From Jiangella asiatica (GTDB lineage: Bacteria > Actinomycetota > Actinomycetes > Jiangellales > Jiangellaceae), in NCBI RefSeq assembly GCF_004349065.1, contig NZ_SMKZ01000002.1, positions 124,001 to 188,000 on the forward strand: a DNA stretch of 64,000 nucleotides, in the 5' to 3' direction. The notes under the pieces were generated by a model. The model did not search any database. It saw nothing but the letters and a program-made list of their open reading frames with translations, and was not told the DNA's origin. Each line of letters starts with the position of its first letter. The first letter of the stretch is position 1. The translations under genes and the position numbers were made by a program. Shown here piece after piece: positions 1-64,000 of this stretch.

Positions 1-301
1 GCACGACCCGCTCCACGCCGGCCTGGCGAGCCGCCCAGACCGCGTTCATGCTGTGCTCGGGCGACCGTGGGTCCATCGCGGTCAGGAGCCACAGGTCGTC
101 GACCCCGTCGAAGGCCGGAGGAAGCGAGGTCGGGTCGCCGAGATCGGCGGCGAAGACCTCGACGCCGCGCCGTTCCAACTGCGCGGACTTCGACGGGTCG
201 CGAACCAGGGCTCGCAGGGTGAGATCGGAGCCCTCGAGGGCGTCGAGAAGCGCGCTCGACACCGCGCCGTTCGCTCCGGTGATCAGGACAGTTCGGCTCA
301 T
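1..301 (-). CDS. NmrA-like NAD(P)-binding protein, 3' end outside window
   Basis: The first 100 residues are visible, read leftward from an ATG at 301. They begin MSRTVLITGANGAV, a Rossmann beta strand and glycine-rich turn, then a short-chain-type fold with an LRALVRDPSK segment after beta 2 and AADLGDP after beta 3. This matches the NmrA/SDR-a subgroup (redox-sensing or quinone-reductase-like proteins) rather than classical SDRs. The catalytic and C-terminal part lies off the window, so activity cannot be judged. The gene is divergent from a MarR-family regulator with about 120 bp between them, an arrangement common for NmrA oxidoreductases controlled by the neighbouring regulator. Confidence 0.75.
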   Translation of the reverse strand, partial: MSRTVLITGANGAVSSALLDALEGSDLTLRALVRDPSKSAQLERRGVEVFAADLGDPTSLPPAFDGVDDLWLLTAMDPRSPEHSMNAVWAARQAGVERVV

Positions 302-360
302 TGTGGTGCCTTTCGTCAGGGGTCCTGGTTCGCTGCTGTGCGGCCGGTGGGCTGCGGCCA

Positions 361-416
361 ATATTAGTAAACATTGGTGATGATCACAAAATGTGACTTA
401 CACGAAGTGATACTAT
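361..416. promoter_or_regulatory. Divergent promoter with palindromic operator candidates
   Basis: This AT-rich island lies between the NmrA-like gene and the MarR gene. It holds a perfect 5-bp dyad, GTGATgATCAC (377-387), inside a looser inverted repeat (TTAGTAAACATT against AAATGTGACTTAC). TACTAT at 411-416 is a good -10 box for the rightward gene. The GTG at 424 lies 8 nt downstream, so that transcript may be leaderless. The operator assignment to the MarR protein is inferred. Confidence 0.5.
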
Positions 417-423
417 CCAGCGG

Positions 424-915
424 GTGGTGAAAACCCCGGCCGGCGGCCGCATCGAGATGCTCGCCCGGAACCCTGACCTCGGCATCCTCGCCGCGCGATT
501 GCTGTTCGGGTTGCAGGGCGAGGTCTTCGGCCGGCTCGCGGACCGGGGGCACGGCGACGTGCGCCCGCGTCACGGGGCGGTCCTGGGCTTTCTCGACGCG
601 CGTGGCGTTCGCGCCACGGAGCTGGCCCGGCTCTCGGGTCGGCACAAGCAGATCATCGGGCGACTGGTCGACGAGCTCGAGGAGCTCGGCTACGTGAAGC
701 GCCGCCCGGACCCGGCCGACCGTCGCGCGAAGCTCGTGGTGCCGACCGAACGCGGTCTCGACGAGCAGCGCCAGGCGGACGAGATCATCGCCGAAATCGA
801 GCGACGGCACGCCGCGACGCTCGGCGAAGCTGGTTACGCGCAGCTGCGAAGCGCGCTGATGATCATCACCGATGCGGCCGCCCTGGTCGACGCGTCACCT
901 GCGTCCAGCGAGTGA
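424..915 (+). CDS. MarR-family transcriptional regulator
   Basis: The 163-residue protein has the MarR winged-helix layout. A helical N-terminus is followed by a helix-turn-helix around residues 55-85 (GVRATELARLSGRHKQII, then GRLVDELEELGYVKR) and a wing with the DPADRRAKLV signature at about 98-107. A C-terminal dimerisation helix follows. MarR proteins bind palindromes in their own divergent promoter and are released by small phenolic or oxidant ligands. GTG codons at 424 and 427 and an ATG at 457 are all possible starts; the -10 box at 411-416 favours a leaderless start at 424/427. It probably controls the divergent NmrA-like gene. Confidence 0.85.
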   Translation: MVKTPAGGRIEMLARNPDLGILAARLLFGLQGEVFGRLADRGHGDVRPRHGAVLGFLDARGVRATELARLSGRHKQIIGRLVDELEELGYVKRRPDPADRRAKLVVPTERGLDEQRQADEIIAEIERRHAATLGEAGYAQLRSALMIITDAAALVDASPASSE

Positions 916-1115
916 CGGTCGAGCTCGATCTGTCATAGCGAGGGCCATCGGACCGCCCGCGGCCGCGGATGGTGGCGCGGCGACCGCCGTCACTCTCAGT
1001 AATGGTCTCGGTGGCGACCAATCATTCCGCAATTCGGACAATCCGGATACATAACGATCAGGTAACTGTCGATCACGGTGGGGCGCATTGTGACGGATGT
1101 GAAAGGCGAGACACG

Positions 1116-1154
1116 ACTGTGGCCCCGGTCCGCAATGCGGGCCGGGGCCACAGT
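1116..1154 (-). terminator. Strong hairpin after the first protease gene
   Basis: An 18-bp stem (1116-1133 with 1137-1154) has an AAT loop and a single G-T wobble, and lies about 30 bp beyond the protease stop codon. There is no obvious U-tract, as is usual for actinobacterial terminators. Confidence 0.75.
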
Positions 1155-1182
1155 GTCGAGCTAGGTGGTGCTTATGCCTTCA

Positions 1183-3489
1183 TCAGGCCGTGGTGCCGTT
1201 GCGACGCGCCCGCAGAGCGATCGCGGCGCCACCGGCCAGCAGCAGCGCGACGCCGCCGACGATCATCCAGGTGGTGCCGGACGAACCGGTGTCGGGCAGG
1301 TCCTCGTCGCCGTCGTCGGTGCCGCCGGCGTCGCCGTCCTCGTTCGAGACGGTGAAGGTGGCAACCGCCTCGGAGTCGGACAGCTCGGGGTCGCCGCCCT
1401 CGAGGGTGGCCGTGGCGGTGACGGTGTACTCGCCCTCCGCCAGGTCCTCGGCCGGGTCGAACGTCCAGTTGCCGGCGTCATCGATCTCGAACTCGCCGGC
1501 CCACTCCTCGACGTCGTCCTCGCCCTCGGCACGGATGCCCAGGCGCGGCTGAGCCTCGTCGGACGCGGCCGCCGTGCCCTCGAGCATCAGGCCGATGGTG
1601 GCGTTCGCGAACGAGGTGCCCTCGAAGACCACGTCACCAGCGACGGTCGAGCCGTCCTCCGGCGCCGTGATGGTGACGTCCGCGGCGTTGATGCCGAGGC
1701 CCGCGACCGTGGCCTCCTGGGTCTCGCCCTCCGCGGACTGCGTGACGACGGCGTCGAACCGCACGCCGACCGGCAGGTCGCCGCTCGGGGTGATGCTCCA
1801 GGTGCCGTCCTCGGCGACCTCGGCCTCACCGTAGGCGGTCTCGCCAACGGTCAGCGCCACGGTGCCGCCGGGGTGGCCGGTACCGGTGAAGGTCGGACGA
1901 GCGTTGTCGGTGGTCTGGCCCTCGGTCGGCGAGTCGACGACCAGCTCCTCGACCTCCGGGCCCTCCTCGACCACGAAGCTGCCGGTGGTCTCGTCGGAGG
2001 TGGTGGCCTCCGACGCGCCGCTGGCGGTGTGCGAGGCGGTCGCCGTGTAGCTGTACTCGCCCGGCTCCAGCGCCTCGGTGACCTCGGCGCTCCACGAACC
2101 GTCGGCGGCGACGGCGCCCTCGACGGTCGGGCCGCCATCGATCTCGACGGTGACCGTGGCACCCGCGGCGGCCTCGACCGAACCGGAGATGGTCGGGGTC
2201 TGGCCGGTGGTGCCGCCGTCCTCCGGCGCGGTGACGCTCGGCGCGCCGACGTGGATCGACAGGCTGAAGTCGTCACCGAACAGGGTCTCGGCGTTGGCCG
2301 AACCGCTGGTGACCTGGAAGCCGCCGCCGACGTCACCGTCGGACGCGCCGCCCTCCTCGTACACCGTTGCCGGGTTCCAGTTGGTCTCGTCGCAGGTGGC
2401 GGTGCTCTGAGCGGTGGAGAAGGAGTCCACGCCCAGCGCGTAGTTGCCGGAGACGATCGAGCCGCCGGAGTCGCCGGACAGCATGCAGGCGTTGAAGATG
2501 AACGCCGTCACGTCGGCGGTCTCGCCCTCGCCGATGCCGATCGGCACGGTGTCCTCGGCGAAGAGAATCTCACCGCAGGTCCAGCCGGAGGTGGCGCCGG
2601 ACTTGCAGGCGGGCTGGCCGACGATCGGGTCGGTCGAGTCGTAGACGTTGATCGACTGGCCGTCGTCGGGAGCACCGGTGCCGCCGCCCCAGAACGCGAC
2701 CTGCGGCGGGGCGGTCCAGCCCTCCTCGGTGATGTTGAGGAGGCCACCGTCGTTGCCCTCACCCAGGTGCATCGGGCCATTCTCGCCCAGCGGGCGGTCC
2801 AGCAGCTCCGGGCCGGCCCAGTCCTCGTTGTCGAACAGCGGGGCGTCCAGCTGCAGGTGGAACCAGGGGTGGCCCTCAGGGAAGTCCGCGCCGCAGTGTC
2901 CGGCGGTGTAGTTCACCGGGGAACCGTCGGCAGCGGTGCCGTTGAAGCCTGCCGAGCAGCGGTTCGCGGCGGTGGGCGCTTCGACGTCGTCGACCGTGGC
3001 GTAGCCGTAGCCGCCCTTGAAGTCGTCCTGAGCGTAGAATTCCTGGTCCTCGGTGCCGGAGGTGTCGAGGTCGGGCAGCCCGATCTCGACGCTGGCGCCG
3101 ACCGCCTCGACGGCGGCGACGTCGGCCTCGGCGTCGACATAGACGGTCAGTTCCTGACCCTCGATGATGGATGCGTTGATGCTCACGCCGTCGGCCTCGA
3201 GCTGGGCGACGACGTCAGCGGCGACCTTGGCGGCCGCCGCGTTGGCTAGGTATTCGGCAGCGGACAGGCCGAGGTCGCGCTCGATGGCCTCGACCAGGTC
3301 GGATGGGAGCGCTTCGGCCTGGGCGGCGAACGCCTCCGCGGCAAAGGTCTGCAGGGTCTCCGTTACAGACTCCTCCTCGGCGAATGCCGCCGAGGAGGAA
3401 GCGACGACGCCTGTACCCGTCAGGGCGCAGGCAGCCAGCACTCCGGTGACCCGTGCAGCGCCACGACGGCGCAGCAGGGCTGTGCTCAC
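1183..3489 (-). CDS. Secreted S1 trypsin-like protease with Ig-like repeats and LPDTG anchor
   Basis: The 768-residue protein is read from a GTG at 3489 with GGAG upstream; reading further upstream gives no sensible signal peptide. It has a Sec signal (positive RRR, hydrophobic core, cleavage near AFA at 35-37) and a streptogrisin-like pro-region (LPSDLVEAIERDLGLS). The chymotrypsin-fold domain carries His198 (TAGHCG), Asp247 (GNDGG) and Ser341 (GDSGG). Three or so repeated Ig-like/adhesin domains follow, each opening with an ITAPEDG-type strand and containing GTW/GSW turns. The protein ends with LPDTG at 731-735, a membrane helix and RARRN. It is therefore predicted to be exported and covalently anchored to the cell wall. 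Its paralogue lies immediately upstream on the same strand. The substrate is unknown. Confidence 0.85.
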   Translation of the reverse strand: MSTALLRRRGAARVTGVLAACALTGTGVVASSSAAFAEEESVTETLQTFAAEAFAAQAEALPSDLVEAIERDLGLSAAEYLANAAAAKVAADVVAQLEADGVSINASIIEGQELTVYVDAEADVAAVEAVGASVEIGLPDLDTSGTEDQEFYAQDDFKGGYGYATVDDVEAPTAANRCSAGFNGTAADGSPVNYTAGHCGADFPEGHPWFHLQLDAPLFDNEDWAGPELLDRPLGENGPMHLGEGNDGGLLNITEEGWTAPPQVAFWGGGTGAPDDGQSINVYDSTDPIVGQPACKSGATSGWTCGEILFAEDTVPIGIGEGETADVTAFIFNACMLSGDSGGSIVSGNYALGVDSFSTAQSTATCDETNWNPATVYEEGGASDGDVGGGFQVTSGSANAETLFGDDFSLSIHVGAPSVTAPEDGGTTGQTPTISGSVEAAAGATVTVEIDGGPTVEGAVAADGSWSAEVTEALEPGEYSYTATASHTASGASEATTSDETTGSFVVEEGPEVEELVVDSPTEGQTTDNARPTFTGTGHPGGTVALTVGETAYGEAEVAEDGTWSITPSGDLPVGVRFDAVVTQSAEGETQEATVAGLGINAADVTITAPEDGSTVAGDVVFEGTSFANATIGLMLEGTAAASDEAQPRLGIRAEGEDDVEEWAGEFEIDDAGNWTFDPAEDLAEGEYTVTATATLEGGDPELSDSEAVATFTVSNEDGDAGGTDDGDEDLPDTGSSGTTWMIVGGVALLLAGGAAIALRARRNGTTA

Positions 3490-3778
3490 AGTTACTCCAA
3501 GAAAAATGTCATCGACATGGAATGACTCCGGCACTCCGTGGGTGGGGGCCACCCATGGGGCTCCGGAACCGTGAGTCACCCTACAGCACCGTTCAGACGC
3601 ATATTCAAGTACTCGCCACCTATCACGACCAATGTCACTTGTCGCCGTACCTGTCCAGATATTTGAATCCTCAACGGTCAAATCACGGGAAACGGACACT
3701 CACAGTGACGTTGACCAGCCGTCGTGAGAGCGACGAAGCCGGCGCGAGGCGCGGCCCGTTCGATCACGGGCGCACGAT

Positions 3779-3802
3779 GATCATCAACGGATGGCGACAT
3801 CA
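3779..3802 (+). repeat. 24-bp intergenic repeat, copy 1
   Basis: This 24-mer reads GATCATCAACGG then ATGGCGACATCA. It matches 6334-6357 at 21 of 24 positions and the reverse complement of 6358-6381 at 20 of 24. The copies bracket the second protease gene (3902-6172). The 3' part of this copy merges into the large hairpin at 3793-3869. Confidence 0.65.
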
Positions 3803-3869
3803 CCAGGACTTCTGGTGCTCTACCACGGATGTAAGCGTGGTGAGGCACCAGGAGTCCTGGTGACGTGCC
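3793..3869 (-). terminator. Large nested hairpin after the second protease gene
   Basis: Arms at 3793-3826 and 3837-3869 pair almost throughout around a 10-nt loop. Each arm is itself palindromic: CACCAGGActtCTGGTG in the left arm and CACCAGGAGTCCTGGTG in the right, so the DNA could also form a cloverleaf or cruciform. It sits 33 bp past the stop of the 3902-6172 gene and 300 bp before the next start, so a terminator role is likely. Confidence 0.65.
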
Positions 3870-3901
3870 GATGGCGTCGCGTCGGAAGGGGCCGGACCAG
3901 G

Positions 3902-6172
3902 TCAGCGCAGCAGGCCGCGGCGCCAGCCGGCGACGAACGCGCCGGCGGCGAGCAGGAGGACGGCGCCGAAGAGCAGCAGGTGGCTCGACCACCCAGTCTC
4001 CGCGAGGTCGCCTTCGTCCGTGTCGCCGCCGAGGTCGCCGCCGGTCCGGGCCTGTGCCCGGGTCACCTCGAACGCGACCGACCGCGAGGGCTGCGACGCG
4101 ACGTCGTCAACGGTCTGGGTGGCGATGACGACCTGCTGGCCTGGCGCCAGGGGCCCGTCGAGGCGGATCTCCCAGACGCCTTCCTCGTCGGTCCGCGCCG
4201 AGACCGCCGACGACGCGGCGGCGCTGGGGTCGCGGTCGCCGTCCGTGGTGACGCGCAGCGACACCGTGGCGCCGACCACGCCGACGCCGGTGAACGTGTG
4301 CTGCGGGCCGATTTCGTCGCCGGCACGCGGGCTGGTGATGACCGGCGGGCCGGGGGTGACGCCGATGTCGGCCACCGTGACCGAGGTGGACGCGTCCCCG
4401 GCCTCCTGGCTGAGCACGGCGTCGAACCGCCCGGCGGCAAGGCTGTCGTCGGGGGTGAGGGACCAGGTGCCGTCGTCCTGGACGGTGGCCGTGCCGTGGA
4501 CGTCGTCGCCGACGGCGAGCGTCACGGTGGCGCCGGGCTCGCCGGTGCCCTCGAACGTGGGCTGGCCGGTGCCGGCCACCTGGCCGCTCGAAGGCCAGCC
4601 GACGCTCAGCCCGGCCTGCTCCGCGACCTCGAACGTGCCCTCGACCGGCGCGGACTCCGTCACGGTGTCGCCGGTCGCCGTGCGATGGGAGACCGTGACC
4701 TCGTACTCGTACGTGCCGGGCTCGAGGGGCTCGTCGGCCGTGGCGCTCCAGCGTCCGGTCGGGCCCACCGTGGACCGCAGCGTCGGGCCGTCGTCGACAG
4801 TGACCGTGACGGTGGCCCCGGCCGCGGCCCGCACGGTGCCGGTGAGCGTGGGGGTGGCGCCGACGACGCCGTGGTCGGCCGGCGAGGTGATGACCGGCGT
4901 GCCCACGTGGATCAGCAACTCCCAGTCCTCGCCGTAGAGCGCCTCGGCGTTCTCGGTGCCGCCGGAGACGGCGTAGCCCAGGCTGACGTTCGTCTCGCCG
5001 TCGGCGCACGTGGGGCCCTGCCAGGTGGAGCCGGAGTTGATGCCCAGCGCGTAGTTGCCGACGACGACGGCGCCGCCGCTGTCGCCGGGCAGCACGCAGG
5101 TGTCGAGGACGAAGCCGGTGACCTGCTGCCCGCTGACCGGCACCGTGGTCTGCGCGTCGAGCACCCGCCCGCAGCTCCAACCGGAGGTGACACCGGCGGA
5201 GCAGGCAGGTGCGCCGGCGATGGCGTCGATCGAGTCGTACACGCGCAGCGGCTCGGCCTCGGTGGCGCTTGCCGGGCTCCACGCGGCGACCTCGGGCGCG
5301 AGCACGTCGTCGTCCTTGGTGAGCTCGATGAGGCCGGCGTCGCGGCCGTCGCCGAAGACGAAGCTGTCCGGGACGTAGGCGCCGATCTCGGGGCCGATGA
5401 GCGCGGGCCAGTCGCCGGCCGGGTCGCTGGCCAGCGGCGTGGGCGGGGTCAGCTCCTGCACCGGTGAGGTGAACAGGCCCTCGGTGCTGCCGCCGCAGTG
5501 GCCGGCGGTGAGCAGTAGCGGGTCCCCGTCGGCGTTGGTGCCGGTGAACCCGGTGGAGCAGTAGTAGTCGCTGAGCAGGTCGCTGACGGCGAACCCGGAG
5601 CCGCCGCGATGTTCGTGCTCGCCGTCCCGGGCGAACAGGCCGAGCTGCCCGACCGGCTCGCCCTCCACGGTGGCCTCGACCGGGACGACGCGCTCGGCGG
5701 CGCGGTCGATGTAGGCGAGCTTGTTCTGCGCCCGAGCGGCGGCCAGCGCGTCGGCCAGCGGATCGCCCACGTGCACCTCGGCGCCGGTAGCCTCCACGGC
5801 CGCGGCGTCGGCGCGGTCGGCGACCGCGACGTGCAGTGTGCGGCCCTCCAGCCAGGCCGAGCGGACGACGTCACCCAGGGCGGCGACCACCTGGCCGGCC
5901 TGGCGCGCCGCCGCTGCGGCGGCGAGGTACTGCTCCGGTGAGAGGTCGAGGTCGCGCCGGACCGCGTCGACGAGTCCGGCTGGCAGCTCAGCGGCGGCGG
6001 TGGTGAAGTCGGCAGGGTCGAGATCCTGCATCCGTCCGGCGGGCGCCGCGGGGGCGCTGCCGACGTCGAGCGCGGAGGCGGGAAGTGCGGCGGTCACGGG
6101 GGCCGCGACGCCGAGGCCGAGAACGCAGACCAGCGCGGTGGCGGCGCGACGTCCGAACAGTGAAGCGCTCAC
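3902..6172 (-). CDS. Secreted S1 trypsin-like protease with Ig-like repeats and LAETG anchor
   Basis: The 756-residue paralogue of the 1183-3489 protein is read from a GTG at 6172 with GGGAG upstream. It has a Sec signal ending near ASA (32-34) and a streptogrisin-type pro-region (LPAGLVDAVRRDLDLS). The protease domain has His225 (TAGHCGG), Asp278 (GRDAG) and Ser365 (GDSGG). Three Ig-like repeats follow, then LAETG at 723-727, a membrane helix and WRRGLLR. LAXTG is the signal recognised by class E sortases of high-GC actinobacteria, whereas its neighbour carries a classical LPXTG. The two genes probably arose by tandem duplication and each has its own terminator. The substrate is unknown. Confidence 0.85.
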   Translation of the reverse strand: MSASLFGRRAATALVCVLGLGVAAPVTAALPASALDVGSAPAAPAGRMQDLDPADFTTAAAELPAGLVDAVRRDLDLSPEQYLAAAAAARQAGQVVAALGDVVRSAWLEGRTLHVAVADRADAAAVEATGAEVHVGDPLADALAAARAQNKLAYIDRAAERVVPVEATVEGEPVGQLGLFARDGEHEHRGGSGFAVSDLLSDYYCSTGFTGTNADGDPLLLTAGHCGGSTEGLFTSPVQELTPPTPLASDPAGDWPALIGPEIGAYVPDSFVFGDGRDAGLIELTKDDDVLAPEVAAWSPASATEAEPLRVYDSIDAIAGAPACSAGVTSGWSCGRVLDAQTTVPVSGQQVTGFVLDTCVLPGDSGGAVVVGNYALGINSGSTWQGPTCADGETNVSLGYAVSGGTENAEALYGEDWELLIHVGTPVITSPADHGVVGATPTLTGTVRAAAGATVTVTVDDGPTLRSTVGPTGRWSATADEPLEPGTYEYEVTVSHRTATGDTVTESAPVEGTFEVAEQAGLSVGWPSSGQVAGTGQPTFEGTGEPGATVTLAVGDDVHGTATVQDDGTWSLTPDDSLAAGRFDAVLSQEAGDASTSVTVADIGVTPGPPVITSPRAGDEIGPQHTFTGVGVVGATVSLRVTTDGDRDPSAAASSAVSARTDEEGVWEIRLDGPLAPGQQVVIATQTVDDVASQPSRSVAFEVTRAQARTGGDLGGDTDEGDLAETGWSSHLLLFGAVLLLAAGAFVAGWRRGLLR

Positions 6173-6333
6173 GGACGTCTCCCGGTCCCCTTCTGTGTGA
6201 ACGATCGGCCTCGTGACGGCGGGTCCAGCCGTCCCGCTGCGCGAGTCTACCCACGGGTACGAACGGTCCAACGTTGACGTGTCAAAGGTCACCCGTATGG
6301 CCAGGTGGTGTCGGCCGCTTGAACGACGGGCTC

Positions 6334-6381
6334 GATCACCAACGGTTGGCGACGTCATGGTGTCGCCACCGGTTGACGATC
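6334..6381. repeat. 24-bp intergenic repeat, copies 2 and 3 as an inverted pair
   Basis: Copy 2 (6334-6357) and inverted copy 3 (6358-6381) abut and form an imperfect palindrome. The best-paired core is TGGCGAC and GTCGCCA, separated by 8 nt. The palindrome lies between the protease start (6172) and the zinc-finger gene stop (6408) and could terminate the latter. Confidence 0.6.
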
Positions 6382-6407
6382 ACGTGACGAGCGGTCGTGG
6401 TGGCGAG

Positions 6408-6704
6408 CTAGCCGTGCGACGGCGCCGGCGGCGCACCGTCCACCTCGAACGTCAGCTCGTCCTGGAAGCACCACCACCAGTTCTCGCCCGGCTCGAAGGA
6501 GCGGACGAGCGGGTGCTCGGGGTGCTCGTGCCAGTGCGCCGTCGCGTGCTTCCCCGGCGAGCTGTTGCAGCAGCCGACGTGGCCGCAGCTCATGCAGATG
6601 CGCAGGTGAACCCAGCGGCCGCCGTCGCGAAGGCACTCGACGCAGCCGTCACCGGACGGGCTGACGTCGCGAGCGGTGCCGAGGTGCTCGCAGGTCTGGG
6701 CCAT
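6408..6704 (-). CDS. UBP-type zinc-finger protein
   Basis: This 98-residue protein consists almost entirely of a UBP/ZnF domain. Zinc ligands visible in order are CEHL near the N-terminus, CVEC, CMSCGHVGCCN, and a His-rich helix with H-ATAHWHEHPEHPL, followed by WWWCFQDE. In eukaryotes this fold binds the ubiquitin tail. Free-standing actinobacterial copies are common and their partner is unknown. It is a complete, cytoplasmic single-domain protein. No operon partner is evident on the same strand. Confidence 0.85.
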   Translation of the reverse strand: MAQTCEHLGTARDVSPSGDGCVECLRDGGRWVHLRICMSCGHVGCCNSSPGKHATAHWHEHPEHPLVRSFEPGENWWWCFQDELTFEVDGAPPAPSHG

Positions 6705-6867
6705 CGGTCGCGGCTCCTCGTGGTCGTGCCCGTCGGGTCAACGGTCACGATAGCGAGCCGCCGGCTTCGTGAGCGCGCCGCCGACCTCATCCGCGGCCTG
6801 CCGCCGCTGCGATGAGTCCGGCGCCGCCGCGCGGTCCGTACTGCAATGAGTACGAAGGGAGCGCGCG

Positions 6868-7422
6868 ATGCGGAAGATCTTCTCCTTCCTGATGGTGACG
6901 ATGGACGGGTACGACGAGGGCCCGGCGCGGGAGTTCGATTTCTGGAACCTCGACCCGGAGTTCGATGAGTTCTCCGTCGAGCAGCTCGACGAGGCCGACA
7001 CCCTACTGTTCGGGCGGGTCACCTACGAGGGCATGGCCGAGTACTGGCCGACCGAGGGCGCCCGGGCCGACCTGCCCGAGGTGGCCGACCGGATGAACGG
7101 GTACCCGAAGCTGGTCGTCTCACGGACGCTCGAGCGGGCTGACTGGCCGGACACCCGGATCGTCCGCGACCCGGCCGGCCTCGCCGAGCTGAAACGGCAG
7201 CCCGGGAAGGACGTCGTGGTGTTCGGCAGCTCCGCGCTCACCACCTCCCTGGTGCGGCTCGGTCTCCTTGACGAGCTGCGGATCATGGTGAACCCGGTGG
7301 CACTCGGCGCCGGCCGGTCGGTGCTCGCCGGCGGCAGCCGTGGCCGGTTCCGGCTGCTGCGGACCCGAGTGTTCGACTCCGGCAACGTGCTGCTCTGCTA
7401 CCAGCCGCTGACGGCCGCCTAG
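6868..7422 (+). CDS. Dihydrofolate reductase-family (RibD C-terminal) protein
   Basis: The 184-residue protein has the DHFR/RibD_C fold. It opens with an RKIFSFLMVTMDGY strand, then LLFGRVTYEGMAEYW (nucleotide-binding turn), VVSRTLERADW, VVVFGSSALTTSLVRLGLLDELRIMVNPVALGAG, and a final FRLLRTRVFDSGNVLLCYQ strand. Members of this family (often called YyaP/YwjB-like) bind NADPH but their substrate is usually unknown; true folate reduction is unlikely because the folate-site acidic residue context is absent. AAGGGAG precedes the ATG. The gene stands alone between convergent genes. Confidence 0.85.
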   Translation: MRKIFSFLMVTMDGYDEGPAREFDFWNLDPEFDEFSVEQLDEADTLLFGRVTYEGMAEYWPTEGARADLPEVADRMNGYPKLVVSRTLERADWPDTRIVRDPAGLAELKRQPGKDVVVFGSSALTTSLVRLGLLDELRIMVNPVALGAGRSVLAGGSRGRFRLLRTRVFDSGNVLLCYQPLTAA

Positions 7423-7467
7423 TGCGCCGCGCCCCCTGCTCAGCCCCTACTCAGCTCGACTCGGCCT

Positions 7468-8496
7468 CTACTCGGCCAGCGCGAGGCCGGCCAGCCCGGC
7501 GCCGTCGAGCTCGCCGCGGGCGTAGCGCAGCCACCTGGCCCGCTCGCGGTCGTCGCCGTCTGGGTCGAGGACCTCGGCGGCCAGCTGGGCGATGTCGTCC
7601 AGGGCCCGCACACAGCGGTAGTAGGCGAGCCGGGTCCGGTCGACGTCGGCCGGTCCGTAGCCGGCGAAGAACCACTCCTGCTCGCGCCGGCCGACCGGAG
7701 CGAACCCGGGCAGCCCGCCGACGGCGAACATCAGGTCGCGCTCGCGCGGTGCCAGCGCGGCGTCGTCCCAGTCGATCAGCCAGACCCGTCCCGCGGCGCC
7801 GACAAGGACGTTGCCCAGGTGTGCGTCGGTGTGGCAGACGACGGCGGGCGGCCGCGGCCGGTCCCGCAGAGTGCGGGCCAGCGACGCCGTCCGCGCCAGC
7901 AGCGACGTGACCAGCTCCATCCCCGACCGCCACGCGGCGACGAGCTCCAGGACGAGGTCGTCGTCCCCTGCATCGACGGTGTCGAGCCGGCGGCCGACCT
8001 CCCGGATCGCCGACGCCACCGCCGTCGGGGACGGGCCCTCGGCCGGCAGGTCACCCAGCCGACGGTCCGGTAGCACAACGCCGTGCACCCGGGCCAGCAG
8101 CGAGCCGAAGGCCTGCCACTGCTCGCGGGCCATCCGTCCGTCGAGGCCGTCGGTGTCGGAGACCCACGGCAGCAGTGACAGCCGCCGTCCCTCCCGCTCC
8201 GTCCAGAGCCCACCCGACCTCGTCCGCACCGGTGCGGCGACGCCCGGGACGCCCAGCTCGGCCAGCCGGGACGACACTCGCAGGCCGGCCGGTGACCCGC
8301 CCCCGCTCCACTTCACCGCGTACCGCGACCCGTCCGCCGTCGCGCCCCGCCACACCGCCGCGGTCGTGTCGGCGCCGCCGTCGACGCGGCCCAGCGCCGT
8401 CAGCTCGACGCCGAAGTCGTCGCGGACCCAGGAGCGCAGCCGCTTGTCGGTCGGACATCCCCGCGACCCTAGGCGGACCCCGTCGGGACCCGCCAT
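7468..8496 (-). CDS. Aminoglycoside phosphotransferase-family (APH) protein
   Basis: The 342-residue protein has a protein-kinase-like APH fold. The N-lobe carries the nucleotide-binding strand with YAVKW, and the Brenner motif is CHTDAHLGN (Asp224, Asn229). The IDWDDA metal-binding motif follows. The family phosphorylates small molecules (aminoglycosides, choline, thiamine, homoserine and others), and nothing here fixes the substrate. The ATG lies 4 nt beyond the stop of the interrupted OsmC gene, so the two were probably one operon and translation here may depend on reinitiation. A GGGGG run is the only ribosome-binding candidate. Confidence 0.8.
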   Translation of the reverse strand: MAGPDGVRLGSRGCPTDKRLRSWVRDDFGVELTALGRVDGGADTTAAVWRGATADGSRYAVKWSGGGSPAGLRVSSRLAELGVPGVAAPVRTRSGGLWTEREGRRLSLLPWVSDTDGLDGRMAREQWQAFGSLLARVHGVVLPDRRLGDLPAEGPSPTAVASAIREVGRRLDTVDAGDDDLVLELVAAWRSGMELVTSLLARTASLARTLRDRPRPPAVVCHTDAHLGNVLVGAAGRVWLIDWDDAALAPRERDLMFAVGGLPGFAPVGRREQEWFFAGYGPADVDRTRLAYYRCVRALDDIAQLAAEVLDPDGDDRERARWLRYARGELDGAGLAGLALAE

Positions 8497-8500
8497 CGGA

Positions 8501-8971
8501 TTACCCCCGGACCCGAACCACCGGCTCGTGCCGGACGGGCGTGCGCACCGAGGCGGCGACGAAGCACAGCTCGTGCGCGCGCTCGTGCAGGCCGGTGGCC
8601 TTGTCGACCATGTCCGCCTCGGTCACGGTCACCCTCGGGCGCAGCGTCACCTCGGTGAAGGAACCGCCGCCGTCCGGCGTGGTCCGCATGACGCCGGTGG
8701 CGGTGTCCTCCTAGCCGACGACGACGATGCCGGCGGTGGCGCACAGGTGCAGGTACTGCAGCAGGTGGCACTCCGAGAGCGCGGCGACGAAAAGCAACTC
8801 CGGGTTCCAGCGGGCCGGGTCGCCGCGGAAAGCCGGGTCGGAGCTGCCGGCGAGCACCGGGCGGCCGTCGGCGAGCACGTCGTGCGACCGGGCGTAGCCG
8901 CGGTAGTTGGCGGTGCCGGTGCCCTGGTCACCGGTCCACCGGACCGTGGTGACGTAGCTGTGCTCGGCCAT
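8501..8971 (-). pseudogene. OsmC-family peroxiredoxin interrupted by an in-frame TAG
   Basis: Read from an ATG at 8971, the protein runs MAEHSYVTTVRWTGDQGTG with the OsmC-typical SDPAFRGDPARWNPELL and VAALSECHLLQYL. It meets TAG at 8711-8713, then continues in the same frame with EDTATGVM and on to VVRVRG and a TAA at 8501. No frameshift is needed. In relatives the stop position is normally a Tyr, so one substitution (TAC/TAT to TAG) explains it. The second conserved Cys of the family would be in HELCFVAAS after the stop, so the truncated 86-residue product would lack the second catalytic thiol. A sequencing error or suppression cannot be excluded. Confidence 0.8.
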
Positions 8972-9009
8972 CCGTCCTCCCGGGTGAACGCTGTCGGTAC
9001 CCTGCCAGG

Positions 9010-9948
9010 ATGACAGGCTCCCGCATCGTCGCCGTCGGCCACCACCAGCCCGAACGCATCCTCACCAACGCCGAGCTGGCCACCATCGTCGACACCAGCG
9101 ACGAGTGGATCCGGTCGCGGGTCGGCATCGAGACCCGCCGCATCGCCGGCCCGGACGAGACCGTCGACGAGCTGGCCGCACGCGCCGCGGAGAAGGCGCT
9201 GGCGAACGCCGGCCTGGCACCGGCCGACGTCGACTACGTCGCGGTGGCCACCTGCACTGCCATCGACCGTTCGCCGAACATGGCCGCCCGGGTCGCCGCG
9301 CGGCTGGGCATGGTCACGCCCGCCGCCATCGACGTCAACACCGCGTGCTCGGGGTTCACGCACGCGCTGGCCACCGCCGACCACGCCATCCGGGCCGGCG
9401 CGGCCCGCCGGGCGGTGGTGATCGGCGCGGAGAAGCTCAGCGACTTCACCGACTGGACCGACCGCTCCACCTGCGTGCTCATCGGCGACGGGGCCGGGGC
9501 GGTGGTGCTCGTGGCCGCCGACGAGCCCGAGGTCGGCCCGGTCACGTGGGGCTCGGTGCCTGAGATGTCCAACGCGGTGCGCATCGAGGGCCGGCCCGGG
9601 ACGTTCGGCCAAGAGGGGCAGGCCGTGTTCCGCTGGGCCACCACAGAGCTCCCGAGGATCGCCCGGCTCACCTGCGAACGCAGCGGCGTCGCGCCGGAGG
9701 ACCTGGGCGCCATCGTGCTGCACCAGGCCAACCTGCGCATCATCGAGCCGCTGGCCAACCGCATCGGCGCGGCCGGCGCGGTGGTCGCCCGCGACGTCGT
9801 CGAGTCCGGCAACACCTCCGCCGCCAGCATCCCGATCGCGTTGTCGAAGCTGGTGGAGCGGCGCGAGGTGCCGGCCGGTGCGCCGGCGCTGCTGTTCGGC
9901 TTCGGCGGTGGCCTGTCCTACGCGGGGTTGGTCGTCCGCTGTCCGTAG
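9010..9948 (+). CDS. Beta-ketoacyl-ACP synthase III (FabH-like)
   Basis: The 312-residue protein is full length for KASIII and has the Cys-His-Asn triad: Cys113 (NTACSGF), His238 (LHQANLRI) and Asn268 (ESGNTSAAS). The Trp/Arg region for CoA binding (DEWIRSRVGIETR) and the C-terminal GFGGGLSYAG loop are also present. KASIII condenses an acyl-CoA with malonyl-ACP to start fatty acid synthesis. This copy is not near fab genes, so it may be a secondary or specialised priming enzyme. It is divergent from the OsmC gene with 38 bp between the starts. Confidence 0.88.
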   Translation: MTGSRIVAVGHHQPERILTNAELATIVDTSDEWIRSRVGIETRRIAGPDETVDELAARAAEKALANAGLAPADVDYVAVATCTAIDRSPNMAARVAARLGMVTPAAIDVNTACSGFTHALATADHAIRAGAARRAVVIGAEKLSDFTDWTDRSTCVLIGDGAGAVVLVAADEPEVGPVTWGSVPEMSNAVRIEGRPGTFGQEGQAVFRWATTELPRIARLTCERSGVAPEDLGAIVLHQANLRIIEPLANRIGAAGAVVARDVVESGNTSAASIPIALSKLVERREVPAGAPALLFGFGGGLSYAGLVVRCP

Positions 9949-10102
9949 TAGTCGACGTTCGGCCCACCCGATCGTTGTCCTTGGCACACGAGACCACCAC
10001 CCCGGGCGTCGCCGTTCATCGCGACAAGTTCGCGTGCCACGGCGCGGTACGGCCAAGCGCGGCACGAGGAACAGCGTCCATGGCCTGGGCGACCGCCGAT
10101 GA

Positions 10103-11191
10103 TCAGGCGAGGGGTTCGGGCGACAGTGGCACGCTCGCCGGGCGCTCGGCCCGGGTGGCGACCTGCCGCGGCCGGCCGTCGTCGGCGGAGGACAGCACCG
10201 ACTCCATGACGTCGAGTACGTGCAGCGCGAGCGTGCCGCTGGCCCGTCCGGAGCCGTCGCCGGCCATCAGCTCGGCGACGCCCAGGCCACGCCCGCCGGT
10301 GGTGTAACCGGCCGAGACCGGCAGAGTCTCCCACTGGCCGCCGTCGAGCTTGCGATGCTGGACGGCACCGTCGAACGTGTTGGGGTCGGGCACGACGAGG
10401 GAGCCCTCCAACCCGTGCACCTCGATCGGCGGCGCCAGCGTCGCGGTCGCGTCGAAGCTCATGGTGATGGTGGACAGCGCGCCGGAGGCGTGGGTCAGGA
10501 TGCCGGCGACGTGGGTGAGCACCTGCACCGGGACCTGCTCGCCGGCCCGAGGTCCCTTGCCGATGGTGCGGGTGTCGCGGGCGGTGCTGCCGCGACCCAC
10601 CACCGAGACCACCGGCCCGAGGAGCGTCACCAGCGTCGTGACGTAGTACGGGCCCATGTCCAGCAGCGGCCCGCCGCCGGCGGTGTAGTAGAAGTCCGGG
10701 TTCGGGTGCCAGCGCTCGTGGCCCGGGCACAGGAACGTGGCGCTGGCCGCGGTCGGCTCGCCGATCATGCCGCTGTCGATGGCGTGCCGGGCGGTCTGCA
10801 CACCGGTGCCCAGGACGGTGTCCGGTGCGCCGCCGACACGCACCCCGGCCAGTTCCGCGGCGCGCAGGACTTCCAGGCCGTCGGCGACGGTGGCCGCGAG
10901 CGGCTTCTCGTTGTAGACGGCCTTGCCCGCGGTGATGGCGGCCAGCGCGATCTCGGCGTGGCCGGCCGGCGGTGTGAGGTTGAGGACGACGTCGACGGCG
11001 GGATCGGCGAGCAGTTCGTCGACCGTGCCCGCACGGACGCCGTCGCGCTCGGCGGCGACGGCGCGGGCGCGGCCGGGGTCGAGGTCGGCCACCGTGACCA
11101 GCCGCAACGCGCTCACCGCGTCCAGCGTCGCCAGATATTGGCCGGAGATAGCCCCCAGTCCGACAACCCCGACGCCTACCGGCTCGCCCAC
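10103..11191 (-). CDS. Gfo/Idh/MocA-family oxidoreductase
   Basis: The 362-residue protein is read from a GTG at 11191. It has an N-terminal Rossmann fold (GVGVVGLGAISGQYL, then VTVADLDPGRA) and the EKPLA motif (NEKPLAATVADGLEVL) that carries the family's substrate/cofactor Lys. The C-terminal GFO_IDH_MocA domain contains GGGPLLDMGPYYV. These enzymes oxidise or epimerise sugars and inositols using NAD(P). The start overlaps the end of the ThuA-like gene by 16 bp, and the two are commonly found together in sugar-utilisation operons. Confidence 0.87.
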   Translation of the reverse strand: MGEPVGVGVVGLGAISGQYLATLDAVSALRLVTVADLDPGRARAVAAERDGVRAGTVDELLADPAVDVVLNLTPPAGHAEIALAAITAGKAVYNEKPLAATVADGLEVLRAAELAGVRVGGAPDTVLGTGVQTARHAIDSGMIGEPTAASATFLCPGHERWHPNPDFYYTAGGGPLLDMGPYYVTTLVTLLGPVVSVVGRGSTARDTRTIGKGPRAGEQVPVQVLTHVAGILTHASGALSTITMSFDATATLAPPIEVHGLEGSLVVPDPNTFDGAVQHRKLDGGQWETLPVSAGYTTGGRGLGVAELMAGDGSGRASGTLALHVLDVMESVLSSADDGRPRQVATRAERPASVPLSPEPLA

Positions 11192-11880
11192 AGCAGTCCT
11201 CTCTCGATGATGGTGCGCACGGTCGGGTGCTCCAGGACCGCGGGCTGGTGTCCGGGTGTGGCGACGAAGACCCTGCCGCGGCCCCACTCGCGGGTCCACA
11301 CCGCCGGGCACGTGACCGCGCGATGCCACGGCTGGTCCTCGCGGGCCGGGTGGGTGGTGGTGGCGAGCACGTCGTTGTAGTCGTCGGTGAGCACCCAGTA
11401 CTGCTCGGTCTCCAGGTCGAAGTCCGCGAGACCCGCCACGATCGGGTGATCGGCCCGCTCGGGCCGGATGTTCACCCGGTGCCGGAGATAGTTGTTCTCC
11501 TGCGCGCCGGGGGTGCACTCCGCCGCCGGCCTGCTCGGGTGAGTGGCGAACTGGCCACCCACCAGGTGCAGGTAGTCGGAGGTGTTGCGAAACGCGTCGG
11601 CGATGCCGCCGTGCCAGCCGGCCAGGCCCGTCCCCGCCCGGACCGCGCCGCTGAGGCCGGCGAACTGCTCCTGGGTGATAGTGCCCATCGTCCAGCACTG
11701 CACGACGAGGTCCGTGTCCGCCATGGCCGCGGCCTCGGTGAGCACGTCGAGCGACTCCTCGACCCGCACCTCGAAGCCCGACTTCTCGAGGAACGGGATG
11801 AACAGCCCGGTGGCGGCGACCGGGGCGTGCCCGTCCCAGCCGCCCCGGATCACCAGCGCGTGGCGAGTGGTCGAGGTCAT
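11176..11880 (-). CDS. ThuA-like domain protein
   Basis: The 234-residue protein matches the ThuA (trehalose utilisation) family, a class I glutamine amidotransferase-like fold. It begins with a VIRGGWDGHAP strand and contains an LVVQCWTMGTITQEQ region, AGTGLAGWHGG (fold's nucleophile-elbow region), the ELxTE-type DLETEQYWVLTD segment and HREWGRG-type WTREWGRGRVF. Family members take part in disaccharide conversion with a Gfo/Idh/MocA partner, as here. It is the first gene of the leftward pair. Confidence 0.85.
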   Translation of the reverse strand: MTSTTRHALVIRGGWDGHAPVAATGLFIPFLEKSGFEVRVEESLDVLTEAAAMADTDLVVQCWTMGTITQEQFAGLSGAVRAGTGLAGWHGGIADAFRNTSDYLHLVGGQFATHPSRPAAECTPGAQENNYLRHRVNIRPERADHPIVAGLADFDLETEQYWVLTDDYNDVLATTTHPAREDQPWHRAVTCPAVWTREWGRGRVFVATPGHQPAVLEHPTVRTIIERGLLWASR

Positions 11881-12345
11881 CGTGGTCCTAACTCAGCGGG
11901 AGCGTGACCGCGGCCGGGTCGCTCGCAACCCGGCCGCGCTGCGATCCTCACCCGGGTTGGACGGAAGGGTCAAGCGAGAAGAGGATGTGGGCTCGGCGCG
12001 TCGATGATGCACGATCGCTGTCGGCATCAGCACAGCGATGCCGCAATGTTGCGGCGCGTATCTCACACCCCACAGCCCGAGCCCGCCAGCGTGGCGACCT
12101 CACCGCAGCCGCGACGACGGCACCCGCGACCGTGCTCCTCGCCTGCATCGGCACCGTCGACGACCCGCCGTCGTCATCCTCAACGGCGGCTCACAGGCCC
12201 GCAGCCTGACCAAGCCCTAGTGCGTGCCTGACCGTGCCAGCAGCTTTCGACGGCACCGTCCCCAGCCGTCCTGGTGGCGATGTCACATCCTTGCGGTCCA
12301 TCCCGTCAGGGGTTGAGAGCCAACCCAGAGAGATTCGGAGAAATC
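11881..12345. other. 465-bp gap, no supported gene; orphan hairpin
   Basis: No convincing coding sequence is seen. A perfect 11-bp stem (11909-11919 with 11928-11938, 8-nt loop) lies just upstream of the ThuA gene, where neither flanking gene needs a terminator. It may be left from a lost gene. The last 20 bp hold the GGAG ribosome-binding site of the next gene. Confidence 0.4.
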
Positions 12346-13212
12346 ATGAGCAAGGTGTGGTTCGTCACCGGTTCGTCCCGCGGATTGGGTCGCAGGTTCG
12401 TCGAGGCAGCCCTGTCTCGCGGCGACAAGGTGGCGGCGACCGCCCGGAACAGCGCAACCCTGAACGATCTGGTCTCCACTCATGGCGATGCGCTGCTCCC
12501 GCTCGACATGGACGTGACCGACAGAGCCGCCGTGTTCGAGACTGTGCGGCGAGCCGAGGAGCACTTCGGCCGTCTCGACGTCGTCGTCAACAACGCGGGC
12601 TACGCCCTGATCGGTGCGGTCGAGGAGCTGGCCGAGCAGCAATTGCGAGACGTGCTGGAGACCAACGTGTTCGGCGCGCTGCGGGTCGTCCAGGCCGCGC
12701 TGCCGTACCTGCGCGAGCAGGGCAGCGGGCACATCATCCAGATGTCGTCCATGGCGGGCCTGTTCGCAGCGCCACTCGGCGGCGGATACCACGCATCAAA
12801 GTGGGCTCTGGAGGGCCTGAACGACTCCCTCGCGCAAGAGGTCGGCGCGTTCGGCATCAAGGTGACAGTGGTCGCACCCGGCGGCTTCGCCACCAGAAGC
12901 GGCGGGGAGAAGCCCAATCCACTCACCGACGGTGACCAGGCCGACCGCAATCCGATCTATGACGGCCTCCGCCAGCGCATGGCCGAGTTCATGGACAAGT
13001 CGCCCGGTGGCGACCCGGCTGCCGCAGCACAGGCGCTCCTCAAGATTGTCGACTCCGAGAACCCACCATTGCGGGTGTTCTTCGGCCCTCAGGGCTATCA
13101 AATAGTCCGGAAGGTCTACGCCGACCGGCTCAAGGCTTGGGCGGATTGGCAGGATCTCTCCGTCGAAGCCCACGGCAAACCCGAACACGACTTCGGACCC
13201 ACCGTGGTCTGA
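12346..13212 (+). CDS. Short-chain dehydrogenase/reductase
   Basis: The 288-residue classical SDR is read from an ATG at 12346 with GGAG 7 nt upstream. Motifs are TGSSRGLG (cofactor glycine turn, about residues 8-15), DMDVTD, NNAGYA, MSSMAG for the catalytic Ser, and YHASKWAL for the Tyr/Lys pair, with VAPGGFATR after it. The residues after beta 2 (TARN) favour NADP(H). The long C-terminal tail and AEFMDK region resemble the 17-beta-HSD-like SDRs often annotated simply as SDR family. The substrate is unknown. Confidence 0.88.
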   Translation: MSKVWFVTGSSRGLGRRFVEAALSRGDKVAATARNSATLNDLVSTHGDALLPLDMDVTDRAAVFETVRRAEEHFGRLDVVVNNAGYALIGAVEELAEQQLRDVLETNVFGALRVVQAALPYLREQGSGHIIQMSSMAGLFAAPLGGGYHASKWALEGLNDSLAQEVGAFGIKVTVVAPGGFATRSGGEKPNPLTDGDQADRNPIYDGLRQRMAEFMDKSPGGDPAAAAQALLKIVDSENPPLRVFFGPQGYQIVRKVYADRLKAWADWQDLSVEAHGKPEHDFGPTVV

Positions 13213-13287
13213 AGCACTTCGGCGAAGTACCCCTCGCAGACGCCGCACGCGGCGATGCCACCATTGCCCGCTGCTGATCGCCATGGC

Positions 13288-13467
13288 GCGCCTGCCGGCG
13301 TGCTCGGCTGCGAAGCGGATGTGGGAGCTCTTGGGTCGCTTCTTCGGGTCCGGTGTGCTGGCTCCTTCGCGTGACAGGATGCGGTGGATCGTCGCTTGGG
13401 ACAGGCGTACTGCGTGGGGTGGGTCAGGTGCCAGGCGATCGACGCGGCTCGCGCGCTGGACGCCCAC
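13288..13467 (-). pseudogene. IS481-type transposase fragment
   Basis: Read leftward, about 50 residues match the region between the helix-turn-helix and DDE domain of IS481-family transposases: RLSQATIHRILSREG, then TPDPKKRPKSSHIRF-AEH. Homology then stops; the catalytic domain is missing and no terminal repeats are seen. The fragment abuts a different transposase remnant on the other strand. Confidence 0.55.
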
Positions 13468-13625
13468 CCGCGTTCGACTCGGACGACTATCGAGGCGGCA
13501 ACGGCGCGGAGCACTCGTTCAACCTGTTCATAGGCTGGAGAGGGCTGGCCACCCGGTTCGACGGGCTAGCGATCGTCTACCGCGCCGCCGTCGTCCGCAA
13601 CGCCGTCATCGCCTGGACCCGGCAT
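13461..13625 (+). pseudogene. IS5/IS4-type transposase C-terminal fragment
   Basis: About 55 residues match the C-terminus of IS5-type DDE transposases: RPPAFDSDDYRGGN-AEHSFN, then WRGLATRFDGLAIVYRAAVV. In intact relatives the segment around the E of AEHSF (usually VERCFN) carries the last catalytic Glu. Everything upstream is absent, so this is a dead fragment. Confidence 0.6.
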
Positions 13626-13724
13626 GTGTCAGACACGCTCCAACTGGCGCCACCCCACACCCCAACCTCATCTCGGGGCACACCGGCGGCTGGTCTCCAC
13701 GTCCCTCCGTGGCGGGACCAGGGG

Positions 13725-14603
13725 TCACCGCGCCAGGACGACGGCTACGGGGCGGGCGGCGCGGTGCAGGACCGACCGGCTGACCGAGCCCAGCAGCAGG
13801 CTGCGCACGTCGCCCCTGCCGCGCGAGCCGACCACGATCAACGCGGCGTCGGTGCCGATCTCGACGAGCTCGTCCGCCGGCTTCCCGGGCTCCACCCGCG
13901 GTACGACGGTCGCCGGCGAGCCGGTGTCCTGCCGGGCGAGCTCGATCGCGTCCTTGACCATCGCGACGGCGTCGTCGACCTCGGCCGAGGTGGCGCGGGC
14001 GGCGGTGTCAGGATCCAGCTCCGGCAGCAGGCTGGCGGCCAGCCGGTAGGTGTGCACCGCGATCACCTCCGCGCCCCGGAGCGCGGCCTCCTCCAGCGCG
14101 AAGCGCAAGGCCGCGGCGCTGTGCTCGGAGCCGTCGACGCCGACGACGATCGGCCCGTCGTCCCGCGGGATCGCCGCCGTCGGCACCACGACGGTGGGAC
14201 AGTGCGACCGCACGGCGACGCGAGCGCTGACCGACCCGAGCGTGAGCGCGCCGAGCGTGCCGATGCCGCGGGTCCCGACGACGGCGAGCGTCGCGGTGGC
14301 CGCGACCTGCAGGATGGCGTGCTCCGGCGGCTTGGCGATCAAGAAGGTCTGGACCGGGAGGCCCGGCACGGTGTCAGCGACTCGCTGGCGGGCCTGGTCG
14401 AGCAGGCCCTCGGCGTGGGCGCGGAGCTCGTCCGACGGCGGCAGCACCGCGGCAGGACCGAACGGCACCGCGGCGATCGGCATGAACAGGCCGTAGACGA
14501 CGTGCAGGGCGGCGCCGCGTCGGCGCGCTTCGCCGGCGGCCCAGTCCAGGGCGACGCCGCTGTCGGGGGAGCCGTCGACACCGACGGCGATGGACGTGGT
14601 CAC
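13725..14603 (-). CDS. Universal stress protein with two UspA domains
   Basis: The 292-residue tandem UspA protein has a first domain opening SIAVGVDGSPDSGVALDWA and ending GTRGIGTLGALTLGSVSARV-SHCPTVVV. A second opens IVVGVDGSEHSAAALRFA and ends GSRGRGDVRSLLLGSVSRSVLHRA-PVAVV. The G-2x-G-9x-G(S/T) ATP-binding signature is present in both. I prefer the GTG at 14603 because GGAG lies 8 nt upstream; a GTG at 14609 is possible. Such proteins respond to hypoxia and stationary-phase stress in actinobacteria. A small membrane-protein gene lies just upstream on the same strand. Confidence 0.9.
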   Translation of the reverse strand: MTTSIAVGVDGSPDSGVALDWAAGEARRRGAALHVVYGLFMPIAAVPFGPAAVLPPSDELRAHAEGLLDQARQRVADTVPGLPVQTFLIAKPPEHAILQVAATATLAVVGTRGIGTLGALTLGSVSARVAVRSHCPTVVVPTAAIPRDDGPIVVGVDGSEHSAAALRFALEEAALRGAEVIAVHTYRLAASLLPELDPDTAARATSAEVDDAVAMVKDAIELARQDTGSPATVVPRVEPGKPADELVEIGTDAALIVVGSRGRGDVRSLLLGSVSRSVLHRAARPVAVVLAR

Positions 14604-14718
14604 GGGCACCTCTCCGATCCGGCGGCGGCTGCCGCCGCCGCGTCCAGCATCCGCCGTGCCGGGCCGGCCCGCCAGGGCAGCATGGCTCGAATCTCGGGAC
14701 CAAGGTCCCGTCGCCGGC

Positions 14719-14859
14719 TCAGCTCTTTGGGTCGGTGCCCGCTTCGCGAGGAACCTGGTCCTTCATGGCTTCGCGGATGCCGTCACGGACACCGGTGCGG
14801 ATGACGTGGTACAGGCCGTAGAGGAAGACGAGGGACAGCGCCAGTCCGAGGATCTCCAT
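14719..14859 (-). CDS. Putative 46-residue single-span membrane protein
   Basis: A short reading frame runs from an ATG at 14859 to a TGA at 14719. The product begins MEILGLALSLVFLYGLYHVI, a clean membrane helix, and ends in a charged tail (RTGVRDGIREAMKDQVPRE). Its composition is protein-like and its tail amphipathic, unlike random high-GC frames. GAAGGG lies about 12 nt upstream. It could be co-transcribed with the universal stress gene downstream. No function can be assigned. Confidence 0.5.
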   Translation of the reverse strand: MEILGLALSLVFLYGLYHVIRTGVRDGIREAMKDQVPREAGTDPKS

Positions 14860-14919
14860 GGGTGGCCAGCAACCCTTCTCCGGACTCGCGGTCCGTCGGG
14901 GACGAGGTCGGCAGAGACA

Positions 14920-16113
14920 CTACCCCCCGGTTCGCGTGCTGGAGACGGTCGGCGCGACGAGCGGCTCCGGCTCGGTCAGGGTGCGCAGCAGGAACCAGCC
15001 CAGCGCCGGCAACGCCATCAACGGGGTGAGCGCGGACCGCAGGGAGAAGGCGTCGGCCAGGGCGCCGATCAGCGGGCTGGCCGCGCCCCCGACGCTGACA
15101 GCCAGCCCCAAGGTGACCCCACCGGCCACACCCACCCGCCGCGGCAGATAGTCCTGGCCGAGGGTGACGTGCAGCGAGAACGGCACGTAGAGCCCGAGCG
15201 AGGTGAGTGCGACGAACAGGTAGATCGCCGGGCCGGGGACGAACACGACGCCCGCGACGGCGAGGACGGACAGGGCATACGACCACCGGACCACCCGGAG
15301 CCGCCCGAAGCGGGTCGCCAGCTTCCCGCCGGCCACAGTGCCGGCGGCGCCGCCGAGGTACAGGACGAACAACGCGACCGTGCCGGCGACCGCACCGCCG
15401 CCGGCGTGTTCGCGCACGTACAGCGGGAGGAACGCGCTCAGGCCGACGAAGACGATCGAGCGGCACACGATGGCGCCGGAGAGCTTCGTGAAGGAGGGCC
15501 AGTCGTCTCTGCCTTGGACGCGATCGGTGTGCGTGGAGTCGCTCGCCGCCCGGCCGGCGACCTCCCGCAGCGCGATCGCACACAGTGCGGCGCCGCCGAC
15601 GGCGGGGATCACCAGCAACGGCGAGGCACGCAGACCGCCGACGGCGATGACGGCCGCCACCATCCACGGCGCGGCGACGAAACCCACGTTCCCGCCGAGT
15701 GCGAACCAGCTCATCGCGGTGTGACTGCCGCGGCTGGCGTCCCGTGCCACGCGTGCGGCTTCTGGGTGGTAGGCGGCGACGCCGATCCCGGACATCGCGA
15801 CCATCGCGACGGTGAGGGCGTAGGAGTCCGTTACCCCGGCCAGCCCGACGCCGAGACCGCCCATCAGGGTGCTGACCGGGAGCAGCCAGGGCAGTGGCCA
15901 TCTGTCGGTGAGCGCTCCGAACAACGGCTGCACCACGGAGGACACGACGGTCGCGGCCAGCACGATGCCCGAGGCGGCGGCGTAGGAGTAGGCGCGCTCG
16001 GCGATGAAGAACGGCACCAGCGCGGCCACCGCGCCCTGATACACGTCCACGCACGCATGTCCCATGGTCAGCAGCCTGATTGGGCCGCGGGTGGCGGTAT
16101 GCGTGGCGGTCAC
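14920..16113 (-). CDS. MFS transporter, fosmidomycin-resistance (Fsr)-like
   Basis: The 397-residue protein has about 12 hydrophobic segments. It opens GPIRLLTMGHACVDVYQGAVAALVPF, the typical start of Fsr-type MFS exporters, and carries the loop 2-3 motif PLFGALTDRW. A mid-protein region has GIGVAAYHPEAAR, where the HPE is characteristic of this subfamily. It probably exports a drug or metabolite across the membrane. I start it at the GTG at 16113, 54 bp from the divergent AraC-type regulator, though an ATG at about 16065 is possible. The regulator probably controls it. Confidence 0.85.
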   Translation of the reverse strand: MTATHTATRGPIRLLTMGHACVDVYQGAVAALVPFFIAERAYSYAAASGIVLAATVVSSVVQPLFGALTDRWPLPWLLPVSTLMGGLGVGLAGVTDSYALTVAMVAMSGIGVAAYHPEAARVARDASRGSHTAMSWFALGGNVGFVAAPWMVAAVIAVGGLRASPLLVIPAVGGAALCAIALREVAGRAASDSTHTDRVQGRDDWPSFTKLSGAIVCRSIVFVGLSAFLPLYVREHAGGGAVAGTVALFVLYLGGAAGTVAGGKLATRFGRLRVVRWSYALSVLAVAGVVFVPGPAIYLFVALTSLGLYVPFSLHVTLGQDYLPRRVGVAGGVTLGLAVSVGGAASPLIGALADAFSLRSALTPLMALPALGWFLLRTLTEPEPLVAPTVSSTRTGG

Positions 16114-16167
16114 TCTGCCATCGTCGCCGTCGCCGGAGCTGGCGCGCTTCCGATAATCTGCCAAGGT

Positions 16168-16917
16168 ATGTCGGTGATCCGCCACGTCCCCCAGGCCCCG
16201 ACGCGCGTCCGCGAGCTGGTGTCGGGCGAGCGCATCGATGCACACCGTCACGACGACCACCAGATCGTCTATGCCGGAGCGGGCGTCGTGGCCGTCACCA
16301 CCGACGCCGGTACCTGGTTCGCGCCCGGCACCCGCGCCATCTGGGTGCCGGCCGGGTGTGTCCATGCCCATCGTGCCTACGGTCGGCTCGACCTGCGCCT
16401 GCTCGGGCTGCCTGCCGACGCGAACCCCCTCGGGCTGGAAGGCCCCGCCGTCCTCGCGGTGAGCCCGCTGCTGCGTGAGCTGATCCTCGCCTACACCAGC
16501 GGCCCATCGGACGACGACAGCCCGCAGCGACGTCGCCTGCGCGCTGTCCTCCTCGATCAGCTGCGCGCCTCCCCGCGGCAGCCGGTCCAGCTCCCCACGC
16601 CCACCGACCCACGCCTCGTCGCCGTCTGCGACTTGATGCATCGCGATCCCGCGGACGCGCGCACGCTGGAGCAGCTGGGCCAGGTCGTCGGCGCCAGCGA
16701 GCGAACCCTCAGCCGGCTGTTCCGGCGCGAGCTCGGCATGACGTTCCCGCAGTGGCGCACCCAGCTGCGGCTCTACCACGCCCTGCGCCTGTTGGCCGAC
16801 GATGTGCCGGTGACCACCGTCGCCCATCGCTGCGGCTGGTCGTCGAGCAGCGCGTTCATCGACGTCTTCCACCGCGCGTTCGGTCACACCCCCGGGGCGT
16901 ACCGCCGGTCGTCGTAG
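16168..16917 (+). CDS. AraC-family regulator with N-terminal cupin
   Basis: The 249-residue protein has an N-terminal sensor cupin (HRHDDHQIVYAGAGVV, then GTRAIWVPAGCVHAH) at about 25-75. Two AraC helix-turn-helix motifs follow (LEQLGQVVGASERTLSRLFRRELGM; VTTVAHRCGWSSSSAFIDVFHRAFGHTPGAYRR) at about 165-248. The ATG at 16168 follows a GATAAT -10-like box at 16152-16157, suggesting a near-leaderless transcript. It is divergent from the MFS gene, which it most likely regulates in response to a small ligand. Confidence 0.88.
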   Translation: MSVIRHVPQAPTRVRELVSGERIDAHRHDDHQIVYAGAGVVAVTTDAGTWFAPGTRAIWVPAGCVHAHRAYGRLDLRLLGLPADANPLGLEGPAVLAVSPLLRELILAYTSGPSDDDSPQRRRLRAVLLDQLRASPRQPVQLPTPTDPRLVAVCDLMHRDPADARTLEQLGQVVGASERTLSRLFRRELGMTFPQWRTQLRLYHALRLLADDVPVTTVAHRCGWSSSSAFIDVFHRAFGHTPGAYRRSS

Positions 16918-16932
16918 GCGCGGGGTCGCCCG

Positions 16933-17520
16933 CTACACCGGCTTGCGGCGCGCCCGGAACCGGGCCGCGCGGGCGCGGTTGCCGCACGACTCCTTGCACC
17001 ACTCCTGGCGCCCGTGCGCCTGGATGAAGTAGCGGACGCACCGCGGCGCCTGGCAGGAGCGCAGCTTGGGCGCGGCCGGGCCGGTCAGGAAGTCCATGCA
17101 GGCAAGCGCCACCAACCCGCGGACGACGGTGTCCGGGTCGGTGCGCGCCGTGGTGCGCACCGGCACGAGCCGGTCGTCGCGGATCTCGGCGCCGACCTCG
17201 AGGTCCAGCGCATCGACGGCGTCGTTGAGGATGCCGAGCGCGGTGGAGTCCGCCATGGTGCGCGCGGTGTCGGCGCGGCTGGGCGGTGCGGGACGCACCG
17301 ACATCGCGAAGAGCGCCCGGGCGGCTCGGCGCAGCAGGCGCATCGAGTCAGGCAGCCCTTGCGAGGAGGCGGCGGCCGGGCCCGGCCAGCGAACTCGTAC
17401 CCAGTCGACGACGGCGGCGTCCTCGGCGAAGTCGTCGGCGACGCCGCCGTGGCCGTCGTGGCGGATGGTGCTGACGAGCGCGAGCGCGGTGGCTCCGTCG
17501 TCACCGGGTGGGATACGCAC
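16933..17520 (-). CDS. CGNR zinc-finger regulator (ABATE domain)
   Basis: The 195-residue protein has a stress-induced ABATE N-terminal domain and a C-terminal CGNR zinc finger: RSCQAPRCVRYFIQ, then WCKESCGNRARAARFRARRK. Such proteins are probable DNA-binding regulators. I place the start at the GTG at 17520. An ATG at 17547 lies inside the palindromic operator, and the symmetry of the region puts the GTG exactly where the divergent gene has its own GTG. It probably binds the 17527-17562 palindrome and represses both itself and the phosphoesterase-LysE operon. Confidence 0.85.
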   Translation of the reverse strand: MRIPPGDDGATALALVSTIRHDGHGGVADDFAEDAAVVDWVRVRWPGPAAASSQGLPDSMRLLRRAARALFAMSVRPAPPSRADTARTMADSTALGILNDAVDALDLEVGAEIRDDRLVPVRTTARTDPDTVVRGLVALACMDFLTGPAAPKLRSCQAPRCVRYFIQAHGRQEWCKESCGNRARAARFRARRKPV

Positions 17521-17526
17521 GAACCT

Positions 17527-17562
17527 CAGAGTAACGGAAATCTTCATTGTTCCGTTACTCTG
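17527..17562. promoter_or_regulatory. Symmetrical divergent leaderless promoter and operator
   Basis: A perfect 13-bp inverted repeat (CAGAGTAACGGAA at 17527-17539, TTCCGTTACTCTG at 17550-17562) has a 10-bp spacer. Each arm carries a TACTCT -10 box, and on each side a GTG start codon begins exactly 6 nt beyond the arm (17520 leftward, 17569 rightward). A protein bound to the dyad would cover both -10 boxes. Confidence 0.8.
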
Positions 17563-17568
17563 CCTCTC

Positions 17569-18300
17569 GTGACCACACTCCTGCACCTCAGCGACCTGCA
17601 CCTCGACGACGACCTCGCGCGCGGGCGGCTCGATCGCGCGCTGCGAATCCTCCCGCCGAGCCGTCGGCCGGACCTCATCGTGATCACCGGTGACCTCGCG
17701 GACCACGGCCGGCGGGAGGAGTACGTGGACCTCGTCTCGGCGATGCGCGGTGACATCCCGTGGATCGTCTGCCCGGGCAACCACGACGACCCGGCCCTGA
17801 TGGCCCAGGTGCTGGGCTGGGACCAGTCCGGAGCGATGTCTCTCGACGTCGACGACGTGCGCGTCGTCGCCCTCGACGTCACCGTACCGGGTGAGGACCA
17901 CGGGCACCTGCGGCCGGAGGTGACCGACGCCGCGTTTCGTGCGGCCGAGGACGCCGAGAACGTCGTGTTAGCCCTTCACCACCCGCCGGTGCCATTGGGC
18001 CACGAGTACGCCGACAGCATCGGCCTGTCCAATCCGACTGCGCTCGGCGACCTGGTCATCGCCCTGCCGCGGACCCGGCTCGTCGTCACCGGACACGTGC
18101 ACACGGCGCTGGCCACGACGTTCGCGGGCCGGCCCGTCGTCGGCGCACCAAGCCTCGCCGCGGCACTGCGGCCCGACCCCGCGGCCCGGCCGCTGACCGA
18201 TGCCGGCTCCGCGCCGGGTGTCGCGCTCCACGAGCTCGGACCGGACGGAGTGCGCAGCTCGTTCCACTACGCGTGGGACGCGGCGACCTCCGCGGCTTGA
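17569..18300 (+). CDS. Metallophosphoesterase
   Basis: The 243-residue calcineurin-like phosphoesterase has the full set of metal ligands in order: SDLHLD (D-x-H), ITGDLADHG (GD), CPGNHDD (GNHD), ALHHPPV and TGHVHTA (GHxH). This resembles the 3',5'-cyclic nucleotide phosphodiesterase (CpdA/Rv0805-like) group, but the substrate is not determined by sequence. The GTG start lies 7 nt after a -10 box, so translation is probably leaderless. The stop overlaps the start of the LysE gene (ATGA), indicating a two-gene operon. Confidence 0.88.
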   Translation: MTTLLHLSDLHLDDDLARGRLDRALRILPPSRRPDLIVITGDLADHGRREEYVDLVSAMRGDIPWIVCPGNHDDPALMAQVLGWDQSGAMSLDVDDVRVVALDVTVPGEDHGHLRPEVTDAAFRAAEDAENVVLALHHPPVPLGHEYADSIGLSNPTALGDLVIALPRTRLVVTGHVHTALATTFAGRPVVGAPSLAAALRPDPAARPLTDAGSAPGVALHELGPDGVRSSFHYAWDAATSAA

Positions 18301-18965
18301 TGAACGCGGCTCTCATGTGGGGGTTCGGGCTCGCTCTCCTCCCGATCGTGCTCACGCCCGGAGCGAGCCTGGCGCTCGTCGCCGCCCGGGAAGCGGCCGG
18401 CGACCGGCGCGGAGCCGCATGGGTCGTCGGCGGTACCGCCCTCGGCATTGTCACGCACGCGGTCCTGGCCGGCGTCGGCCTGTCCGCCGTCGTCATGCGC
18501 TCCGCCGAGGCCTACACCGTCGTCCGGCTGGCCGGCGCGGCCTACCTCGTCGCGCTGGGTGTGCACCTTTTGCGTCGGGCGACCCGGAAGGCCGCGGGCA
18601 TCACCGACCCGACCGTGCCCGCCTCGAGCTCGGCGGAGCGCAGCCGACGTGACCTGCCCACCACCGGCCACGTGCTGACCGGTGCCTACCTGGCGAACGT
18701 GCTCAACCCCAAGGCCGCCGCGGTCTACCTGACCCTGGCGCCGCAGTTCGTGCCCGAGCGGTCGGTGGGAGTGGCGAGCATGCTGGGGCTGGGCCTGGTG
18801 CATATCATCCTGATGGCCGGGTGGCTGGCTGTCTGGGTGTGGAGCATCGCCCGCGCCCGCCGCGCCGTACCCGTCTCCCGGTTGTCGCGCTGGATGGACA
18901 CCGTGGGTGGTCTGGCTCTCGCCGTCCTCGGCGTAAAACTGCTCCTCAGCCGCCCGTCGACCTGA
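18300..18965 (+). CDS. LysE/RhtB-family amino acid exporter
   Basis: The 221-residue protein has about six membrane segments. It opens LALLPIVLTPGASLALVAAREAAGDRRGA, the LysE-type N-terminus with conserved Pro-Gly and Gly-rich loop. A later segment, LTGAYLANVLNPKAAAVYLTL, carries the NPK motif typical of the family. It exports amino acids or related compounds. It overlaps the phosphoesterase gene by 4 bp and shares its promoter. Confidence 0.88.
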   Translation: MNAALMWGFGLALLPIVLTPGASLALVAAREAAGDRRGAAWVVGGTALGIVTHAVLAGVGLSAVVMRSAEAYTVVRLAGAAYLVALGVHLLRRATRKAAGITDPTVPASSSAERSRRDLPTTGHVLTGAYLANVLNPKAAAVYLTLAPQFVPERSVGVASMLGLGLVHIILMAGWLAVWVWSIARARRAVPVSRLSRWMDTVGGLALAVLGVKLLLSRPST

Positions 18966-19569
18966 CGTCCGGGGCGAAAGCGCGGGCGCATCGTCGTCCC
19001 GGGCATGGCGCCCGGACGGTTCAGCGCGCGCCGGAGTGGGGTTGCGGCCGGCGCGCTCCAGTCGTCCGCCTGTACCTCGCGGTAGGCCGGGGGTCACGGA
19101 AGGCAAGCTCGCGCTACTGGTCGACGACGCCGGGGTAGGAGACGAACGCCTGCCGAGTGTCCACGACGCCGCTCGCCTCGATCCTTGCCGCCGACGAAGA
19201 CGTCTGCGTACTGCGTCCAGCGCGGTGCACCGCACCGCACCAAATCACCGAGGTCGCCACGGTCGATCACAGGCACTTCACGATCGTGCGACCGAAACAC
19301 GTGAAGAGCTTCACCCACGCGGTCGGCTTCGGGCTGGGCGACGCGGCAGCACCCCCGCGATTCGCTGGGCGTGCTCTCGAGGAAACCAGCGACCGTGCCC
19401 GGAGCGATGGTGGCGTGCGGCTGCTCAAGTAACACGGACCGCGCCGTCCGTAACGTGTTCGACCGAATGAGGTTCGACCGGTGGATCACGCGTTCCGAAA
19501 GACCGTGTGACCGGGGTTCACGTGGCTTTCGATCCTCTGCGGCGGCGGCCCACATGCCCTCTGACCTGG
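18966..19569. other. 604-bp gap with only a toxin remnant
   Basis: No intact gene is supported between the LysE gene and tRNA-Arg. The only recognisable coding trace is the PIN-domain fragment at 19250-19315. This kind of decay next to a tRNA gene is consistent with past insertion and loss, but no attachment-site repeat of the tRNA 3' end was found. Confidence 0.4.
19250..19315 (+). pseudogene. PIN-domain (VapC-type) toxin remnant, C-terminal end
   Basis: The frame reads EVATVDHRHFTIVRPKHVKSFT. This matches the last strand and helix of VapC toxins (usually ATLDxRHF-VVRPRH-xxF), including the final metal-binding Asp. The rest of the domain is not recognisable in any frame. Confidence 0.45.
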
Positions 19570-19642
19570 TGCCCGCGGTAGGAATCGAACCTACGGCCTT
19601 CTGCTCCGGAGGCAGACGCTCTATCCCCTGAGCTACGCGGGC
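19570..19642 (-). tRNA. tRNA-Arg (anticodon CCG)
   Basis: On the minus strand a 73-nt cloverleaf has acceptor GCCCGCG paired with CGCGGGC and discriminator A, a D-arm GCTCAGGGGATAGAGC, an anticodon stem-loop TCTGC-CTCCGGA-GCAGA with anticodon CCG, and a T-arm with GGTTCGATTCC. It reads CGG. CCA is not encoded. It lies 52 bp downstream of lysA. Confidence 0.95.
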
Positions 19643-19694
19643 TCGGGCTCGCCAAAGGCTATCAGGACGGCCGGCGCCGGAGCGAACCGGCCGG

Positions 19695-21116
19695 TCACCC
19701 CCGGGGCCAGCCCACATCCAGCGTCAGCAGGTCGTCCTCGGTCTCGCGACGCATGATCAGCCGGGCCTCGCCGTCGCGCACGGCCACCACCGCCGAGCGG
19801 GGCACATGGTTGTACGTGTTGGCCATGCTGCGGCAGTACGCGCCGGTGCCGGGCACCGCGATGAGGTCGCCGGGTGCCACGTCGCCGGGCAGGAACTCGT
19901 CCTTGACGACGATGTCGCCGCTCTCGCAGTGCTTGCCGACGACGCGCGACAGCACCGCGGGCGCGTCGGACGACCGGGAGGCGAGCGTGCACGAGTAGTC
20001 GGCGTCGTACAGGGCGGTGCGGATGTTGTCGCTCATGCCGCCGTCGACGGCGACGTAGCGGCGGGAGGCGCCGCCGTCGAGCGGTACCGACTTCACCGTG
20101 CCCACCTCGTAGAGCGTGAACGTCGACGGCCCGGCGATGGACCGGCCCGGCTCCACGCTCAGCCGCGGCACCGCCAGCCCGTAGCCGGCGCACTCGTGCG
20201 CCACGATCTCGGCCATCCCTGGCGCCAGCACGTCCGGCGGCTCGGGGTCGTCCTGGCTGGTGTAGGCGATGCCGAAGCCGCCGCCGAGGTCGAGCTCGGG
20301 CAGCTCGACGCCGTGCTCGTCGCGGATCTCGGCCTGCAGTCGCAGCACCCGCCGCGCGGCCACCTCGAAGCCGGCCGTGTCGTAGATCTGCGAGCCGATG
20401 TGGGAGTGCAGTCCCAGCAGCTCGACGCCAGGTGCGGCGAGGACCTGTCGGACAGCCTCGGCCGCCTCGCCGCCGGCGATGGAGAAGCCGAACTTCTGGT
20501 CCTCGTGCGCGGTGGCGATGTACTCGTGGGTGTGCGCCTCGACGCCGACCTTGGTGCGCACCAGGACGCGGGCGGTGACGCCGCGCTCGGTGGCCAGCTG
20601 GGACAGCCGGCCGATCTCGTCGAAGGAGTCGACGATGATGCGCCCGACCCCGGCGGCGAGGGCCCGCTCCAGCTCGGCGACGGACTTGTTGTTGCCGTGC
20701 AGGCCGATCCGCTCGGCCGGGAACCCGGCCCGCAGCGCCACGGCCAGCTCTCCGCCGGAGCAGACGTCGAGGCTGAGCCCCTCCTCGGCGATCCACCGGG
20801 CGACGGCGACGCTGAGGAACGCCTTGCCGGCGTAGTAGACGTCGGCGCCGCCGAGGACCGCGCCGAACGCGTCGCGGTAGGCGCGGGCGCGGGCACGCAG
20901 GTCGTCCTCGTCGACGACGTAGAGCGGCGTGCCGAACTCCGCGGCCAGGGACCGGACGTCGAGGCCGGCGATGCTCAGCACGCCGTCGTCGCCGCGGGAC
21001 ACGCCCTGGGCCCACAGGCCCGGGTAGAGCGCGTTGACGTCGTCGGGCGGGCGCAGCCAGGACGGACCGCGGTGACCGGCCTCCGCGTGCAGCGCGCCGG
21101 CTTCGTGTGCGTGCAT
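19695..21116 (-). CDS. lysA: Diaminopimelate decarboxylase
   Basis: The 473-residue PLP enzyme is full length for actinobacterial LysA. It has the Schiff-base Lys98 (YYAGKAF), the HSHIGSQ motif that stacks on PLP, the glycine-rich phosphate-binding [14 protein letters not shown], and the substrate-binding CESGD and [11 protein letters not shown] regions. It converts meso-diaminopimelate to L-lysine, the last step of lysine biosynthesis, in the cytoplasm. The ATG lies 3 bp after the argS stop, so the genes form an XRE-argS-lysA operon. Confidence 0.97.
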
Positions 21117-21119
21117 CGG

Positions 21120-22778
21120 CTACATCCGATCCGGTGCGACGACGCCGAGCATGCCCAGGCCGTTGGCCAGCACCACCTTGGTCGCCGCGACCAGCCACAG
21201 CCGGGCGCGGTGGACGTCTGTGGCCGGCTCGTCGCCCATCGGGAGAACCCGGCAGGCGTCGTAGAACCTGTGGAAGGTGCCTGCCGTGTTCTCCAAGTAC
21301 CTGGCGACCCGGTGCGGTTCACGCAGCTCGGCGGCGGTGGCGACGACCCGCGGGAACTCAGCCAGCGCACCCAGCAGGATGGACTCGCGCTCGTGGTCGA
21401 GCAGCTCCGGGCGCAGCTCGCCGCGGTCGATGCCGAACTCGGTGGCGTTGCGCAGGATGGAGTCGAGCCGGGCGTGCGCGTACTGCACGTAGAACACCGG
21501 ATTGTCCGACGTCTGCTTGGTGATCTGGGCGACGTCGAGGGTCAGCGGCGAGTCGGCCGGGTAGCGGCACAGCGAGTACCGCAGCGCGTCGACCCCGGCG
21601 GCCTCGACCACCTGCCCGAGCGTCAGCATGGTGCCGGCCCGCTTGGACAGCCGCAGCTCCTGCCCGTCCTTGACGATCTTGACCAGCTGGCCGATCGGGA
21701 TCTCGATGTTGCGCTCGGGGTCGTCGCCGGCGCACGCGGCCAGCGCCTTGAGCCGGCCGATGTAGCCGTGGTGGTCCGCGCCCAGCAGGTACACGCAGAC
21801 GTCGAAGCCGCGCTCGCGCTTGTCGACGTAGTAGGCGGCGTCGGCGGCGAAGTAGGTGTACTCGCCGTTGCCGCGGCGCAGCACGCGGTCCTTGTCGTCG
21901 CCGAAGTCGGTGGTGCGCATCCACAGCGCGCCGTCGGCCTCGAACAGGTGGCCCTGCTTGTGCAGCACCTCCAGCGCGTGCTCGACCCGGCCGCGCTCGT
22001 GCAGGCTGCGCTCGGAGTACCAGACGTCGAAGTGGGTCCGGAACTCGTCGAGCTGACGCTGCTGCTCGGCCAGCTGCAGCCGGTAGCCCACCTCGCGGAA
22101 CCGTACGAGCTGTTCGTCGCGGGGGAGGTCGAGGATGCCGGGGACTTCCGCGACCACCGCCCGAGCCAGCTCGCTGACGTACTCGCCGTGGTAGCCGTCC
22201 TCGGGCACCGCCTCGCCGTGGGCGCGGGCCATGATGGACGCACCGAACTTGTCCATCTGGGCGCCGCGGTCGTTGATGTAGAACTCGCGGGTGACGGCGG
22301 CGCCGGCGGCTTCGAGCACGCGGGCCAGCGCGTCGCCGACCGCCGCCCACCGCACGTGGCCCAGGTGCAAGGGACCGGTCGGGTTGGCGGAGATGAACTC
22401 GACGTTGACGGCGGCACCGGCCAGTGCGTCGCCGTGGCCGTAGCCGTCGCCGGCCTCGACGATGGTACGGGCCAGCTCGCCCTGGGTGGCCGCGGAGACG
22501 GTGATGTTGAGGAATCCCGGGCCGGCGATGTCGACCGCCTCGACGCCGGCGACCTCTCGCAGCCGTGCGGCCAGCACCTCCGCGAGCGCGCGGGGGTTGG
22601 TGCCGGCCTTCTTCGCCAGCTGCAGCGCGATGTTGGTGGCGTAGTCGCCGTGGTCGCGGCTGCGCGGTCGCTCGATCGTCACCTGGCCGGGCACGCCGTG
22701 GGGCAGGGCGACCTCACCTGCGTCGACGGCGGCGGTGAGGACGTCACGGACCGCGGTGGAGAGTTGCTCGGGAGTCAC
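21120..22778 (-). CDS. argS: Arginyl-tRNA synthetase
   Basis: The 552-residue class I synthetase has an ArgRS-specific N-terminal domain with ITVSAATQGELARTI. The signature EFISANPTGPLHLGHVR holds the HIGH-type motif HLGH at 138-141. The KMSKS equivalent is LSKRAGTM, as is normal for ArgRS. The C-terminal DALR anticodon-binding domain has VQYAHARLDSILR and ends near LGMLGVVAPDRM. It charges tRNA-Arg in the cytoplasm. The GTG start at 22778 overlaps the upstream XRE gene stop by 4 bp (GTGA). Confidence 0.97.
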   Translation of the reverse strand: MTPEQLSTAVRDVLTAAVDAGEVALPHGVPGQVTIERPRSRDHGDYATNIALQLAKKAGTNPRALAEVLAARLREVAGVEAVDIAGPGFLNITVSAATQGELARTIVEAGDGYGHGDALAGAAVNVEFISANPTGPLHLGHVRWAAVGDALARVLEAAGAAVTREFYINDRGAQMDKFGASIMARAHGEAVPEDGYHGEYVSELARAVVAEVPGILDLPRDEQLVRFREVGYRLQLAEQQRQLDEFRTHFDVWYSERSLHERGRVEHALEVLHKQGHLFEADGALWMRTTDFGDDKDRVLRRGNGEYTYFAADAAYYVDKRERGFDVCVYLLGADHHGYIGRLKALAACAGDDPERNIEIPIGQLVKIVKDGQELRLSKRAGTMLTLGQVVEAAGVDALRYSLCRYPADSPLTLDVAQITKQTSDNPVFYVQYAHARLDSILRNATEFGIDRGELRPELLDHERESILLGALAEFPRVVATAAELREPHRVARYLENTAGTFHRFYDACRVLPMGDEPATDVHRARLWLVAATKVVLANGLGMLGVVAPDRM

Positions 22779-23071
22779 CGCCCAAGGGTAGCCATTTCCC
22801 GGGCGCCGGCGCCGTCGGCATCCGTCACCTGGGCGGTCAGCCCGGACAGCAGCGCGTCGAGGGAGAGGTCGAGCACGTCGGCAACGGCCACCACGGTGAA
22901 GAACGCCGGGGTGGGGATGCGGCCGCGCTCGATCTTGCGCAGGGTCTCCGGAGAGATGCCGGCCTGGGCGGCGACGCCGACGATGCTGCGCCGGCCGCGG
23001 GCCTCGCGCAGCGCCCGGCCCAACCGCTCGCCGCGCTCGCGCTCGGACATTGTCAACGGGACTCGCACCAT
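22775..23071 (-). CDS. XRE-family helix-turn-helix regulator
   Basis: The protein is 98 residues from the ATG at 23071 (91 if the ATG at 23050 is used). It has an HTH_3 domain: LGRALREARGRRSIVGVAAQAGISPETLRKIERGRIPTP, then AVADVLDLSLDALL. It is the first gene of the argS-lysA operon and is divergent from map. An ATACCGGTAT palindrome between the two promoters is its likely binding site. Regulation of argS-lysA or map by it is inferred. Confidence 0.82.
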   Translation of the reverse strand: MVRVPLTMSERERGERLGRALREARGRRSIVGVAAQAGISPETLRKIERGRIPTPAFFTVVAVADVLDLSLDALLSGLTAQVTDADGAGAREMATLGR

Positions 23072-23080
23072 GACATCGAT

Positions 23081-23097
23081 ACTAATACCGGTATAGT
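23081..23097. promoter_or_regulatory. XRE/map divergent promoter with ATACCGGTAT operator
   Basis: A perfect 10-bp palindrome ATACCGGTAT (23085-23094) lies between the XRE gene and map. TATAGT (23092-23097) is a -10 box for map on the plus strand and overlaps the palindrome; TATTAG on the minus strand serves the XRE gene. Confidence 0.6.
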
Positions 23098-23132
23098 TAT
23101 CGTGCCACGTTCCATCCGACAAGGACGCCCCC

Positions 23133-23900
23133 ATGATCGAGTTGAAGACGCCCGCCGAGATCGCCGCCATGCGCGAGGCCGGCCGGGTGGTCGCCGCCGT
23201 CCACGCCGAGGTGCGCGCGCACGCCGCCGTCGGCATCACCCTGCACGAGCTGGACGAGGTGGCGCGCAAGGTCATCGACGGTGCCGGCGCGGGCTCGTCG
23301 TTCCTCGGCTACCACCCCCGGTTCGGCGCCATGCCGTACCCCGGCGTCATCTGCACGTCGGTCAACGACGTCATGCTGCACGGGCTGCCGACCCCCTACC
23401 GGCTGCGCGACGGCGACCTCGTCAGCATCGACTGCGGCGCCCACGTCGACGGGTGGCACGCCGACGCCGCGATCAGCTTCGTCGTCGGCGAACCCCGCTC
23501 CGAGGACCTGCGGATGATCGAGGTGGCCGAGCAGACCCTCGCGGCCGGCATCGCCGCCGCCCAGCCCGGTGGCCGGATGGGCGACATCGGCGCGGCCATG
23601 TCCGCCGTCGGTCGCGCCGGCGGGTACGGCATGCAGAACGACTTCGGCGGCCACGGCATCGGCCGGGCCATGCACGAGGAGCCGTTCGTGCCCAACGAGG
23701 GCCGTGCCGGCCGCGGGCTGGCACTGGTGCCGGGCCTGGTCATCGCCATCGAGCCGAGCCTCATGGCCGGTGGCGGCGACCACTACTACATGGCCGACGA
23801 CGGCTGGTCGCTGTGCACCCGCGACGGCAGCCGCAGCGTCCACGTCGAGCACACCGTGGCGATCACCGAGGACGGGCCACGCATCCTGACTGTGCCATGA
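23133..23900 (+). CDS. map: Methionine aminopeptidase type I
   Basis: The 255-residue pita-bread-fold metallopeptidase carries the metal ligands in order: Asp of SIDCGAHVDGWHADAAISF (two Asp), His of GGHGIGRAMHEEP, Glu of IEPSL and Glu of VEHTVA. It lacks the N-terminal zinc-finger extension seen in some actinobacterial type Ic enzymes. It removes the initiator Met from nascent proteins. AAGGA precedes the ATG at 23133. It is divergent from the XRE-argS-lysA operon, so a shared operator is plausible. Many actinobacteria carry more than one map gene, so this may be a secondary copy. Confidence 0.92.
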   Translation: MIELKTPAEIAAMREAGRVVAAVHAEVRAHAAVGITLHELDEVARKVIDGAGAGSSFLGYHPRFGAMPYPGVICTSVNDVMLHGLPTPYRLRDGDLVSIDCGAHVDGWHADAAISFVVGEPRSEDLRMIEVAEQTLAAGIAAAQPGGRMGDIGAAMSAVGRAGGYGMQNDFGGHGIGRAMHEEPFVPNEGRAGRGLALVPGLVIAIEPSLMAGGGDHYYMADDGWSLCTRDGSRSVHVEHTVAITEDGPRILTVP

Positions 23901-23909
23901 CCGCAACGT

Positions 23910-23947
23910 GCTAGCAGAATGCTGGCGGTGCGACTAGTCTTGTCGCA
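23910..23947. promoter_or_regulatory. Antitoxin promoter with two inverted repeats
   Basis: GCTAGCA-gaa-TGCTGGC (23910-23926) and the perfect TGCGAC-7nt-GTCGCA (23929-23947) precede the antitoxin. TAGTCT at 23935-23940 is a -10 box lying inside the second dyad, and the ATG begins 6 nt after it, so the transcript is probably leaderless. This fits autorepression by the toxin-antitoxin complex. Confidence 0.6.
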
Positions 23948-24177
23948 TGGCGACTCTCTATGTCCGTGATCTCTCCGATGAGGCGGTCGACGAGCTGAAG
24001 GTGCGGGCCGCCCGCAACCGGCAGTCGCTGCAGGCATACGCCCGTGAGCTCCTGGAGCGGGAAGCCCGCACGCCGACCTTGGCCGATGTCATCGATCGCA
24101 TCGAGACGGGTGCTACCGCGCGGCTGTCCACCGACGAGGTGCTGGCCGACATCGACGCGGGCCGGCGCGGCGAGTGA
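23947..24177 (+). CDS. FitA/VapB-type antitoxin
   Basis: This 76-residue protein opens MATLYVRDLSDEAVDELKVRAARNRQSLQAYARELLERE, a ribbon-helix-helix DNA-binding domain of the FitA/Arc type. An acidic C-terminal tail (STDEVLADIDAGRRGE) probably wraps the toxin. Its stop overlaps the toxin's GTG start (GTGA). It should neutralise the PIN toxin and repress the operon. Confidence 0.88.
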   Translation: MATLYVRDLSDEAVDELKVRAARNRQSLQAYARELLEREARTPTLADVIDRIETGATARLSTDEVLADIDAGRRGE

Positions 24178-24590
24178 TCGTCCTCGACGCCGGTGCTCTG
24201 GTCATGCTGCTGGCCGACCGGGGTCCGGTGGGCACGGCCCTGCGCCGCAGGGTGCGGACCGAGCGGCTCTGTACCCCGCATCTTGCCGATGTCGAGCTGG
24301 CGTCCGCTCTGCTCGGCCGACATCGAGGCGGCAAGCTGACCGACCGGGAGCTCGACGATGCCTGGGCGTCGTTCGCGGAGCTGCCGCGGCACCGCGTCGA
24401 GCATGCACCGTTGCTGCCTCGGGTGCGCGAGCTGTTCACGCACCTCCCGGCGTACGACGCCACGTACGTCGCGCTGGCCGAGGCGTACGACGTCCCACTC
24501 GTGACCACCGATGGCCGGATCGTTCGCTCGGGCCGGCCACGGTGTCCGGTGGAGCTCTTCGACGAGGCGACGGTCAGCGGCGCAGGGTGA
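24174..24590 (+). CDS. PIN-domain (VapC-type) ribonuclease toxin
   Basis: The 138-residue PIN protein has the conserved acidic residues in order: MIVLDAGAL, VELASAL (Asp-x-Glu of DVELA), PAYDATYVALAE and TTDGRI. These form the Mg-dependent RNase site of VapC toxins. It is translationally coupled to its antitoxin. The 3' end overlaps a methyltransferase remnant on the other strand by 17 bp. It appears intact. Confidence 0.9.
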   Translation: MIVLDAGALVMLLADRGPVGTALRRRVRTERLCTPHLADVELASALLGRHRGGKLTDRELDDAWASFAELPRHRVEHAPLLPRVRELFTHLPAYDATYVALAEAYDVPLVTTDGRIVRSGRPRCPVELFDEATVSGAG

Positions 24591-24791
24591 GGGACTGGAA
24601 GCGGTAGCGGTCCTGCTCGCCCAGCACATGGAAGTCGACGACGTCAGGCGACGTCGACGTACCGGCGCCCGCCCGGCCGCAACGGCCCGCTCGGTCAGCT
24701 TCCAGCCGGTCTTCGGCATGCGGTCGCGGCGTTCGACACCACCCTCGTAGGCGACGCGGAGGTCGTCGGCGACGTGGTCGAACCTCGTCAT
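24574..24791 (-). pseudogene. SAM methyltransferase remnant with large internal deletion
   Basis: Read leftward, the start MTRFDHVADDLRVAYEGG, then ERRDRMPKTGWKLTERA, matches the N-terminus of a class I methyltransferase family. A frame change then leads to VVDFHVLGEQDRYRFQSLTLRR and a TGA at 24574, which matches the same family's C-terminus. The central Rossmann fold, including the SAM-binding GxGxG, is gone. The whole remnant is about 220 bp where about 600 would be expected. Confidence 0.5.
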
Positions 24792-24900
24792 CACGCTCGA
24801 CATCATCTCGCGCCGGCCCGCCGGTTGCGCTGTGGGCGTACACGGGAGTGAGTGGACCGGTCCGGGCGTTGGTCAGGACATTCTGGCTGGGAGGTGCGCC

Positions 24901-25854
24901 ATGGCCGCTGAGGAGAATCCGCTCGACGCGTACTCGCGGGTGGTCACCGGCGTCGCGCGCACCCTGCTGCCTTCGGTGGCGAGCCTGGCGGTGACGGGCG
25001 AGCGGCGCGGCCGCACCGGAGTCGTCGGCACCGGCTCGGCCGTGGTCTTCACCAGCGACGGGTTCTTGCTGACGAACGCGCACGTCGTGGGCGTGTCGTC
25101 TCGTGGAATCGCGTCGTTCGCCGACGGCGTCGAGGTCGGGTACACCGTCATCGGCCGCGACCAGCTCTCCGACCTGGCAGTCGTCCGCGCCGACGGCTCG
25201 ACCCCGCCTCCCGCCGTCCTGGGCGACGCCGACGACCTCACCGTCGGCCAGCTGGTGGTCGCCGTGGGCAGCCCGCTCGGGCTGTCCGGCTCCGTGACGG
25301 CCGGCGTGGTCAGCGGGCTGGGCCGGTCCATCCCGGCGCAGAGCGGACGAACCGTGCGCATCATCGAGGACGTCATCCAGACCGACGCCGCCCTCAACCC
25401 CGGCAACTCCGGCGGCGCGCTGGCCGACGCCAACTCCCGGGTGGTCGGCATCAACACCGCGGTGGCCGGCGTGGGCCTCGGGCTTGCTGTCCCGATCAAC
25501 GCCACCACCAGCCGCATCGTGACCACGCTGCTGCGTGACGGCCGGGTCCGGCGGGCTTTCCTCGGCGTCGCCACGTCCCCGGCGCCGGTGCCGCCGAAGC
25601 TGGCGGAGAAGATCGGGAGAAGCAAGGGCGTGCGCATCGTCCATGTCGAGCCCGGCAGCCCGGCCGATGTCGCCGGCCTGCGCCCAGGTGACCTCGTCGT
25701 CACGGTCGGCGGCGAGCCGGTCACCGACGCCCAGGCGCTGCAGCGGCGCATGTTCGCCGAGGCCATCGACGTGCCACTGCCCATCACGACGTTCCGCAAC
25801 GGCGCGATGGTCGACGTGATCGCGCGCCCGGTGGAGCTGGCCGACCAAGCCTGA
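24901..25854 (+). CDS. HtrA-like S1C serine protease with PDZ domain
   Basis: The 317-residue protein has a trypsin-like domain with triad His (LTNAHVV), Asp (LSDLAVV) and Ser (NPGNSGGAL) and a C-terminal PDZ domain (FLGVATSPAPV, then VEPGSPADVAGLRPGDLVVTVGG). No signal peptide or membrane helix is seen at the N-terminus (MAAEENPLDAYSRVV), unlike most DegP/HtrA proteins, so it looks cytoplasmic. The ATG at 24901 is chosen because GGGAGG lies just upstream. It is probably a quality-control protease. It is a single gene. Confidence 0.87.
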   Translation: MAAEENPLDAYSRVVTGVARTLLPSVASLAVTGERRGRTGVVGTGSAVVFTSDGFLLTNAHVVGVSSRGIASFADGVEVGYTVIGRDQLSDLAVVRADGSTPPPAVLGDADDLTVGQLVVAVGSPLGLSGSVTAGVVSGLGRSIPAQSGRTVRIIEDVIQTDAALNPGNSGGALADANSRVVGINTAVAGVGLGLAVPINATTSRIVTTLLRDGRVRRAFLGVATSPAPVPPKLAEKIGRSKGVRIVHVEPGSPADVAGLRPGDLVVTVGGEPVTDAQALQRRMFAEAIDVPLPITTFRNGAMVDVIARPVELADQA

Positions 25855-25927
25855 CCCTCGTTCCCTGAGCCTGGGAGGAGAGGTGGGTGGGCCGGTTGGA
25901 ACCGCAACCGGTCCTGAGGAGGTCTCG

Positions 25928-26070
25928 ATGCCCGTCGGCTACCTGGTGGGTGTGCTGCTCGTCGGCTGGTGGACCGCGGCGGCCCTGGCCCCGCCAGCCG
26001 GGTCCTGGCCGCCGCCAGCTTCCGGTTCGGGGTCGCCATCAACGAGCTGCCGTTCGTTGGCTTCCTTCTA
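25928..26070 (+). pseudogene. Frameshifted N-terminal fragment of a lipase/esterase-like protein
   Basis: MPVGYLVGVLLVGWWTAAALAP, starting at the ATG at 25928, continues after a frame change with SRVLAAASFRFGVAINELPFVGFLL. Together these resemble the membrane-proximal N-terminus of actinobacterial alpha/beta-hydrolase lipases. The catalytic domain is missing. GAGG lies upstream of the ATG. Confidence 0.45.
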
Positions 26071-26306
26071 CGCAGGCGGTGCGCCTGCGGCCAAGGCGCA
26101 GGTCGGGCAGAATGTGACGAGGGCCGCCCGAGATGCCCACCCATGGGAAAGATGGCGTGCATCCGGCGGGCGAAGGATCTCCGGCGGGTGGCGCGTGGGG
26201 TGAGACGGATGTCTCGCATCATGGATGGATCGCACGAGATCGTCCGGGACTCGAACAGACTTGTGGCCGTGCGTTCTCGTGTCGGTGTGTCGAAGGAGGG
26301 TGACTG
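26071..26306. other. Upstream region of hom, with a small hairpin
   Basis: A perfect 8-bp stem with 3-nt loop (26071-26089, CGCAGGCG and CGCCTGCG) directly follows the lipase remnant and may be a terminator. The remaining 200 bp upstream of hom show no gene. The strong GAAGGAGGG ribosome-binding site of hom is at its end. Confidence 0.4.
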
Positions 26307-27599
26307 ATGGCCAGTCTGCGCGTGGCACTCCTCGGGTGCGGTGTGGTCGGCACGGAGGTCGCCCGCCTGCTCGACGAGCATGCCGACGACCTCGCCGCCC
26401 GGGTCGGCGCCCGGCTGGAGCTGGCGGGGGTCGCGGTGCGCCGGCTGGGCCGCGACCGCACGCCGTCCGGCGTCGACCCCGCGCTGTTCACCACCGACGC
26501 GAAGGCCCTGGTCAGCCGCTACGACGTCGACCTGGTGGTCGAGGTCATCGGCGGCATCGAGCCTGCCCGCGGGCTGATCCTCTCCGCCATGGAGCGGGGC
26601 GCCTCCGTCGTCACGGCCAACAAGGCGCTCCTGGCCGAGGACGGCGTCACGCTGCACACCGCCGCGGAGAAGCACGGCGTCGACCTCTACTACGAGGCGG
26701 CCGTGGCCGGCGCCATCCCGTTGCTGCGGCCGCTGCGCGAGTCGCTGGCCGGCGACCGCGTCCGCCGGGTGCTCGGCATCGTCAACGGCACCACCAACTA
26801 CATCCTCGACCAGATGGACTCCGTCGGCAGCAGCTTCGCCGAGGCACTGGAGGAGGCGCAGGCGCTCGGGTACGCCGAGGCCGACCCGACCGCCGACATC
26901 GAGGGCTATGACGCCGCCGCGAAGGCCGCCATCCTCGCCGGCATCGCGTTCCACAGCCCGGTCGGCTCCGGCGACGTGCACCGCGAGGGCATCACCGACG
27001 TCACGGCCGCCGACGTCGCCTCCGCCAAGGCGATGAACGCCGTGGTGAAGCTGCTGGCCATCTGCGAGCTGTCGGCCGACGGCGGCAGCGTCGGCGTCCG
27101 TGTGCACCCGGCCATGCTGCCGCGCACGCACCCGCTGGCCAGCGTGCGCGGCGCCTACAACGCGGTGTTCGTCGAGGCCGAGGCCGCCGGCCAGCTCATG
27201 TTCTACGGTCCCGGTGCCGGTGGCGCGCCGACCGCCAGCGCCGTCCTCGGCGACCTCGTCACCGCGGCGCGCAACCGGCTCGGCGAGTCCGTCGGTCCGC
27301 GCGGCTCCTGGTACGCCGACCGCCCGGTGCGCCCGATGGGCCAGACCGTTACCCGGTACCACATCAGCCTCGACGTCGACGACCGTCCGGGCGTGCTGGC
27401 CGCGGTCGCCCACGTCTTCTCCGAGCATGACGTGTCCATCGAGACCGTGCGGCAGCGCGCCGAGCGCGCCGGCGACGCCGAGCTCGTCATCGTCACGCAC
27501 CAGGCCACCGACGACGCACTGGCCGCGACGGTCGCGGGACTCACGCGACTCGATACGGTTCGTGATGTGCTGTCGGTGATGCGGGTGGAAGGGGAATGA
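26307..27599 (+). CDS. hom: Homoserine dehydrogenase
   Basis: The 430-residue protein has a Rossmann domain ([17 protein letters not shown], residues 5-21), the catalytic region KALLAEDG and [20 protein letters not shown], and [10 protein letters not shown]. The C-terminal ACT domain starts at [17 protein letters not shown] (about 350) and binds threonine for feedback inhibition. It reduces aspartate semialdehyde to homoserine with NAD(P)H. It is first in hom-thrC-thrB; its stop overlaps thrC (ATGA). Confidence 0.97.
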
Positions 27600-28696
27600 G
27601 CCGGATGGCCGCTGCGGCGTCTGTTACCACCAGGTCTCGGCTGTGGCGAGGTGTGATCGAGGAGTACCGCGACCGCCTGCCGGTGACGCCGGCCACGCCC
27701 GTCGTCACCCTCCGCGAGGGCGGCACGCCGCTCGTGCCCGCCCCGTGGCTGTCCGAGCTGACCTCTTGTGAGGTCTGGCTGAAGGTCGAGGGCGTCAACC
27801 CGACGGGCTCGTTCAAGGACCGCGGCATGACGGTCGCCATCTCCAAGGCCGCCGAGCAGGGCGCGGAGGCCGTCGTCTGCGCGTCCACCGGCAACACCAG
27901 CGCCTCGGCCGCCGCCTACGCCGTTCGCGCCGGCATGCGTCCGGTCGTGCTCATCCCCGACGGCAAGATCTCCGGCCCGAAGCTCGCGCAGGCGGTCGTG
28001 CACGGCGGCGTCATCGCCTCGGTACAGGGCAACTTCGACGACTGCCTGCGCCTGGCCCGCGAGCTCGCCGAGACCTACCCGGTCGCGCTGGTCAACTCCG
28101 TCAACCCGTTCCGGCTGGCCGGGCAGAAGACGGCCGCGTTCGAGATCGTCGACGACCTCGGTGACGCGCCCGACCTGCACGTGCTGCCGGTCGGCAACGC
28201 CGGGAACATCTCGGCCTACTGGCTCGGCTATACCGAGTACCAGCAGAGTGGCCCGGCCAAGCGTCGTCCCCGCATGTGGGGGTTCCAGGCCGCGGGTGCC
28301 GCGCCGTTCGTGCACGGCGGTCCGGTCAGCGCACCCGAAACGGTCGCCAGCGCCATCCGCATCGGCAGTCCGGCCTCGTGGGACCTCGCCATCGCCGCGC
28401 GCGACGACTCCGGTGGTCTCATCGACGCCGTCACCGACGAGCAAATCCTCGCCGCGCAGCAGGAGCTGTCCGGTCGTGAGGGCCTGTTCGTCGAGCCGGC
28501 CTCGGCCGCCGGCGTCGCGGGCCTGTTGCACTACAGCCGCACCGGGCGCCTCGACGCGGGCCAACGGGTCGTCATCACCGTGACCGGCCACGGGCTCAAG
28601 GACGTCGACACCGCGAGCGCCTATTACGGCGAAATCCGTCCCTACGTGGTGCCGGCCGACGCCGCCGCGGCCGCGTCCGCACTGGGCCTGGCCTGA
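27596..28696 (+). CDS. thrC: Threonine synthase
   Basis: The 366-residue fold-type II PLP enzyme has Schiff-base Lys74 in [10 protein letters not shown], the [15 protein letters not shown] substrate loop and the glycine-rich phosphate loop [12 protein letters not shown]. It converts O-phosphohomoserine to threonine. Start and stop overlap or nearly abut hom and thrB. The length fits the short actinobacterial ThrC class. Confidence 0.97.
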
Positions 28697-28703
28697 CGAC
28701 ACC

Positions 28704-29630
28704 ATGACGACGGCGTCCGTCCGGGTCCGCGTGCCGGCCACCAGCGCCAATCTCGGGCCCGGCTTCGACGCGCTGGGTCTCGCGCTGTCCCTGCACGACG
28801 AGGTGGAGGTGACGGCGTCGTTCGGCGGCACCGGCAGCTCGCTGCGGGTCGACGTCGAGGGCGCCGGTGCCGAGACCGTGCCCCGCGACGAACGGCACCT
28901 GGTGGTGCGCGCACTTCGCGCGGGGTTCGACGCGGCCGGCCGGCAGCCGTCAGACCTGCGTCTGGTGTGCCGCAACGCGCTGCCGCACGGCCGCGGGCTG
29001 GGCTCGTCGGCGGCCGCCATCGTCGCCGGTGTCGTGGCCGCGCGGGCGCTGTCCGACACCGCCACCGGAGTGGAGGGTGAGCCGGCGCCGTCGTCGGCGG
29101 ACCTCGAGCTGGCCAACCGGCTGGAGGGGCATCCGGACAACGTCGCGGCCTGCCTGCTCGGCGGGCTGACGATCGCCTGGCTCGACGGCACCGGACGGGC
29201 CCGCGCCACCCGCGTCGACGTGCATCCGGACGTCGTGCCGGTCGTGTGCGTGCCCGCCGCCGAGGTGTCGACGGAGAAGGCGCGCGGCCTGCTGCCCGAC
29301 ACCGTGGCGCACGGTGACGCCGCGGCCACCGCCGGCCGGGCGGCACTGCTGGTCCAGGCGCTGGCGCGGCGGCCGGAGCTGCTGCTCGACGCGACCGAGG
29401 ACCGGCTGCACCAGGACTACCGCGAGCCGGCCATGCCCGAGACGCTCGCGCTGGTGCGGGCGCTGCGTGCGGACGGGCTCGCGGCGGTCGTGTCCGGCGC
29501 CGGTCCGTCGGTGCTGGTCCTGGACGCGGCCGGGCGGGCCGGCCGGGTCGTTGAACTCGCCGCCGGGTGGGACGTGCGCACCCTGCGCGTCGACGGCGAC
29601 GGCGTCCGCGTCGACGATGCCGCGGGCTGA
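28704..29630 (+). CDS. thrB: Homoserine kinase
   Basis: The 308-residue GHMP kinase has the N-terminal VRVPATSANLGPGFDALGLAL motif, the ATP-binding loop LPHGRGLGSSAA (93-104), and the C-terminal SGAGPSVLVL motif. It phosphorylates homoserine with ATP, supplying ThrC. It is last in the operon, 7 bp after thrC. Confidence 0.96.
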   Translation: MTTASVRVRVPATSANLGPGFDALGLALSLHDEVEVTASFGGTGSSLRVDVEGAGAETVPRDERHLVVRALRAGFDAAGRQPSDLRLVCRNALPHGRGLGSSAAAIVAGVVAARALSDTATGVEGEPAPSSADLELANRLEGHPDNVAACLLGGLTIAWLDGTGRARATRVDVHPDVVPVVCVPAAEVSTEKARGLLPDTVAHGDAAATAGRAALLVQALARRPELLLDATEDRLHQDYREPAMPETLALVRALRADGLAAVVSGAGPSVLVLDAAGRAGRVVELAAGWDVRTLRVDGDGVRVDDAAG

Positions 29631-29901
29631 CGACACCCGCGCGCCGCGGGCGGACCGGGGGTGGGTCAAACGGTCCACGGCGTGCTACGCTCGCTGTGCA
29701 CCGACGTTCTGCTGGTCGGTATCCCATGGTGGTGACGTTCGTCACTGAAGGCCATGGTCTTCGTCCAACCTCCGCAGTTTCGCTCGCGCGACCGCAGAGG
29801 TGGCGGCCCCATCAGATGCGTCGTGTCGTTCCTCGGGGAACCACCCGAGGCGTTCGATGCACCGGCTTTCTGGCCGGTGCCGGTCCAGGGAAGGACCCTG
29901 A
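29631..29901 (+). promoter_or_regulatory. rho promoter and long 5' leader
   Basis: A TACGCT -10-like box lies at 29686-29691. About 200 nt of untranslated leader follows before the GTG of rho. The leader contains several short inverted segments, for example ACCGGC-tttct-GCCGGT near 29868-29884 just before the ribosome-binding site. A long rho leader fits autogenous attenuation, as known for rho in other bacteria; this is inferred here. Confidence 0.45.
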
Positions 29902-31995
29902 GTGACTAATACCGAGATCCCCGGCGTCGGAGAGACGCCGGACGTCCAGGCGTCGGCAGACGACGCCACAGCTGCGAAGCGACCACGTCGTCGCGCGGCG
30001 GGCCTCGAGGGCATGGTTCTGGCCGAGCTCCAGCAGCTCGCCGCCGGCCTCGGGCTCAAGGGCACCGGCCGGATGCGCAAGGGCCAACTGGTCGATGCCA
30101 TCAAGGCAGCTCAGTCCGGCGGCTCGGCGCCGGCAGCTGACAACGTACTTCCGGTTGGTGCGGACACCGCCCCGGCCGGCCCGGACGCCGGTGCCGGTAC
30201 GGCCGAGGTGTCCGCCGGGTCCCGGCGGCCGACGCGCCGCCGGGCCGAGCGGCCGCAGGCCGCCGCGGAGCACCGCCTCGACGAGGTGATCGTCGCCGCC
30301 GAGCAGGATGGCGCGACGCAGGAAGCTGCCGCCCAGGCCGCCGCGCCCACCGTGGCGCCGGTCGAGTCCGCGGCGCCGACGACGGAGCCGGTCACCGGCC
30401 GCTCCGACGAGGGCCGCGACGAGTCCGGAGGCGACGAGGGTCGCGAGGAGTCCGGTCGTGACGAGCGCCGTGGCGAGCGCGACAACCGCCGCCAGGGCGG
30501 CCGCGACCGTGACGGCGGCCGTAACCGTGACGGTGAGCGTGCCCGTGACGGTGAGCGTGCCCGTGACGGCGACCGCGATGGTGGCCGTGGCAACCGCGAC
30601 GGCGACCGCGATGGTGGCCGTGGCAACCGAGACGGCGAGCGTGCGGCCGACCGCGACAGCGGCCGCGACCGTGACGGCGGGCGCGACCGCGACCGCGACA
30701 ACGGTCCGCGCGACGATGACGACGACGACCGCGGCCGGCGGCGCCGCCGGCGTGACCGGCGCGGCGGGGGCAACCGCGACCGCCGTGGCGGCAACGCCAA
30801 CCGCGAGCGCATCGAGGAGCCGCAGGTCTCCGAGGACGACGTCCTCATCCCGGTCGCCGGCATCCTCGACATCCTCGACAACTACGCGTTCGTGCGGACG
30901 TCGGGCTACCTGCCCGGCCCGAACGACGTGTACGTGTCGCTGGCCATGGTGCGCCGCTACGGGCTGCGCAAGGGTGACGCCGTCACCGGCGCCGTCCGGC
31001 AGCCGCGCGAGGGCGAGAAGCAGCAGAAGTTCAACGCGCTCGTCCGGGTCGACACCATCAACGGCGCCGACCCCGAGGCCGCCAAGCAGCGTCCGGAGTT
31101 CTCCCGGCTCACGCCCCTGTACCCGCAGGACCGGCTGCGCCTGGAGACCGACGCCGCCACCATGTCGACGCGGATCATCGACCTGATCGCCCCCATCGGC
31201 AAGGGGCAGCGTGGCCTGATCGTCTCGCCGCCGAAGGCCGGCAAGACGCTGATCATGCAGGCGCTGGCGCACGCGATCACGGAGAACAACCCCGAGACCC
31301 ACCTGATGGTGGTGCTGGTCGACGAGCGGCCGGAGGAGGTCACCGACTTCCAGCGCACCGTCAAGGGCGAGGTCATCGCGTCCACGTTCGACCGTCCGCC
31401 GATCGACCACACCATGGTTGCCGAGCTGGCCATCGAGCGGGCCAAGCGGCTGGTCGAGCTGGGTCACGACGTCGTCATCCTGCTCGACGGCATCACCCGG
31501 CTGGGCCGCGCGTACAACCTGGCCGCTCCGGCCAGCGGCCGCATCCTGTCCGGTGGTGTGGACTCCAGCGCCCTGTACCCGCCCAAGCGGTTCTTCGGCG
31601 CGGCCCGCAACATCGAGAACGGCGGCTCCCTGACCATCCTCGCCACCGCGCTGGTGGAGACCGGGTCCAAGATGGACGAGGTCATCTTCGAGGAGTTCAA
31701 GGGCACCGGCAACATGGAGCTGCGGCTGCGGCGTGACCTCGCCGACAAGCGGCTGTTCCCGGCCATCGACGTCGACGCGTCGAGCACCCGCCGCGAGGAG
31801 ATCCTGGTCTCCCGCGACGAGCTGGCCATCATGTGGCAGCTGCGCCGGGTGATGTCCGCGCTCGACCCGCAGCAGGCCATCGAGCTGCTGCTCGACCGGC
31901 TCAAGAAGTCTCAGAGCAATGCCGAGTTCATGCTCACGGTCCAGAAGACGACGCCGGCCATCGGTGGCAACGGTGGCTCGAGGGACGCCGACTAG
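29902..31995 (+). CDS. rho: Transcription termination factor Rho
   Basis: The 697-residue protein begins with a Rho_N helical domain (VLAELQQLAAGLGLKGTGRMRKGQLVDAI) at about 38-70. A disordered insertion of about 200 residues follows, rich in Arg/Asp/Gly (RDGERARDGER, RGGGNRDRRGGN). The RNA-binding cold-shock domain is IPVAGILDILDNYAFVRTSGY (about 316). The ATPase core has Walker A PPKAGKT (443-449), Walker B VILLDGITRLGRAYN, and the GGVDSSALYPPKRFFGAARN and GTGNMEL loops. It is a hexameric RNA helicase ending transcription. The RD-rich insertion is typical of actinobacteria and likely increases RNA affinity. Confidence 0.97.
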   Translation: MTNTEIPGVGETPDVQASADDATAAKRPRRRAAGLEGMVLAELQQLAAGLGLKGTGRMRKGQLVDAIKAAQSGGSAPAADNVLPVGADTAPAGPDAGAGTAEVSAGSRRPTRRRAERPQAAAEHRLDEVIVAAEQDGATQEAAAQAAAPTVAPVESAAPTTEPVTGRSDEGRDESGGDEGREESGRDERRGERDNRRQGGRDRDGGRNRDGERARDGERARDGDRDGGRGNRDGDRDGGRGNRDGERAADRDSGRDRDGGRDRDRDNGPRDDDDDDRGRRRRRRDRRGGGNRDRRGGNANRERIEEPQVSEDDVLIPVAGILDILDNYAFVRTSGYLPGPNDVYVSLAMVRRYGLRKGDAVTGAVRQPREGEKQQKFNALVRVDTINGADPEAAKQRPEFSRLTPLYPQDRLRLETDAATMSTRIIDLIAPIGKGQRGLIVSPPKAGKTLIMQALAHAITENNPETHLMVVLVDERPEEVTDFQRTVKGEVIASTFDRPPIDHTMVAELAIERAKRLVELGHDVVILLDGITRLGRAYNLAAPASGRILSGGVDSSALYPPKRFFGAARNIENGGSLTILATALVETGSKMDEVIFEEFKGTGNMELRLRRDLADKRLFPAIDVDASSTRREEILVSRDELAIMWQLRRVMSALDPQQAIELLLDRLKKSQSNAEFMLTVQKTTPAIGGNGGSRDAD

Positions 31996-32009
31996 CACCC
32001 ATCCCGCTG

Positions 32010-32054
32010 ATCATGTTCCCTGGCGGTCGCCGAGCGTCCGCCAGGGAACATGAT
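32010..32054 (+). terminator. rho terminator hairpin
   Basis: A perfect 17-bp stem (32010-32026 with 32038-32054, 11-nt loop) lies 15 bp after the rho stop. The following sequence is TATGGGGG, not a U-tract. Confidence 0.8.
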
Positions 32055-32153
32055 TATGGGGGCGGGGCGTTTATACTCGTCTGTTGGTTCCGGTTCACGG
32101 TGCGGCATCCCGCCGTTCCGACCCGGCGGCCTTGACACTCCAGGAGTACACGC

Positions 32154-32375
32154 ATGAAGTCCGACATCCACCCGGCGTACGTGGAGACCACGGTCACCTG
32201 CACCTGTGGCAACACGTTCACCACCCGCAGCACCGCCGAGAACGGCGTCATCCACGCCGACGTGTGCTCGAACTGCCACCCGTTCTACACGGGCAAGCAG
32301 AAGATCCTCGACACCGGCGGCCGCGTCGCGCGCTTCGAGTCGCGGTACGGCAAGAAGAAGGCCGACGCCAAGTAG
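32154..32375 (+). CDS. rpmE: 50S ribosomal protein L31
   Basis: The 73-residue protein opens [22 protein letters not shown] and contains [14 protein letters not shown]. The four Cys residues (CTC and CSNC) make this the zinc-binding (C+) form, type A. It is a large-subunit protein at the intersubunit bridge. It lies between rho and prfA, a conserved order in actinobacteria. Confidence 0.97.
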
Positions 32376-32474
32376 CCAGACGTACGGCGGGCGCACTCTT
32401 CGTCCTGGGGACGAAGCCGGTGCGCCCGCTCGTCTTTGTGGCACCAGCCGCGTCCGGTACGAAAGGATCACACC

Positions 32475-33563
32475 GTGTTCGAAGGGGTCCAGGCTCTCGC
32501 CGCCGAGCACGCCGAGCTCGAGCAGCGGATGGCGGACCCGTCGGTGCACGCCGATCCCGCTCTGGCCCGGCGGCTCGGCCGGCGCTATGCCGAGCTGACC
32601 GCCATCGTGAAGGCCCACGACGAGTGGCGCACCGCCGGCGGCGACCGCCTCGCCGCGCTGGAGCTGGCCGCCGACGATCCTGCCTTCGCCACGGAGGCCG
32701 AGCAGCTGGGACGGCGCGAGGCCGAGCTCGCCGACCGGCTGCGCCGGCTGCTGCTGCCGCGCGACCCCAACGACGACCGCGACGCGATCCTCGAGGTCAA
32801 GGCCGGCGAGGGCGGCGCGGAGTCCGCGCTGTTCGCCGCCGACCTGCTACGCATGTACCTGCGCTTCGCCGAGCGGGCCGGCTGGAGCACGCAGGTGCTC
32901 GACGCCGAGGAGTCCGACCTGGGCGGGTACAAGGACGTGTCGGTCGCGGTGAAGGCGCGCGGCACGGCCCAGCCGGGCAGCGCGCCGTACGCGCGCCTCA
33001 AGTACGAAGGCGGTGTGCACCGCGTGCAACGCGTCCCGGTCACCGAGAGCCAGGGCCGCATCCACACCTCCGCGGCCGGGGTGCTGGTGCTGCCCGAGGT
33101 GGAGGACGAGACCGAGGTCGAGATCAACCCCAACGACCTGCGCATCGACGTGTTCCGCTCCTCCGGACCGGGCGGGCAGAGCGTCAACACCACCGACTCC
33201 GCGGTGCGCATCACGCACCTGCCCACCGGCATCGTCGTCTCCTGCCAGAACGAGAAAAGCCAGCTGCAGAACAAGGAGCAGGCGATGCGCATCCTGCGGG
33301 CCCGGCTGCTGGCCGCGGCGCAGGAGGAGGCCGACCGCGAGGCCGCCGACGCCCGCCGCAGCCAGGTCCGCACCGTCGACCGGTCCGAGCGGGTGCGCAC
33401 CTACAACTTCCCGGAGAACCGCATCTCCGATCACCGGGTCGGCTACAAGGCCTACAACCTCGACGCCGTGCTCGACGGCGACCTCGACGCCGTCGTGCAG
33501 TCCCTGGTCGACGCCGACGCGGCGGCCGCGCTGGCCGCGACGAGTGAGGCCGGGACGGCATGA
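32475..33563 (+). CDS. prfA: Peptide chain release factor 1
   Basis: The 362-residue class I release factor has the RF1-type tripeptide anticodon PVT in [20 protein letters not shown] and the catalytic GGQ at 233-235 ([18 protein letters not shown]). It terminates translation at UAA and UAG. The GTG at 32475 is chosen because AAAGGA lies upstream and MFEGVQAL is the usual start. The stop overlaps prmC, which encodes the methylase of its GGQ glutamine. Confidence 0.97.
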
Positions 33564-34447
33564 GCGCGCTGTCGCTGCGCGAGCAGCTCCGCGCGGCGGC
33601 CGACCGGCTCACCACCGCCGAGGTGCCCTCGCCTCGGCACGACGCAGAGGTGCTGGCCGCGCACGTGCTGGGCGTCGAGCGTGGTGAGCTGATCACGCAG
33701 CCGGAGCCGGACGCGGAGTTCACCGCCCGCTTCGACGAGCTGGTGCGCCGGCGCGCGGACCGGATCCCGCTGCAGCATCTGACCGGCCAGGCCCACTTCC
33801 GCCACGTAACGCTGCGGGTCGGGCCCGGGGTGTTCATACCGCGGCCGGAGACCGAGCTGACCGCGGGCGTGGCCGTCGACGAGGCCCGGGCGCTGGTCGA
33901 GGCCGGGCGGGTCCCCGTCGTCGTCGACCTGTTCGCCGGGTCCGGCGCCATCGCGGTCTCGGTGGCCACCGAGGTGCGCCCGTCCATGGTCCACGCCGTC
34001 GAGCGCGAGGACGACGCGGTCACGTGGCTGCGCCGCAACGCCGCCGGCAACTCGATCATCGTGCACCGCGACGACGTAGCCCTGGTCGCGCAGCGCAGCC
34101 TGTCGATGCTGCTCGGGCAGGTCGACATCGTCACCGCCAACCCGCCGTACGTGCCGGCCGCGGCCGACATCCGCGACCCCGAGGTCGCCGAGCACGACCC
34201 ACCCGCGGCGCTGTGGTCCGGCGACGACGGCCTGGACGCGATGCGGATGCTGGCCGACGTGGCGGCACGGCTGCTGCGGCCCGGCGGACTGCTGGTGGCC
34301 GAGCACGCCGACATGCAGGGGGAGGCCGCGCCGGAGGTGTTCCGTCGGCACGCAGCGTGGACGGAGGTGGCCGATCACCTCGATCTGGCCGGCCGCCCCC
34401 GCTACGTCACTGCCCGCCGCGCCGCCCTCGAGACCCCGGTGAAATGA
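33560..34447 (+). CDS. prmC: Release factor glutamine methyltransferase
   Basis: The 295-residue SAM methyltransferase has a helical N-terminal domain (residues 1-75) with [23 protein letters not shown], the SAM-binding [16 protein letters not shown], and the catalytic NPPY (194-197). It methylates the Gln of the GGQ motif in RF1/RF2. It overlaps prfA by 4 bp. Its TGA stop lies inside a dispersed intergenic repeat that begins at 34442. Confidence 0.95.
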
Positions 34448-34496
34448 TCACCTTCAGCACGAGATCCCGTGTCGCACCACGATCGCGATCCTGGTG
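34442..34496 (+). repeat. Dispersed intergenic palindromic repeat, copy A
   Basis: Positions 34442-34479 match the reverse complement of 36455-36492 at 34 of 38 positions (AAATGATCAC, TTCAGCACGA, TGTCGCACCA blocks). The 3' part, CACCA-c-GATCGCGATC-c-TGGTG (34475-34496), is a near-perfect palindrome whose CACCA/TGGTG ends recur in the hairpin at 3793-3869. Confidence 0.7.
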
Positions 34497-34570
34497 ATGC
34501 ACGAAGAATCCTCGTGATGTGATGACGGACCGATGACGCACAACGCGACAGCGCGAGGGATGATGTGGGC

Positions 34571-35218
34571 GTGAGCCCCTTGTACGACTGCTCGGACGAG
34601 ACCAAACGGCAGCGGGGAGTGGGCGCGGCCAAGCGCGCCATCCGCAACGGCAAGCTCATCGTGCTGCCCACCGACACCGTCTACGGCATCGGCGCCGACG
34701 CGTTCACGCCCGACGCCGTCGCCGCGCTGCTGACGGCGAAGGGCCGCGGCCGCAACATGCCGGTGCCCGTGCTCGTCGGGTCCACGAGCACGCTCGGCGG
34801 CGTCGCCGTCACCGACTCCACCGTCGAGGCACTGGTGAAGACGTTCTGGCCGGGCGGGCTCACGCTCGTCTGCCGCGAACAGCCGTCCCTGCGCTGGGAC
34901 CTCGGCGACACCGACGGCACCGTCGCGGTCCGCATGCCCGACCACGAGGTCGCCCTCGAGGTGCTCGCGCAGACCGGCCCGCTCGCCGTCAGCAGCGCCA
35001 ACGTGTCCGGTCAGCCGCCGGCGCAGTCCGCCGCCGAGGCCCGCGACCAGCTCGGCGAGCGCGTCGCCGTCTACCTCGAGGCGGGGCCGACCGGCAACGA
35101 CACCCCGTCGACCATCGTCGACGTCACCGGCTCACTGCCGCGGGTGCTGCGCCAGGGCGCCATCGGCCTGGCCGAGCTGCAGGCCGTCGTGCCCGAGCTG
35201 CGCGGCTTGGAAGAGTAG
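34571..35218 (+). CDS. Threonylcarbamoyl-AMP synthase (Sua5/YwlC/YrdC)
   Basis: The 215-residue protein is a YrdC-fold enzyme. Visible motifs are KLIVLPTDTVYGIGADAF, the Lys/Arg-containing KGRGRNMPVPVLV, WPGGLTLV, TVAVRMPDH and PLAVSSANVSGQ. It makes threonylcarbamoyl-adenylate from threonine, bicarbonate and ATP for the t6A37 modification of ANN-decoding tRNAs. GATGAT at 34559-34564 is a -10 candidate and GTG 34571 begins 6 nt after it, so a leaderless start is likely. A GTG at 34565 is also possible. Confidence 0.93.
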   Translation: MSPLYDCSDETKRQRGVGAAKRAIRNGKLIVLPTDTVYGIGADAFTPDAVAALLTAKGRGRNMPVPVLVGSTSTLGGVAVTDSTVEALVKTFWPGGLTLVCREQPSLRWDLGDTDGTVAVRMPDHEVALEVLAQTGPLAVSSANVSGQPPAQSAAEARDQLGERVAVYLEAGPTGNDTPSTIVDVTGSLPRVLRQGAIGLAELQAVVPELRGLEE

Positions 35219-35233
35219 GAGGCTCGGCCGCCG

Positions 35234-36346
35234 GTGCGCGAGTATCTGCTGACGTTCTTCATCGCGGCCTCGGTCACGTACCTCGTCGCCGGGCTGGCGG
35301 GCCGGTTCGCCTACTGGGTCGGCGCGGTGCCGCCCACCCGTGACCGCGACGTGCACCGCGAGCCGGTGCCGCGCCTGGGCGGTCTCGCGATGCTTGCGGG
35401 CATGCTGGTCGCGATGCTCGTCGCGAGCTACCTGCCACATCTGCGCGGGGTCTTCGAGGACTACGCCGACGCCCGAGCGCTCATCACCGCCGCCGTCGTC
35501 ATCTGCCTGGTCGGTGCCGCCGACGACATCTGGGACCTCTCCGCCCTGGCGAAGTTCGCCGGCCAGCTCGTCGCGGCCGGCCTACTGGTGGCGCAGGGTG
35601 TGCAGCTGCTCTACCTGCCGCTGCCGGGCGGGACGTTCGTGCTCGACCAGACCCAGGGCGCGCTGTTCACCGTCATCCTCGTCGCCGGCGCGGCCAACGC
35701 GGTCAACTTCGTCGACGGCCTGGACGGCCTGGCCGCCGGCGTCGTCGGCATCGGGGCGGCGGCGTTCTTCTCCTACGCCTACCTGCTCGACGTCGAGAAC
35801 GGCGTCAGCCGCATGAGCACGCCGGCACTGGTCTCCGTCGTGATCATCGGAATCTGCGCCGGGCTGCTGCCGCACAACTTCCACCCGGCGAAGATCTTCA
35901 TGGGCGACTCCGGCGCCATGCTCATCGGGCTGCTGCTGGCCGCGGGGTCGATCAGCCTGACCGGCCGGCTGCCCAGCCAGGACGTGGAGTCCTCCAGCTT
36001 CCTGCCGACGCTGCTCCCACTGGTGCTGCCGCTCGCGGTCATCCTGTTGCCGTTCCTGGACATGATGATGGCCGTGGTGCGGCGCGCCCGGGCGGGCAAG
36101 TCGCCGTTCGCGCCGGACAAGCAGCACCTGCACCACCGGCTGCTGCAGATCGGGCACTCGCAGGTGCGCGCGGTCGCCATCATGTGGGTGTGGGCGGCCA
36201 TCGTGTCCTTCGGCGTGGTGGTGATCGCCATGGTCGGCGGGTGGACGACCTACGTCCTGCTGGCCGTCGCGGTGCTGGTGATGATCGCGTTCACGACGGG
36301 GCATCCGCGGCGGCTGCTGCGCCGCAGCACCCCGCTCGACGTGTGA
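35234..36346 (+). CDS. MraY/WecA-family undecaprenyl-phosphate sugar-1-P transferase
   Basis: The 370-residue, roughly 11-helix membrane protein belongs to glycosyltransferase family 4. Signatures are PTRDRDVHREPVPRLGG, GAADDIWDLS, NFVDGLDGLAAG (Asp161/Asp164), HNFHPAKIFMGDSGAML and the cytoplasmic loop KSPFAPDKQHLHHRLLQIGHS, which is typical of WecA rather than MraY. It links a sugar phosphate, probably GlcNAc-1-P, to decaprenyl phosphate to begin cell-wall arabinogalactan-like or teichoic polymers. Mycobacteria have the same gene just upstream of the atp operon. Confidence 0.93.
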   Translation: MREYLLTFFIAASVTYLVAGLAGRFAYWVGAVPPTRDRDVHREPVPRLGGLAMLAGMLVAMLVASYLPHLRGVFEDYADARALITAAVVICLVGAADDIWDLSALAKFAGQLVAAGLLVAQGVQLLYLPLPGGTFVLDQTQGALFTVILVAGAANAVNFVDGLDGLAAGVVGIGAAAFFSYAYLLDVENGVSRMSTPALVSVVIIGICAGLLPHNFHPAKIFMGDSGAMLIGLLLAAGSISLTGRLPSQDVESSSFLPTLLPLVLPLAVILLPFLDMMMAVVRRARAGKSPFAPDKQHLHHRLLQIGHSQVRAVAIMWVWAAIVSFGVVVIAMVGGWTTYVLLAVAVLVMIAFTTGHPRRLLRRSTPLDV

Positions 36347-36454
36347 CATTTCGCACGCGGCCGACCCTGAGGCTGTGAGGTCCGCGGGTGGTGGATCACG
36401 GTCGCGGGTGGGCCGCCCACCAGGTTTCTGCGCGCTTCACGAGGCTTACAACCA

Positions 36455-36492
36455 TGGTGCGACAGGCGATTTCGTGCTGAACGTGATCATTT
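36455..36492 (-). repeat. Dispersed intergenic palindromic repeat, copy B
   Basis: This is the inverted copy of 34442-34479, 34 of 38 identical, in the 174-bp gap before the atp operon. In this copy the CACCA and TGGT halves are joined directly (CACCATGGT), as if the centre of the palindrome had been lost. Confidence 0.7.
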
Positions 36493-36520
36493 GAAAAGGG
36501 GTGGATAGGGTGGGTGCGTC

Positions 36521-36985
36521 ATGATGGAGAGCAAGTCGCCTGTGCCGGTACGGCGGCGTCGCCGCGACGCGAGCGCGCCGGCGCGAGCCGCGACCGCCGC
36601 CGTCGGTCTCCTGTGCGCGGTGGCCGGCGGCGTCGCCGCGGGCGGGCCGGGCGTCGTCGGGGGCGTTCTGGCAACGGTGCTGGTCGTGGCGTTCTTCTGG
36701 AGCGGCCTGATGCCGCTGGCGCTTACCGAGCGGTTGAGCCGCGGACCACTGGCGGCGGTCGGATTGCTGCTGCTGACCTACTGGGTGCGGCTGGCGGCGG
36801 TGCTCCTGACGCTGTACGTCGCCGCGGAGCTGGACGTGGTGGACCGACGCTGGACCGGCATGACGCTGGTCGCCTGCACGCTCGCGTTCACGGTCGTGTA
36901 CGCCGTCCTCACGATCCGCGCCAACGCCGGCTCCAGACCGGTCGCACGCCCGTCCGCTCCGCCGCCGGCCCACGACGGTCCGTGA
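36521..36985 (+). CDS. Small integral membrane protein at the start of the atp operon
   Basis: The 154-residue protein has a basic N-terminus (PVRRRRRD) and about four hydrophobic segments, including AVGLLCAVAGGVAAGG, ATVLVVAFFWSGLMPL, VGLLLLTYWVRLAAVLLTLYVA and MTLVACTLAFTVVYAVL. It occupies the position of the ATP synthase I-like protein seen before atpB in actinobacteria. Its size and position fit that family but no specific motif proves it. It may help c-ring assembly or Mg uptake, as proposed for AtpI. Confidence 0.65.
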   Translation: MMESKSPVPVRRRRRDASAPARAATAAVGLLCAVAGGVAAGGPGVVGGVLATVLVVAFFWSGLMPLALTERLSRGPLAAVGLLLLTYWVRLAAVLLTLYVAAELDVVDRRWTGMTLVACTLAFTVVYAVLTIRANAGSRPVARPSAPPPAHDGP

Positions 36986-37056
36986 CCGGTGGTCAACCGC
37001 GATAGTGGGACCCGATTTCGTTGCCGGCGGGACCACCCAGTAGTATTCGAGTCGCC

Positions 37057-37269
37057 ATGAGCACGGACGATCCTGACGACGCTCGTCGCCAGGATCAGGC
37101 CCGGGCGTGGGACGCCTTCGGGCTGGTCGTGTCCGGCATCGCGGTATGGGGTGGCGTTGGCTGGCTCGTCTCCGAGTGGCTCAACAGTCGCGTCTTCCTC
37201 GTACTTGGGCTCTTGGTAGGGATGGGCGCCGCTCTGTACCTGGTATGGGTCAGATACGGTAAGCCCTGA
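37057..37269 (+). CDS. AtpZ/AtpI-family protein
   Basis: The 70-residue protein has an N-terminal acidic stretch (MSTDDPDDARRQDQ) and two membrane helices joined by a tight turn (AFGLVVSGIAVWGGVGWLV; VFLVLGLLVGMGAALYLVW). The two-helix hairpin with WGG-GWL is characteristic of AtpZ (F0F1-ATPase subunit putative). TAGTAT at 37041-37046 is a -10 candidate just upstream, suggesting the atp operon has a promoter here. Confidence 0.8.
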   Translation: MSTDDPDDARRQDQARAWDAFGLVVSGIAVWGGVGWLVSEWLNSRVFLVLGLLVGMGAALYLVWVRYGKP

Positions 37270-37319
37270 CCTGGCACCCCTTGTCGCGCGCGCCGCGAGC
37301 GCGCTGAAGAAAGGACCCC

Positions 37320-38111
37320 GTGAGCACTCGGATGATCGTTGCTGAGTCGTCGGAGTTCCACAGCCCCGGGCCCGGTGACTTCGACTTCCCGCCGCTTTTC
37401 GGCGAGGGCACGTTCTTCACCAAACCCATCCTCATCATCGTGCTGGGTACCATTGCAGTCGGTGCATTCTTTTATTTCGCCGCGCGCCGCAGCACTTTGG
37501 TCCCCGGCAGGCTCCAGTTCTCTGGTGAGGCCGTTTACGGCTTCATTCGCGACGGCGTCGCCCGCGACACCATCGGCCGCGAAGGCATCAAATACGTCCC
37601 GTATCTGGTGACGCTGTTCGGTTTCATCGCGGTGCTGAACATCTCCGGCATCATCCCCGTTCTCCAGCTGCCGGCTACCTCCAAGATCGCCATTCCACTG
37701 GTCCTCGCGATCATTTCGTGGGTCATCTACAACTATGTGGGCATCAAGCGGCAGGGATTCGGCGGCTACTTCAAGAACATGATGTTCCCGCCCGGGGTGC
37801 CGAAGGCCATCTACCCGCTGCTCGCGCCGCTGGAGTTCTTCTCCACGTTCCTCGTCCGGCCGGTCACGCTCACCCTGCGTCTTACTTTCAACATGTTCGC
37901 GGGGCACCTGGTGCTGCTGCTGACGATCCTGGGCGGCGAGTATCTGCTGTTCGAGTACCAGGGCGTGGCGGGCATCGCCGCCGGCAGCCTGTCCATCCTG
38001 TTCAGCATCGTCCTGACGTTCTTCGAGGCGTTCGTCCAGCTTCTGCAGGCTTACGTTTTCGTCCTGCTATCCGCCATCTACATCGGCGGCGCACTCACGC
38101 ACGAGCACTGA
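37320..38111 (+). CDS. atpB: ATP synthase subunit a
   Basis: The 263-residue Fo subunit has several membrane helices and the essential Arg187 in RPVTLTLRLTFNMFAGH, the residue that faces the c-ring carboxylate. The C-terminal helix has FEAFVQLLQAYVFVLLSAIYI. It forms the proton half-channels. The GTG start has AAAGGA 4-5 nt upstream. Confidence 0.97.
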   Translation: MSTRMIVAESSEFHSPGPGDFDFPPLFGEGTFFTKPILIIVLGTIAVGAFFYFAARRSTLVPGRLQFSGEAVYGFIRDGVARDTIGREGIKYVPYLVTLFGFIAVLNISGIIPVLQLPATSKIAIPLVLAIISWVIYNYVGIKRQGFGGYFKNMMFPPGVPKAIYPLLAPLEFFSTFLVRPVTLTLRLTFNMFAGHLVLLLTILGGEYLLFEYQGVAGIAAGSLSILFSIVLTFFEAFVQLLQAYVFVLLSAIYIGGALTHEH

Positions 38112-38180
38112 CCTCATCTCGCGCGAACACAGACCCTGACCACGAAACAACGAGCTTCACCTAATGGGAAAGGAAGAAAG

Positions 38181-38384
38181 ATGGAAGGCAACCTCAACAT
38201 GGTCGGTCTCGGCCTCGCGGCCATTGGCCCGGGTGTCGGTATCGGTCTGATCTTCGCTGCCTACATCAACGGCGTGGCCCGCCAGCCCGAGGCGCGCAGC
38301 GTGCTCCAGGGCATCGCGATCCTCGGCTTCGCTCTCGCCGAGGCGCTGTTCATCATCGCCATCGGCCTCGCCTTCGCCCTCTGA
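38181..38384 (+). CDS. atpE: ATP synthase subunit c
   Basis: The 67-residue hairpin of two helices has a GxGxGxG-type packing face ([15 protein letters not shown]), the polar loop ARQPEA that contacts gamma/epsilon, and the proton-binding Glu54 in ALAEALFII. It forms the rotary ring. GGAAAGGAAG precedes the ATG, a strong site as expected for the most abundant subunit. Confidence 0.97.
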
Positions 38385-38386
38385 TC

Positions 38387-38959
38387 ATGGCTATCTCGAT
38401 GGCACCGATCTCGGTGATCGCGGCGGAGGACGGGCCGAGCCCGCTGATGCCGCACACCTCTGAGCTGATCGTCGGGCTCGTCGCCTTCGCGCTGCTGTTC
38501 TTCTTCCTCCGCGCCAAGGTCTTCCCGATCTTCGAGCGGACGTACGCGGAGCGAGCTGCCAGCATCGAGGGCGGTGCGAAGCGGGCCGAAGAGGCGCAGG
38601 CCGAGGCGCAGGCCCTCCTGGAGCAGTACCGTGCACAGCTGGCCGACGCACGCAGCGAGGCCGCGCGCATCCGCGAGGACGCGAAGCAGCAGGGTGCGAC
38701 CATCATCGCGCAGGCGCGTGACGAGGCCGAGGCCGAGGCGAAGCGGGTCGCGACCCGCGCCGAGGCACAGCTGCAGGCCGAGCGCGAACAGGTGCTGCGC
38801 GAGCTGCGGGGCGAGGTCGGCACGCTGGCGACCACCCTGGCCGGCAAGGTCGTCGGCGAGTCGCTGGACGACGACGAGCGCTCGCGCCGGGTGGTCGAGC
38901 GGTTCCTCGCCGACCTCGAGTCCGCCGACGCCGCGACGCTGGCCGGTAAGGACTCGTGA
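38387..38959 (+). CDS. atpF: ATP synthase subunit b
   Basis: The 190-residue protein has one N-terminal membrane helix (LIVGLVAFALLFFFLRAKVFP, about 27-47). A long charged helical stalk follows (RAEEAQAEAQALLEQYRAQLADARSEA...). It is the peripheral stator, dimerising along the coiled coil. It begins 2 bp after atpE. Confidence 0.95.
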   Translation: MAISMAPISVIAAEDGPSPLMPHTSELIVGLVAFALLFFFLRAKVFPIFERTYAERAASIEGGAKRAEEAQAEAQALLEQYRAQLADARSEAARIREDAKQQGATIIAQARDEAEAEAKRVATRAEAQLQAEREQVLRELRGEVGTLATTLAGKVVGESLDDDERSRRVVERFLADLESADAATLAGKDS

Positions 38960-38962
38960 GCG

Positions 38963-39826
38963 ATGCCTCAAGACACCCTCGGCGACAGCCACGCCGAACT
39001 GGGCCAACAAGGCTCGCTGGCGTCGACCAGGCGGAGCCCTCTGGAAGAAGGGTTCGAGAGCATCGTCGACCGGGCCGCCGACCGCGCGTCGGCGGTCGGT
39101 GACGCTCTGTTCGCGTTCGCCAACCTGCTCGTCTCCCGCCCGTCGGTGCGCCGCGCGCTCACCGACACCGGTCGTTCCGCCGACGACCGCGAGGCGCTGC
39201 TGCGCCGGCTGGTCGGCGAGCGGATCGAGGCCGCCGCGACCGACGTGCTCGCCGCGGCCGTGCGTGAACGCTGGCCGCGCCCCGGCGACCTCACCGCGGC
39301 GGTCGAGGAGTTCGGCGTGCGGTCGGTGCTGCTGGCGGGTCGGTCGGCCGGTCGTCTCGACACCGTCGAGGAGGAGATCTTCCGTTTCGGCCAGGTGGTG
39401 CGCGGCGACCGTGAGCTGCGCGCGGCCCTGATCGACCGCGCCGCGCCGCCGGAGGCACGGCGGCAGCTGGTGCGCACGCTGCTGGAGGGCAAGGCCGCGC
39501 CGGAGACGGTCGTCCTGGTCGAGCACGCGGTGCTCGACCGGCGGGAGCGTAGCCTGGAGGCGGAGCTGGCCCGCGTCGCCGACTTCGCGGCTCAGCTGCG
39601 CGAGCGCCGGGTGGCGGTGGTCCACGTCGCCGCCCCGCTCACCGACCAGCACCGCGAGCGGCTGGAACGAGCGCTGGCCACCCGGGCCGGCGGTCCGGTC
39701 CTGTTGAACGTCATCGTCGAGCCAGGTCTCGTCGGCGGCATCAAGGTCGAGCTGGGTGACGAGGTCGTCGACGGAACCGTCACCAGCCGCCTCGACACCG
39801 CCCGACGCCAGGTCGTCGTCGGCTGA
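38963..39826 (+). CDS. atpH: ATP synthase subunit delta
   Basis: The 287-residue protein has an OSCP/delta domain with [18 protein letters not shown] and the C-terminal [21 protein letters not shown] signature. It is about 110 residues longer than the E. coli protein because of an N-terminal extension and extra helical region, as is usual in actinobacteria. It joins the stator to the top of F1. It lies 3 bp after atpF. Confidence 0.94.
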
Positions 39827-39881
39827 CCGGCACACATCAGACACTGACCACCGTTCGAAGAGCGAGAGAGCAGGAGCAACG

Positions 39882-41561
39882 ATGGCGGAGCTGACAATCC
39901 GTCCCGAGGAGATTCGCGAGGCGCTCAACGCCTTCGTCGAGTCCTACCAGCCGGCGGCCGCCGTCCGCGAAGAGGTCGGCCACGTCGCCATCGCCGGCGA
40001 CGGCATCGCCCGTGTCGAGGGCCTGCCGTCGGCCATGGCCAACGAGCTGCTGGAGTTCGAGGACGGGACCCTCGGCCTGGCGCTGAACCTCGACGTCCGC
40101 GAGATCGGTGTCGTCGTCCTCGGTGACTACGCCGGCATCGAGGAGTGCCAGACGGTCCGCCGTACCGGCGAGGTGCTGTCCGTACCCGTCGGCGACGCCT
40201 TCCTCGGCCGTGTGGTCGACCCGCTGGGCCAGCCGCTGGACGGCCTGGGCGAGATCAAGGCCGAGGGCCGCCGCGCTCTGGAGCTGCAGGCTCCGTCCGT
40301 CGTGCAGCGGCAGAAGGTCGCCGAGCCGTTGCAGACCGGCATCAAGGCCATTGACGCCATGACGCCGATCGGCCGCGGTCAGCGTCAGCTGATCATCGGT
40401 GACCGGCAGACCGGCAAGACCACGGTCGCCGTCGACACCATCCTCAACCAGATCGACAACTGGAAGAGTGGCGACAAGAAGAAGCAGGTCCGCTGCATCT
40501 ACGTCGCGACCGGCCAGAAGGGCTCCACCATCGCGGGCATCCGGCAGCAGCTGGAGGAGGCCGGCGCGCTGGAGTACACCACCATCGTCGCCGCGCCGGC
40601 CTCCGACGCCGCCGGCTTCAAGTACCTGTCTCCCTACACCGGCTCCGCCATCGGCCAGCACTGGATGTACCAGGGCTACCACGTCCTGATCGTCTTCGAC
40701 GACCTGTCCAAGCAGGCCGAGGCCTACCGTGCGGTGTCGCTGCTGCTGCGCCGCCCGCCGGGCCGCGAGGCGTACCCGGGCGACGTGTTCTACCTGCACT
40801 CCCGGCTGTTGGAGCGCTGTGCGAAGCTCTCCGACGAGCTGGGTGGTGGCTCGATGACCGGCCTGCCGATCATCGAGACCAAGGCGAACGACGTCTCGGC
40901 GTTCATCCCGACCAACGTCATCTCCATCACCGACGGGCAGTGCTTCCTCGAGACCGACCTGTTCCACTCCGGTGTCCGGCCGGCCATCAACGTGGGTATC
41001 TCGGTCTCCCGAGTCGGTGGCGACGCGCAGATCAAGGCGATGAAGACGGTCGCCGGAACGCTGCGCCTGGACCTCGCGCAGTACAACGAGCTCAAGGCGT
41101 TCGCCGCGTTCGCCTCCGACCTCGACCCCACCAGCAAGGCGCAGCTGGACCGTGGCGAGCGGCTGACGGAGCTGCTCAAGCAGCCGCAGTCCTCGCCACT
41201 GCCCGTGGGCCGGGAGGTCGTCGCCATCTGGTCGGGCACCACCGGCAAGCTCGACGAGGTCCCGGTCGAGGACATCCGCCGGTTCGAGGCGGAGTTCCTG
41301 GACTTCATCGCGCGTGAGCAGGGCTCGGTCTTCGAGAGCATCGAGGCCTCGGGCAAGCTGTCCGACGACGACGTCAAGACGCTGGAGGAGGCGGTCGACG
41401 ACTTCAAGCAGCAGTACGTCACCGTGTCCGGCCAGCCGCTGATCAAGGACGAGCCGGTCGAGGCTCTCGGCGAGGGCGAGGAGGACCTGACGGTGTTGCG
41501 CCGGCGCAAGCGCGAGCGGCAGGACATCGAGGAAGCCGCCCGTCCCGACACGGGCGAGTGA
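39882..41561 (+). CDS. atpA: ATP synthase subunit alpha
   Basis: The 559-residue F1 subunit has Walker A GDRQTGKT (173-180), the alpha-specific [25 protein letters not shown] and [14 protein letters not shown] signatures, and an actinobacterial C-terminal acidic/basic tail ([21 protein letters not shown]) beyond the E. coli end. It binds non-catalytic nucleotide. The ATG at 39882 has an AGGAG site 5 nt upstream. Confidence 0.97.
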
Positions 41562-41610
41562 CCGTGGCCGCAACCCCGTACCGAGGCGCTGAAGGGAGGT
41601 CGTCCGACTA

Positions 41611-44051
<2,441 letters not shown>

Positions 44052-44092
44052 CTCGAATCCCTCAGGCCGAAACCGCTGGCTGCTCTTTCGTG

Positions 44093-44166
44093 GTGGGCCG
44101 GGAGTTGGCTAGGGGCGCTGCTCGCAAGCTCGCTTTGACGCGCCCCACGCCAATCTCCCGGCCCAC
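44093..44166 (+). other. Large GC-rich hairpin between atpD and atpC
   Basis: Arms at 44093-44118 and 44140-44166 pair over about 24 bp, with one bulge and one 2-nt mismatch, around a 21-nt loop. The ends are GTGGGCCGGGAG and CTCCCGGCCCAC. The atpD-atpC gap is 186 bp where neighbouring atp genes are 2-55 bp apart. It could attenuate or stabilise the mRNA and so lower the epsilon dose. Confidence 0.7.
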
Positions 44167-44237
44167 CCGACGCACCCGGCGGCTCCGGTCCTCCGAGTGC
44201 TCGATAGAGTCCGCGTAAGCGTGGGAAGGGAAACAAC

Positions 44238-44609
44238 GTGGCCGAAGAGCTGAACGTCGAGGTGGTGGCTGCCGACCGGCAGGTGTGGTCCGGCACCGCC
44301 TCCATCGTGATCGCCCGGACGCCGGAGGGTGAGATCGGCATCATGCCCGGTCACGAGCCGGTCCTCGGACTGCTAGTCGCTGGCGCGGTGACGGTGCGCT
44401 CCACCAGCGGTGAGGCCGTCGTGGTGGCGGTGTCCGGAGGCTTCCTGTCGGTCTCGGAGAACCACATCGCCATCCTCGCCGAACAGGCCGAGCTCGCCGG
44501 TGAGATCGACACTGCCGAGGCCGAGGCCGAGCTCGCCGCTGCGGAAGACGACGGCGAGGGTGCCCGGCGTTGGGCCCAGGCCAGGCTTGACGTCGCGAGC
44601 AGCCGGTAG
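44238..44609 (+). CDS. atpC: ATP synthase subunit epsilon
   Basis: The 123-residue protein has the beta-sandwich start LNVEVVAADRQVWSGTASIVIARTPEGEIGIMPGHEPVLGLL and a C-terminal helical hairpin (AEAEAELAAAEDD-GARRWAQARLDVA). It couples the gamma shaft to the c-ring and restrains hydrolysis. The GTG start has GGGAAGGGAAA upstream. It is separated from atpD by the hairpin region. Confidence 0.95.
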   Translation: MAEELNVEVVAADRQVWSGTASIVIARTPEGEIGIMPGHEPVLGLLVAGAVTVRSTSGEAVVVAVSGGFLSVSENHIAILAEQAELAGEIDTAEAEAELAAAEDDGEGARRWAQARLDVASSR

Positions 44610-44648
44610 ATCTGAGATCATCGGATCGACGCTCGGGGGAGGTGATCG

Positions 44649-45089
44649 GTGGCGCTGGTGTCGTGGACGCTGCTCGTGCTGGGTGCGCTCGCGCTGGCCG
44701 CTGTGCTGGTCCTCCTCGCCCTGTACGTGCGCCGCGCCGTCCTGCAGCGAGACGGTGGCTTCGACATGTGTGTGCGCGCCGACAGCCACGACGGCTGGGC
44801 CGGCGGCTGGGCGTTCGGCATCGGCCGCTACCGCCGGGACACCCTCGAGTGGTTCCGCACCTTCAGCTTCACCACCTGGCCCAAGCGCACCTTCCGGCGC
44901 ACCGAGCTGGCCGTCGAGCGCCGTCGTGAGCCCGACGCGGAGGAGACGTACGAGTTGCCGGCCGGCCACGTCGTCCTCATCTGCACCACCCGCGACGGTA
45001 CGGTCGAGGTGTCCATGACCGACGCCGCCGCCACGGCTTTCCTTGCCTGGCTGGAGGCGGCGCCACCCGGGGGTCAGTTCGTCGGCTGA
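44649..45089 (+). CDS. DUF2550 membrane protein
   Basis: The 146-residue protein has a single N-terminal membrane helix (WTLLVLGALALAAVLVLLALYV). A cytoplasmic domain of mixed strands with FDMCVRADSHDGWAGGWAFGIGRY and EWFRTFSFTTWPKRTFRRTEL follows. These are features of the actinobacterial DUF2550 family, which sits between atpC and murA in mycobacteria and many relatives. The function is unknown. GGGGGAGG precedes the GTG. Confidence 0.9.
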   Translation: MALVSWTLLVLGALALAAVLVLLALYVRRAVLQRDGGFDMCVRADSHDGWAGGWAFGIGRYRRDTLEWFRTFSFTTWPKRTFRRTELAVERRREPDAEETYELPAGHVVLICTTRDGTVEVSMTDAAATAFLAWLEAAPPGGQFVG

Positions 45090-45119
45090 GCGCTCAAGGG
45101 CGTACCGTTTCTGCACGTT

Positions 45120-45135
45120 CCCGGCGATCGCCGGG
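45120..45135. promoter_or_regulatory. 16-bp perfect palindrome upstream of murA
   Basis: CCCGGCGATCGCCGGG is a perfect palindrome in the 114-bp gap between the DUF2550 gene and murA. It could be a regulator site or a short terminator stem; nothing decides between these. Confidence 0.4.
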
Positions 45136-45203
45136 CATCATGGACGCCGTTGGCGGACGTACGGTGAACGGGCAGGGTGGAAACGGCGAAAGGTTCGGCG
45201 CGA

Positions 45204-46478
45204 GTGGAGAGATTTCGGGTCACGGGCGGTAGCTCGCTGCGCGGACAGGTGCGGGTCAGTGGCGCCAAGAACAGCGCGTTGAAGCTCATGGCCGCGGCGC
45301 TGCTCGCCGAGGGCCGCACGGTCCTGCACGACGTGCCGGCCATCACCGACGTCGAATACATGGCCGAGCTGTTGCGCCAGCTCGGCGCCGACGTCCACCG
45401 CGAGGGCTCCACCGTCGTCATCGACGTCCCGGAGAAGATCAACCACGAGGCGCCTTATCACCTCGTCCGTCGGTTGCGGGCCTCCATCTGCGTGCTCGGA
45501 CCGCTGGTGGCCCGCTGCGGCGCCGCCGACGTCGCGCTGCCCGGCGGCGATGCCATCGGCTCGCGCGGCCTCGACATGCACATGTCCGGCCTGGAGAAGC
45601 TGGGCTCCGGGGTAGAGATCGAGCACGGCTTCGTCGTGGCCCGGGCACCCCAAGGCCTCCGTGGCACCACGATCTGGCTCGACTTCCCCAGCGTCGGCGC
45701 CACCGAGAACATCCTGATGGCCGCGGTTCTCGCCAAGGGCACCACGGTCATCGACAACGTCGCGCGCGAGCCGGAGATCGTCGACATCTGCCGCATGCTG
45801 GGCGACATGGGCGCCAAGATCGACGGCGCGGGCACGTCGACGCTGCGGGTCGAGGGCGTCGACCGCATGGTGCCGACCGAGCACACCACCATTCCCGACC
45901 GCATCGTGACCGGCACGTGGGGTGTCGCCGCGGTCATGACGCGCGGCGACATCACCATCACCAACGGCCGGCCCGAGCACCTGGAGATCGTCCTCGACAA
46001 GCTCGGTGCCGCCGGCGCGGTGGTGGAGTCCACCGACGACGGACTGCGGGTGGCCATGTCCGGCCGGCCCCGCGCCATCGACGTCGTCACCCTGCCGTAC
46101 CCGGGTTTCCCGACCGACCTGCAGCCGATGATCGTCGCGCTGGACGCCGTCGCCGACGGCACGGCCATGATCACCGAGAACGTCTACGAAGCCCGGTTCA
46201 TGTTCGTCAACGAGCTGGTCCGCCTGGGCGCCGAGGTCCGAATCGACGGGCACCACGCCGTAGTGCGCGGCCGGCCCGTGCTGTCCGGTGCCCCGGTCGT
46301 CACCACCGACATCCGGGCCGGTGCCGGCCTGGTGCTGGCCGGGCTGGTCGCGGAGGGGGAGACACTGGTGTCGGCGGTGCACCACATCGATCGGGGATAC
46401 CCCGACTTCGTCGGTCAGTTGCAGGGCCTGGGTGCGGACGTCGTCCGCGAGCCGGACCCGGACCACTTCGATGACTGA
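45204..46478 (+). CDS. murA: UDP-N-acetylglucosamine 1-carboxyvinyltransferase with Asp at the Cys position
   Basis: The 424-residue EPSP-like fold has GAKNSALK (Lys22/Asn23), the active loop [15 protein letters not shown], and [16 protein letters not shown]. In most bacteria the loop carries the nucleophilic Cys that fosfomycin alkylates (GGCxIG); here it is Asp116. The same replacement is known in M. tuberculosis MurA and makes it intrinsically fosfomycin-resistant. It makes UDP-GlcNAc-enolpyruvate, the first committed step of peptidoglycan. I use the GTG at 45204 (AAAGG 10 nt upstream); a GTG at 45177 is in frame. The next gene overlaps by 8 bp. Confidence 0.95.
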
Positions 46479-47577
46479 CCTGAAGAGCGAGCCGGTCGCG
46501 GGTGAGCCCGTCGGCGACGACGATCCGCCGGGGAGATCTCTTCGCCGGCATCTGACGCCCGGGCGCATCGGCCTGGGCGTCTATCTCGTGGTCCTGGTCG
46601 GCTACAGCGGCGTCGAGGGCATTCCGATGGACCGGGTCGGCCAGACCGGCTGGATCATCATCGGGATGGTCGCCGCCAAGATCGGCCGGCCGTGGCGCGA
46701 GCACCTGCGCACGGTCCTGGACTGGCTGCCGCTGCTGGCCGCCCTCATTCTCTACGACCACACCCGTGGCATCGCCGACACACTGGGCATGCCGTTGCAC
46801 GTGGGCGACCTCGCCGACCTGGAGAGGTGGCTGTTCGGCGGCACCGTCCCCACGGTCTGGCTCCAGGAGCAGTTCTTCCAGTCGAGCGTGCGCTGGTGGG
46901 ATGTCGGCATTGCCATCGTCTACTTCAGCCACTTCGTGGTGCCGTGGGCGCTGGCCGCGTGGTTCTACATGTGGTCCCGGCAGCGGTGGGTGTCCTACAT
47001 CCGCCGGGTGCTGCTGCTGACCTACACCGGGCTGCTCACGTACGTGCTGCTTCCGGCCGCGCCGCCGTGGTTCGCGGCCGCGCGCACCGGCGACATCGAG
47101 GATCCGGTGTACCGGCTGGTCGGTCGCGGCTGGAACGAGCTGGGCCTGCGCAGTGCAGACGTCTGGCTGTCCGACGCCCAGGGCGGTGCCAACGAGGTCG
47201 CGGCGCTGCCGTCGCTGCACGCCGGCTTCGCGATGCTCGTCGCGGTGACGCTGTGGCCGCTGGCGCGGCACTGGGCGCTGCGGGTCCTCGTGGCCGCCTT
47301 CCCACTCGCGATGGCGTTCACGCTGGTCTACGGCGGCGAGCACTACGTCGTCGACGTCCTCATGGGCTGGCTGTACGTGGCCGCCGTCATGGTGCTGGCG
47401 CACCTGTGGGAGCGCTGGCGGGCGGCCCGCACCCCGGCCCCGGTCGCGGAGGCCACGATCACCGTCGTCGACGCGGCGATCCCCGTCAGCGACGCGGCGG
47501 TCGTCGAGACGCCGGCACCGACGGGCGGGCCGGCGGTGACGGACCACGAAGCAGTGAAAGGAAGGCAACAGGCATGA
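46471..47577 (+). CDS. PAP2-type membrane phosphatase/inositolphosphotransferase-like
   Basis: The 368-residue protein has about six membrane helices. The PAP2 catalytic motifs are [15 protein letters not shown] (motif 2 Ser-His) and [16 protein letters not shown] (motif 3 His-Asp). The layout with a long first half and these motifs near the end resembles the AUR1/inositol phosphorylceramide-synthase-like group found in actinobacteria. It ends in a soluble acidic tail ([18 protein letters not shown]). It probably acts on a lipid phosphate at the membrane. It overlaps murA by 8 bp and the next gene by 4 bp. Confidence 0.85.
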
Positions 47578-48422
47578 CGCGCAGGGTGGCAGTCATCGGC
47601 GCCGGGCTGATGGGGTCCGGCATCGCCCAGGTGGCGGCGGTCGGCGGGTGGGACGTCGTACTGCGCGACCTCGACGACGACGCCGTCGCGCGCGGCCGGG
47701 CGGCCATCGAGACCAGCACCGCGAAGTTCGTCGAGAAGGGCCGTCTGTCCGAAAGCGACCGCGAGGCCGCGCTGGGCCGCATCACCACCACGACCGCCCT
47801 CGACGCGGCCGCGGACGCCGACGTCGTCGTCGAGGCCGTCTTCGAGAATGTCGACGTCAAGCGGGAGCTCTTCACCGAGCTGGACCGCGTCTGCCGCGAC
47901 GGCGCCGTGCTGGCCACCAACACCAGCGCCATCCCGATCACCAAGATCGCCGCGGCCACCCGCCGTCCGGAGGACGTCGTCGGCACCCACTTCTTCTCAC
48001 CGGTGCCCATGATGGCGCTGTGCGAGCTGGTCCGCGGGCAGCACACCTCGGACCAGACGCTCGCCACGGCCCGCGAGTTCGCCGAGTCCGCCGGCAAGAC
48101 GTGCATCGTCGTCAACCGCGACGTCGCCGGGTTCGTCACGACGCGGCTCATCAGCGCGCTCGTGGTCGAAGCGGTCAAGCTGCACGAGTCCGGCGTGGCC
48201 ACCGCCGAGGACATCGACATCGCTTGCAAGCTCGGCTTCGGCCACGCAATGGGCCCGCTGGCCACCACCGACCTCACCGGCGTCGACGTCCTGCACCATG
48301 CCACCGCCAACATCTGGGACGAGACCGCCGACCCGAAGTTCTTCCCGCCCGAGCTCCTGCGCCGCATGGTCGACGCCGGCCAGCTCGGCCGCAAGACCGG
48401 GCGTGGCTTCTACGAGTACTGA
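47574..48422 (+). CDS. 3-hydroxyacyl-CoA (3-hydroxybutyryl-CoA) dehydrogenase
   Basis: The 282-residue protein has the NAD-binding VAVIGAGLMGSGIAQVAA, the DADVVVEAVFEN strand, NTSAIPITKIA, catalytic His in GTHFFSPVPMM, and the C-terminal domain signature VNRDVAGFVTTRLISAL and LGFGHAMGPLATTDLTG. It ends RKTGRGFYEY, as 3-hydroxybutyryl-CoA dehydrogenases do. It oxidises 3-hydroxyacyl-CoA with NAD+ in butyrate or fatty-acid metabolism. It overlaps the PAP2 gene by 4 bp and is the last gene of the rightward block. Confidence 0.93.
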   Translation: MTRRVAVIGAGLMGSGIAQVAAVGGWDVVLRDLDDDAVARGRAAIETSTAKFVEKGRLSESDREAALGRITTTTALDAAADADVVVEAVFENVDVKRELFTELDRVCRDGAVLATNTSAIPITKIAAATRRPEDVVGTHFFSPVPMMALCELVRGQHTSDQTLATAREFAESAGKTCIVVNRDVAGFVTTRLISALVVEAVKLHESGVATAEDIDIACKLGFGHAMGPLATTDLTGVDVLHHATANIWDETADPKFFPPELLRRMVDAGQLGRKTGRGFYEY

Positions 48423-48479
48423 CGGTGCGGTCGACGCCGATCGCGCGCGGAGGCGGCGCCCACGGACACGAACGATCAG

Positions 48480-48510
48480 GTGACGACGCGGCCGGCGCCG
48501 GAGGCGTCAC
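48480..48510. terminator. Possible bidirectional terminator
   Basis: GTGACG (48480-48485) pairs with CGTCAC (48505-48510), with a CCGGCGCCGG palindrome inside, between two convergent genes. It overlaps the last codons of the ROK gene. Confidence 0.35.
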
Positions 48511-49685
48511 GAAGTAGTGGGGCGGCGCCATGTCCCGTTGCCGCGCCGGGTCGACGCCGGTTCGATGGCGGTGCCGGTTCCGGTCGTGGTCGCGCGGCGG
48601 GTGTTGCGGCGCACGGACGCGGAGTGAGTGAGCTCCTCGCGCCGGCGCGGCAGCAGCAGCCGGGTCGTCACCAGCTTGGCCCGGTCGCGGCGGCGTGAGC
48701 GCTCGCGCCGGGCGAGGTCGGCGGCGCCGATGAGGCCGGCCTCGTTGCCCAGGGCCGCCCGAACCACCGTCGCCTCGGGCCGGAACCCACGGCCGGTGAG
48801 CGTTCGGCGAAACGACGTGCGCGCCGGCTCCAGCAGCAGGTCGCCGACGTCGGACACGCCGCCGCCGATGACGAACAGGCCGGGGTCGAACGCCGCGGCG
48901 AGGTTGGCCAGGCCGACCCCGAGCCACTGCCCGATGTCCTCCAACAACTCCAGCGCGGCCGGGTCGCCCTGCGCGGCCAGCGCGCTGACCATCGGGCCGG
49001 TGATGCGCCGCGGGTCGCCCTGGCAGGCTTCCGCGATCCGGTAGGCGACCGGCGAGTCGTTGACGACGAGCTCCCGGGCCTCGCGGACCAGGACGTTGCC
49101 GCTGGCGTACTGCTCCCAGCAGCCGCGGTTGCCGCACTCGCAGCGGTGCCCGCCGGGCACGATGACCATGTGCCCGAACTCGCCGGCCACGCCGAACCGG
49201 CCACGGTGCAGCACGCCGTCGAGCACCACGCCGCCGCCGATGCCGGTGCCGAGGTTCACGCACACCACGTGGGACTCGCCCTGGGCGGCGCCGAAGCGGC
49301 ACTCCGCCCACAGCGCGGCGTTGGCGTCGTTGTCGACGACGACGGGCAGGCGCACGCGCCGCTGGACGGCGTCGCGCAGCGGCTCGTTGCGCCAGGCCAG
49401 GTGGGGAGCGAAGAGCACGGAGGACTGAGTGCCGTCGACGAAGCCGGCCGCACCGATGCCGACCGCGAGCACGTGGTGCCGCGCACCCAGCTCGGCGACG
49501 ATGTCGGCGATGGTGTCCTCGACCTCGCGGGCGCTCTTGCTCTTGCTGGGTGTCTCGCGCCGGGTGCGGTCGATGATGTTCCCGTCGACGTCGACGACGC
49601 CGGCGGCCACCTTGGTGCCGCCGATGTCGATGCCGATGGTGGGCCGCAACGCCAGCCGGGAGACCCGCGTGCGCGTTGGAGACAT
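48507..49685 (-). CDS. ROK-family glucokinase
   Basis: The 392-residue protein has the N-terminal phosphate loop TIGIDIGGTKVAAGVVD, catalytic DNDANAALWAE, NLGTGIGGGVV, the ROK Zn motif HRCECGNRGCWEQYASG, and AAFDPGLFVIGGGVS. These are the features of the sugar kinase (glucokinase) branch, which lacks a helix-turn-helix; here the N-terminus also lacks one. The usual enzyme ends about 320; this one has a basic C-terminal tail of about 65 residues (SHRRDRAKL...RRNTRRATTT). It phosphorylates glucose for glycolysis. It lies downstream of the response regulator on the same strand. Confidence 0.9.
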   Translation of the reverse strand: MSPTRTRVSRLALRPTIGIDIGGTKVAAGVVDVDGNIIDRTRRETPSKSKSAREVEDTIADIVAELGARHHVLAVGIGAAGFVDGTQSSVLFAPHLAWRNEPLRDAVQRRVRLPVVVDNDANAALWAECRFGAAQGESHVVCVNLGTGIGGGVVLDGVLHRGRFGVAGEFGHMVIVPGGHRCECGNRGCWEQYASGNVLVREARELVVNDSPVAYRIAEACQGDPRRITGPMVSALAAQGDPAALELLEDIGQWLGVGLANLAAAFDPGLFVIGGGVSDVGDLLLEPARTSFRRTLTGRGFRPEATVVRAALGNEAGLIGAADLARRERSRRRDRAKLVTTRLLLPRRREELTHSASVRRNTRRATTTGTGTAIEPASTRRGNGTWRRPTTS

Positions 49686-49729
49686 CCCCCAAGTATGTCT
49701 GGGCGGGCTGTCGAGGGTGGCCGACGGGT

Positions 49730-50374
49730 TCAGCTCGGGCCGCCGGGCGGGTCGAGGATGCCCAGCCCGTACGCCGTCGTCACCGCGGCCGTGCGGTCGT
49801 CGACGTCGAGCTTGGCGAACACCCGCAGCAGGTGCGTCTTGACCGTCGCCTCTCCGATGTGCAGCCGCCGTCCGACCTCGGCGTTCGACAGCCCGGTGGC
49901 GACCGCCGCCAGCACCTCGCGCTCACGCGGCGTCAGCTGCGGGGCCGCCGGCGTGCGCATCCGCCGCACCAGCCGGGCCGCCACCGGCGGGGCGAGCACC
50001 GTCTCGCCTCGGTAGGCCGCCCGGACAGCCTCGGCCAGCTGCACCCGCGGGGTGTCCTTGAGCAGGTAACCGGTGGCGCCGGCCTCGACCGCGCGGACGA
50101 TGTCGGAGTCGGTGTCGTACGTGGTGAGCACGAGGATGCGGGCGTCGGGCCACTCGGCGACGATGCGCGCGGTGGCCTCGGCGCCGTCGAGCCGGGGCAT
50201 CCGCAGGTCCATGAGGATGACGTCGGGCCGCAGCTGGCGGGCCAGCGTGACCGCCTCGTCGCCGTCGCCGGCCTCGCCGACGACCTCGAGATCGTCCTCA
50301 GCGCCGAGCATCCCGGCCAGGCCCGTCCGCACGACCGGGTGGTCGTCGACCAGCAGCAGCCGCAACGTCGTCAC
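49730..50374 (-). CDS. NarL/LuxR-type response regulator
   Basis: The 214-residue protein is read from a GTG at 50374 (a start at 50395 adds 7 residues). It has a receiver domain (LRLLLVDDHPVVRTGL, phospho-acceptor Asp56 in DVILMDLRMP, the Thr in VLTTYDTD, Lys in LLKD) and a C-terminal LuxR helix-turn-helix (LTPREREVLAAVATGLSNAEVGRRLHIGEATVKTHLLRVFAKLDV). It is the likely partner of the histidine kinase at 50938-52149, from which it is separated by a pyridoxamine-oxidase-like gene. Its start lies inside that gene's 3' end. Confidence 0.93.
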   Translation of the reverse strand: MTTLRLLLVDDHPVVRTGLAGMLGAEDDLEVVGEAGDGDEAVTLARQLRPDVILMDLRMPRLDGAEATARIVAEWPDARILVLTTYDTDSDIVRAVEAGATGYLLKDTPRVQLAEAVRAAYRGETVLAPPVAARLVRRMRTPAAPQLTPREREVLAAVATGLSNAEVGRRLHIGEATVKTHLLRVFAKLDVDDRTAAVTTAYGLGILDPPGGPS

Positions 50375-50897
50375 GGGCGCCCACGCTACCGGCACGGCCG
50401 CTGTCAGCTCCCGTCACTGAGACCCGATGGTCCGTCGCGAGGCCGTGGAGCGCGCAGGGCTGCCGCGGCTCGCGCGGGCACAAGATCCACAGGTCCGAGG
50501 CCGTCGCCTGGTAGAGGCGGTACGGTGCCGGTCCGGTCACGTCCTGCCGGGTCAGCCGGGTGACGTCGCGGCCGTCGTCGCGGGGGTAGACGGTCAGCGC
50601 GCGGTCGACGTCGTCGCCGGACAGCTCACGCGCCTCACCGACCGCGTACACGGCGCGGCCGTGGTACGGCTCGACGGTGGAGTCGAAGACGACCAGGCTG
50701 ACCTGCGGACGTTCGGCCAGATGGCGGGAGTGGCGGGCGTCGACGGCGGAGGTCCAGCAGAACTCCCGATCGCCCGCCGGTGCGAAGTAGACCGGGGAGG
50801 TCCACGGCCGCCCGTCGGCGTCGACCGTCCCCAGGGTCAGGTAGAGGTTGGCATCGATGATGGATCGGGCGTGTGCCGCGAGGTCGTCGAGCGTCAT
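50298..50897 (-). CDS. Pyridoxamine 5'-phosphate oxidase-like FMN protein
   Basis: The 199-residue protein (ATG 50897) has a split-barrel FMN-binding fold: IIDANLYLTLGTVDADGRPWTSPVYFAP, SAVDARHSRHLAERPQVSLVVFD, RAVYAVGEARELSG, and a C-terminal DLWILCPREPRQPCAL. The substrate is unknown; the family includes flavin and F420-linked reductases. The last 35 or so residues (VTGADSGRAGSVGARDDVAAA...) do not look conserved and run 77 bp into the response regulator gene, so the natural stop may have been lost. It sits between a kinase and its regulator, an unusual place. Confidence 0.8.
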   Translation of the reverse strand: MTLDDLAAHARSIIDANLYLTLGTVDADGRPWTSPVYFAPAGDREFCWTSAVDARHSRHLAERPQVSLVVFDSTVEPYHGRAVYAVGEARELSGDDVDRALTVYPRDDGRDVTRLTRQDVTGPAPYRLYQATASDLWILCPREPRQPCALHGLATDHRVSVTGADSGRAGSVGARDDVAAAAGRRPPGRADGPGRDARR

Positions 50898-50937
50898 GGG
50901 CGCCACCCTCGCACGTGATGGCCCGGCGCGGGAGTCG

Positions 50938-52149
50938 TCACGCGACGGTGGCACGCACGGTGCTGCCGGCGCCCGGCGCGCTGATGACCTCCAGGCGGCC
51001 GCCGACCTGCTCGACCCGGGCCCGCATGCCGCGCAGGCCGTACCCGTCGCCCGCGGCGCGGACCGGCTCGAAGCCGCGCCCGTCGTCGACGACGGCGACC
51101 GTGGCGGCGCCGCCCGGGCCGGGCCGGAACCGCAGTGCGACGGTGACCCGGCTGGCCCCGGCGTGCTTGCGGACGTTCGTCAGCGCCTCCTGGGCGGTGC
51201 GGAGCAGGACCACCTCGACGTTGGGCTCCAGCGGCTGGGCCCGGCCGTCGACCTCGACTCTGACGTCGAGGCCGGTCTCGTCGGCGAACCGGGTGGCGAT
51301 CCGCTCGATCGCCTCCGGCAGCGAGGCGCCCTGCAGGCTCACCGGCGTCAGCGAGCTGACCAGCGCGCGGGCCTCGGCGAGGTTGTCACGGGCGGTGCGC
51401 TCCAGCAGTGCCAGCCGCTCGCGGGCGGCGGCCGGGTCGCGGTCCAGCGCTACCTCGACGGCCTGCGCCAGCGTCAGGATGCTGGTGAAGCCCTGGGCCA
51501 GGGTGTCGTGGATCTCGTGGGAGAGTCGCTGCCGCTCGGCCAGCACGCCGCGGGAGTGCTCCATCTCGGCCAGTTCGCTGCGGGTGCGTTCGAGCTCGTC
51601 GATCAGCGCCGCGCGCCTCTCGGCCTGGATGAACACGCTCGTGATGAACAGCCCCATGAGCAGGGAGAGCCCGATCTGCATGGCGACCTGCGGCGCGATG
51701 TCACGTACCGCGGCCAGCGTCCAGCCGTCGCGTGCGACCTCCACCAGCGCCAGGCCGACCATGCAGGCGAACGTCGCCGCGACTGCCCAGCGGGTGGACA
51801 GGAAGATCCAGATGTGTGGGATCAGCCCGAACAGCAGGAAGTAGGCCACGAAGATCTCGCTGCCGACGAGCACGTACAGGCCGGCCCAGCTGACGGTCAG
51901 CTGGATCGGCGTGCGCCAGTCGCGCTCTTCGGTCTCCAGCAGCCGGCGGCCGATCAGCAGGTAGACGACTGCCATGGTGGCGACCACCAGCAGCCCGATC
52001 AGACGGTTTCGGCTGGACAGGTCGTCGGAGCTGCCGATCATCAGGGCGAGCAGCCCCAACAGCCCGAGGTAGACGGCGTGGAAGCCTACCGCGGTGCGCT
52101 GCCAGAACGTGTCCAGGTCCGCGAGACTGCTGCTCGGCGCCGTGCCCAC
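50938..52149 (-). CDS. NarL-type sensor histidine kinase
   Basis: The 403-residue protein has about six membrane segments in residues 22-175. A coiled region (ELERTRSELAEMEHSRGVLAE) follows, then the HisKA_3 phospho-acceptor His211 in RLSHEIHDTLAQGF and an HATPase_c domain (RTAQEALTNVRKHA, VVDDGRGFEP, GYGLRGMRARVEQVGG). The GTG at 52149 is taken as start, 32 bp after the permease stop; it has no strong ribosome-binding site. The many membrane segments and short extracytoplasmic loops suggest it senses a membrane or envelope stress. It should phosphorylate the response regulator at 49730-50374, with which the ABC genes probably form an operon. Confidence 0.9.
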   Translation of the reverse strand: MGTAPSSSLADLDTFWQRTAVGFHAVYLGLLGLLALMIGSSDDLSSRNRLIGLLVVATMAVVYLLIGRRLLETEERDWRTPIQLTVSWAGLYVLVGSEIFVAYFLLFGLIPHIWIFLSTRWAVAATFACMVGLALVEVARDGWTLAAVRDIAPQVAMQIGLSLLMGLFITSVFIQAERRAALIDELERTRSELAEMEHSRGVLAERQRLSHEIHDTLAQGFTSILTLAQAVEVALDRDPAAARERLALLERTARDNLAEARALVSSLTPVSLQGASLPEAIERIATRFADETGLDVRVEVDGRAQPLEPNVEVVLLRTAQEALTNVRKHAGASRVTVALRFRPGPGGAATVAVVDDGRGFEPVRAAGDGYGLRGMRARVEQVGGRLEVISAPGAGSTVRATVA

Positions 52150-52181
52150 GGCCGCACCGGACGCCGTCGGGCCCGGCCCCG

Positions 52182-53036
52182 TCAGCCGTCGTCCCTCCGG
52201 CGCCACCGGAACGTCCGCACGCAGACGATCAGGCCCAGGATCAGCCACACCGCCAGGACCAGCGCGGTCGAGCCGTGCTGCCATGATCCGGACACCTCCA
52301 CGTCCTCGAAGTGGTCGGGCAGGAACACCGAGCGCATGCCCTGTGCCGTCCACTTCAGCGGGAACACCGACGCGATGTTCTGCAACCAGCTTGGCAGGTC
52401 GGTGTAGACGAAGAACACGCCGGAGATGAACTGCAGGATGATCAGTGGGCCGACGACGACGGCCGATGCGCTCTTCGCCGACCTCGGAACCGACGAGAAC
52501 GCGATGCCCAGCACGGTGCCCGCGGCCGTGCCCAGCGCGTAGCACCAGGCGAAGGTCAGCCAGCGGTCCGGCTCGGTGGGCAGCTCGGCACCGAATGCCA
52601 GCGCCGCGACGGCCAGCAGCAGCGCGATCTGCGCGACACCGACGACGAGGATCATGCCGATCTTGCCGAGGAAGTAGGCCATCGGCGGCATCGGGGTGCC
52701 GCGCAGCCGCTTGAGCGTGCCGTCCTCGCGCTCGATGGCCAGGCTCAGTGCCATGGTCTGGAAGCTCACCAGCGCGATGCCGGAGGCGACCATGCCGGGC
52801 AGGAAGTACTGCGCGAAGTCGATCGGTCCTTCGTCTGGCCCGATCTGTTCGCTGAAGGCCACCGCGAAGATCCCGAGCATGATGATCGGGAACAGGAACG
52901 AGAAGATGACGGAGTCCCGCTCGCGGAAGTACATCGCGATCTCGAGCCGGGTCCGGGCCGCGGCGATGCGCGGCGTGCTGGGTCGCGACGCCGTATGGGG
53001 GCGGCGGTCCGGCCCGGTGCGGATGAGGCTGCTCAT
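52182..53036 (-). CDS. ABC-2 type transporter permease
   Basis: The 284-residue membrane protein has the ABC2 layout: a cytoplasmic start (RTRLEIAMYFRERDSVIFSFLFPIIMLGIF), FLPGMVASGIALVSFQTMALSLAIEREDGTLKRLRGTPM, and further helices ending FPLKWTAQGMRSVFLPDHFE and a last helix with RTFRWRR. It forms the exporter with the ATPase encoded 4 bp upstream (ATGA overlap). The neighbouring two-component system suggests drug or peptide export under stress control. Confidence 0.92.
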   Translation of the reverse strand: MSSLIRTGPDRRPHTASRPSTPRIAAARTRLEIAMYFRERDSVIFSFLFPIIMLGIFAVAFSEQIGPDEGPIDFAQYFLPGMVASGIALVSFQTMALSLAIEREDGTLKRLRGTPMPPMAYFLGKIGMILVVGVAQIALLLAVAALAFGAELPTEPDRWLTFAWCYALGTAAGTVLGIAFSSVPRSAKSASAVVVGPLIILQFISGVFFVYTDLPSWLQNIASVFPLKWTAQGMRSVFLPDHFEDVEVSGSWQHGSTALVLAVWLILGLIVCVRTFRWRRRDDG

Positions 53037-53968
53037 GAGGGCACTGGCTCCTGCGGGTCGGCGGGCTGGATGGTGGATCGGGCGGTGGACGGCGAGGGGT
53101 GCGCCGACGCCGTCGTCGCCGCGCCGTCGATGAGCCGGAGGTAGACGTCCTCCAGCGTCGGCCGGGTGACGGTGAGCGCTGGCACCTCGGCGCCCAGCCG
53201 GGCGGACAGCTCGGCGACCAGGGCGGTCGGCTCGCTGGTGCGCGCGGTGCGCGGCACGCCGTCCTCCGTCCACCCCACGATCGCCTGGTCCTGGTCGCGG
53301 CCGCCGAGGCGGTCCGGCGTGTCGAGGGCGACGATCCGCCCGGCGGTGATGACGCCGAGGCGGTCGGCCAGGTGCTCGGCCTCGTCGAGGTAGTGCGTGG
53401 TGAGGATGATCGTGGTGCCGCCGTCGGCCAGCGAGGTGATGAGCGCCCAGAACTCCCGGCGCGCCTCGGGGTCGAAGCCGGTGGTGGGCTCGTCGAGGAA
53501 CAGCAGCGCCGGGTGGCCCAGGATGCCCAGCGCGACGTCGAGCCGCCGGCGCTGGCCGCCGGAGAGATGCCGGGCCCGGGTACGCCGCTTCTCGTCCAGC
53601 CCGACCGCGGCGATGACCTCGTCTGGGTCGCGGGCGCCCGGGTAGTAGCCGGCGAAGTGGCCGACCAGCTCCTCGACGGTGATCTCGTCGTGGCCGCCGG
53701 AGCTCTGCAGCACGATGCCGATGCGTTTGCGCCAACCGGCGCCGGCGCTTTGGGGGTCGTGTCCGAGGACGCTGACGTCGCCGGCGTCGCGGTGCCGGTA
53801 CCCCTCCAGGATCTCCACGGTGGTCGTCTTGCCAGCGCCGTTGGGGCCGAGCAGCGCGAACACCTCGCCGGTGCGGACGTCGAGGTCCAGCCCGTCGACG
53901 GCGGGCACACCGGCGTAGGACTTCCGCAGCCCGCGGACGCGAATGGCGGTGTCGGTCGGTTCGGTCAT
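53033..53968 (-). CDS. ABC transporter ATP-binding protein
   Basis: The 311-residue protein has Walker A GPNGAGKTT (41-49), Q-loop (VLQSSGGHDEIT), signature HLSGGQRRR, Walker B ALLFLDEPTTGFDP and the switch His in LTTHYLDEA. A C-terminal domain of the drug-export (DrrA) type follows. I start it at the ATG at 53968, which has GTGGAG 2-3 nt upstream. It powers the adjacent ABC-2 permease. Confidence 0.94.
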   Translation of the reverse strand: MTEPTDTAIRVRGLRKSYAGVPAVDGLDLDVRTGEVFALLGPNGAGKTTTVEILEGYRHRDAGDVSVLGHDPQSAGAGWRKRIGIVLQSSGGHDEITVEELVGHFAGYYPGARDPDEVIAAVGLDEKRRTRARHLSGGQRRRLDVALGILGHPALLFLDEPTTGFDPEARREFWALITSLADGGTTIILTTHYLDEAEHLADRLGVITAGRIVALDTPDRLGGRDQDQAIVGWTEDGVPRTARTSEPTALVAELSARLGAEVPALTVTRPTLEDVYLRLIDGAATTASAHPSPSTARSTIQPADPQEPVPS

Positions 53969-54023
53969 GGCTCCACGATCGGCCACCGGCCGGCCCGGGC
54001 GCGAGCGTCGCGTGGTGGGTGCC

Positions 54024-54092
54024 GGGGTCCACCGTCAGGTGGACCCCCTCAGACGCCGTGAGACGTCTAAGGCTCCTCAGAGGGAGCCTTAG
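54024..54092. promoter_or_regulatory. Twin perfect hairpins upstream of the ABC-kinase operon
   Basis: GGGGTCCACC-gtca-GGTGGACCCC (54024-54047) and CTAAGGCTCC-6nt-GGAGCCTTAG (54067-54092) are both perfect 10-bp inverted repeats, 19 bp apart, between the leftward ABC ATPase gene and a rightward small gene. They could be binding sites of the response regulator, or back-to-back transcript ends. Confidence 0.6.
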
Positions 54093-54188
54093 CCCGCCGA
54101 CGAGGCCGCAGGATGGGGCAGTCTCCCGATGTGTCACCCGCAGCCTCAGCACGATGCTCGTACCCAGAGAGAACGAGGAGTGGGAAAC

Positions 54189-54359
54189 ATGGGTGTCTAC
54201 GGGGACTACGCAGCATCGATCATCCACGACCAGCGGTCGAAGGACCTGCAGGCGGAGGTGCGGCAGGACCGGCTGGCCCGGTCCGGCCGCGACGACAAGG
54301 ACCGCTCGGACGGGCGCAAGGCGCGCCGGGCCACCGGTGCCCAGCCGCGGACGGCTTGA
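54189..54359 (+). CDS. Small charged hypothetical protein
   Basis: The 56-residue protein (MGVYGDYAASIIHDQRSKDLQAEVRQDRLAR) is highly charged, with alternating acidic/basic helical segments and an Arg-rich end. It contains no recognised domain. The start has a GAGTGGG sequence upstream. The TGA at 54357-54359 precedes the LuxR-type regulator by 70 bp, so co-transcription is possible. The helical pattern supports it being real, but no function is implied. Confidence 0.6.
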   Translation: MGVYGDYAASIIHDQRSKDLQAEVRQDRLARSGRDDKDRSDGRKARRATGAQPRTA

Positions 54360-54429
54360 GACGTCAGGCACGGGCGGCCACTCTGCCGGGAGACGAAATT
54401 CGATGGCGCTGTCGGTGCCTGGTGGCAGG

Positions 54430-57393
54430 ATGAATGACGTGGCCATTCACGTCGCTCGATCCGCCAGCTTGGTCGGCAGGGACCGGCAGCTCGCCGACCT
54501 GCGTCAGGCGTATGCGCAGGCGTGCTCGGGCGAGCCGGTCACGGTCCTGATCGGCGGTGAGGCGGGCATCGGCAAGACCCGCCTCACCGAGGACTTCACG
54601 GCCGAGGCCGGCCGGCTGGGCGCGCGCACCGTGATCGGGCAGTCGGTGCCGCTCGACGGTGAGGGCCCGGCGTTCGCGCCGTTCGTCGGCGCGGTGCGCG
54701 GCCTGCACGGCGAGGTCGGCACGGCCGGGCTGATCGAGCTGGCCGGTCCGGGCAGCGAGCGGCTGGCCAGCCTACTGCCGGAGCTCGGCGACCCGCCGGC
54801 CGACGGTCCGGAGGGCCGCGGCCGGCTGTACGAGGTCGTCACGTCCCTGTTGGAGCGGGCGGCGGCCGAGCATCCGCTGGTCGTGCTGCTCGAGGATCTC
54901 CAGTGGGCCGACCGCGCCAGCCGCGACCTGCTGCGCTTCGTGGCCCGCGGCGTCCGCGACACCAAGCTGCTCATCCTGGTCACGTACCGCACCGACGAGC
55001 TCCACCGCGGTCACCCGCTGCGGCCGCTGCTGGCCGAGCTGGACCGCCTGCGCCAGGTGCACCGCATCGAGCTGCCGCGGCTCGACCACGACGAGGTCGT
55101 CGCCCAGCTGCGCGGCCTGCTCGGCCGGCCGCTCGAACGCGGCCACGTCGACCGCATCTTCCAGCGCAGCGAGGGCATCCCGTTCTTCGTCGAGGAGCTG
55201 GCCTGGGTCGATGACGAAACCGGCCGCGCGGAGCTGCCCGGGTCCCTGCGCGACCTGCTGCTGGTCCGGGTCGAGCCGTTGTCGGAGGACACCCAGCGGC
55301 TGCTGCGGCTCATGTCCGCGGCGGGCAACCGGGTCGACCACGCCGTGCTGGAGGAGGTCTCCGGCAAGCAGAGCGGTGCCATGGAGACGGCGCTGCGCGA
55401 GGCGATCTCCTCCGGGGTCATCGTGGTCGACGGCGACGGCTACGCGTTTCGGCACGCGCTGCTGCGTGAGGCGCTGCACGACGACATGCTCCCCGGCGAG
55501 CACGCCCGGATGCACGCGCGCTACGCCGAGGCACTCGAGGCGCACCCGGAGCTCATGGCCAACGGGCCCACCGCGGCCGAGATCGCGCACCACTGGTACT
55601 CCGCGCACGACGTCGAGCGCGCCTTCGCCTGGTCGCTCGCCGCGGCCGACGAGCTGGTGCGCGGCTACGCGCATGCCACCGCTCAGCAGATGCTGGAACG
55701 CGCTTTGGAGTTGTGGGACCAGGTCGCAGAGCCCGACGCCGTCGCCGGCTCCTCCCGCCTCGACGTCGTGGTCCGTGCGGCTACCGAGGCCTACGCCGCC
55801 GGCGAGTTCGACCGCGCGCTGTCGCTGGTCAAGGAGGCGTTGCGGCTGGTCGACCGTGAGGCCGACCCCGGCCGGGCCGGCTGGCTGCTCGCGCACAAGG
55901 GCAACGTCCTCAACCGGTTGGGCAAGCCCGGCGCCATCGACGCGCTGCGCGAGGCCCGCGAGCTCATCCCGGCCGACCCGCCGTCGTTGCAGCGGGCCGA
56001 GGCGCTGGACTGGCTGGCCACCACCCTCATGCTCGACTGGAGCTTCGAGGAGTGCCTGGAGGTCGCCGACGAGGCCGAGCGGGTGGCCGAGGCTGTCGGC
56101 ATGGCCCGTATCGTCGCCTCCGCACGCATCACCCGCGGCACGGCCTGGGTCCACATGGGTGACGCCGAGGCGGCGCTGGGCGAGATGCACCGCGCCGCAG
56201 GCACGGCCACGGCTGAGCGCGACCACTTGCACCGCTACTACGTCAATCTGTCCGACGCCTACACCCTGCTGGGTCGCTACCGCGACGCGGTCGACGTCGC
56301 CACCGAGGGCTATGCGCACGCCCGCGAACGCGGCCGCAAGCGCACCTCCGGAGTGGTGTTGGCCGGCAACGCCGCGGAACCCATGATGGCGCTGGGCGAC
56401 TGGGACCGCGCCGAGCGGATGATCGAGCGCGGGCTCGAGCTGGTGCCGCCGCCCAACCACGAGCGGCACATGATCGGGCTGCAGGCCTGGCTGGGGCTGT
56501 GGCGCGGCGACGTCGACGCGGCATGGGCGGCGGTGGAGAAGCTCCGTGCCGGCATGACCCGGCGGGCCGTGCTGCCGCAGGACTCTCGGCTGGTGGCTCG
56601 GTTGCACGCCGACGTCGCGCTGGTCGCCGACCGTCCCGACGAGGCATGGGCGGTGGTCACCGAGGCCGTCGGCGACGACGTCCTGGCCGCCGTCGCCGGG
56701 TACGATCTCCCGCTGGCCTTCGCCGGCGCCCAGGCGCTGGGCGCACGCATCCGCGCGGCCGGCTCGGGCACTGACGGCGACGCCGACGCCGACCTCGATT
56801 CCGGGCTCAGCGCCGACCTTGCCTGGGTGCGCGAGCTCACCGCCCACACGTCCACCGGCTGGCCGGTCTCGCTGTGGCCGGTGCTGGTCGATGCCGAGCT
56901 GGCCGGCCGCGGCGGCGACGACCCGGACGCCTGGGCGCAGGCGTTGCGCGCACTCGACGAGGCCGAAGGGCCCGTGCACCTCATCCCGTACGCCGGGTAC
57001 CGGCTCGGGCTGGCGCTGCTCGGGGGCGGCAACCGTGACGCCGCCGCCGACGCGCTGCGCGATGCCGCCGGCGCGGCCGAGAAGCTGGGCGCGGGGCTCT
57101 TCCGAGGATGGATCGACGAGCTGTCCCGTAGGGCGCACCTGCCGCTGGTCTCCGGGGTGCCCAGCGCACGCGGCGTCGCCACGGCAGGGCTCACCCTGCG
57201 CGAGCACGAAGTGTTGCGCCTCGTCGCCGCTGGACGCAGCAACCGCGAGATCGGCGAGGAGCTGTTCATCAGCGCCAAGACCGCCAGCGTGCACGTGTCG
57301 AACATCCTCGCCAAGCTCGGCGCCTCCGGACGGGGTGAAGCGGCGGCCATCGCCCACCGCGCGGGCCTGCTCGACAACACCGCCGCGTCCTGA
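54430..57393 (+). CDS. LuxR-family AAA+ regulator (LAL/MalT-like)
   Basis: The 987-residue protein has an N-terminal ATPase with Walker A GGEAGIGKT (42-50) and Walker B LVVLLEDLQWADRASRDLL. A long helical region (TPR-like) spans about 350-880, and the C-terminal LuxR helix-turn-helix is LTLREHEVLRLVAAGRSNREIGEELFISAKTASVHVSNILAKL (about 920-970). This is the LAL layout, as in MalT and pathway-specific activators of secondary metabolism. It would need ATP and a ligand to activate transcription. It is the longest protein of the accessory segment; its target is not evident from neighbours. Confidence 0.92.
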   Translation: MNDVAIHVARSASLVGRDRQLADLRQAYAQACSGEPVTVLIGGEAGIGKTRLTEDFTAEAGRLGARTVIGQSVPLDGEGPAFAPFVGAVRGLHGEVGTAGLIELAGPGSERLASLLPELGDPPADGPEGRGRLYEVVTSLLERAAAEHPLVVLLEDLQWADRASRDLLRFVARGVRDTKLLILVTYRTDELHRGHPLRPLLAELDRLRQVHRIELPRLDHDEVVAQLRGLLGRPLERGHVDRIFQRSEGIPFFVEELAWVDDETGRAELPGSLRDLLLVRVEPLSEDTQRLLRLMSAAGNRVDHAVLEEVSGKQSGAMETALREAISSGVIVVDGDGYAFRHALLREALHDDMLPGEHARMHARYAEALEAHPELMANGPTAAEIAHHWYSAHDVERAFAWSLAAADELVRGYAHATAQQMLERALELWDQVAEPDAVAGSSRLDVVVRAATEAYAAGEFDRALSLVKEALRLVDREADPGRAGWLLAHKGNVLNRLGKPGAIDALREARELIPADPPSLQRAEALDWLATTLMLDWSFEECLEVADEAERVAEAVGMARIVASARITRGTAWVHMGDAEAALGEMHRAAGTATAERDHLHRYYVNLSDAYTLLGRYRDAVDVATEGYAHARERGRKRTSGVVLAGNAAEPMMALGDWDRAERMIERGLELVPPPNHERHMIGLQAWLGLWRGDVDAAWAAVEKLRAGMTRRAVLPQDSRLVARLHADVALVADRPDEAWAVVTEAVGDDVLAAVAGYDLPLAFAGAQALGARIRAAGSGTDGDADADLDSGLSADLAWVRELTAHTSTGWPVSLWPVLVDAELAGRGGDDPDAWAQALRALDEAEGPVHLIPYAGYRLGLALLGGGNRDAAADALRDAAGAAEKLGAGLFRGWIDELSRRAHLPLVSGVPSARGVATAGLTLREHEVLRLVAAGRSNREIGEELFISAKTASVHVSNILAKLGASGRGEAAAIAHRAGLLDNTAAS

Positions 57394-57406
57394 GCCGCGC
57401 GAAGGT

Positions 57407-57547
57407 CTGACGGATGCCTCCGACACGGTGCTGGCCTCCGAGCATCGAACCGTGGACATCCTGACGACGGATCAGCGGCACTTTCGTATCGTCCGGCCGG
57501 TCCTCGACGGGCACGAGTCCGCGTACCGGCTTGTGCCGTTCGACGCC
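57407..57547 (+). pseudogene. PIN-domain toxin remnant, C-terminal half
   Basis: Directly after the LAL stop, in one frame, come LTDASDTVLASEHRTVDILTTDQRHFRIVRP and then AYRLVPFDA. This matches the last third of a PIN (VapC-like) domain, with the third and fourth acidic positions (LTDAS and TTDQ). The frame continues past the match without a sensible C-terminus. The N-terminal half and any antitoxin are missing. Confidence 0.5.
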
Positions 57548-57576
57548 TGCATGGCAATCAGCTGCGGCGCGGGAGG

Positions 57577-58338
57577 TCAGGTGTCAGTCGCTGCCCACCT
57601 GCAGAGTCCACCGTCGCCGTCGGGCAGGCCGGGAACGTAGACCTCGGAGTCGAACCGCGGCCGGTAGCTCAGCTCCCGGGTGGCGTTCGTGTAGTCGAAC
57701 ATCCCGCGGGTGTTGGCCGACACCCCGAAGTACGTGCCGTAGCGGACGTCGGCGGCCAGCGCGGCACGCACCAGCTGGTGTAGGTCGCCCGGCGCCAGCC
57801 AGCCGATCGTCGTCCCCAGGTCGCCAGGTTCGGGCACGCAGCCGCCGAGGCGCAGGCAGATGACCGCCGGACCGCCGGCGTCGGCGACCATCCGGCCGTA
57901 CGCCTCCGCGAACGCTTTGCTCGACCCGTACCGGCAGCACGGCCGCACCGGCCACGACGGGTCCACCACCGGACCGCCCGGTTGCACGTAACCGCCCATC
58001 GCGTGCACCGAACTGGCCAGCACCACCTTGCGCACCCCCGCCGTCGACGCCGTGTCCAGCAGCGTGACTACGGCGTCCACGTTGGGGCCGCGAAGCTCCG
58101 GCCAGGCCGCCTCCGGCCGGGGGTTGGCCGCCAGGTGCACGACGGCGTCGACGCCGGCCACCGCTGCGGCCGTGAACGCCGCGTCGGTCAGGTCGCCCAC
58201 CGCTGTCTCGGCGCCGTCCCAGCCGGTCACCTCGCGGACGTCGACCGCGCGCAGCGTGAGCCCGTCGACCCCGTCGAGGCCGGGCCGGAGCTGCTGGGCG
58301 ACCCTGCCGGCCGCGCCGGTGACGAGCACGGTGGTCAT
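57577..58338 (-). CDS. NAD-dependent epimerase/dehydratase (uronate dehydrogenase-like)
   Basis: The 253-residue extended SDR has VLVTGAAGRVAQQLRPGL (NAD glycine turn), the VVHLAANPRPEAAWPEL strand, LASSVHAMGGYV (Ser), the catalytic YGSSKAFAE (Tyr/Lys) and the CLRLGGCVPEPGD region. Length and features resemble uronate dehydrogenases, which oxidise glucuronate or galacturonate to aldaro-lactones. It is divergent from the dehydratase operon, which would fit a uronate or aldarate route. The exact substrate is not proven. Confidence 0.82.
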   Translation of the reverse strand: MTTVLVTGAAGRVAQQLRPGLDGVDGLTLRAVDVREVTGWDGAETAVGDLTDAAFTAAAVAGVDAVVHLAANPRPEAAWPELRGPNVDAVVTLLDTASTAGVRKVVLASSVHAMGGYVQPGGPVVDPSWPVRPCCRYGSSKAFAEAYGRMVADAGGPAVICLRLGGCVPEPGDLGTTIGWLAPGDLHQLVRAALAADVRYGTYFGVSANTRGMFDYTNATRELSYRPRFDSEVYVPGLPDGDGGLCRWAATDT

Positions 58339-58453
58339 CGGACCTCTCCACGGGACGGGTGGGTCTGACGATACCGGGAGTGCCCAAGTGCCCGGGGTGG
58401 CCGCTCAACGAGGGCCTTCGACACACCATGGCATTGAACTCTGATGTTGAAGA

Positions 58454-58490
58454 TTGCGTGCATTATGTGGGAGAGTTACGCATATGTTGC
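58454..58490 (+). promoter_or_regulatory. 37-bp operator element, copy 1 (dehydratase promoter)
   Basis: This element matches the reverse complement of 63676-63712 at 30 of 37 positions, with the last 16 identical (GTTACGCATATGTTGC). Within it TATGTG-N9-CGCATA is an imperfect inverted repeat, the geometry of IclR-type sites. It is 28 bp upstream of the dehydratase ATG. Confidence 0.7.
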
Positions 58491-58518
58491 ATGAGGTGAA
58501 GCCCTGTTCGGATGCCCG

Positions 58519-59688
58519 ATGCTGATTCGCCGTATTGAGACCTTCGTGCTCAAGCTCAACGCCGACGAGGCGTATCTCGGTGCCCTGCGTGACGGCGCCA
58601 CCATCGGTCCGGAGTACACGGTTCGCGAGCCTTGGCGCAGCCTGTACTCGTCGCGGTTCGAGACGCTGCTGGTCAAGGTGACGGCGGAGGACGGCACCGC
58701 CGGCTGGGGCGAGGCGCTGGCGCCGGTCGCGCCGGAGGTGCCCGCCGCCATCGTCGATCGCCTGCTTGCCCCGGTCCTGCGCGGCATGGACGCCCGGCGG
58801 CCGCGGCCGGCCTGGTCGAAGCTGCGCGACCTCATGCGAGAGCGCGGCCACCTGGTCGGGCACCAGGCCGACGCTCTGGCCGCCGTCGACATCGCGCTCT
58901 GGGACCTCGCCGGCCGGCTGGCCGGTCGCCCGGTCGCCGAGCTGCTCGGTGGCGCGTTCCGCGACCACGTCCCCGTCTACGTCTCCGGGCTGCCGCGCAC
59001 CACCGACGACGAGCGGGCCGCGCTGGCCGCCGACTGGGTCGGCCGGGGCGCCACCGCGGTGAAGCTGCACCTGGGCCACGGCGTTGCCGCCGATCTGGCC
59101 ACCGTCGACGCCGTGCGCGCCGCCGCGCCGGCGCTGCGGGTCGCCGTCGACGCGCACTGGGTCTACGACGTGCCCGACGCGCTGCGGCTGGCGGACGGGC
59201 TGGCCGAACGTGGCGGATGGTTCCTCGAGGCGCCGTTGGCGCCGGAGGACGTCGCCGGCCACGCCGAGCTGGTCCGGCAGGCCCGCCTGCCGATCGCCGT
59301 CGGGGAGGCGCTGCGCAACCGGTACGAGTTCGGGCAGTGGCTCGACGCCCGCGCGCTGCGGGTGGCGCAACCCGACGTCGCGCGGACCGGGATCACCGAG
59401 GCGGTGGTCGTCGCCGAGCTCGCGGCCGCCCGGCAGGTGCCGGTGGCGCCGCACCACTCGACCGGGCTCGCGGTGGCACTCGCCGCGGGCCTGCACGTCA
59501 GCGCCGCCGTGGAGCACCTGGCCGTGTTCGAGTACCAGCCCACATCGGTCGACGTCGGCCAACGCCTCCTCCAGCACGCGCTGGCGGTCCACCCCGGTGC
59601 CTTCGCACTTCCCACCGGGCCGGGGCTCGGGGTCGACGTCGACGAGGAAGCCGTCCGTAAGCTCGCCGATGAATCAGGAGCCGTATGA
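58519..59688 (+). CDS. Enolase-superfamily dehydratase/racemase (mandelate racemase subgroup)
   Basis: The 389-residue protein has an N-terminal capping domain and a modified TIM barrel. Metal ligands are Asp211 (VDAHW), Glu237 (FLEAPL) and Glu263 (AVGEALR). The general bases of the subgroup are His312 or His313 (VAPHHSTG) paired with Asp286 (QPDVARTG). The second position of the usual KxK motif is His: Lys182-Leu-His184 in AVKLHLG. It probably dehydrates or epimerises a sugar acid to feed the DapA-family enzyme encoded next (ATGA overlap). The substrate is unknown. Confidence 0.88.
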   Translation: MLIRRIETFVLKLNADEAYLGALRDGATIGPEYTVREPWRSLYSSRFETLLVKVTAEDGTAGWGEALAPVAPEVPAAIVDRLLAPVLRGMDARRPRPAWSKLRDLMRERGHLVGHQADALAAVDIALWDLAGRLAGRPVAELLGGAFRDHVPVYVSGLPRTTDDERAALAADWVGRGATAVKLHLGHGVAADLATVDAVRAAAPALRVAVDAHWVYDVPDALRLADGLAERGGWFLEAPLAPEDVAGHAELVRQARLPIAVGEALRNRYEFGQWLDARALRVAQPDVARTGITEAVVVAELAAARQVPVAPHHSTGLAVALAAGLHVSAAVEHLAVFEYQPTSVDVGQRLLQHALAVHPGAFALPTGPGLGVDVDEEAVRKLADESGAV

Positions 59689-60614
59689 GCCACACCGTCC
59701 ACGGCCTCGTGCCGATCCTCGCCACCCCGTTCGGACCCGACGGTTCGCTGGACCGGTCCGGCCTTCGCCGGCTGGTCGAGTTCCAGTTGGCCAGCGGCGT
59801 CGACGGGATCGCCGTCTTCGGCATGGCCAGCGAGGGGTTCGCGCTGACCGCCGCGGAGCGCCGGCTGATCCTGGGAGACGTCGTCGCCGCGGCGGCCGCG
59901 AGCGTCCCCGTCGTGGCGGGCGTGAACGGTACCTCCACCACCACCGCCCTCGAGCAGGCGGGCGAGGCCGCCGACGGCGGCGCCCGGGCGCTCATGGTGC
60001 TGCCACCGTTCATGGTCAAGCCGAGCCCTGACCAGCTGGTGGAGTTCTACGGCCGGCTCGGCGAGTTCGCGCATGGGGCGGGCGTCGAGGTGATGGTCCA
60101 GGACGCGCCCGGAGCCACCGGCGTCTCGATGTCGCCGGCACTGATCGTCGAGCTGAGCAAGCTGGACGGGGTCACGTCGGTCAAGGTCGAGTCGCCGCCG
60201 ACGGTGCCCAAGGTCGGCGCCGTCGTCGACGCCGTCGGCGACGAGGACGACTTCGCGGTGCTCGGCGGGCAGAACGCCCAGTTCGTGCTCGACGAGTACG
60301 CACGCGGCTCGATCGGCACCATGCCGGCCTGCGAGTTCCCGGACCTGCTGGCGCCGATCCTGGCCGACTGGACGGCCGGGCGCACCGCGGTGGCCCGGGA
60401 GGCGTTCAGCCGGCTGCTGCCGCTCATCGTGCACGGCCTGCAGCAGGGGATCGCCTGGGCGGTGCACAAGGAGGTCCTGGTGCACCGCGGCATCATCGAC
60501 CACGCGACGGTGCGGCTTCCGGCCAAGCCGTTGGACGCCGGCGGCCGGGCGCTGCTCGATGAGATCCTGGAGGTCCTGGGTATCGCCCGTGGCGACCAGC
60601 GCGGGGAGGGGTGA
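59685..60614 (+). CDS. DapA-family lyase/dehydratase (sugar-acid aldolase-like)
   Basis: The 309-residue TIM-barrel protein has the family's GVDGIAVFGMASEGFALT phosphate-like loop and Schiff-base Lys167 in VTSVKVESPP. The Tyr that acts in E. coli DapA (LYNVPSRTG) is replaced: the loop is VMVQDAPGATG, with Gln139 at that position. This points away from dihydrodipicolinate synthesis and towards a 2-keto-3-deoxy acid aldolase or a 5-keto-4-deoxyglucarate-type dehydratase. It overlaps the dehydratase gene by 4 bp. Confidence 0.87.
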   Translation: MSHTVHGLVPILATPFGPDGSLDRSGLRRLVEFQLASGVDGIAVFGMASEGFALTAAERRLILGDVVAAAAASVPVVAGVNGTSTTTALEQAGEAADGGARALMVLPPFMVKPSPDQLVEFYGRLGEFAHGAGVEVMVQDAPGATGVSMSPALIVELSKLDGVTSVKVESPPTVPKVGAVVDAVGDEDDFAVLGGQNAQFVLDEYARGSIGTMPACEFPDLLAPILADWTAGRTAVAREAFSRLLPLIVHGLQQGIAWAVHKEVLVHRGIIDHATVRLPAKPLDAGGRALLDEILEVLGIARGDQRGEG

Positions 60615-60618
60615 GGAC

Positions 60619-61359
60619 GTGAAGGTGGCGATCGTCGGCGCGTCCACCCCCATCGGCACCGCGATCGCGGAGCGCTTCGCCGCCGACGGCGGGAGCGTGG
60701 TGGGCATCTCCCTGGAACCGGCCGGCAGCCCGGTGCTGGCCGCGGACCTGACGGCCGACTGCGCCGTGCCCGCCGCCGCGCAAGCCGCGGTCGAGGACGC
60801 CGTGCGCGTGCTGGGCGGACTGGACGCGCTGGTGCCGGCCGCCGGGGTCATGCCCGTGGCTCCGGCGCACCGCACCACCGACGAGCAGTGGCGCCGCGCC
60901 CTGGCCGGCTGCCTGGACACGTTCTTCTACACCGCCCGGGCCGCGCTGCCGCACCTGATCGACGGCGACGGCGGCTCGATCGTCGCGGTGTCGTCGGTCA
61001 ACGCGTTCCTCGCCGCGCCCTGGGTGCCCGCCTACGCCGCGGCCAAGGGCGGCGTCGACGCGCTGGTCCGTCAGCTCGCTCTCGAGTACGCGGGCCGTGG
61101 GGTCCGGGTCAACGCCGTCGCACCGGGCATGGTCACGTTCTCCGGGGTGCCCGACGCGGCCGCTGGCTACCCGATCCGGCGGACCATCGCGGCTGCCGAG
61201 GTCGCCGAAGCGGTCGCGTTCCTGGCCGGCCCGGCCGCGTCCGGCATCACCGGCGTGGTCCTGCCGGTCGACGGAGGGCTGTCCATCACTTCCCCGGCGG
61301 CGTTCGCCCGAGCCGACCTCAAGGCCCGCCTCGACGACGACAGCGACGGCGACACCTGA
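60619..61359 (+). CDS. Short-chain dehydrogenase/reductase
   Basis: The 246-residue SDR opens VKVAIVGASTPIGTAIAERFA (glycine turn), with VPAAGVMPV in place of NNAG. The catalytic Ser is in AVSSVNAF and the Tyr/Lys in YAAAKGGV, followed by NAVAPGMV and a C-terminal GITGVVLPVDGG. The GTG at 60619 has GGGGAGGGG upstream and lies 4 bp after the previous stop. As part of the sugar-acid operon it could oxidise a hydroxy acid or reduce a keto intermediate. A strong hairpin ends the operon. Confidence 0.88.
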   Translation: MKVAIVGASTPIGTAIAERFAADGGSVVGISLEPAGSPVLAADLTADCAVPAAAQAAVEDAVRVLGGLDALVPAAGVMPVAPAHRTTDEQWRRALAGCLDTFFYTARAALPHLIDGDGGSIVAVSSVNAFLAAPWVPAYAAAKGGVDALVRQLALEYAGRGVRVNAVAPGMVTFSGVPDAAAGYPIRRTIAAAEVAEAVAFLAGPAASGITGVVLPVDGGLSITSPAAFARADLKARLDDDSDGDT

Positions 61360-61372
61360 CCGCCGCGCTTCG

Positions 61373-61424
61373 CCCACCGGACCTTCCCCCGACCCCTCCG
61401 CAGGGTCCCCTCGGGGGCGGTGGG
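61373..61424. terminator. Bidirectional terminator
   Basis: CCCACC/GGTGGG outer arms, CCCCCGA/TCGGGGG middle arms (61386-61392 with 61411-61417) and a GACCC/GGGTC inner stem form a long imperfect hairpin between the convergent SDR and DAHP synthase genes. Confidence 0.6.
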
Positions 61425-61464
61425 ACATGGCGGTGGCGGGCGGTGGCCGGCTGGCGACGGTGTG

Positions 61465-62523
61465 TCAGCGGCGGGCGCGGACGGCGGCCGCGAGGTCGGA
61501 CAGCAGGCCCTCGGTCGTCTCCCAGCTCATGCAAGCGTCGGTGACGCTCTGGCCGTAGACCAGGGGCGAGTCGCCGAGATCCTGGCGCCCGGCGACGAGG
61601 AAGCTCTCGAGCATGACGCCGGCGATGCCGTGCTGGCCGCCGGCGACCTGGGCGGCGATCTCGCCGGTCACCACGGCCTGGCGCTCGTGGTCCTTGCCGC
61701 TGTTGCCGTGGCTGGCGTCGATCACCAGCCGGCCCGGGCGCTCGGCCTTGTGCAGCAGCGTGAGCGCGTCGCGGACGTCGTCGGGGCCGTAGTTGGGCCC
61801 GGCGCTGCCGCCGCGGAGGATGACGTGGCAGTCCGGGTTGCCGGCGGTGCTGACGGCGGCGGCCCGGCCGTCGTGGTCGACGCCGAAGAAGACGTGACCG
61901 TGGCCGGCCGCCGTGCAGCCGTCGATGGCGGCTTGGACGTCACCGCTGGTCGCGTTCTTGAACCCGACCGGCATGGACAAGCCGGAGGCGAGCTGGCGGT
62001 GCACCTGGCTCTCCGGGGTGCGTGCCCCGATGGCGCCCCAGGAGACGGTGTCGGCGATGTACTGCGGGCTGATCGGCTCGAGGAACTCGCAGCCGACCGG
62101 CAGCCCGACCCCGAGCACCTCGAACAGCAGCTCGCGGGCGACGCGCAGGCCGCGCTGCACGTCGAAGGTGCCGTCCAGGCCGGGGTCGTTGATGAGGCCC
62201 TTCCAGCCCACCGTCGTGCGCGGCTTCTCGAAGTACACCCGCATGACGACGCACAGGTCGTCCCGCAGCGCGTCGGCCACCGGCCTCAGGCGCTGGGCGT
62301 AGTCGAGTGCCGCGGCCGGGTCGTGCACCGAACATGGACCGACCACCACCAGCAGCCGGTCGTCGTCGCCGGCCATGATGCGGCGGACCTCCGCGCGGCT
62401 GGACCGGACGAGCGCGGCGTGCTCCTCGTCCATCGGCAGCTCTTCGAGCATCCGGGCCGGCGGCAGCAGAGGCTGGAACCCGGTGATGCGCAGGTCGCCG
62501 GTGGGGGAGTGGGGCTCGGACAT
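61465..62523 (-). CDS. 3-deoxy-7-phosphoheptulonate (DAHP) synthase, class I
   Basis: The 352-residue protein has the class I signatures VVVGPCSVHDPAAALDYA, VMRVYFEKPRTTVGWKGLINDP, PVGCEFLEPISPQY, SWGAIGARTPESQVHRQLASGLSMPVGFKN, GVDHDGRAA, RGGSAGPNY and VIDASHGNSGK. The metal ligands Cys, His, Glu and Asp are present in these motifs. It condenses PEP with erythrose-4-phosphate, the entry to aromatic amino acids; the class I enzyme is typically inhibited by Phe, Tyr or Trp. AAGGAG lies 9 nt upstream of the ATG. A 175-nt leader with a Tyr-Phe leader peptide precedes it. Confidence 0.96.
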   Translation of the reverse strand: MSEPHSPTGDLRITGFQPLLPPARMLEELPMDEEHAALVRSSRAEVRRIMAGDDDRLLVVVGPCSVHDPAAALDYAQRLRPVADALRDDLCVVMRVYFEKPRTTVGWKGLINDPGLDGTFDVQRGLRVARELLFEVLGVGLPVGCEFLEPISPQYIADTVSWGAIGARTPESQVHRQLASGLSMPVGFKNATSGDVQAAIDGCTAAGHGHVFFGVDHDGRAAAVSTAGNPDCHVILRGGSAGPNYGPDDVRDALTLLHKAERPGRLVIDASHGNSGKDHERQAVVTGEIAAQVAGGQHGIAGVMLESFLVAGRQDLGDSPLVYGQSVTDACMSWETTEGLLSDLAAAVRARR

Positions 62524-62567
62524 GTGCGGCGTCTCCTTGTCTCAGGTGAGCGGGACGCCCGTGTGGT

Positions 62568-62669
62568 CACCCGAGCCGGCCCGTCTCATGACGAAGGGCA
62601 GAGACGAGTGTCTCTGCCCTGCTGGCTCCGGGTGGGTCGGTCGATCAGCGCGCGGCTCCACCCGGAGCC
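62568..62669 (-). promoter_or_regulatory. Attenuator hairpins in the DAHP synthase leader
   Basis: In transcript order: segment 1 (62669-62658, GGCTCCGGGTGG, inside the leader peptide ORF), segment 2 (62635-62624, its perfect complement), hairpin A (62619-62596, GGGCAGAGAC-4nt-GTCTCTGCCC, then TTCGTC), and segment 3 (62577-62568, GGCTCGGGTG), which can replace segment 1 in pairing with segment 2. Mutually exclusive folds are therefore possible, as in ribosome-mediated attenuators. Whether hairpin A terminates is not shown by a U-tract. Confidence 0.65.
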
Positions 62670-62698
62670 GGCGCAAAATACCTCGATCGACGAACCAC
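62645..62698 (-). CDS. Leader peptide of the DAHP synthase gene, 17 residues
   Basis: A GTG at 62698 begins a short frame, VVRRSRYFAPAPGGAAR, with a TGA at 62645-62647. It has adjacent TAT and TTT codons (Tyr 62680-62678, Phe 62677-62675), both rare in this GC-rich DNA. The -10 box at 62706-62711 places the transcription start at or next to the GTG, so it should be leaderless. Segment 1 of the attenuator begins 5 nt after the Phe codon, where a stalled ribosome would cover it. The peptide is probably regulatory only. Confidence 0.65.
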   Translation of the reverse strand: MVRRSRYFAPAPGGAAR

Positions 62699-62705
62699 GA
62701 CGCCG

Positions 62706-62711
62706 ACTATA
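62706..62711 (-). promoter_or_regulatory. -10 box of the DAHP synthase leader transcript
   Basis: TATAGT on the minus strand, with the GTG of the leader peptide beginning 7 nt after its end. No clear -35 is seen. Confidence 0.6.
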
Positions 62712-62739
62712 GCCGATCCCCGCACGATCCCGCCGATGA

Positions 62740-63540
62740 TCAAGGGGAGAGCAGGGCGGCGTGGTAGCCGAGGTTGGACGAGATCTGGTCGGCGTGCTCG
62801 ATGACGGTCATGCTGAGCTCGGTCTGCCGGGTGGAGACGTTCATGGCCGATAGTGGTCCGGACACCGACAGCGCGGCGACGATGCGCCCGGACCGGCCGC
62901 GGATGGGCGCAGCCAGACAGGTCCGGCCGAAGGCCAGCTCCTCCAGCTCGGTGGCGTAGCCCCGCTCGCGGACCTCGGCGAGCGCCTCCAGCAGCGCGTC
63001 GACCCCGGCGATTGTGTGCGGGGTGTAGCGGGCGTACTCGCTGCCGATGAGTGAGCAGATCTCTTCCGGCGGCAGCTCGCAGATGAGCGCCTTGCCCAGC
63101 GCCGTGGCGTGGAGTGGGCCGCCGCGGCCGATCAGCGTGGACGGCCGTGGAGCGTTCGCGCCTTCGAAGTGGCACAGGTAGAAGAGGCCGGTCTCGTGGC
63201 GCTCTGCGACGTTGACGCCGAGGCCCAGCGACGCGGCGAGGTTCTGCGCGAGCTGCCGCGACTGCTGGTGCACCGGCGACTGGTTGAGTCCGATTCCGGC
63301 CAGCGTCACCACCCGGGGGCCGACGCCGTACAGCCCGCTGCGGGGGTCGTGACTGAGGAAGCCGAGGTTGACCAACGCGCCCACCAGGCGCGAGACGGTG
63401 GACTGGCCCAGGCCGGTGGCAGCCACCAGCTCCGACGTCCGCCGCTCGGGATGCTCCTCGGTGAACGCCGACAGCAGCGACATCGCCCGCTCGACGCTCT
63501 GGGTGCCGCCGGCGGACTCACGAGCAGAGACTCGGGACAT
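62740..63540 (-). CDS. IclR-family transcriptional regulator
   Basis: The 266-residue protein has an N-terminal winged helix-turn-helix (SVERAMSLLSAFTEEHPERRTSELVAATGLGQSTVSRLVGALVNLGFL). A C-terminal GAF-like effector domain follows (GLFYLCHFEGAN, LHATALGKALI, YTPHTIAGVDALLEALAEVRERGYATELEEL, CLAAPIRGRSGRIVAALSVSGP). IclR proteins bind sugar acids or aromatic acids. It is divergent from the sugar ABC permease and likely binds the 37-bp elements at 63676-63712 and 58454-58490. The following gene on its strand is the DAHP synthase, whose own -10 box lies just past this stop. Confidence 0.92.
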   Translation of the reverse strand: MSRVSARESAGGTQSVERAMSLLSAFTEEHPERRTSELVAATGLGQSTVSRLVGALVNLGFLSHDPRSGLYGVGPRVVTLAGIGLNQSPVHQQSRQLAQNLAASLGLGVNVAERHETGLFYLCHFEGANAPRPSTLIGRGGPLHATALGKALICELPPEEICSLIGSEYARYTPHTIAGVDALLEALAEVRERGYATELEELAFGRTCLAAPIRGRSGRIVAALSVSGPLSAMNVSTRQTELSMTVIEHADQISSNLGYHAALLSP

Positions 63541-63665
63541 CGTTCACTCTCCCACCCGACGGGCGATTTCGGAATTCACATCCACATCGTAGATGATGTG
63601 ATCGTCGATCGCGCGAGGCTCCGGGCCGGGGGCCGCCTGGATCGGCAGGCCGCCGGCTGAGATGC

Positions 63666-63693
63666 TTGACACGTGGCAACATATGCGTAACCT
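63666..63693 (+). promoter_or_regulatory. Promoter of the ABC permease operon
   Basis: TTGACA (63666-63671) and TAACCT (63688-63693) are separated by 16 bp. The -10 box lies inside operator copy 2, so a bound repressor would block it. Confidence 0.6.
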
Positions 63694-63712
63694 ACTCACA
63701 TACTGAATGCAA
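63676..63712 (-). promoter_or_regulatory. 37-bp operator element, copy 2 (ABC permease promoter)
   Basis: Reverse-complement copy of 58454-58490 with 30 of 37 identities; contains the same TATGTG-N9-CGCATA dyad. It overlaps the permease -10 box. Confidence 0.7.
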
Positions 63713-63724
63713 CCTCCATTCAGT
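63702..63724. promoter_or_regulatory. Second inverted repeat before the permease gene
   Basis: ACTGAATG-7nt-CATTCAGT is a perfect 8-bp dyad that ends 10 bp before the permease start. It could be a second site for the IclR protein or for another regulator, or an mRNA hairpin next to the ribosome-binding site. Confidence 0.5.
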
Positions 63725-63734
63725 GCATGGAGGC

Positions 63735-64000
63735 ATGGTGGCAGTCACGCACAGCACATCCAACCGGACGGCAGGAGAACCTCGCCGGCTGGGCGACGGC
63801 GCGTTCGCGCTGGTCCTGACGCTGCCCGGGTTCGCACTGCTCGCTGCCGTCGTCCTGTACCCGTTGATCGCGGCGCTGGTGACGGCGTTCTTCGAGCAGA
63901 GCCTTGTGCTGCCGGGCCGCGAGTTCGTCGGCTTCGACAATCTGCGCGACGTCTTCCAGGACGACTTCTGGCAGCTGCTCCGGCAGACCCTTGTGTTCAC
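63735..64000 (+). CDS. Sugar ABC transporter permease, 5' part
   Basis: The first 88 residues are visible, running off the window. They include a basic start, a first membrane helix (FALVLTLPGFALLAAVVLYPLIAALVTAFF) and LVLPGREFVGFDNLRDVFQDDFWQLLRQTLVF. This is the usual N-terminus of MalF/UgpA-type permeases of carbohydrate uptake systems (the VGFDNL motif). GGAGG at 63729-63733 is too close for the ATG at 63735; the GTG at 63738 may be the true start. The partner permease and binding protein should lie beyond the window. Confidence 0.85.
   Translation, partial: MVAVTHSTSNRTAGEPRRLGDGAFALVLTLPGFALLAAVVLYPLIAALVTAFFEQSLVLPGREFVGFDNLRDVFQDDFWQLLRQTLVF

Follow-up and report, generated by a model that had tools for sequence, protein, structure and literature searches.

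The closest described counterpart of the regulator encoded here is Jann_2411 (3H0N), for which a ligand-controlled, dimeric DNA-binding regulator was proposed in the available part of the structure paper (PMC2954205). The protein from the window (the whole 64,000-nucleotide stretch of Jiangella asiatica DNA that was analysed) resembles Jann_2411 in its fold and in carrying both domains, PF07336 and PF11706. Neither 'operator' nor 'palindrom' appears in the main text of that paper (PMC2954205), whereas for the window we infer an operator together with its targets. DNA binding as a dimer, as proposed in the available part of the same source, is consistent with a spaced inverted repeat (PMC2954205).

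CrtR of Corynebacterium glutamicum, a MarR-type protein, is likewise encoded divergently from its target with inverted repeats in the intergenic region, and its own transcript was reported to be leaderless in the available text (PMC5401885). However, CrtR belongs to another protein family, and a perfect palindrome tying both start codons is not described in that portion of the paper (PMC5401885). In the case of prpD (Rv1130) and Rv1129c of Mycobacterium tuberculosis, the regulator and its divergent target were both mapped as leaderless, although a symmetric operator is not mentioned in the accessible part of the report (PMC3898074). The doubly leaderless divergent arrangement itself is therefore not new. 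The bidirectional promoters of Warman et al. share sequence symmetry and divergent transcription with the window, but their symmetry, according to the available part of the paper, lets the polymerase engage one promoter in two orientations (PMC12825309). In contrast, the window would contain two back-to-back promoters with the start codons 49 bp apart and the -10 elements at the outer ends. Promoters of the Warman type reportedly consist of overlapping pseudo-symmetric elements; this candidate was rejected for the window, as the predicted -10 elements face outward without overlap and with 22 bp between them (17533, 17556). A literature search covering titles and abstract openings of non-subscription papers resulted in no operator, binding site or target for the ABATE/CGNR family.

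The features of the locus, with their basis in brackets, are the following.

16933 to 17520, minus strand: ABATE/zf-CGNR regulator gene, 195 aa (PF07336 and PF11706 above cut-off; fold match 3H0N).
17518 to 17520, minus strand: GTG start of the CGNR gene, leaderless as judged by geometry (sequence, relatives).
17527 to 17539, no strand: left arm of the perfect 13-bp inverted repeat, CAGAGTAACGGAA (sequence; rarity counts).
17528 to 17533, minus strand: predicted mirror -10 element TACTCT of the CGNR gene (sequence; TAnnnT-N6-start in 18 relatives).
17532 to 17557, no strand: conserved 26-bp core of the putative operator, TAACGG-N14-CCGTTA, half-site centres 20 bp apart (relatives).
17550 to 17562, no strand: right arm of the inverted repeat, TTCCGTTACTCTG (sequence).
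17556 to 17561, plus strand: predicted -10 element TACTCT after CGT (CGN-TAnnnT) of the phosphoesterase-LysE operon (sequence; consensus in the available parts of PMC3898074 and PMC8079986).
17569 to 17571, plus strand: GTG start of the phosphoesterase gene, leaderless as judged by geometry (sequence, relatives).
17569 to 18300, plus strand: calcineurin-like metallophosphoesterase gene, 243 aa (PF00149).
18300 to 18965, plus strand: LysE-type exporter gene, 221 aa (PF01810).

The right arm is the reverse complement of the left one at 13 of 13 positions, with a 10-bp spacer and the centre at 17544.5. TACTCT occurs once per arm, and each GTG codon lies 6 nt past its arm and 7 nt past TACTCT. The initial annotation had described this repeat, both TACTCT boxes, the GTG spacing and the symmetry about 17544.5, and all its coordinates proved to be correct.

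The rarity of such repeats was determined with 60 dinucleotide shuffles of the window, in which perfect inverted repeats with arms of at least 13 bp and a spacer of up to 20 bp were counted. The shuffled windows contained 0.05 of them on average and 2 at most. The real window held three distinct ones, the palindrome described here and those starting at 32010 and 1116 (7 in the raw count, with nested rows included). Chance would not be expected to produce perfect inverted repeats of the palindrome's size. Across the 7.03 Mb genome, the exact 13-mer was found only in these two arms; with up to two mismatches it occurred at 20 places compared to 25 for the reversed control, so that only the exact matches are informative. 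The repeat at 32010-32054 (ATCATGTTCCCTGGCGG), whose arms measure 17 bp and whose loop measures 11 bp, is the longest in the list of the window's repeats, and a T run does not directly follow it. The repeat at 1116-1154 (ACTGTGGCCCCGG) is a perfect, G+C-rich 13-bp inverted repeat with a terminator-like look.

The CGNR protein scored 42.3 bits with the zf-CGNR domain PF11706 (cut-off 24) and 32.3 bits with the N-terminal ABATE domain PF07336 (cut-off 24.4). It carries the CGNR signature, and its four zinc cysteines 156, 161, 175 and 179 were invariant among 29 aligned sequences, the window protein included. The best AlphaFold model had a pLDDT of 89 and the other four 76–79. The top Foldseek match of the best model was 3H0N (E 2.2e-5, TM 0.57–0.60, rmsd 5.4), which was also the sole PDB fold match at E ≤ 0.001; a sequence profile search of the PDB with the same protein gave nothing at E ≤ 0.01. 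The start of the CGNR gene at 17520, which the symmetry had been said to fix, was borne out by the Actinophytocola relative, starting with MRMPLGEDG where the window has MRIPPGDDG. The start of the phosphoesterase is backed by homology, with the alignment beginning from residue 1 in many relatives, and its stop codon is overlapped by the LysE start codon by one base. A GAGG motif ends 3 nt before the CGNR GTG, too close for a good Shine-Dalgarno sequence, which makes a very short leader conceivable on this side. No GAGG-like motif was found upstream of the phosphoesterase GTG.

Close relatives were not found in the genus and family, where the best other match was at most 37% identical (12 genomes, then 22 including those 12), and none of the relatives in a second draw of 364 genomes from the class exceeded 49%. 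The two nearest relatives, an Actinophytocola MAG (60%) and Kribbella steppae (55%), were obtained by a contig scan. Both carry an imperfect 26-bp palindrome in the same place, TAATGG...CCGTTA and TAATGC...CCGTTA, respectively, and the CGNR gene is preceded by TACTAT-N6-ATG in the former and by TAGAGT-N6-ATG in the latter. The phosphoesterase side appears damaged in both of them. The Actinophytocola phosphoesterase match falls into two frames and has GCG aligned to the window's GTG, where MAG errors are possible. In K. steppae, the phosphoesterase was not detected by tblastn and the LysE match starts only at residue 24.

The conserved operator sequence around the palindrome approximates TAAYGG-N14-16-CCRTTA. 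A class-wide search of 393 genomes resulted in 22 further relatives, which together with the two nearest ones formed a deriving set of 24 loci. The pattern TMAYG-N16..18-CRTKA (or N8) was read from these loci and written down before more loci were fetched. Of the 343 and 345 genomes covered by two later searches, 108 and 78, respectively, contained matches; 30 loci were fetched from each search, and all 57 new ones among those 60 were counted. The tested region extended from -250 to +15 bp around the alignment start to the window protein instead of the annotated start; as fixed beforehand with the pattern, it ran to +10. The pattern was detected close to the CGNR match at 51 of the 57 new and 22 of the 24 deriving loci. 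This count tests repeatability more than independence, since the relatives are not independent samples: two families supplied the new loci and nearly all the deriving ones. The site density was 3.44 per kb in the tested region and 0.09 per kb elsewhere in the new loci, i.e. 38-fold above the background. L053, scored as a miss, aligned from residue 63 only and its true upstream region fell outside the test, while L093 and L105, as judged by reading, missed the pattern by about one base. Five CGNR relatives (L044, L069, L072, L079, L089) lacked the pattern, and a TATCAT/TATTAT -10 element near ATG persists in them.

With lengths of 14–55 allowed, the spacing in 81 relatives was 26 bp in 37, 27 bp in 21, 28 bp in 10 and 18 bp in 6 of them. 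Any other length was found in at most 3 of the 81, the background expectation being at most 1.3 per length. The half-site centres are thereby 20–22 or 12 bp apart, about two turns or one turn of the helix, which would fit a dimer bound to one face of the DNA. The arms also matched beyond the core, the outer six positions agreeing at 0.44 compared to 0.36 with swapped partners (p = 0.0005, 68 sites with the window included), a p value weakened by shared ancestry. The initial annotation had named, as an outcome speaking against its reading, related genomes that keep the genes and lose the palindrome. The opposite was observed, as 49 of the 51 relatives with a divergent phosphoesterase retained the site. 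Of 73 relatives, 26 had two hexamers that mirrored each other exactly; the half-sites were often unequal.

In the available text on M. tuberculosis, promoters are described by TANNNT, often with CGN before it, and no -35 motif was found (PMC3898074). In Streptomyces lividans, according to the accessible part of the paper, 88.7% of the spacers between the -10 element and the transcription start are 5–7 nt, and the leaderless share is 17% (PMC8079986). TAnnnT about 5–7 nt before the start codon was found on both sides of the palindrome (TACTCT-N7-GTG). CCGTTAnnnT fits CGN-TANNNT and, consequently, an operator and a promoter can share letters. A sigma-70 promoter with a -35 element was considered and rejected, none being found; the -10-only reading relies on the available parts of PMC3898074 and PMC8079986.

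On the CGNR side, 18 of 73 site-bearing relatives combine TAnnnT within the half-site with a start codon that follows the half-site at exactly 10 nt, the distance being 11 nt in the window. This is the geometry that such putatively leaderless genes need. Eight relatives, including one of those 18, have a CGNR start 4–5 nt after the half-site. On the phosphoesterase side, leaderless geometry, taken as TAnnnT in the half-site with a start 8–12 nt on, was detected in the window and in 0 of 49 relatives having a divergent phosphoesterase and the site. Nine of those 49 have an in-frame start within 3–12 nt without a -10 TAnnnT in the half-site. As judged by reading, the relatives with a divergent phosphoesterase mostly appear to have the CGNR -10 element further downstream and the phosphoesterase start 12–27 or about 34–130 nt away from the half-site, with a purine-rich stretch often preceding this start. 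The observations on the phosphoesterase side speak for an alternative in which the operator is right and the phosphoesterase is not leaderless, its transcription starting elsewhere and the mirror start geometry being coincidental. We consider this alternative possible but unlikely. The gap between the arm and GTG is only 6 nt, and the next in-frame start upstream precedes the half-site's end by 100 nt. Furthermore, the Actinophytocola sequence has TATGGT followed 6 nt later by the GCG aligned to the window GTG, and the mirror geometry may thus predate the J. asiatica genome. The leaderless divergent promoter of the initial annotation therefore stands as geometry on both sides of the window palindrome and is not conserved on the phosphoesterase side, which indicates that the mirror image is a local extreme of a conserved operator and, as far as seen, not a conserved device.

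The specificity of the site was studied by scanning 25 genomes, J. asiatica and 24 chosen for bearing the window's CGNR type, with the pattern TAAYGG-N13..16-CCRTTA. It matched 25 places in 21 genomes, and the reversed control matched 10 places. The 26–28 bp places numbered 22 in 19 genomes, and a CGNR gene adjoined 21 of these 22 (19 identified in the fetched loci with tblastn or by reading, and two known already as L071 and L094); in one of the 21 (L139/L148) the site is on the 3' side of the gene, before the neighbouring gene. The 22nd site, L143 1510-1536, adjoins a LysE gene and a degraded ORF with a phosphoesterase-like beginning, and a CGNR match is absent; a second copy of the system has probably decayed at this locus. 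Of the three 25-bp places, none adjoined a CGNR gene, and the stricter 26–28 bp site was absent from six of the 25 genomes. As most of the 22 sites are already within the upstream counts, the scan mainly adds the lack of sites elsewhere. In a phylum sample of 396 genomes, the pattern occurred in 35 and the reversed control, by eye, was at least as frequent. One of 30 loci from this sample was the window and the other 29 had no detectable CGNR, phosphoesterase or LysE relative. The pattern is thus no better than chance in this broad sample, and the site alone is uninformative outside the CGNR genomes. The conserved site, its sharp spacing and the CGNR adjacency together argue that it is very probably an autoregulatory operator of CGNR genes.

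J. asiatica has 11 CGNR genes, and a site was detected at four of them: the window gene, L016/L142, L014 (short, with six-base arms only) and L013 (variant TAACC/GGTTA). The remaining seven had no convincing site in scans that were weak, with estimated starts and a motif filter skipping several genes; one scan overlooked the L014 and L016 sites. With the stricter pattern, two places were found in the genome, at the window gene and at the start of a second CGNR gene. At the latter (L142 1070-1096; G000:C110:3069-3095), the sequence is GCTGTAATGG-N15-CCATTACAGC with an in-frame GTG within the palindrome, and translation may pass through its own operator. In the L013 paralogue, the TAACC/GGTTA half-sites have a similar spacing and are followed by TATGAT-N6-GTG; CGNR paralogues may therefore use different half-sites in the same layout. 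Among the plasmid records, three matched the pattern, and the inspected one (L190, Streptomyces sp. NBC_00708) has the site and the same LysE-phosphoesterase-CGNR order as the window. At L144 1536-1563 and L148 1487-1514, an operator of this type lies between a CGNR gene and a divergent or neighbouring gene whose product resembles, by eye, a glyoxalase/VOC protein, which suggests other targets.

Among TetR- and MarR-type proteins, divergent operators as long as the palindrome are common. The palindrome could accordingly be the operator of another regulator, e.g. of TetR type, controlling the CGNR gene and the operon, and CrtR is a MarR-type case in the available text of PMC5401885. We regard this as improbable, because the site accompanies CGNR genes: it marks two of them in J. 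asiatica, it adjoins them at nearly all the 26–28 bp places of the CGNR-bearing genomes, and it is also found at CGNR genes without a phosphoesterase or LysE match in the 1.5 kb flank (e.g. L054-L056, L058-L062, L113-L120). That the repeat works as RNA, as a hairpin, attenuator or bidirectional terminator, was rejected as highly improbable: although the perfect 13-bp arms could fold if transcribed, no terminator-like site was found in 17300-17800, with leaderless genes the 6-nt gap would place the repeat upstream of both transcription starts, and it is also upstream in relatives whose CGNR -10 element reads further downstream.

The palindrome is most likely the operator of the ABATE/CGNR regulator (16933-17520), whose predicted dimer would repress its own gene and the phosphoesterase-LysE operon; conservation, spacing and attachment to CGNR genes, all at the level of sequence, support the divergent operator/promoter that the initial annotation had assigned to this regulator. 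In the proposed mechanism, the CGNR dimer would read the two CCGTTA half-sites with their centres about two helical turns apart, and each half-site would supply the CGN-TA of a TAnnnT -10 element. The bound dimer would cover both -10 elements, repressing the CGNR gene and the divergent operon, and its release, perhaps through a ligand of the ABATE domain, would switch the export on. Both mRNAs would begin at or next to the GTG codons and have no leader. The leaderless 5' ends of both mRNAs and the equal repression of both genes are predictions.

For the family as a whole, the evidence leans towards actinomycete ABATE/CGNR regulators sharing inverted CRTTA half-sites with centres 12 or 20–22 bp apart, able to double as the CGN-TAnnnT -10 element of their own promoter, with the start codon fixed 10 nt away in many genes without a phosphoesterase. 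The window would be the extreme form, in which one perfect palindrome builds both promoters and sets both starts, and this case suggests that the same letters can serve as an operator half-site and as an actinobacterial -10 element. If true, the shared half-site architecture would be the first operator code for the ABATE/CGNR family. The operator would associate a metallophosphoesterase and a LysE exporter with the family and, being conserved on the regulator's own promoter, would make the binding, ligand and regulon directly testable.
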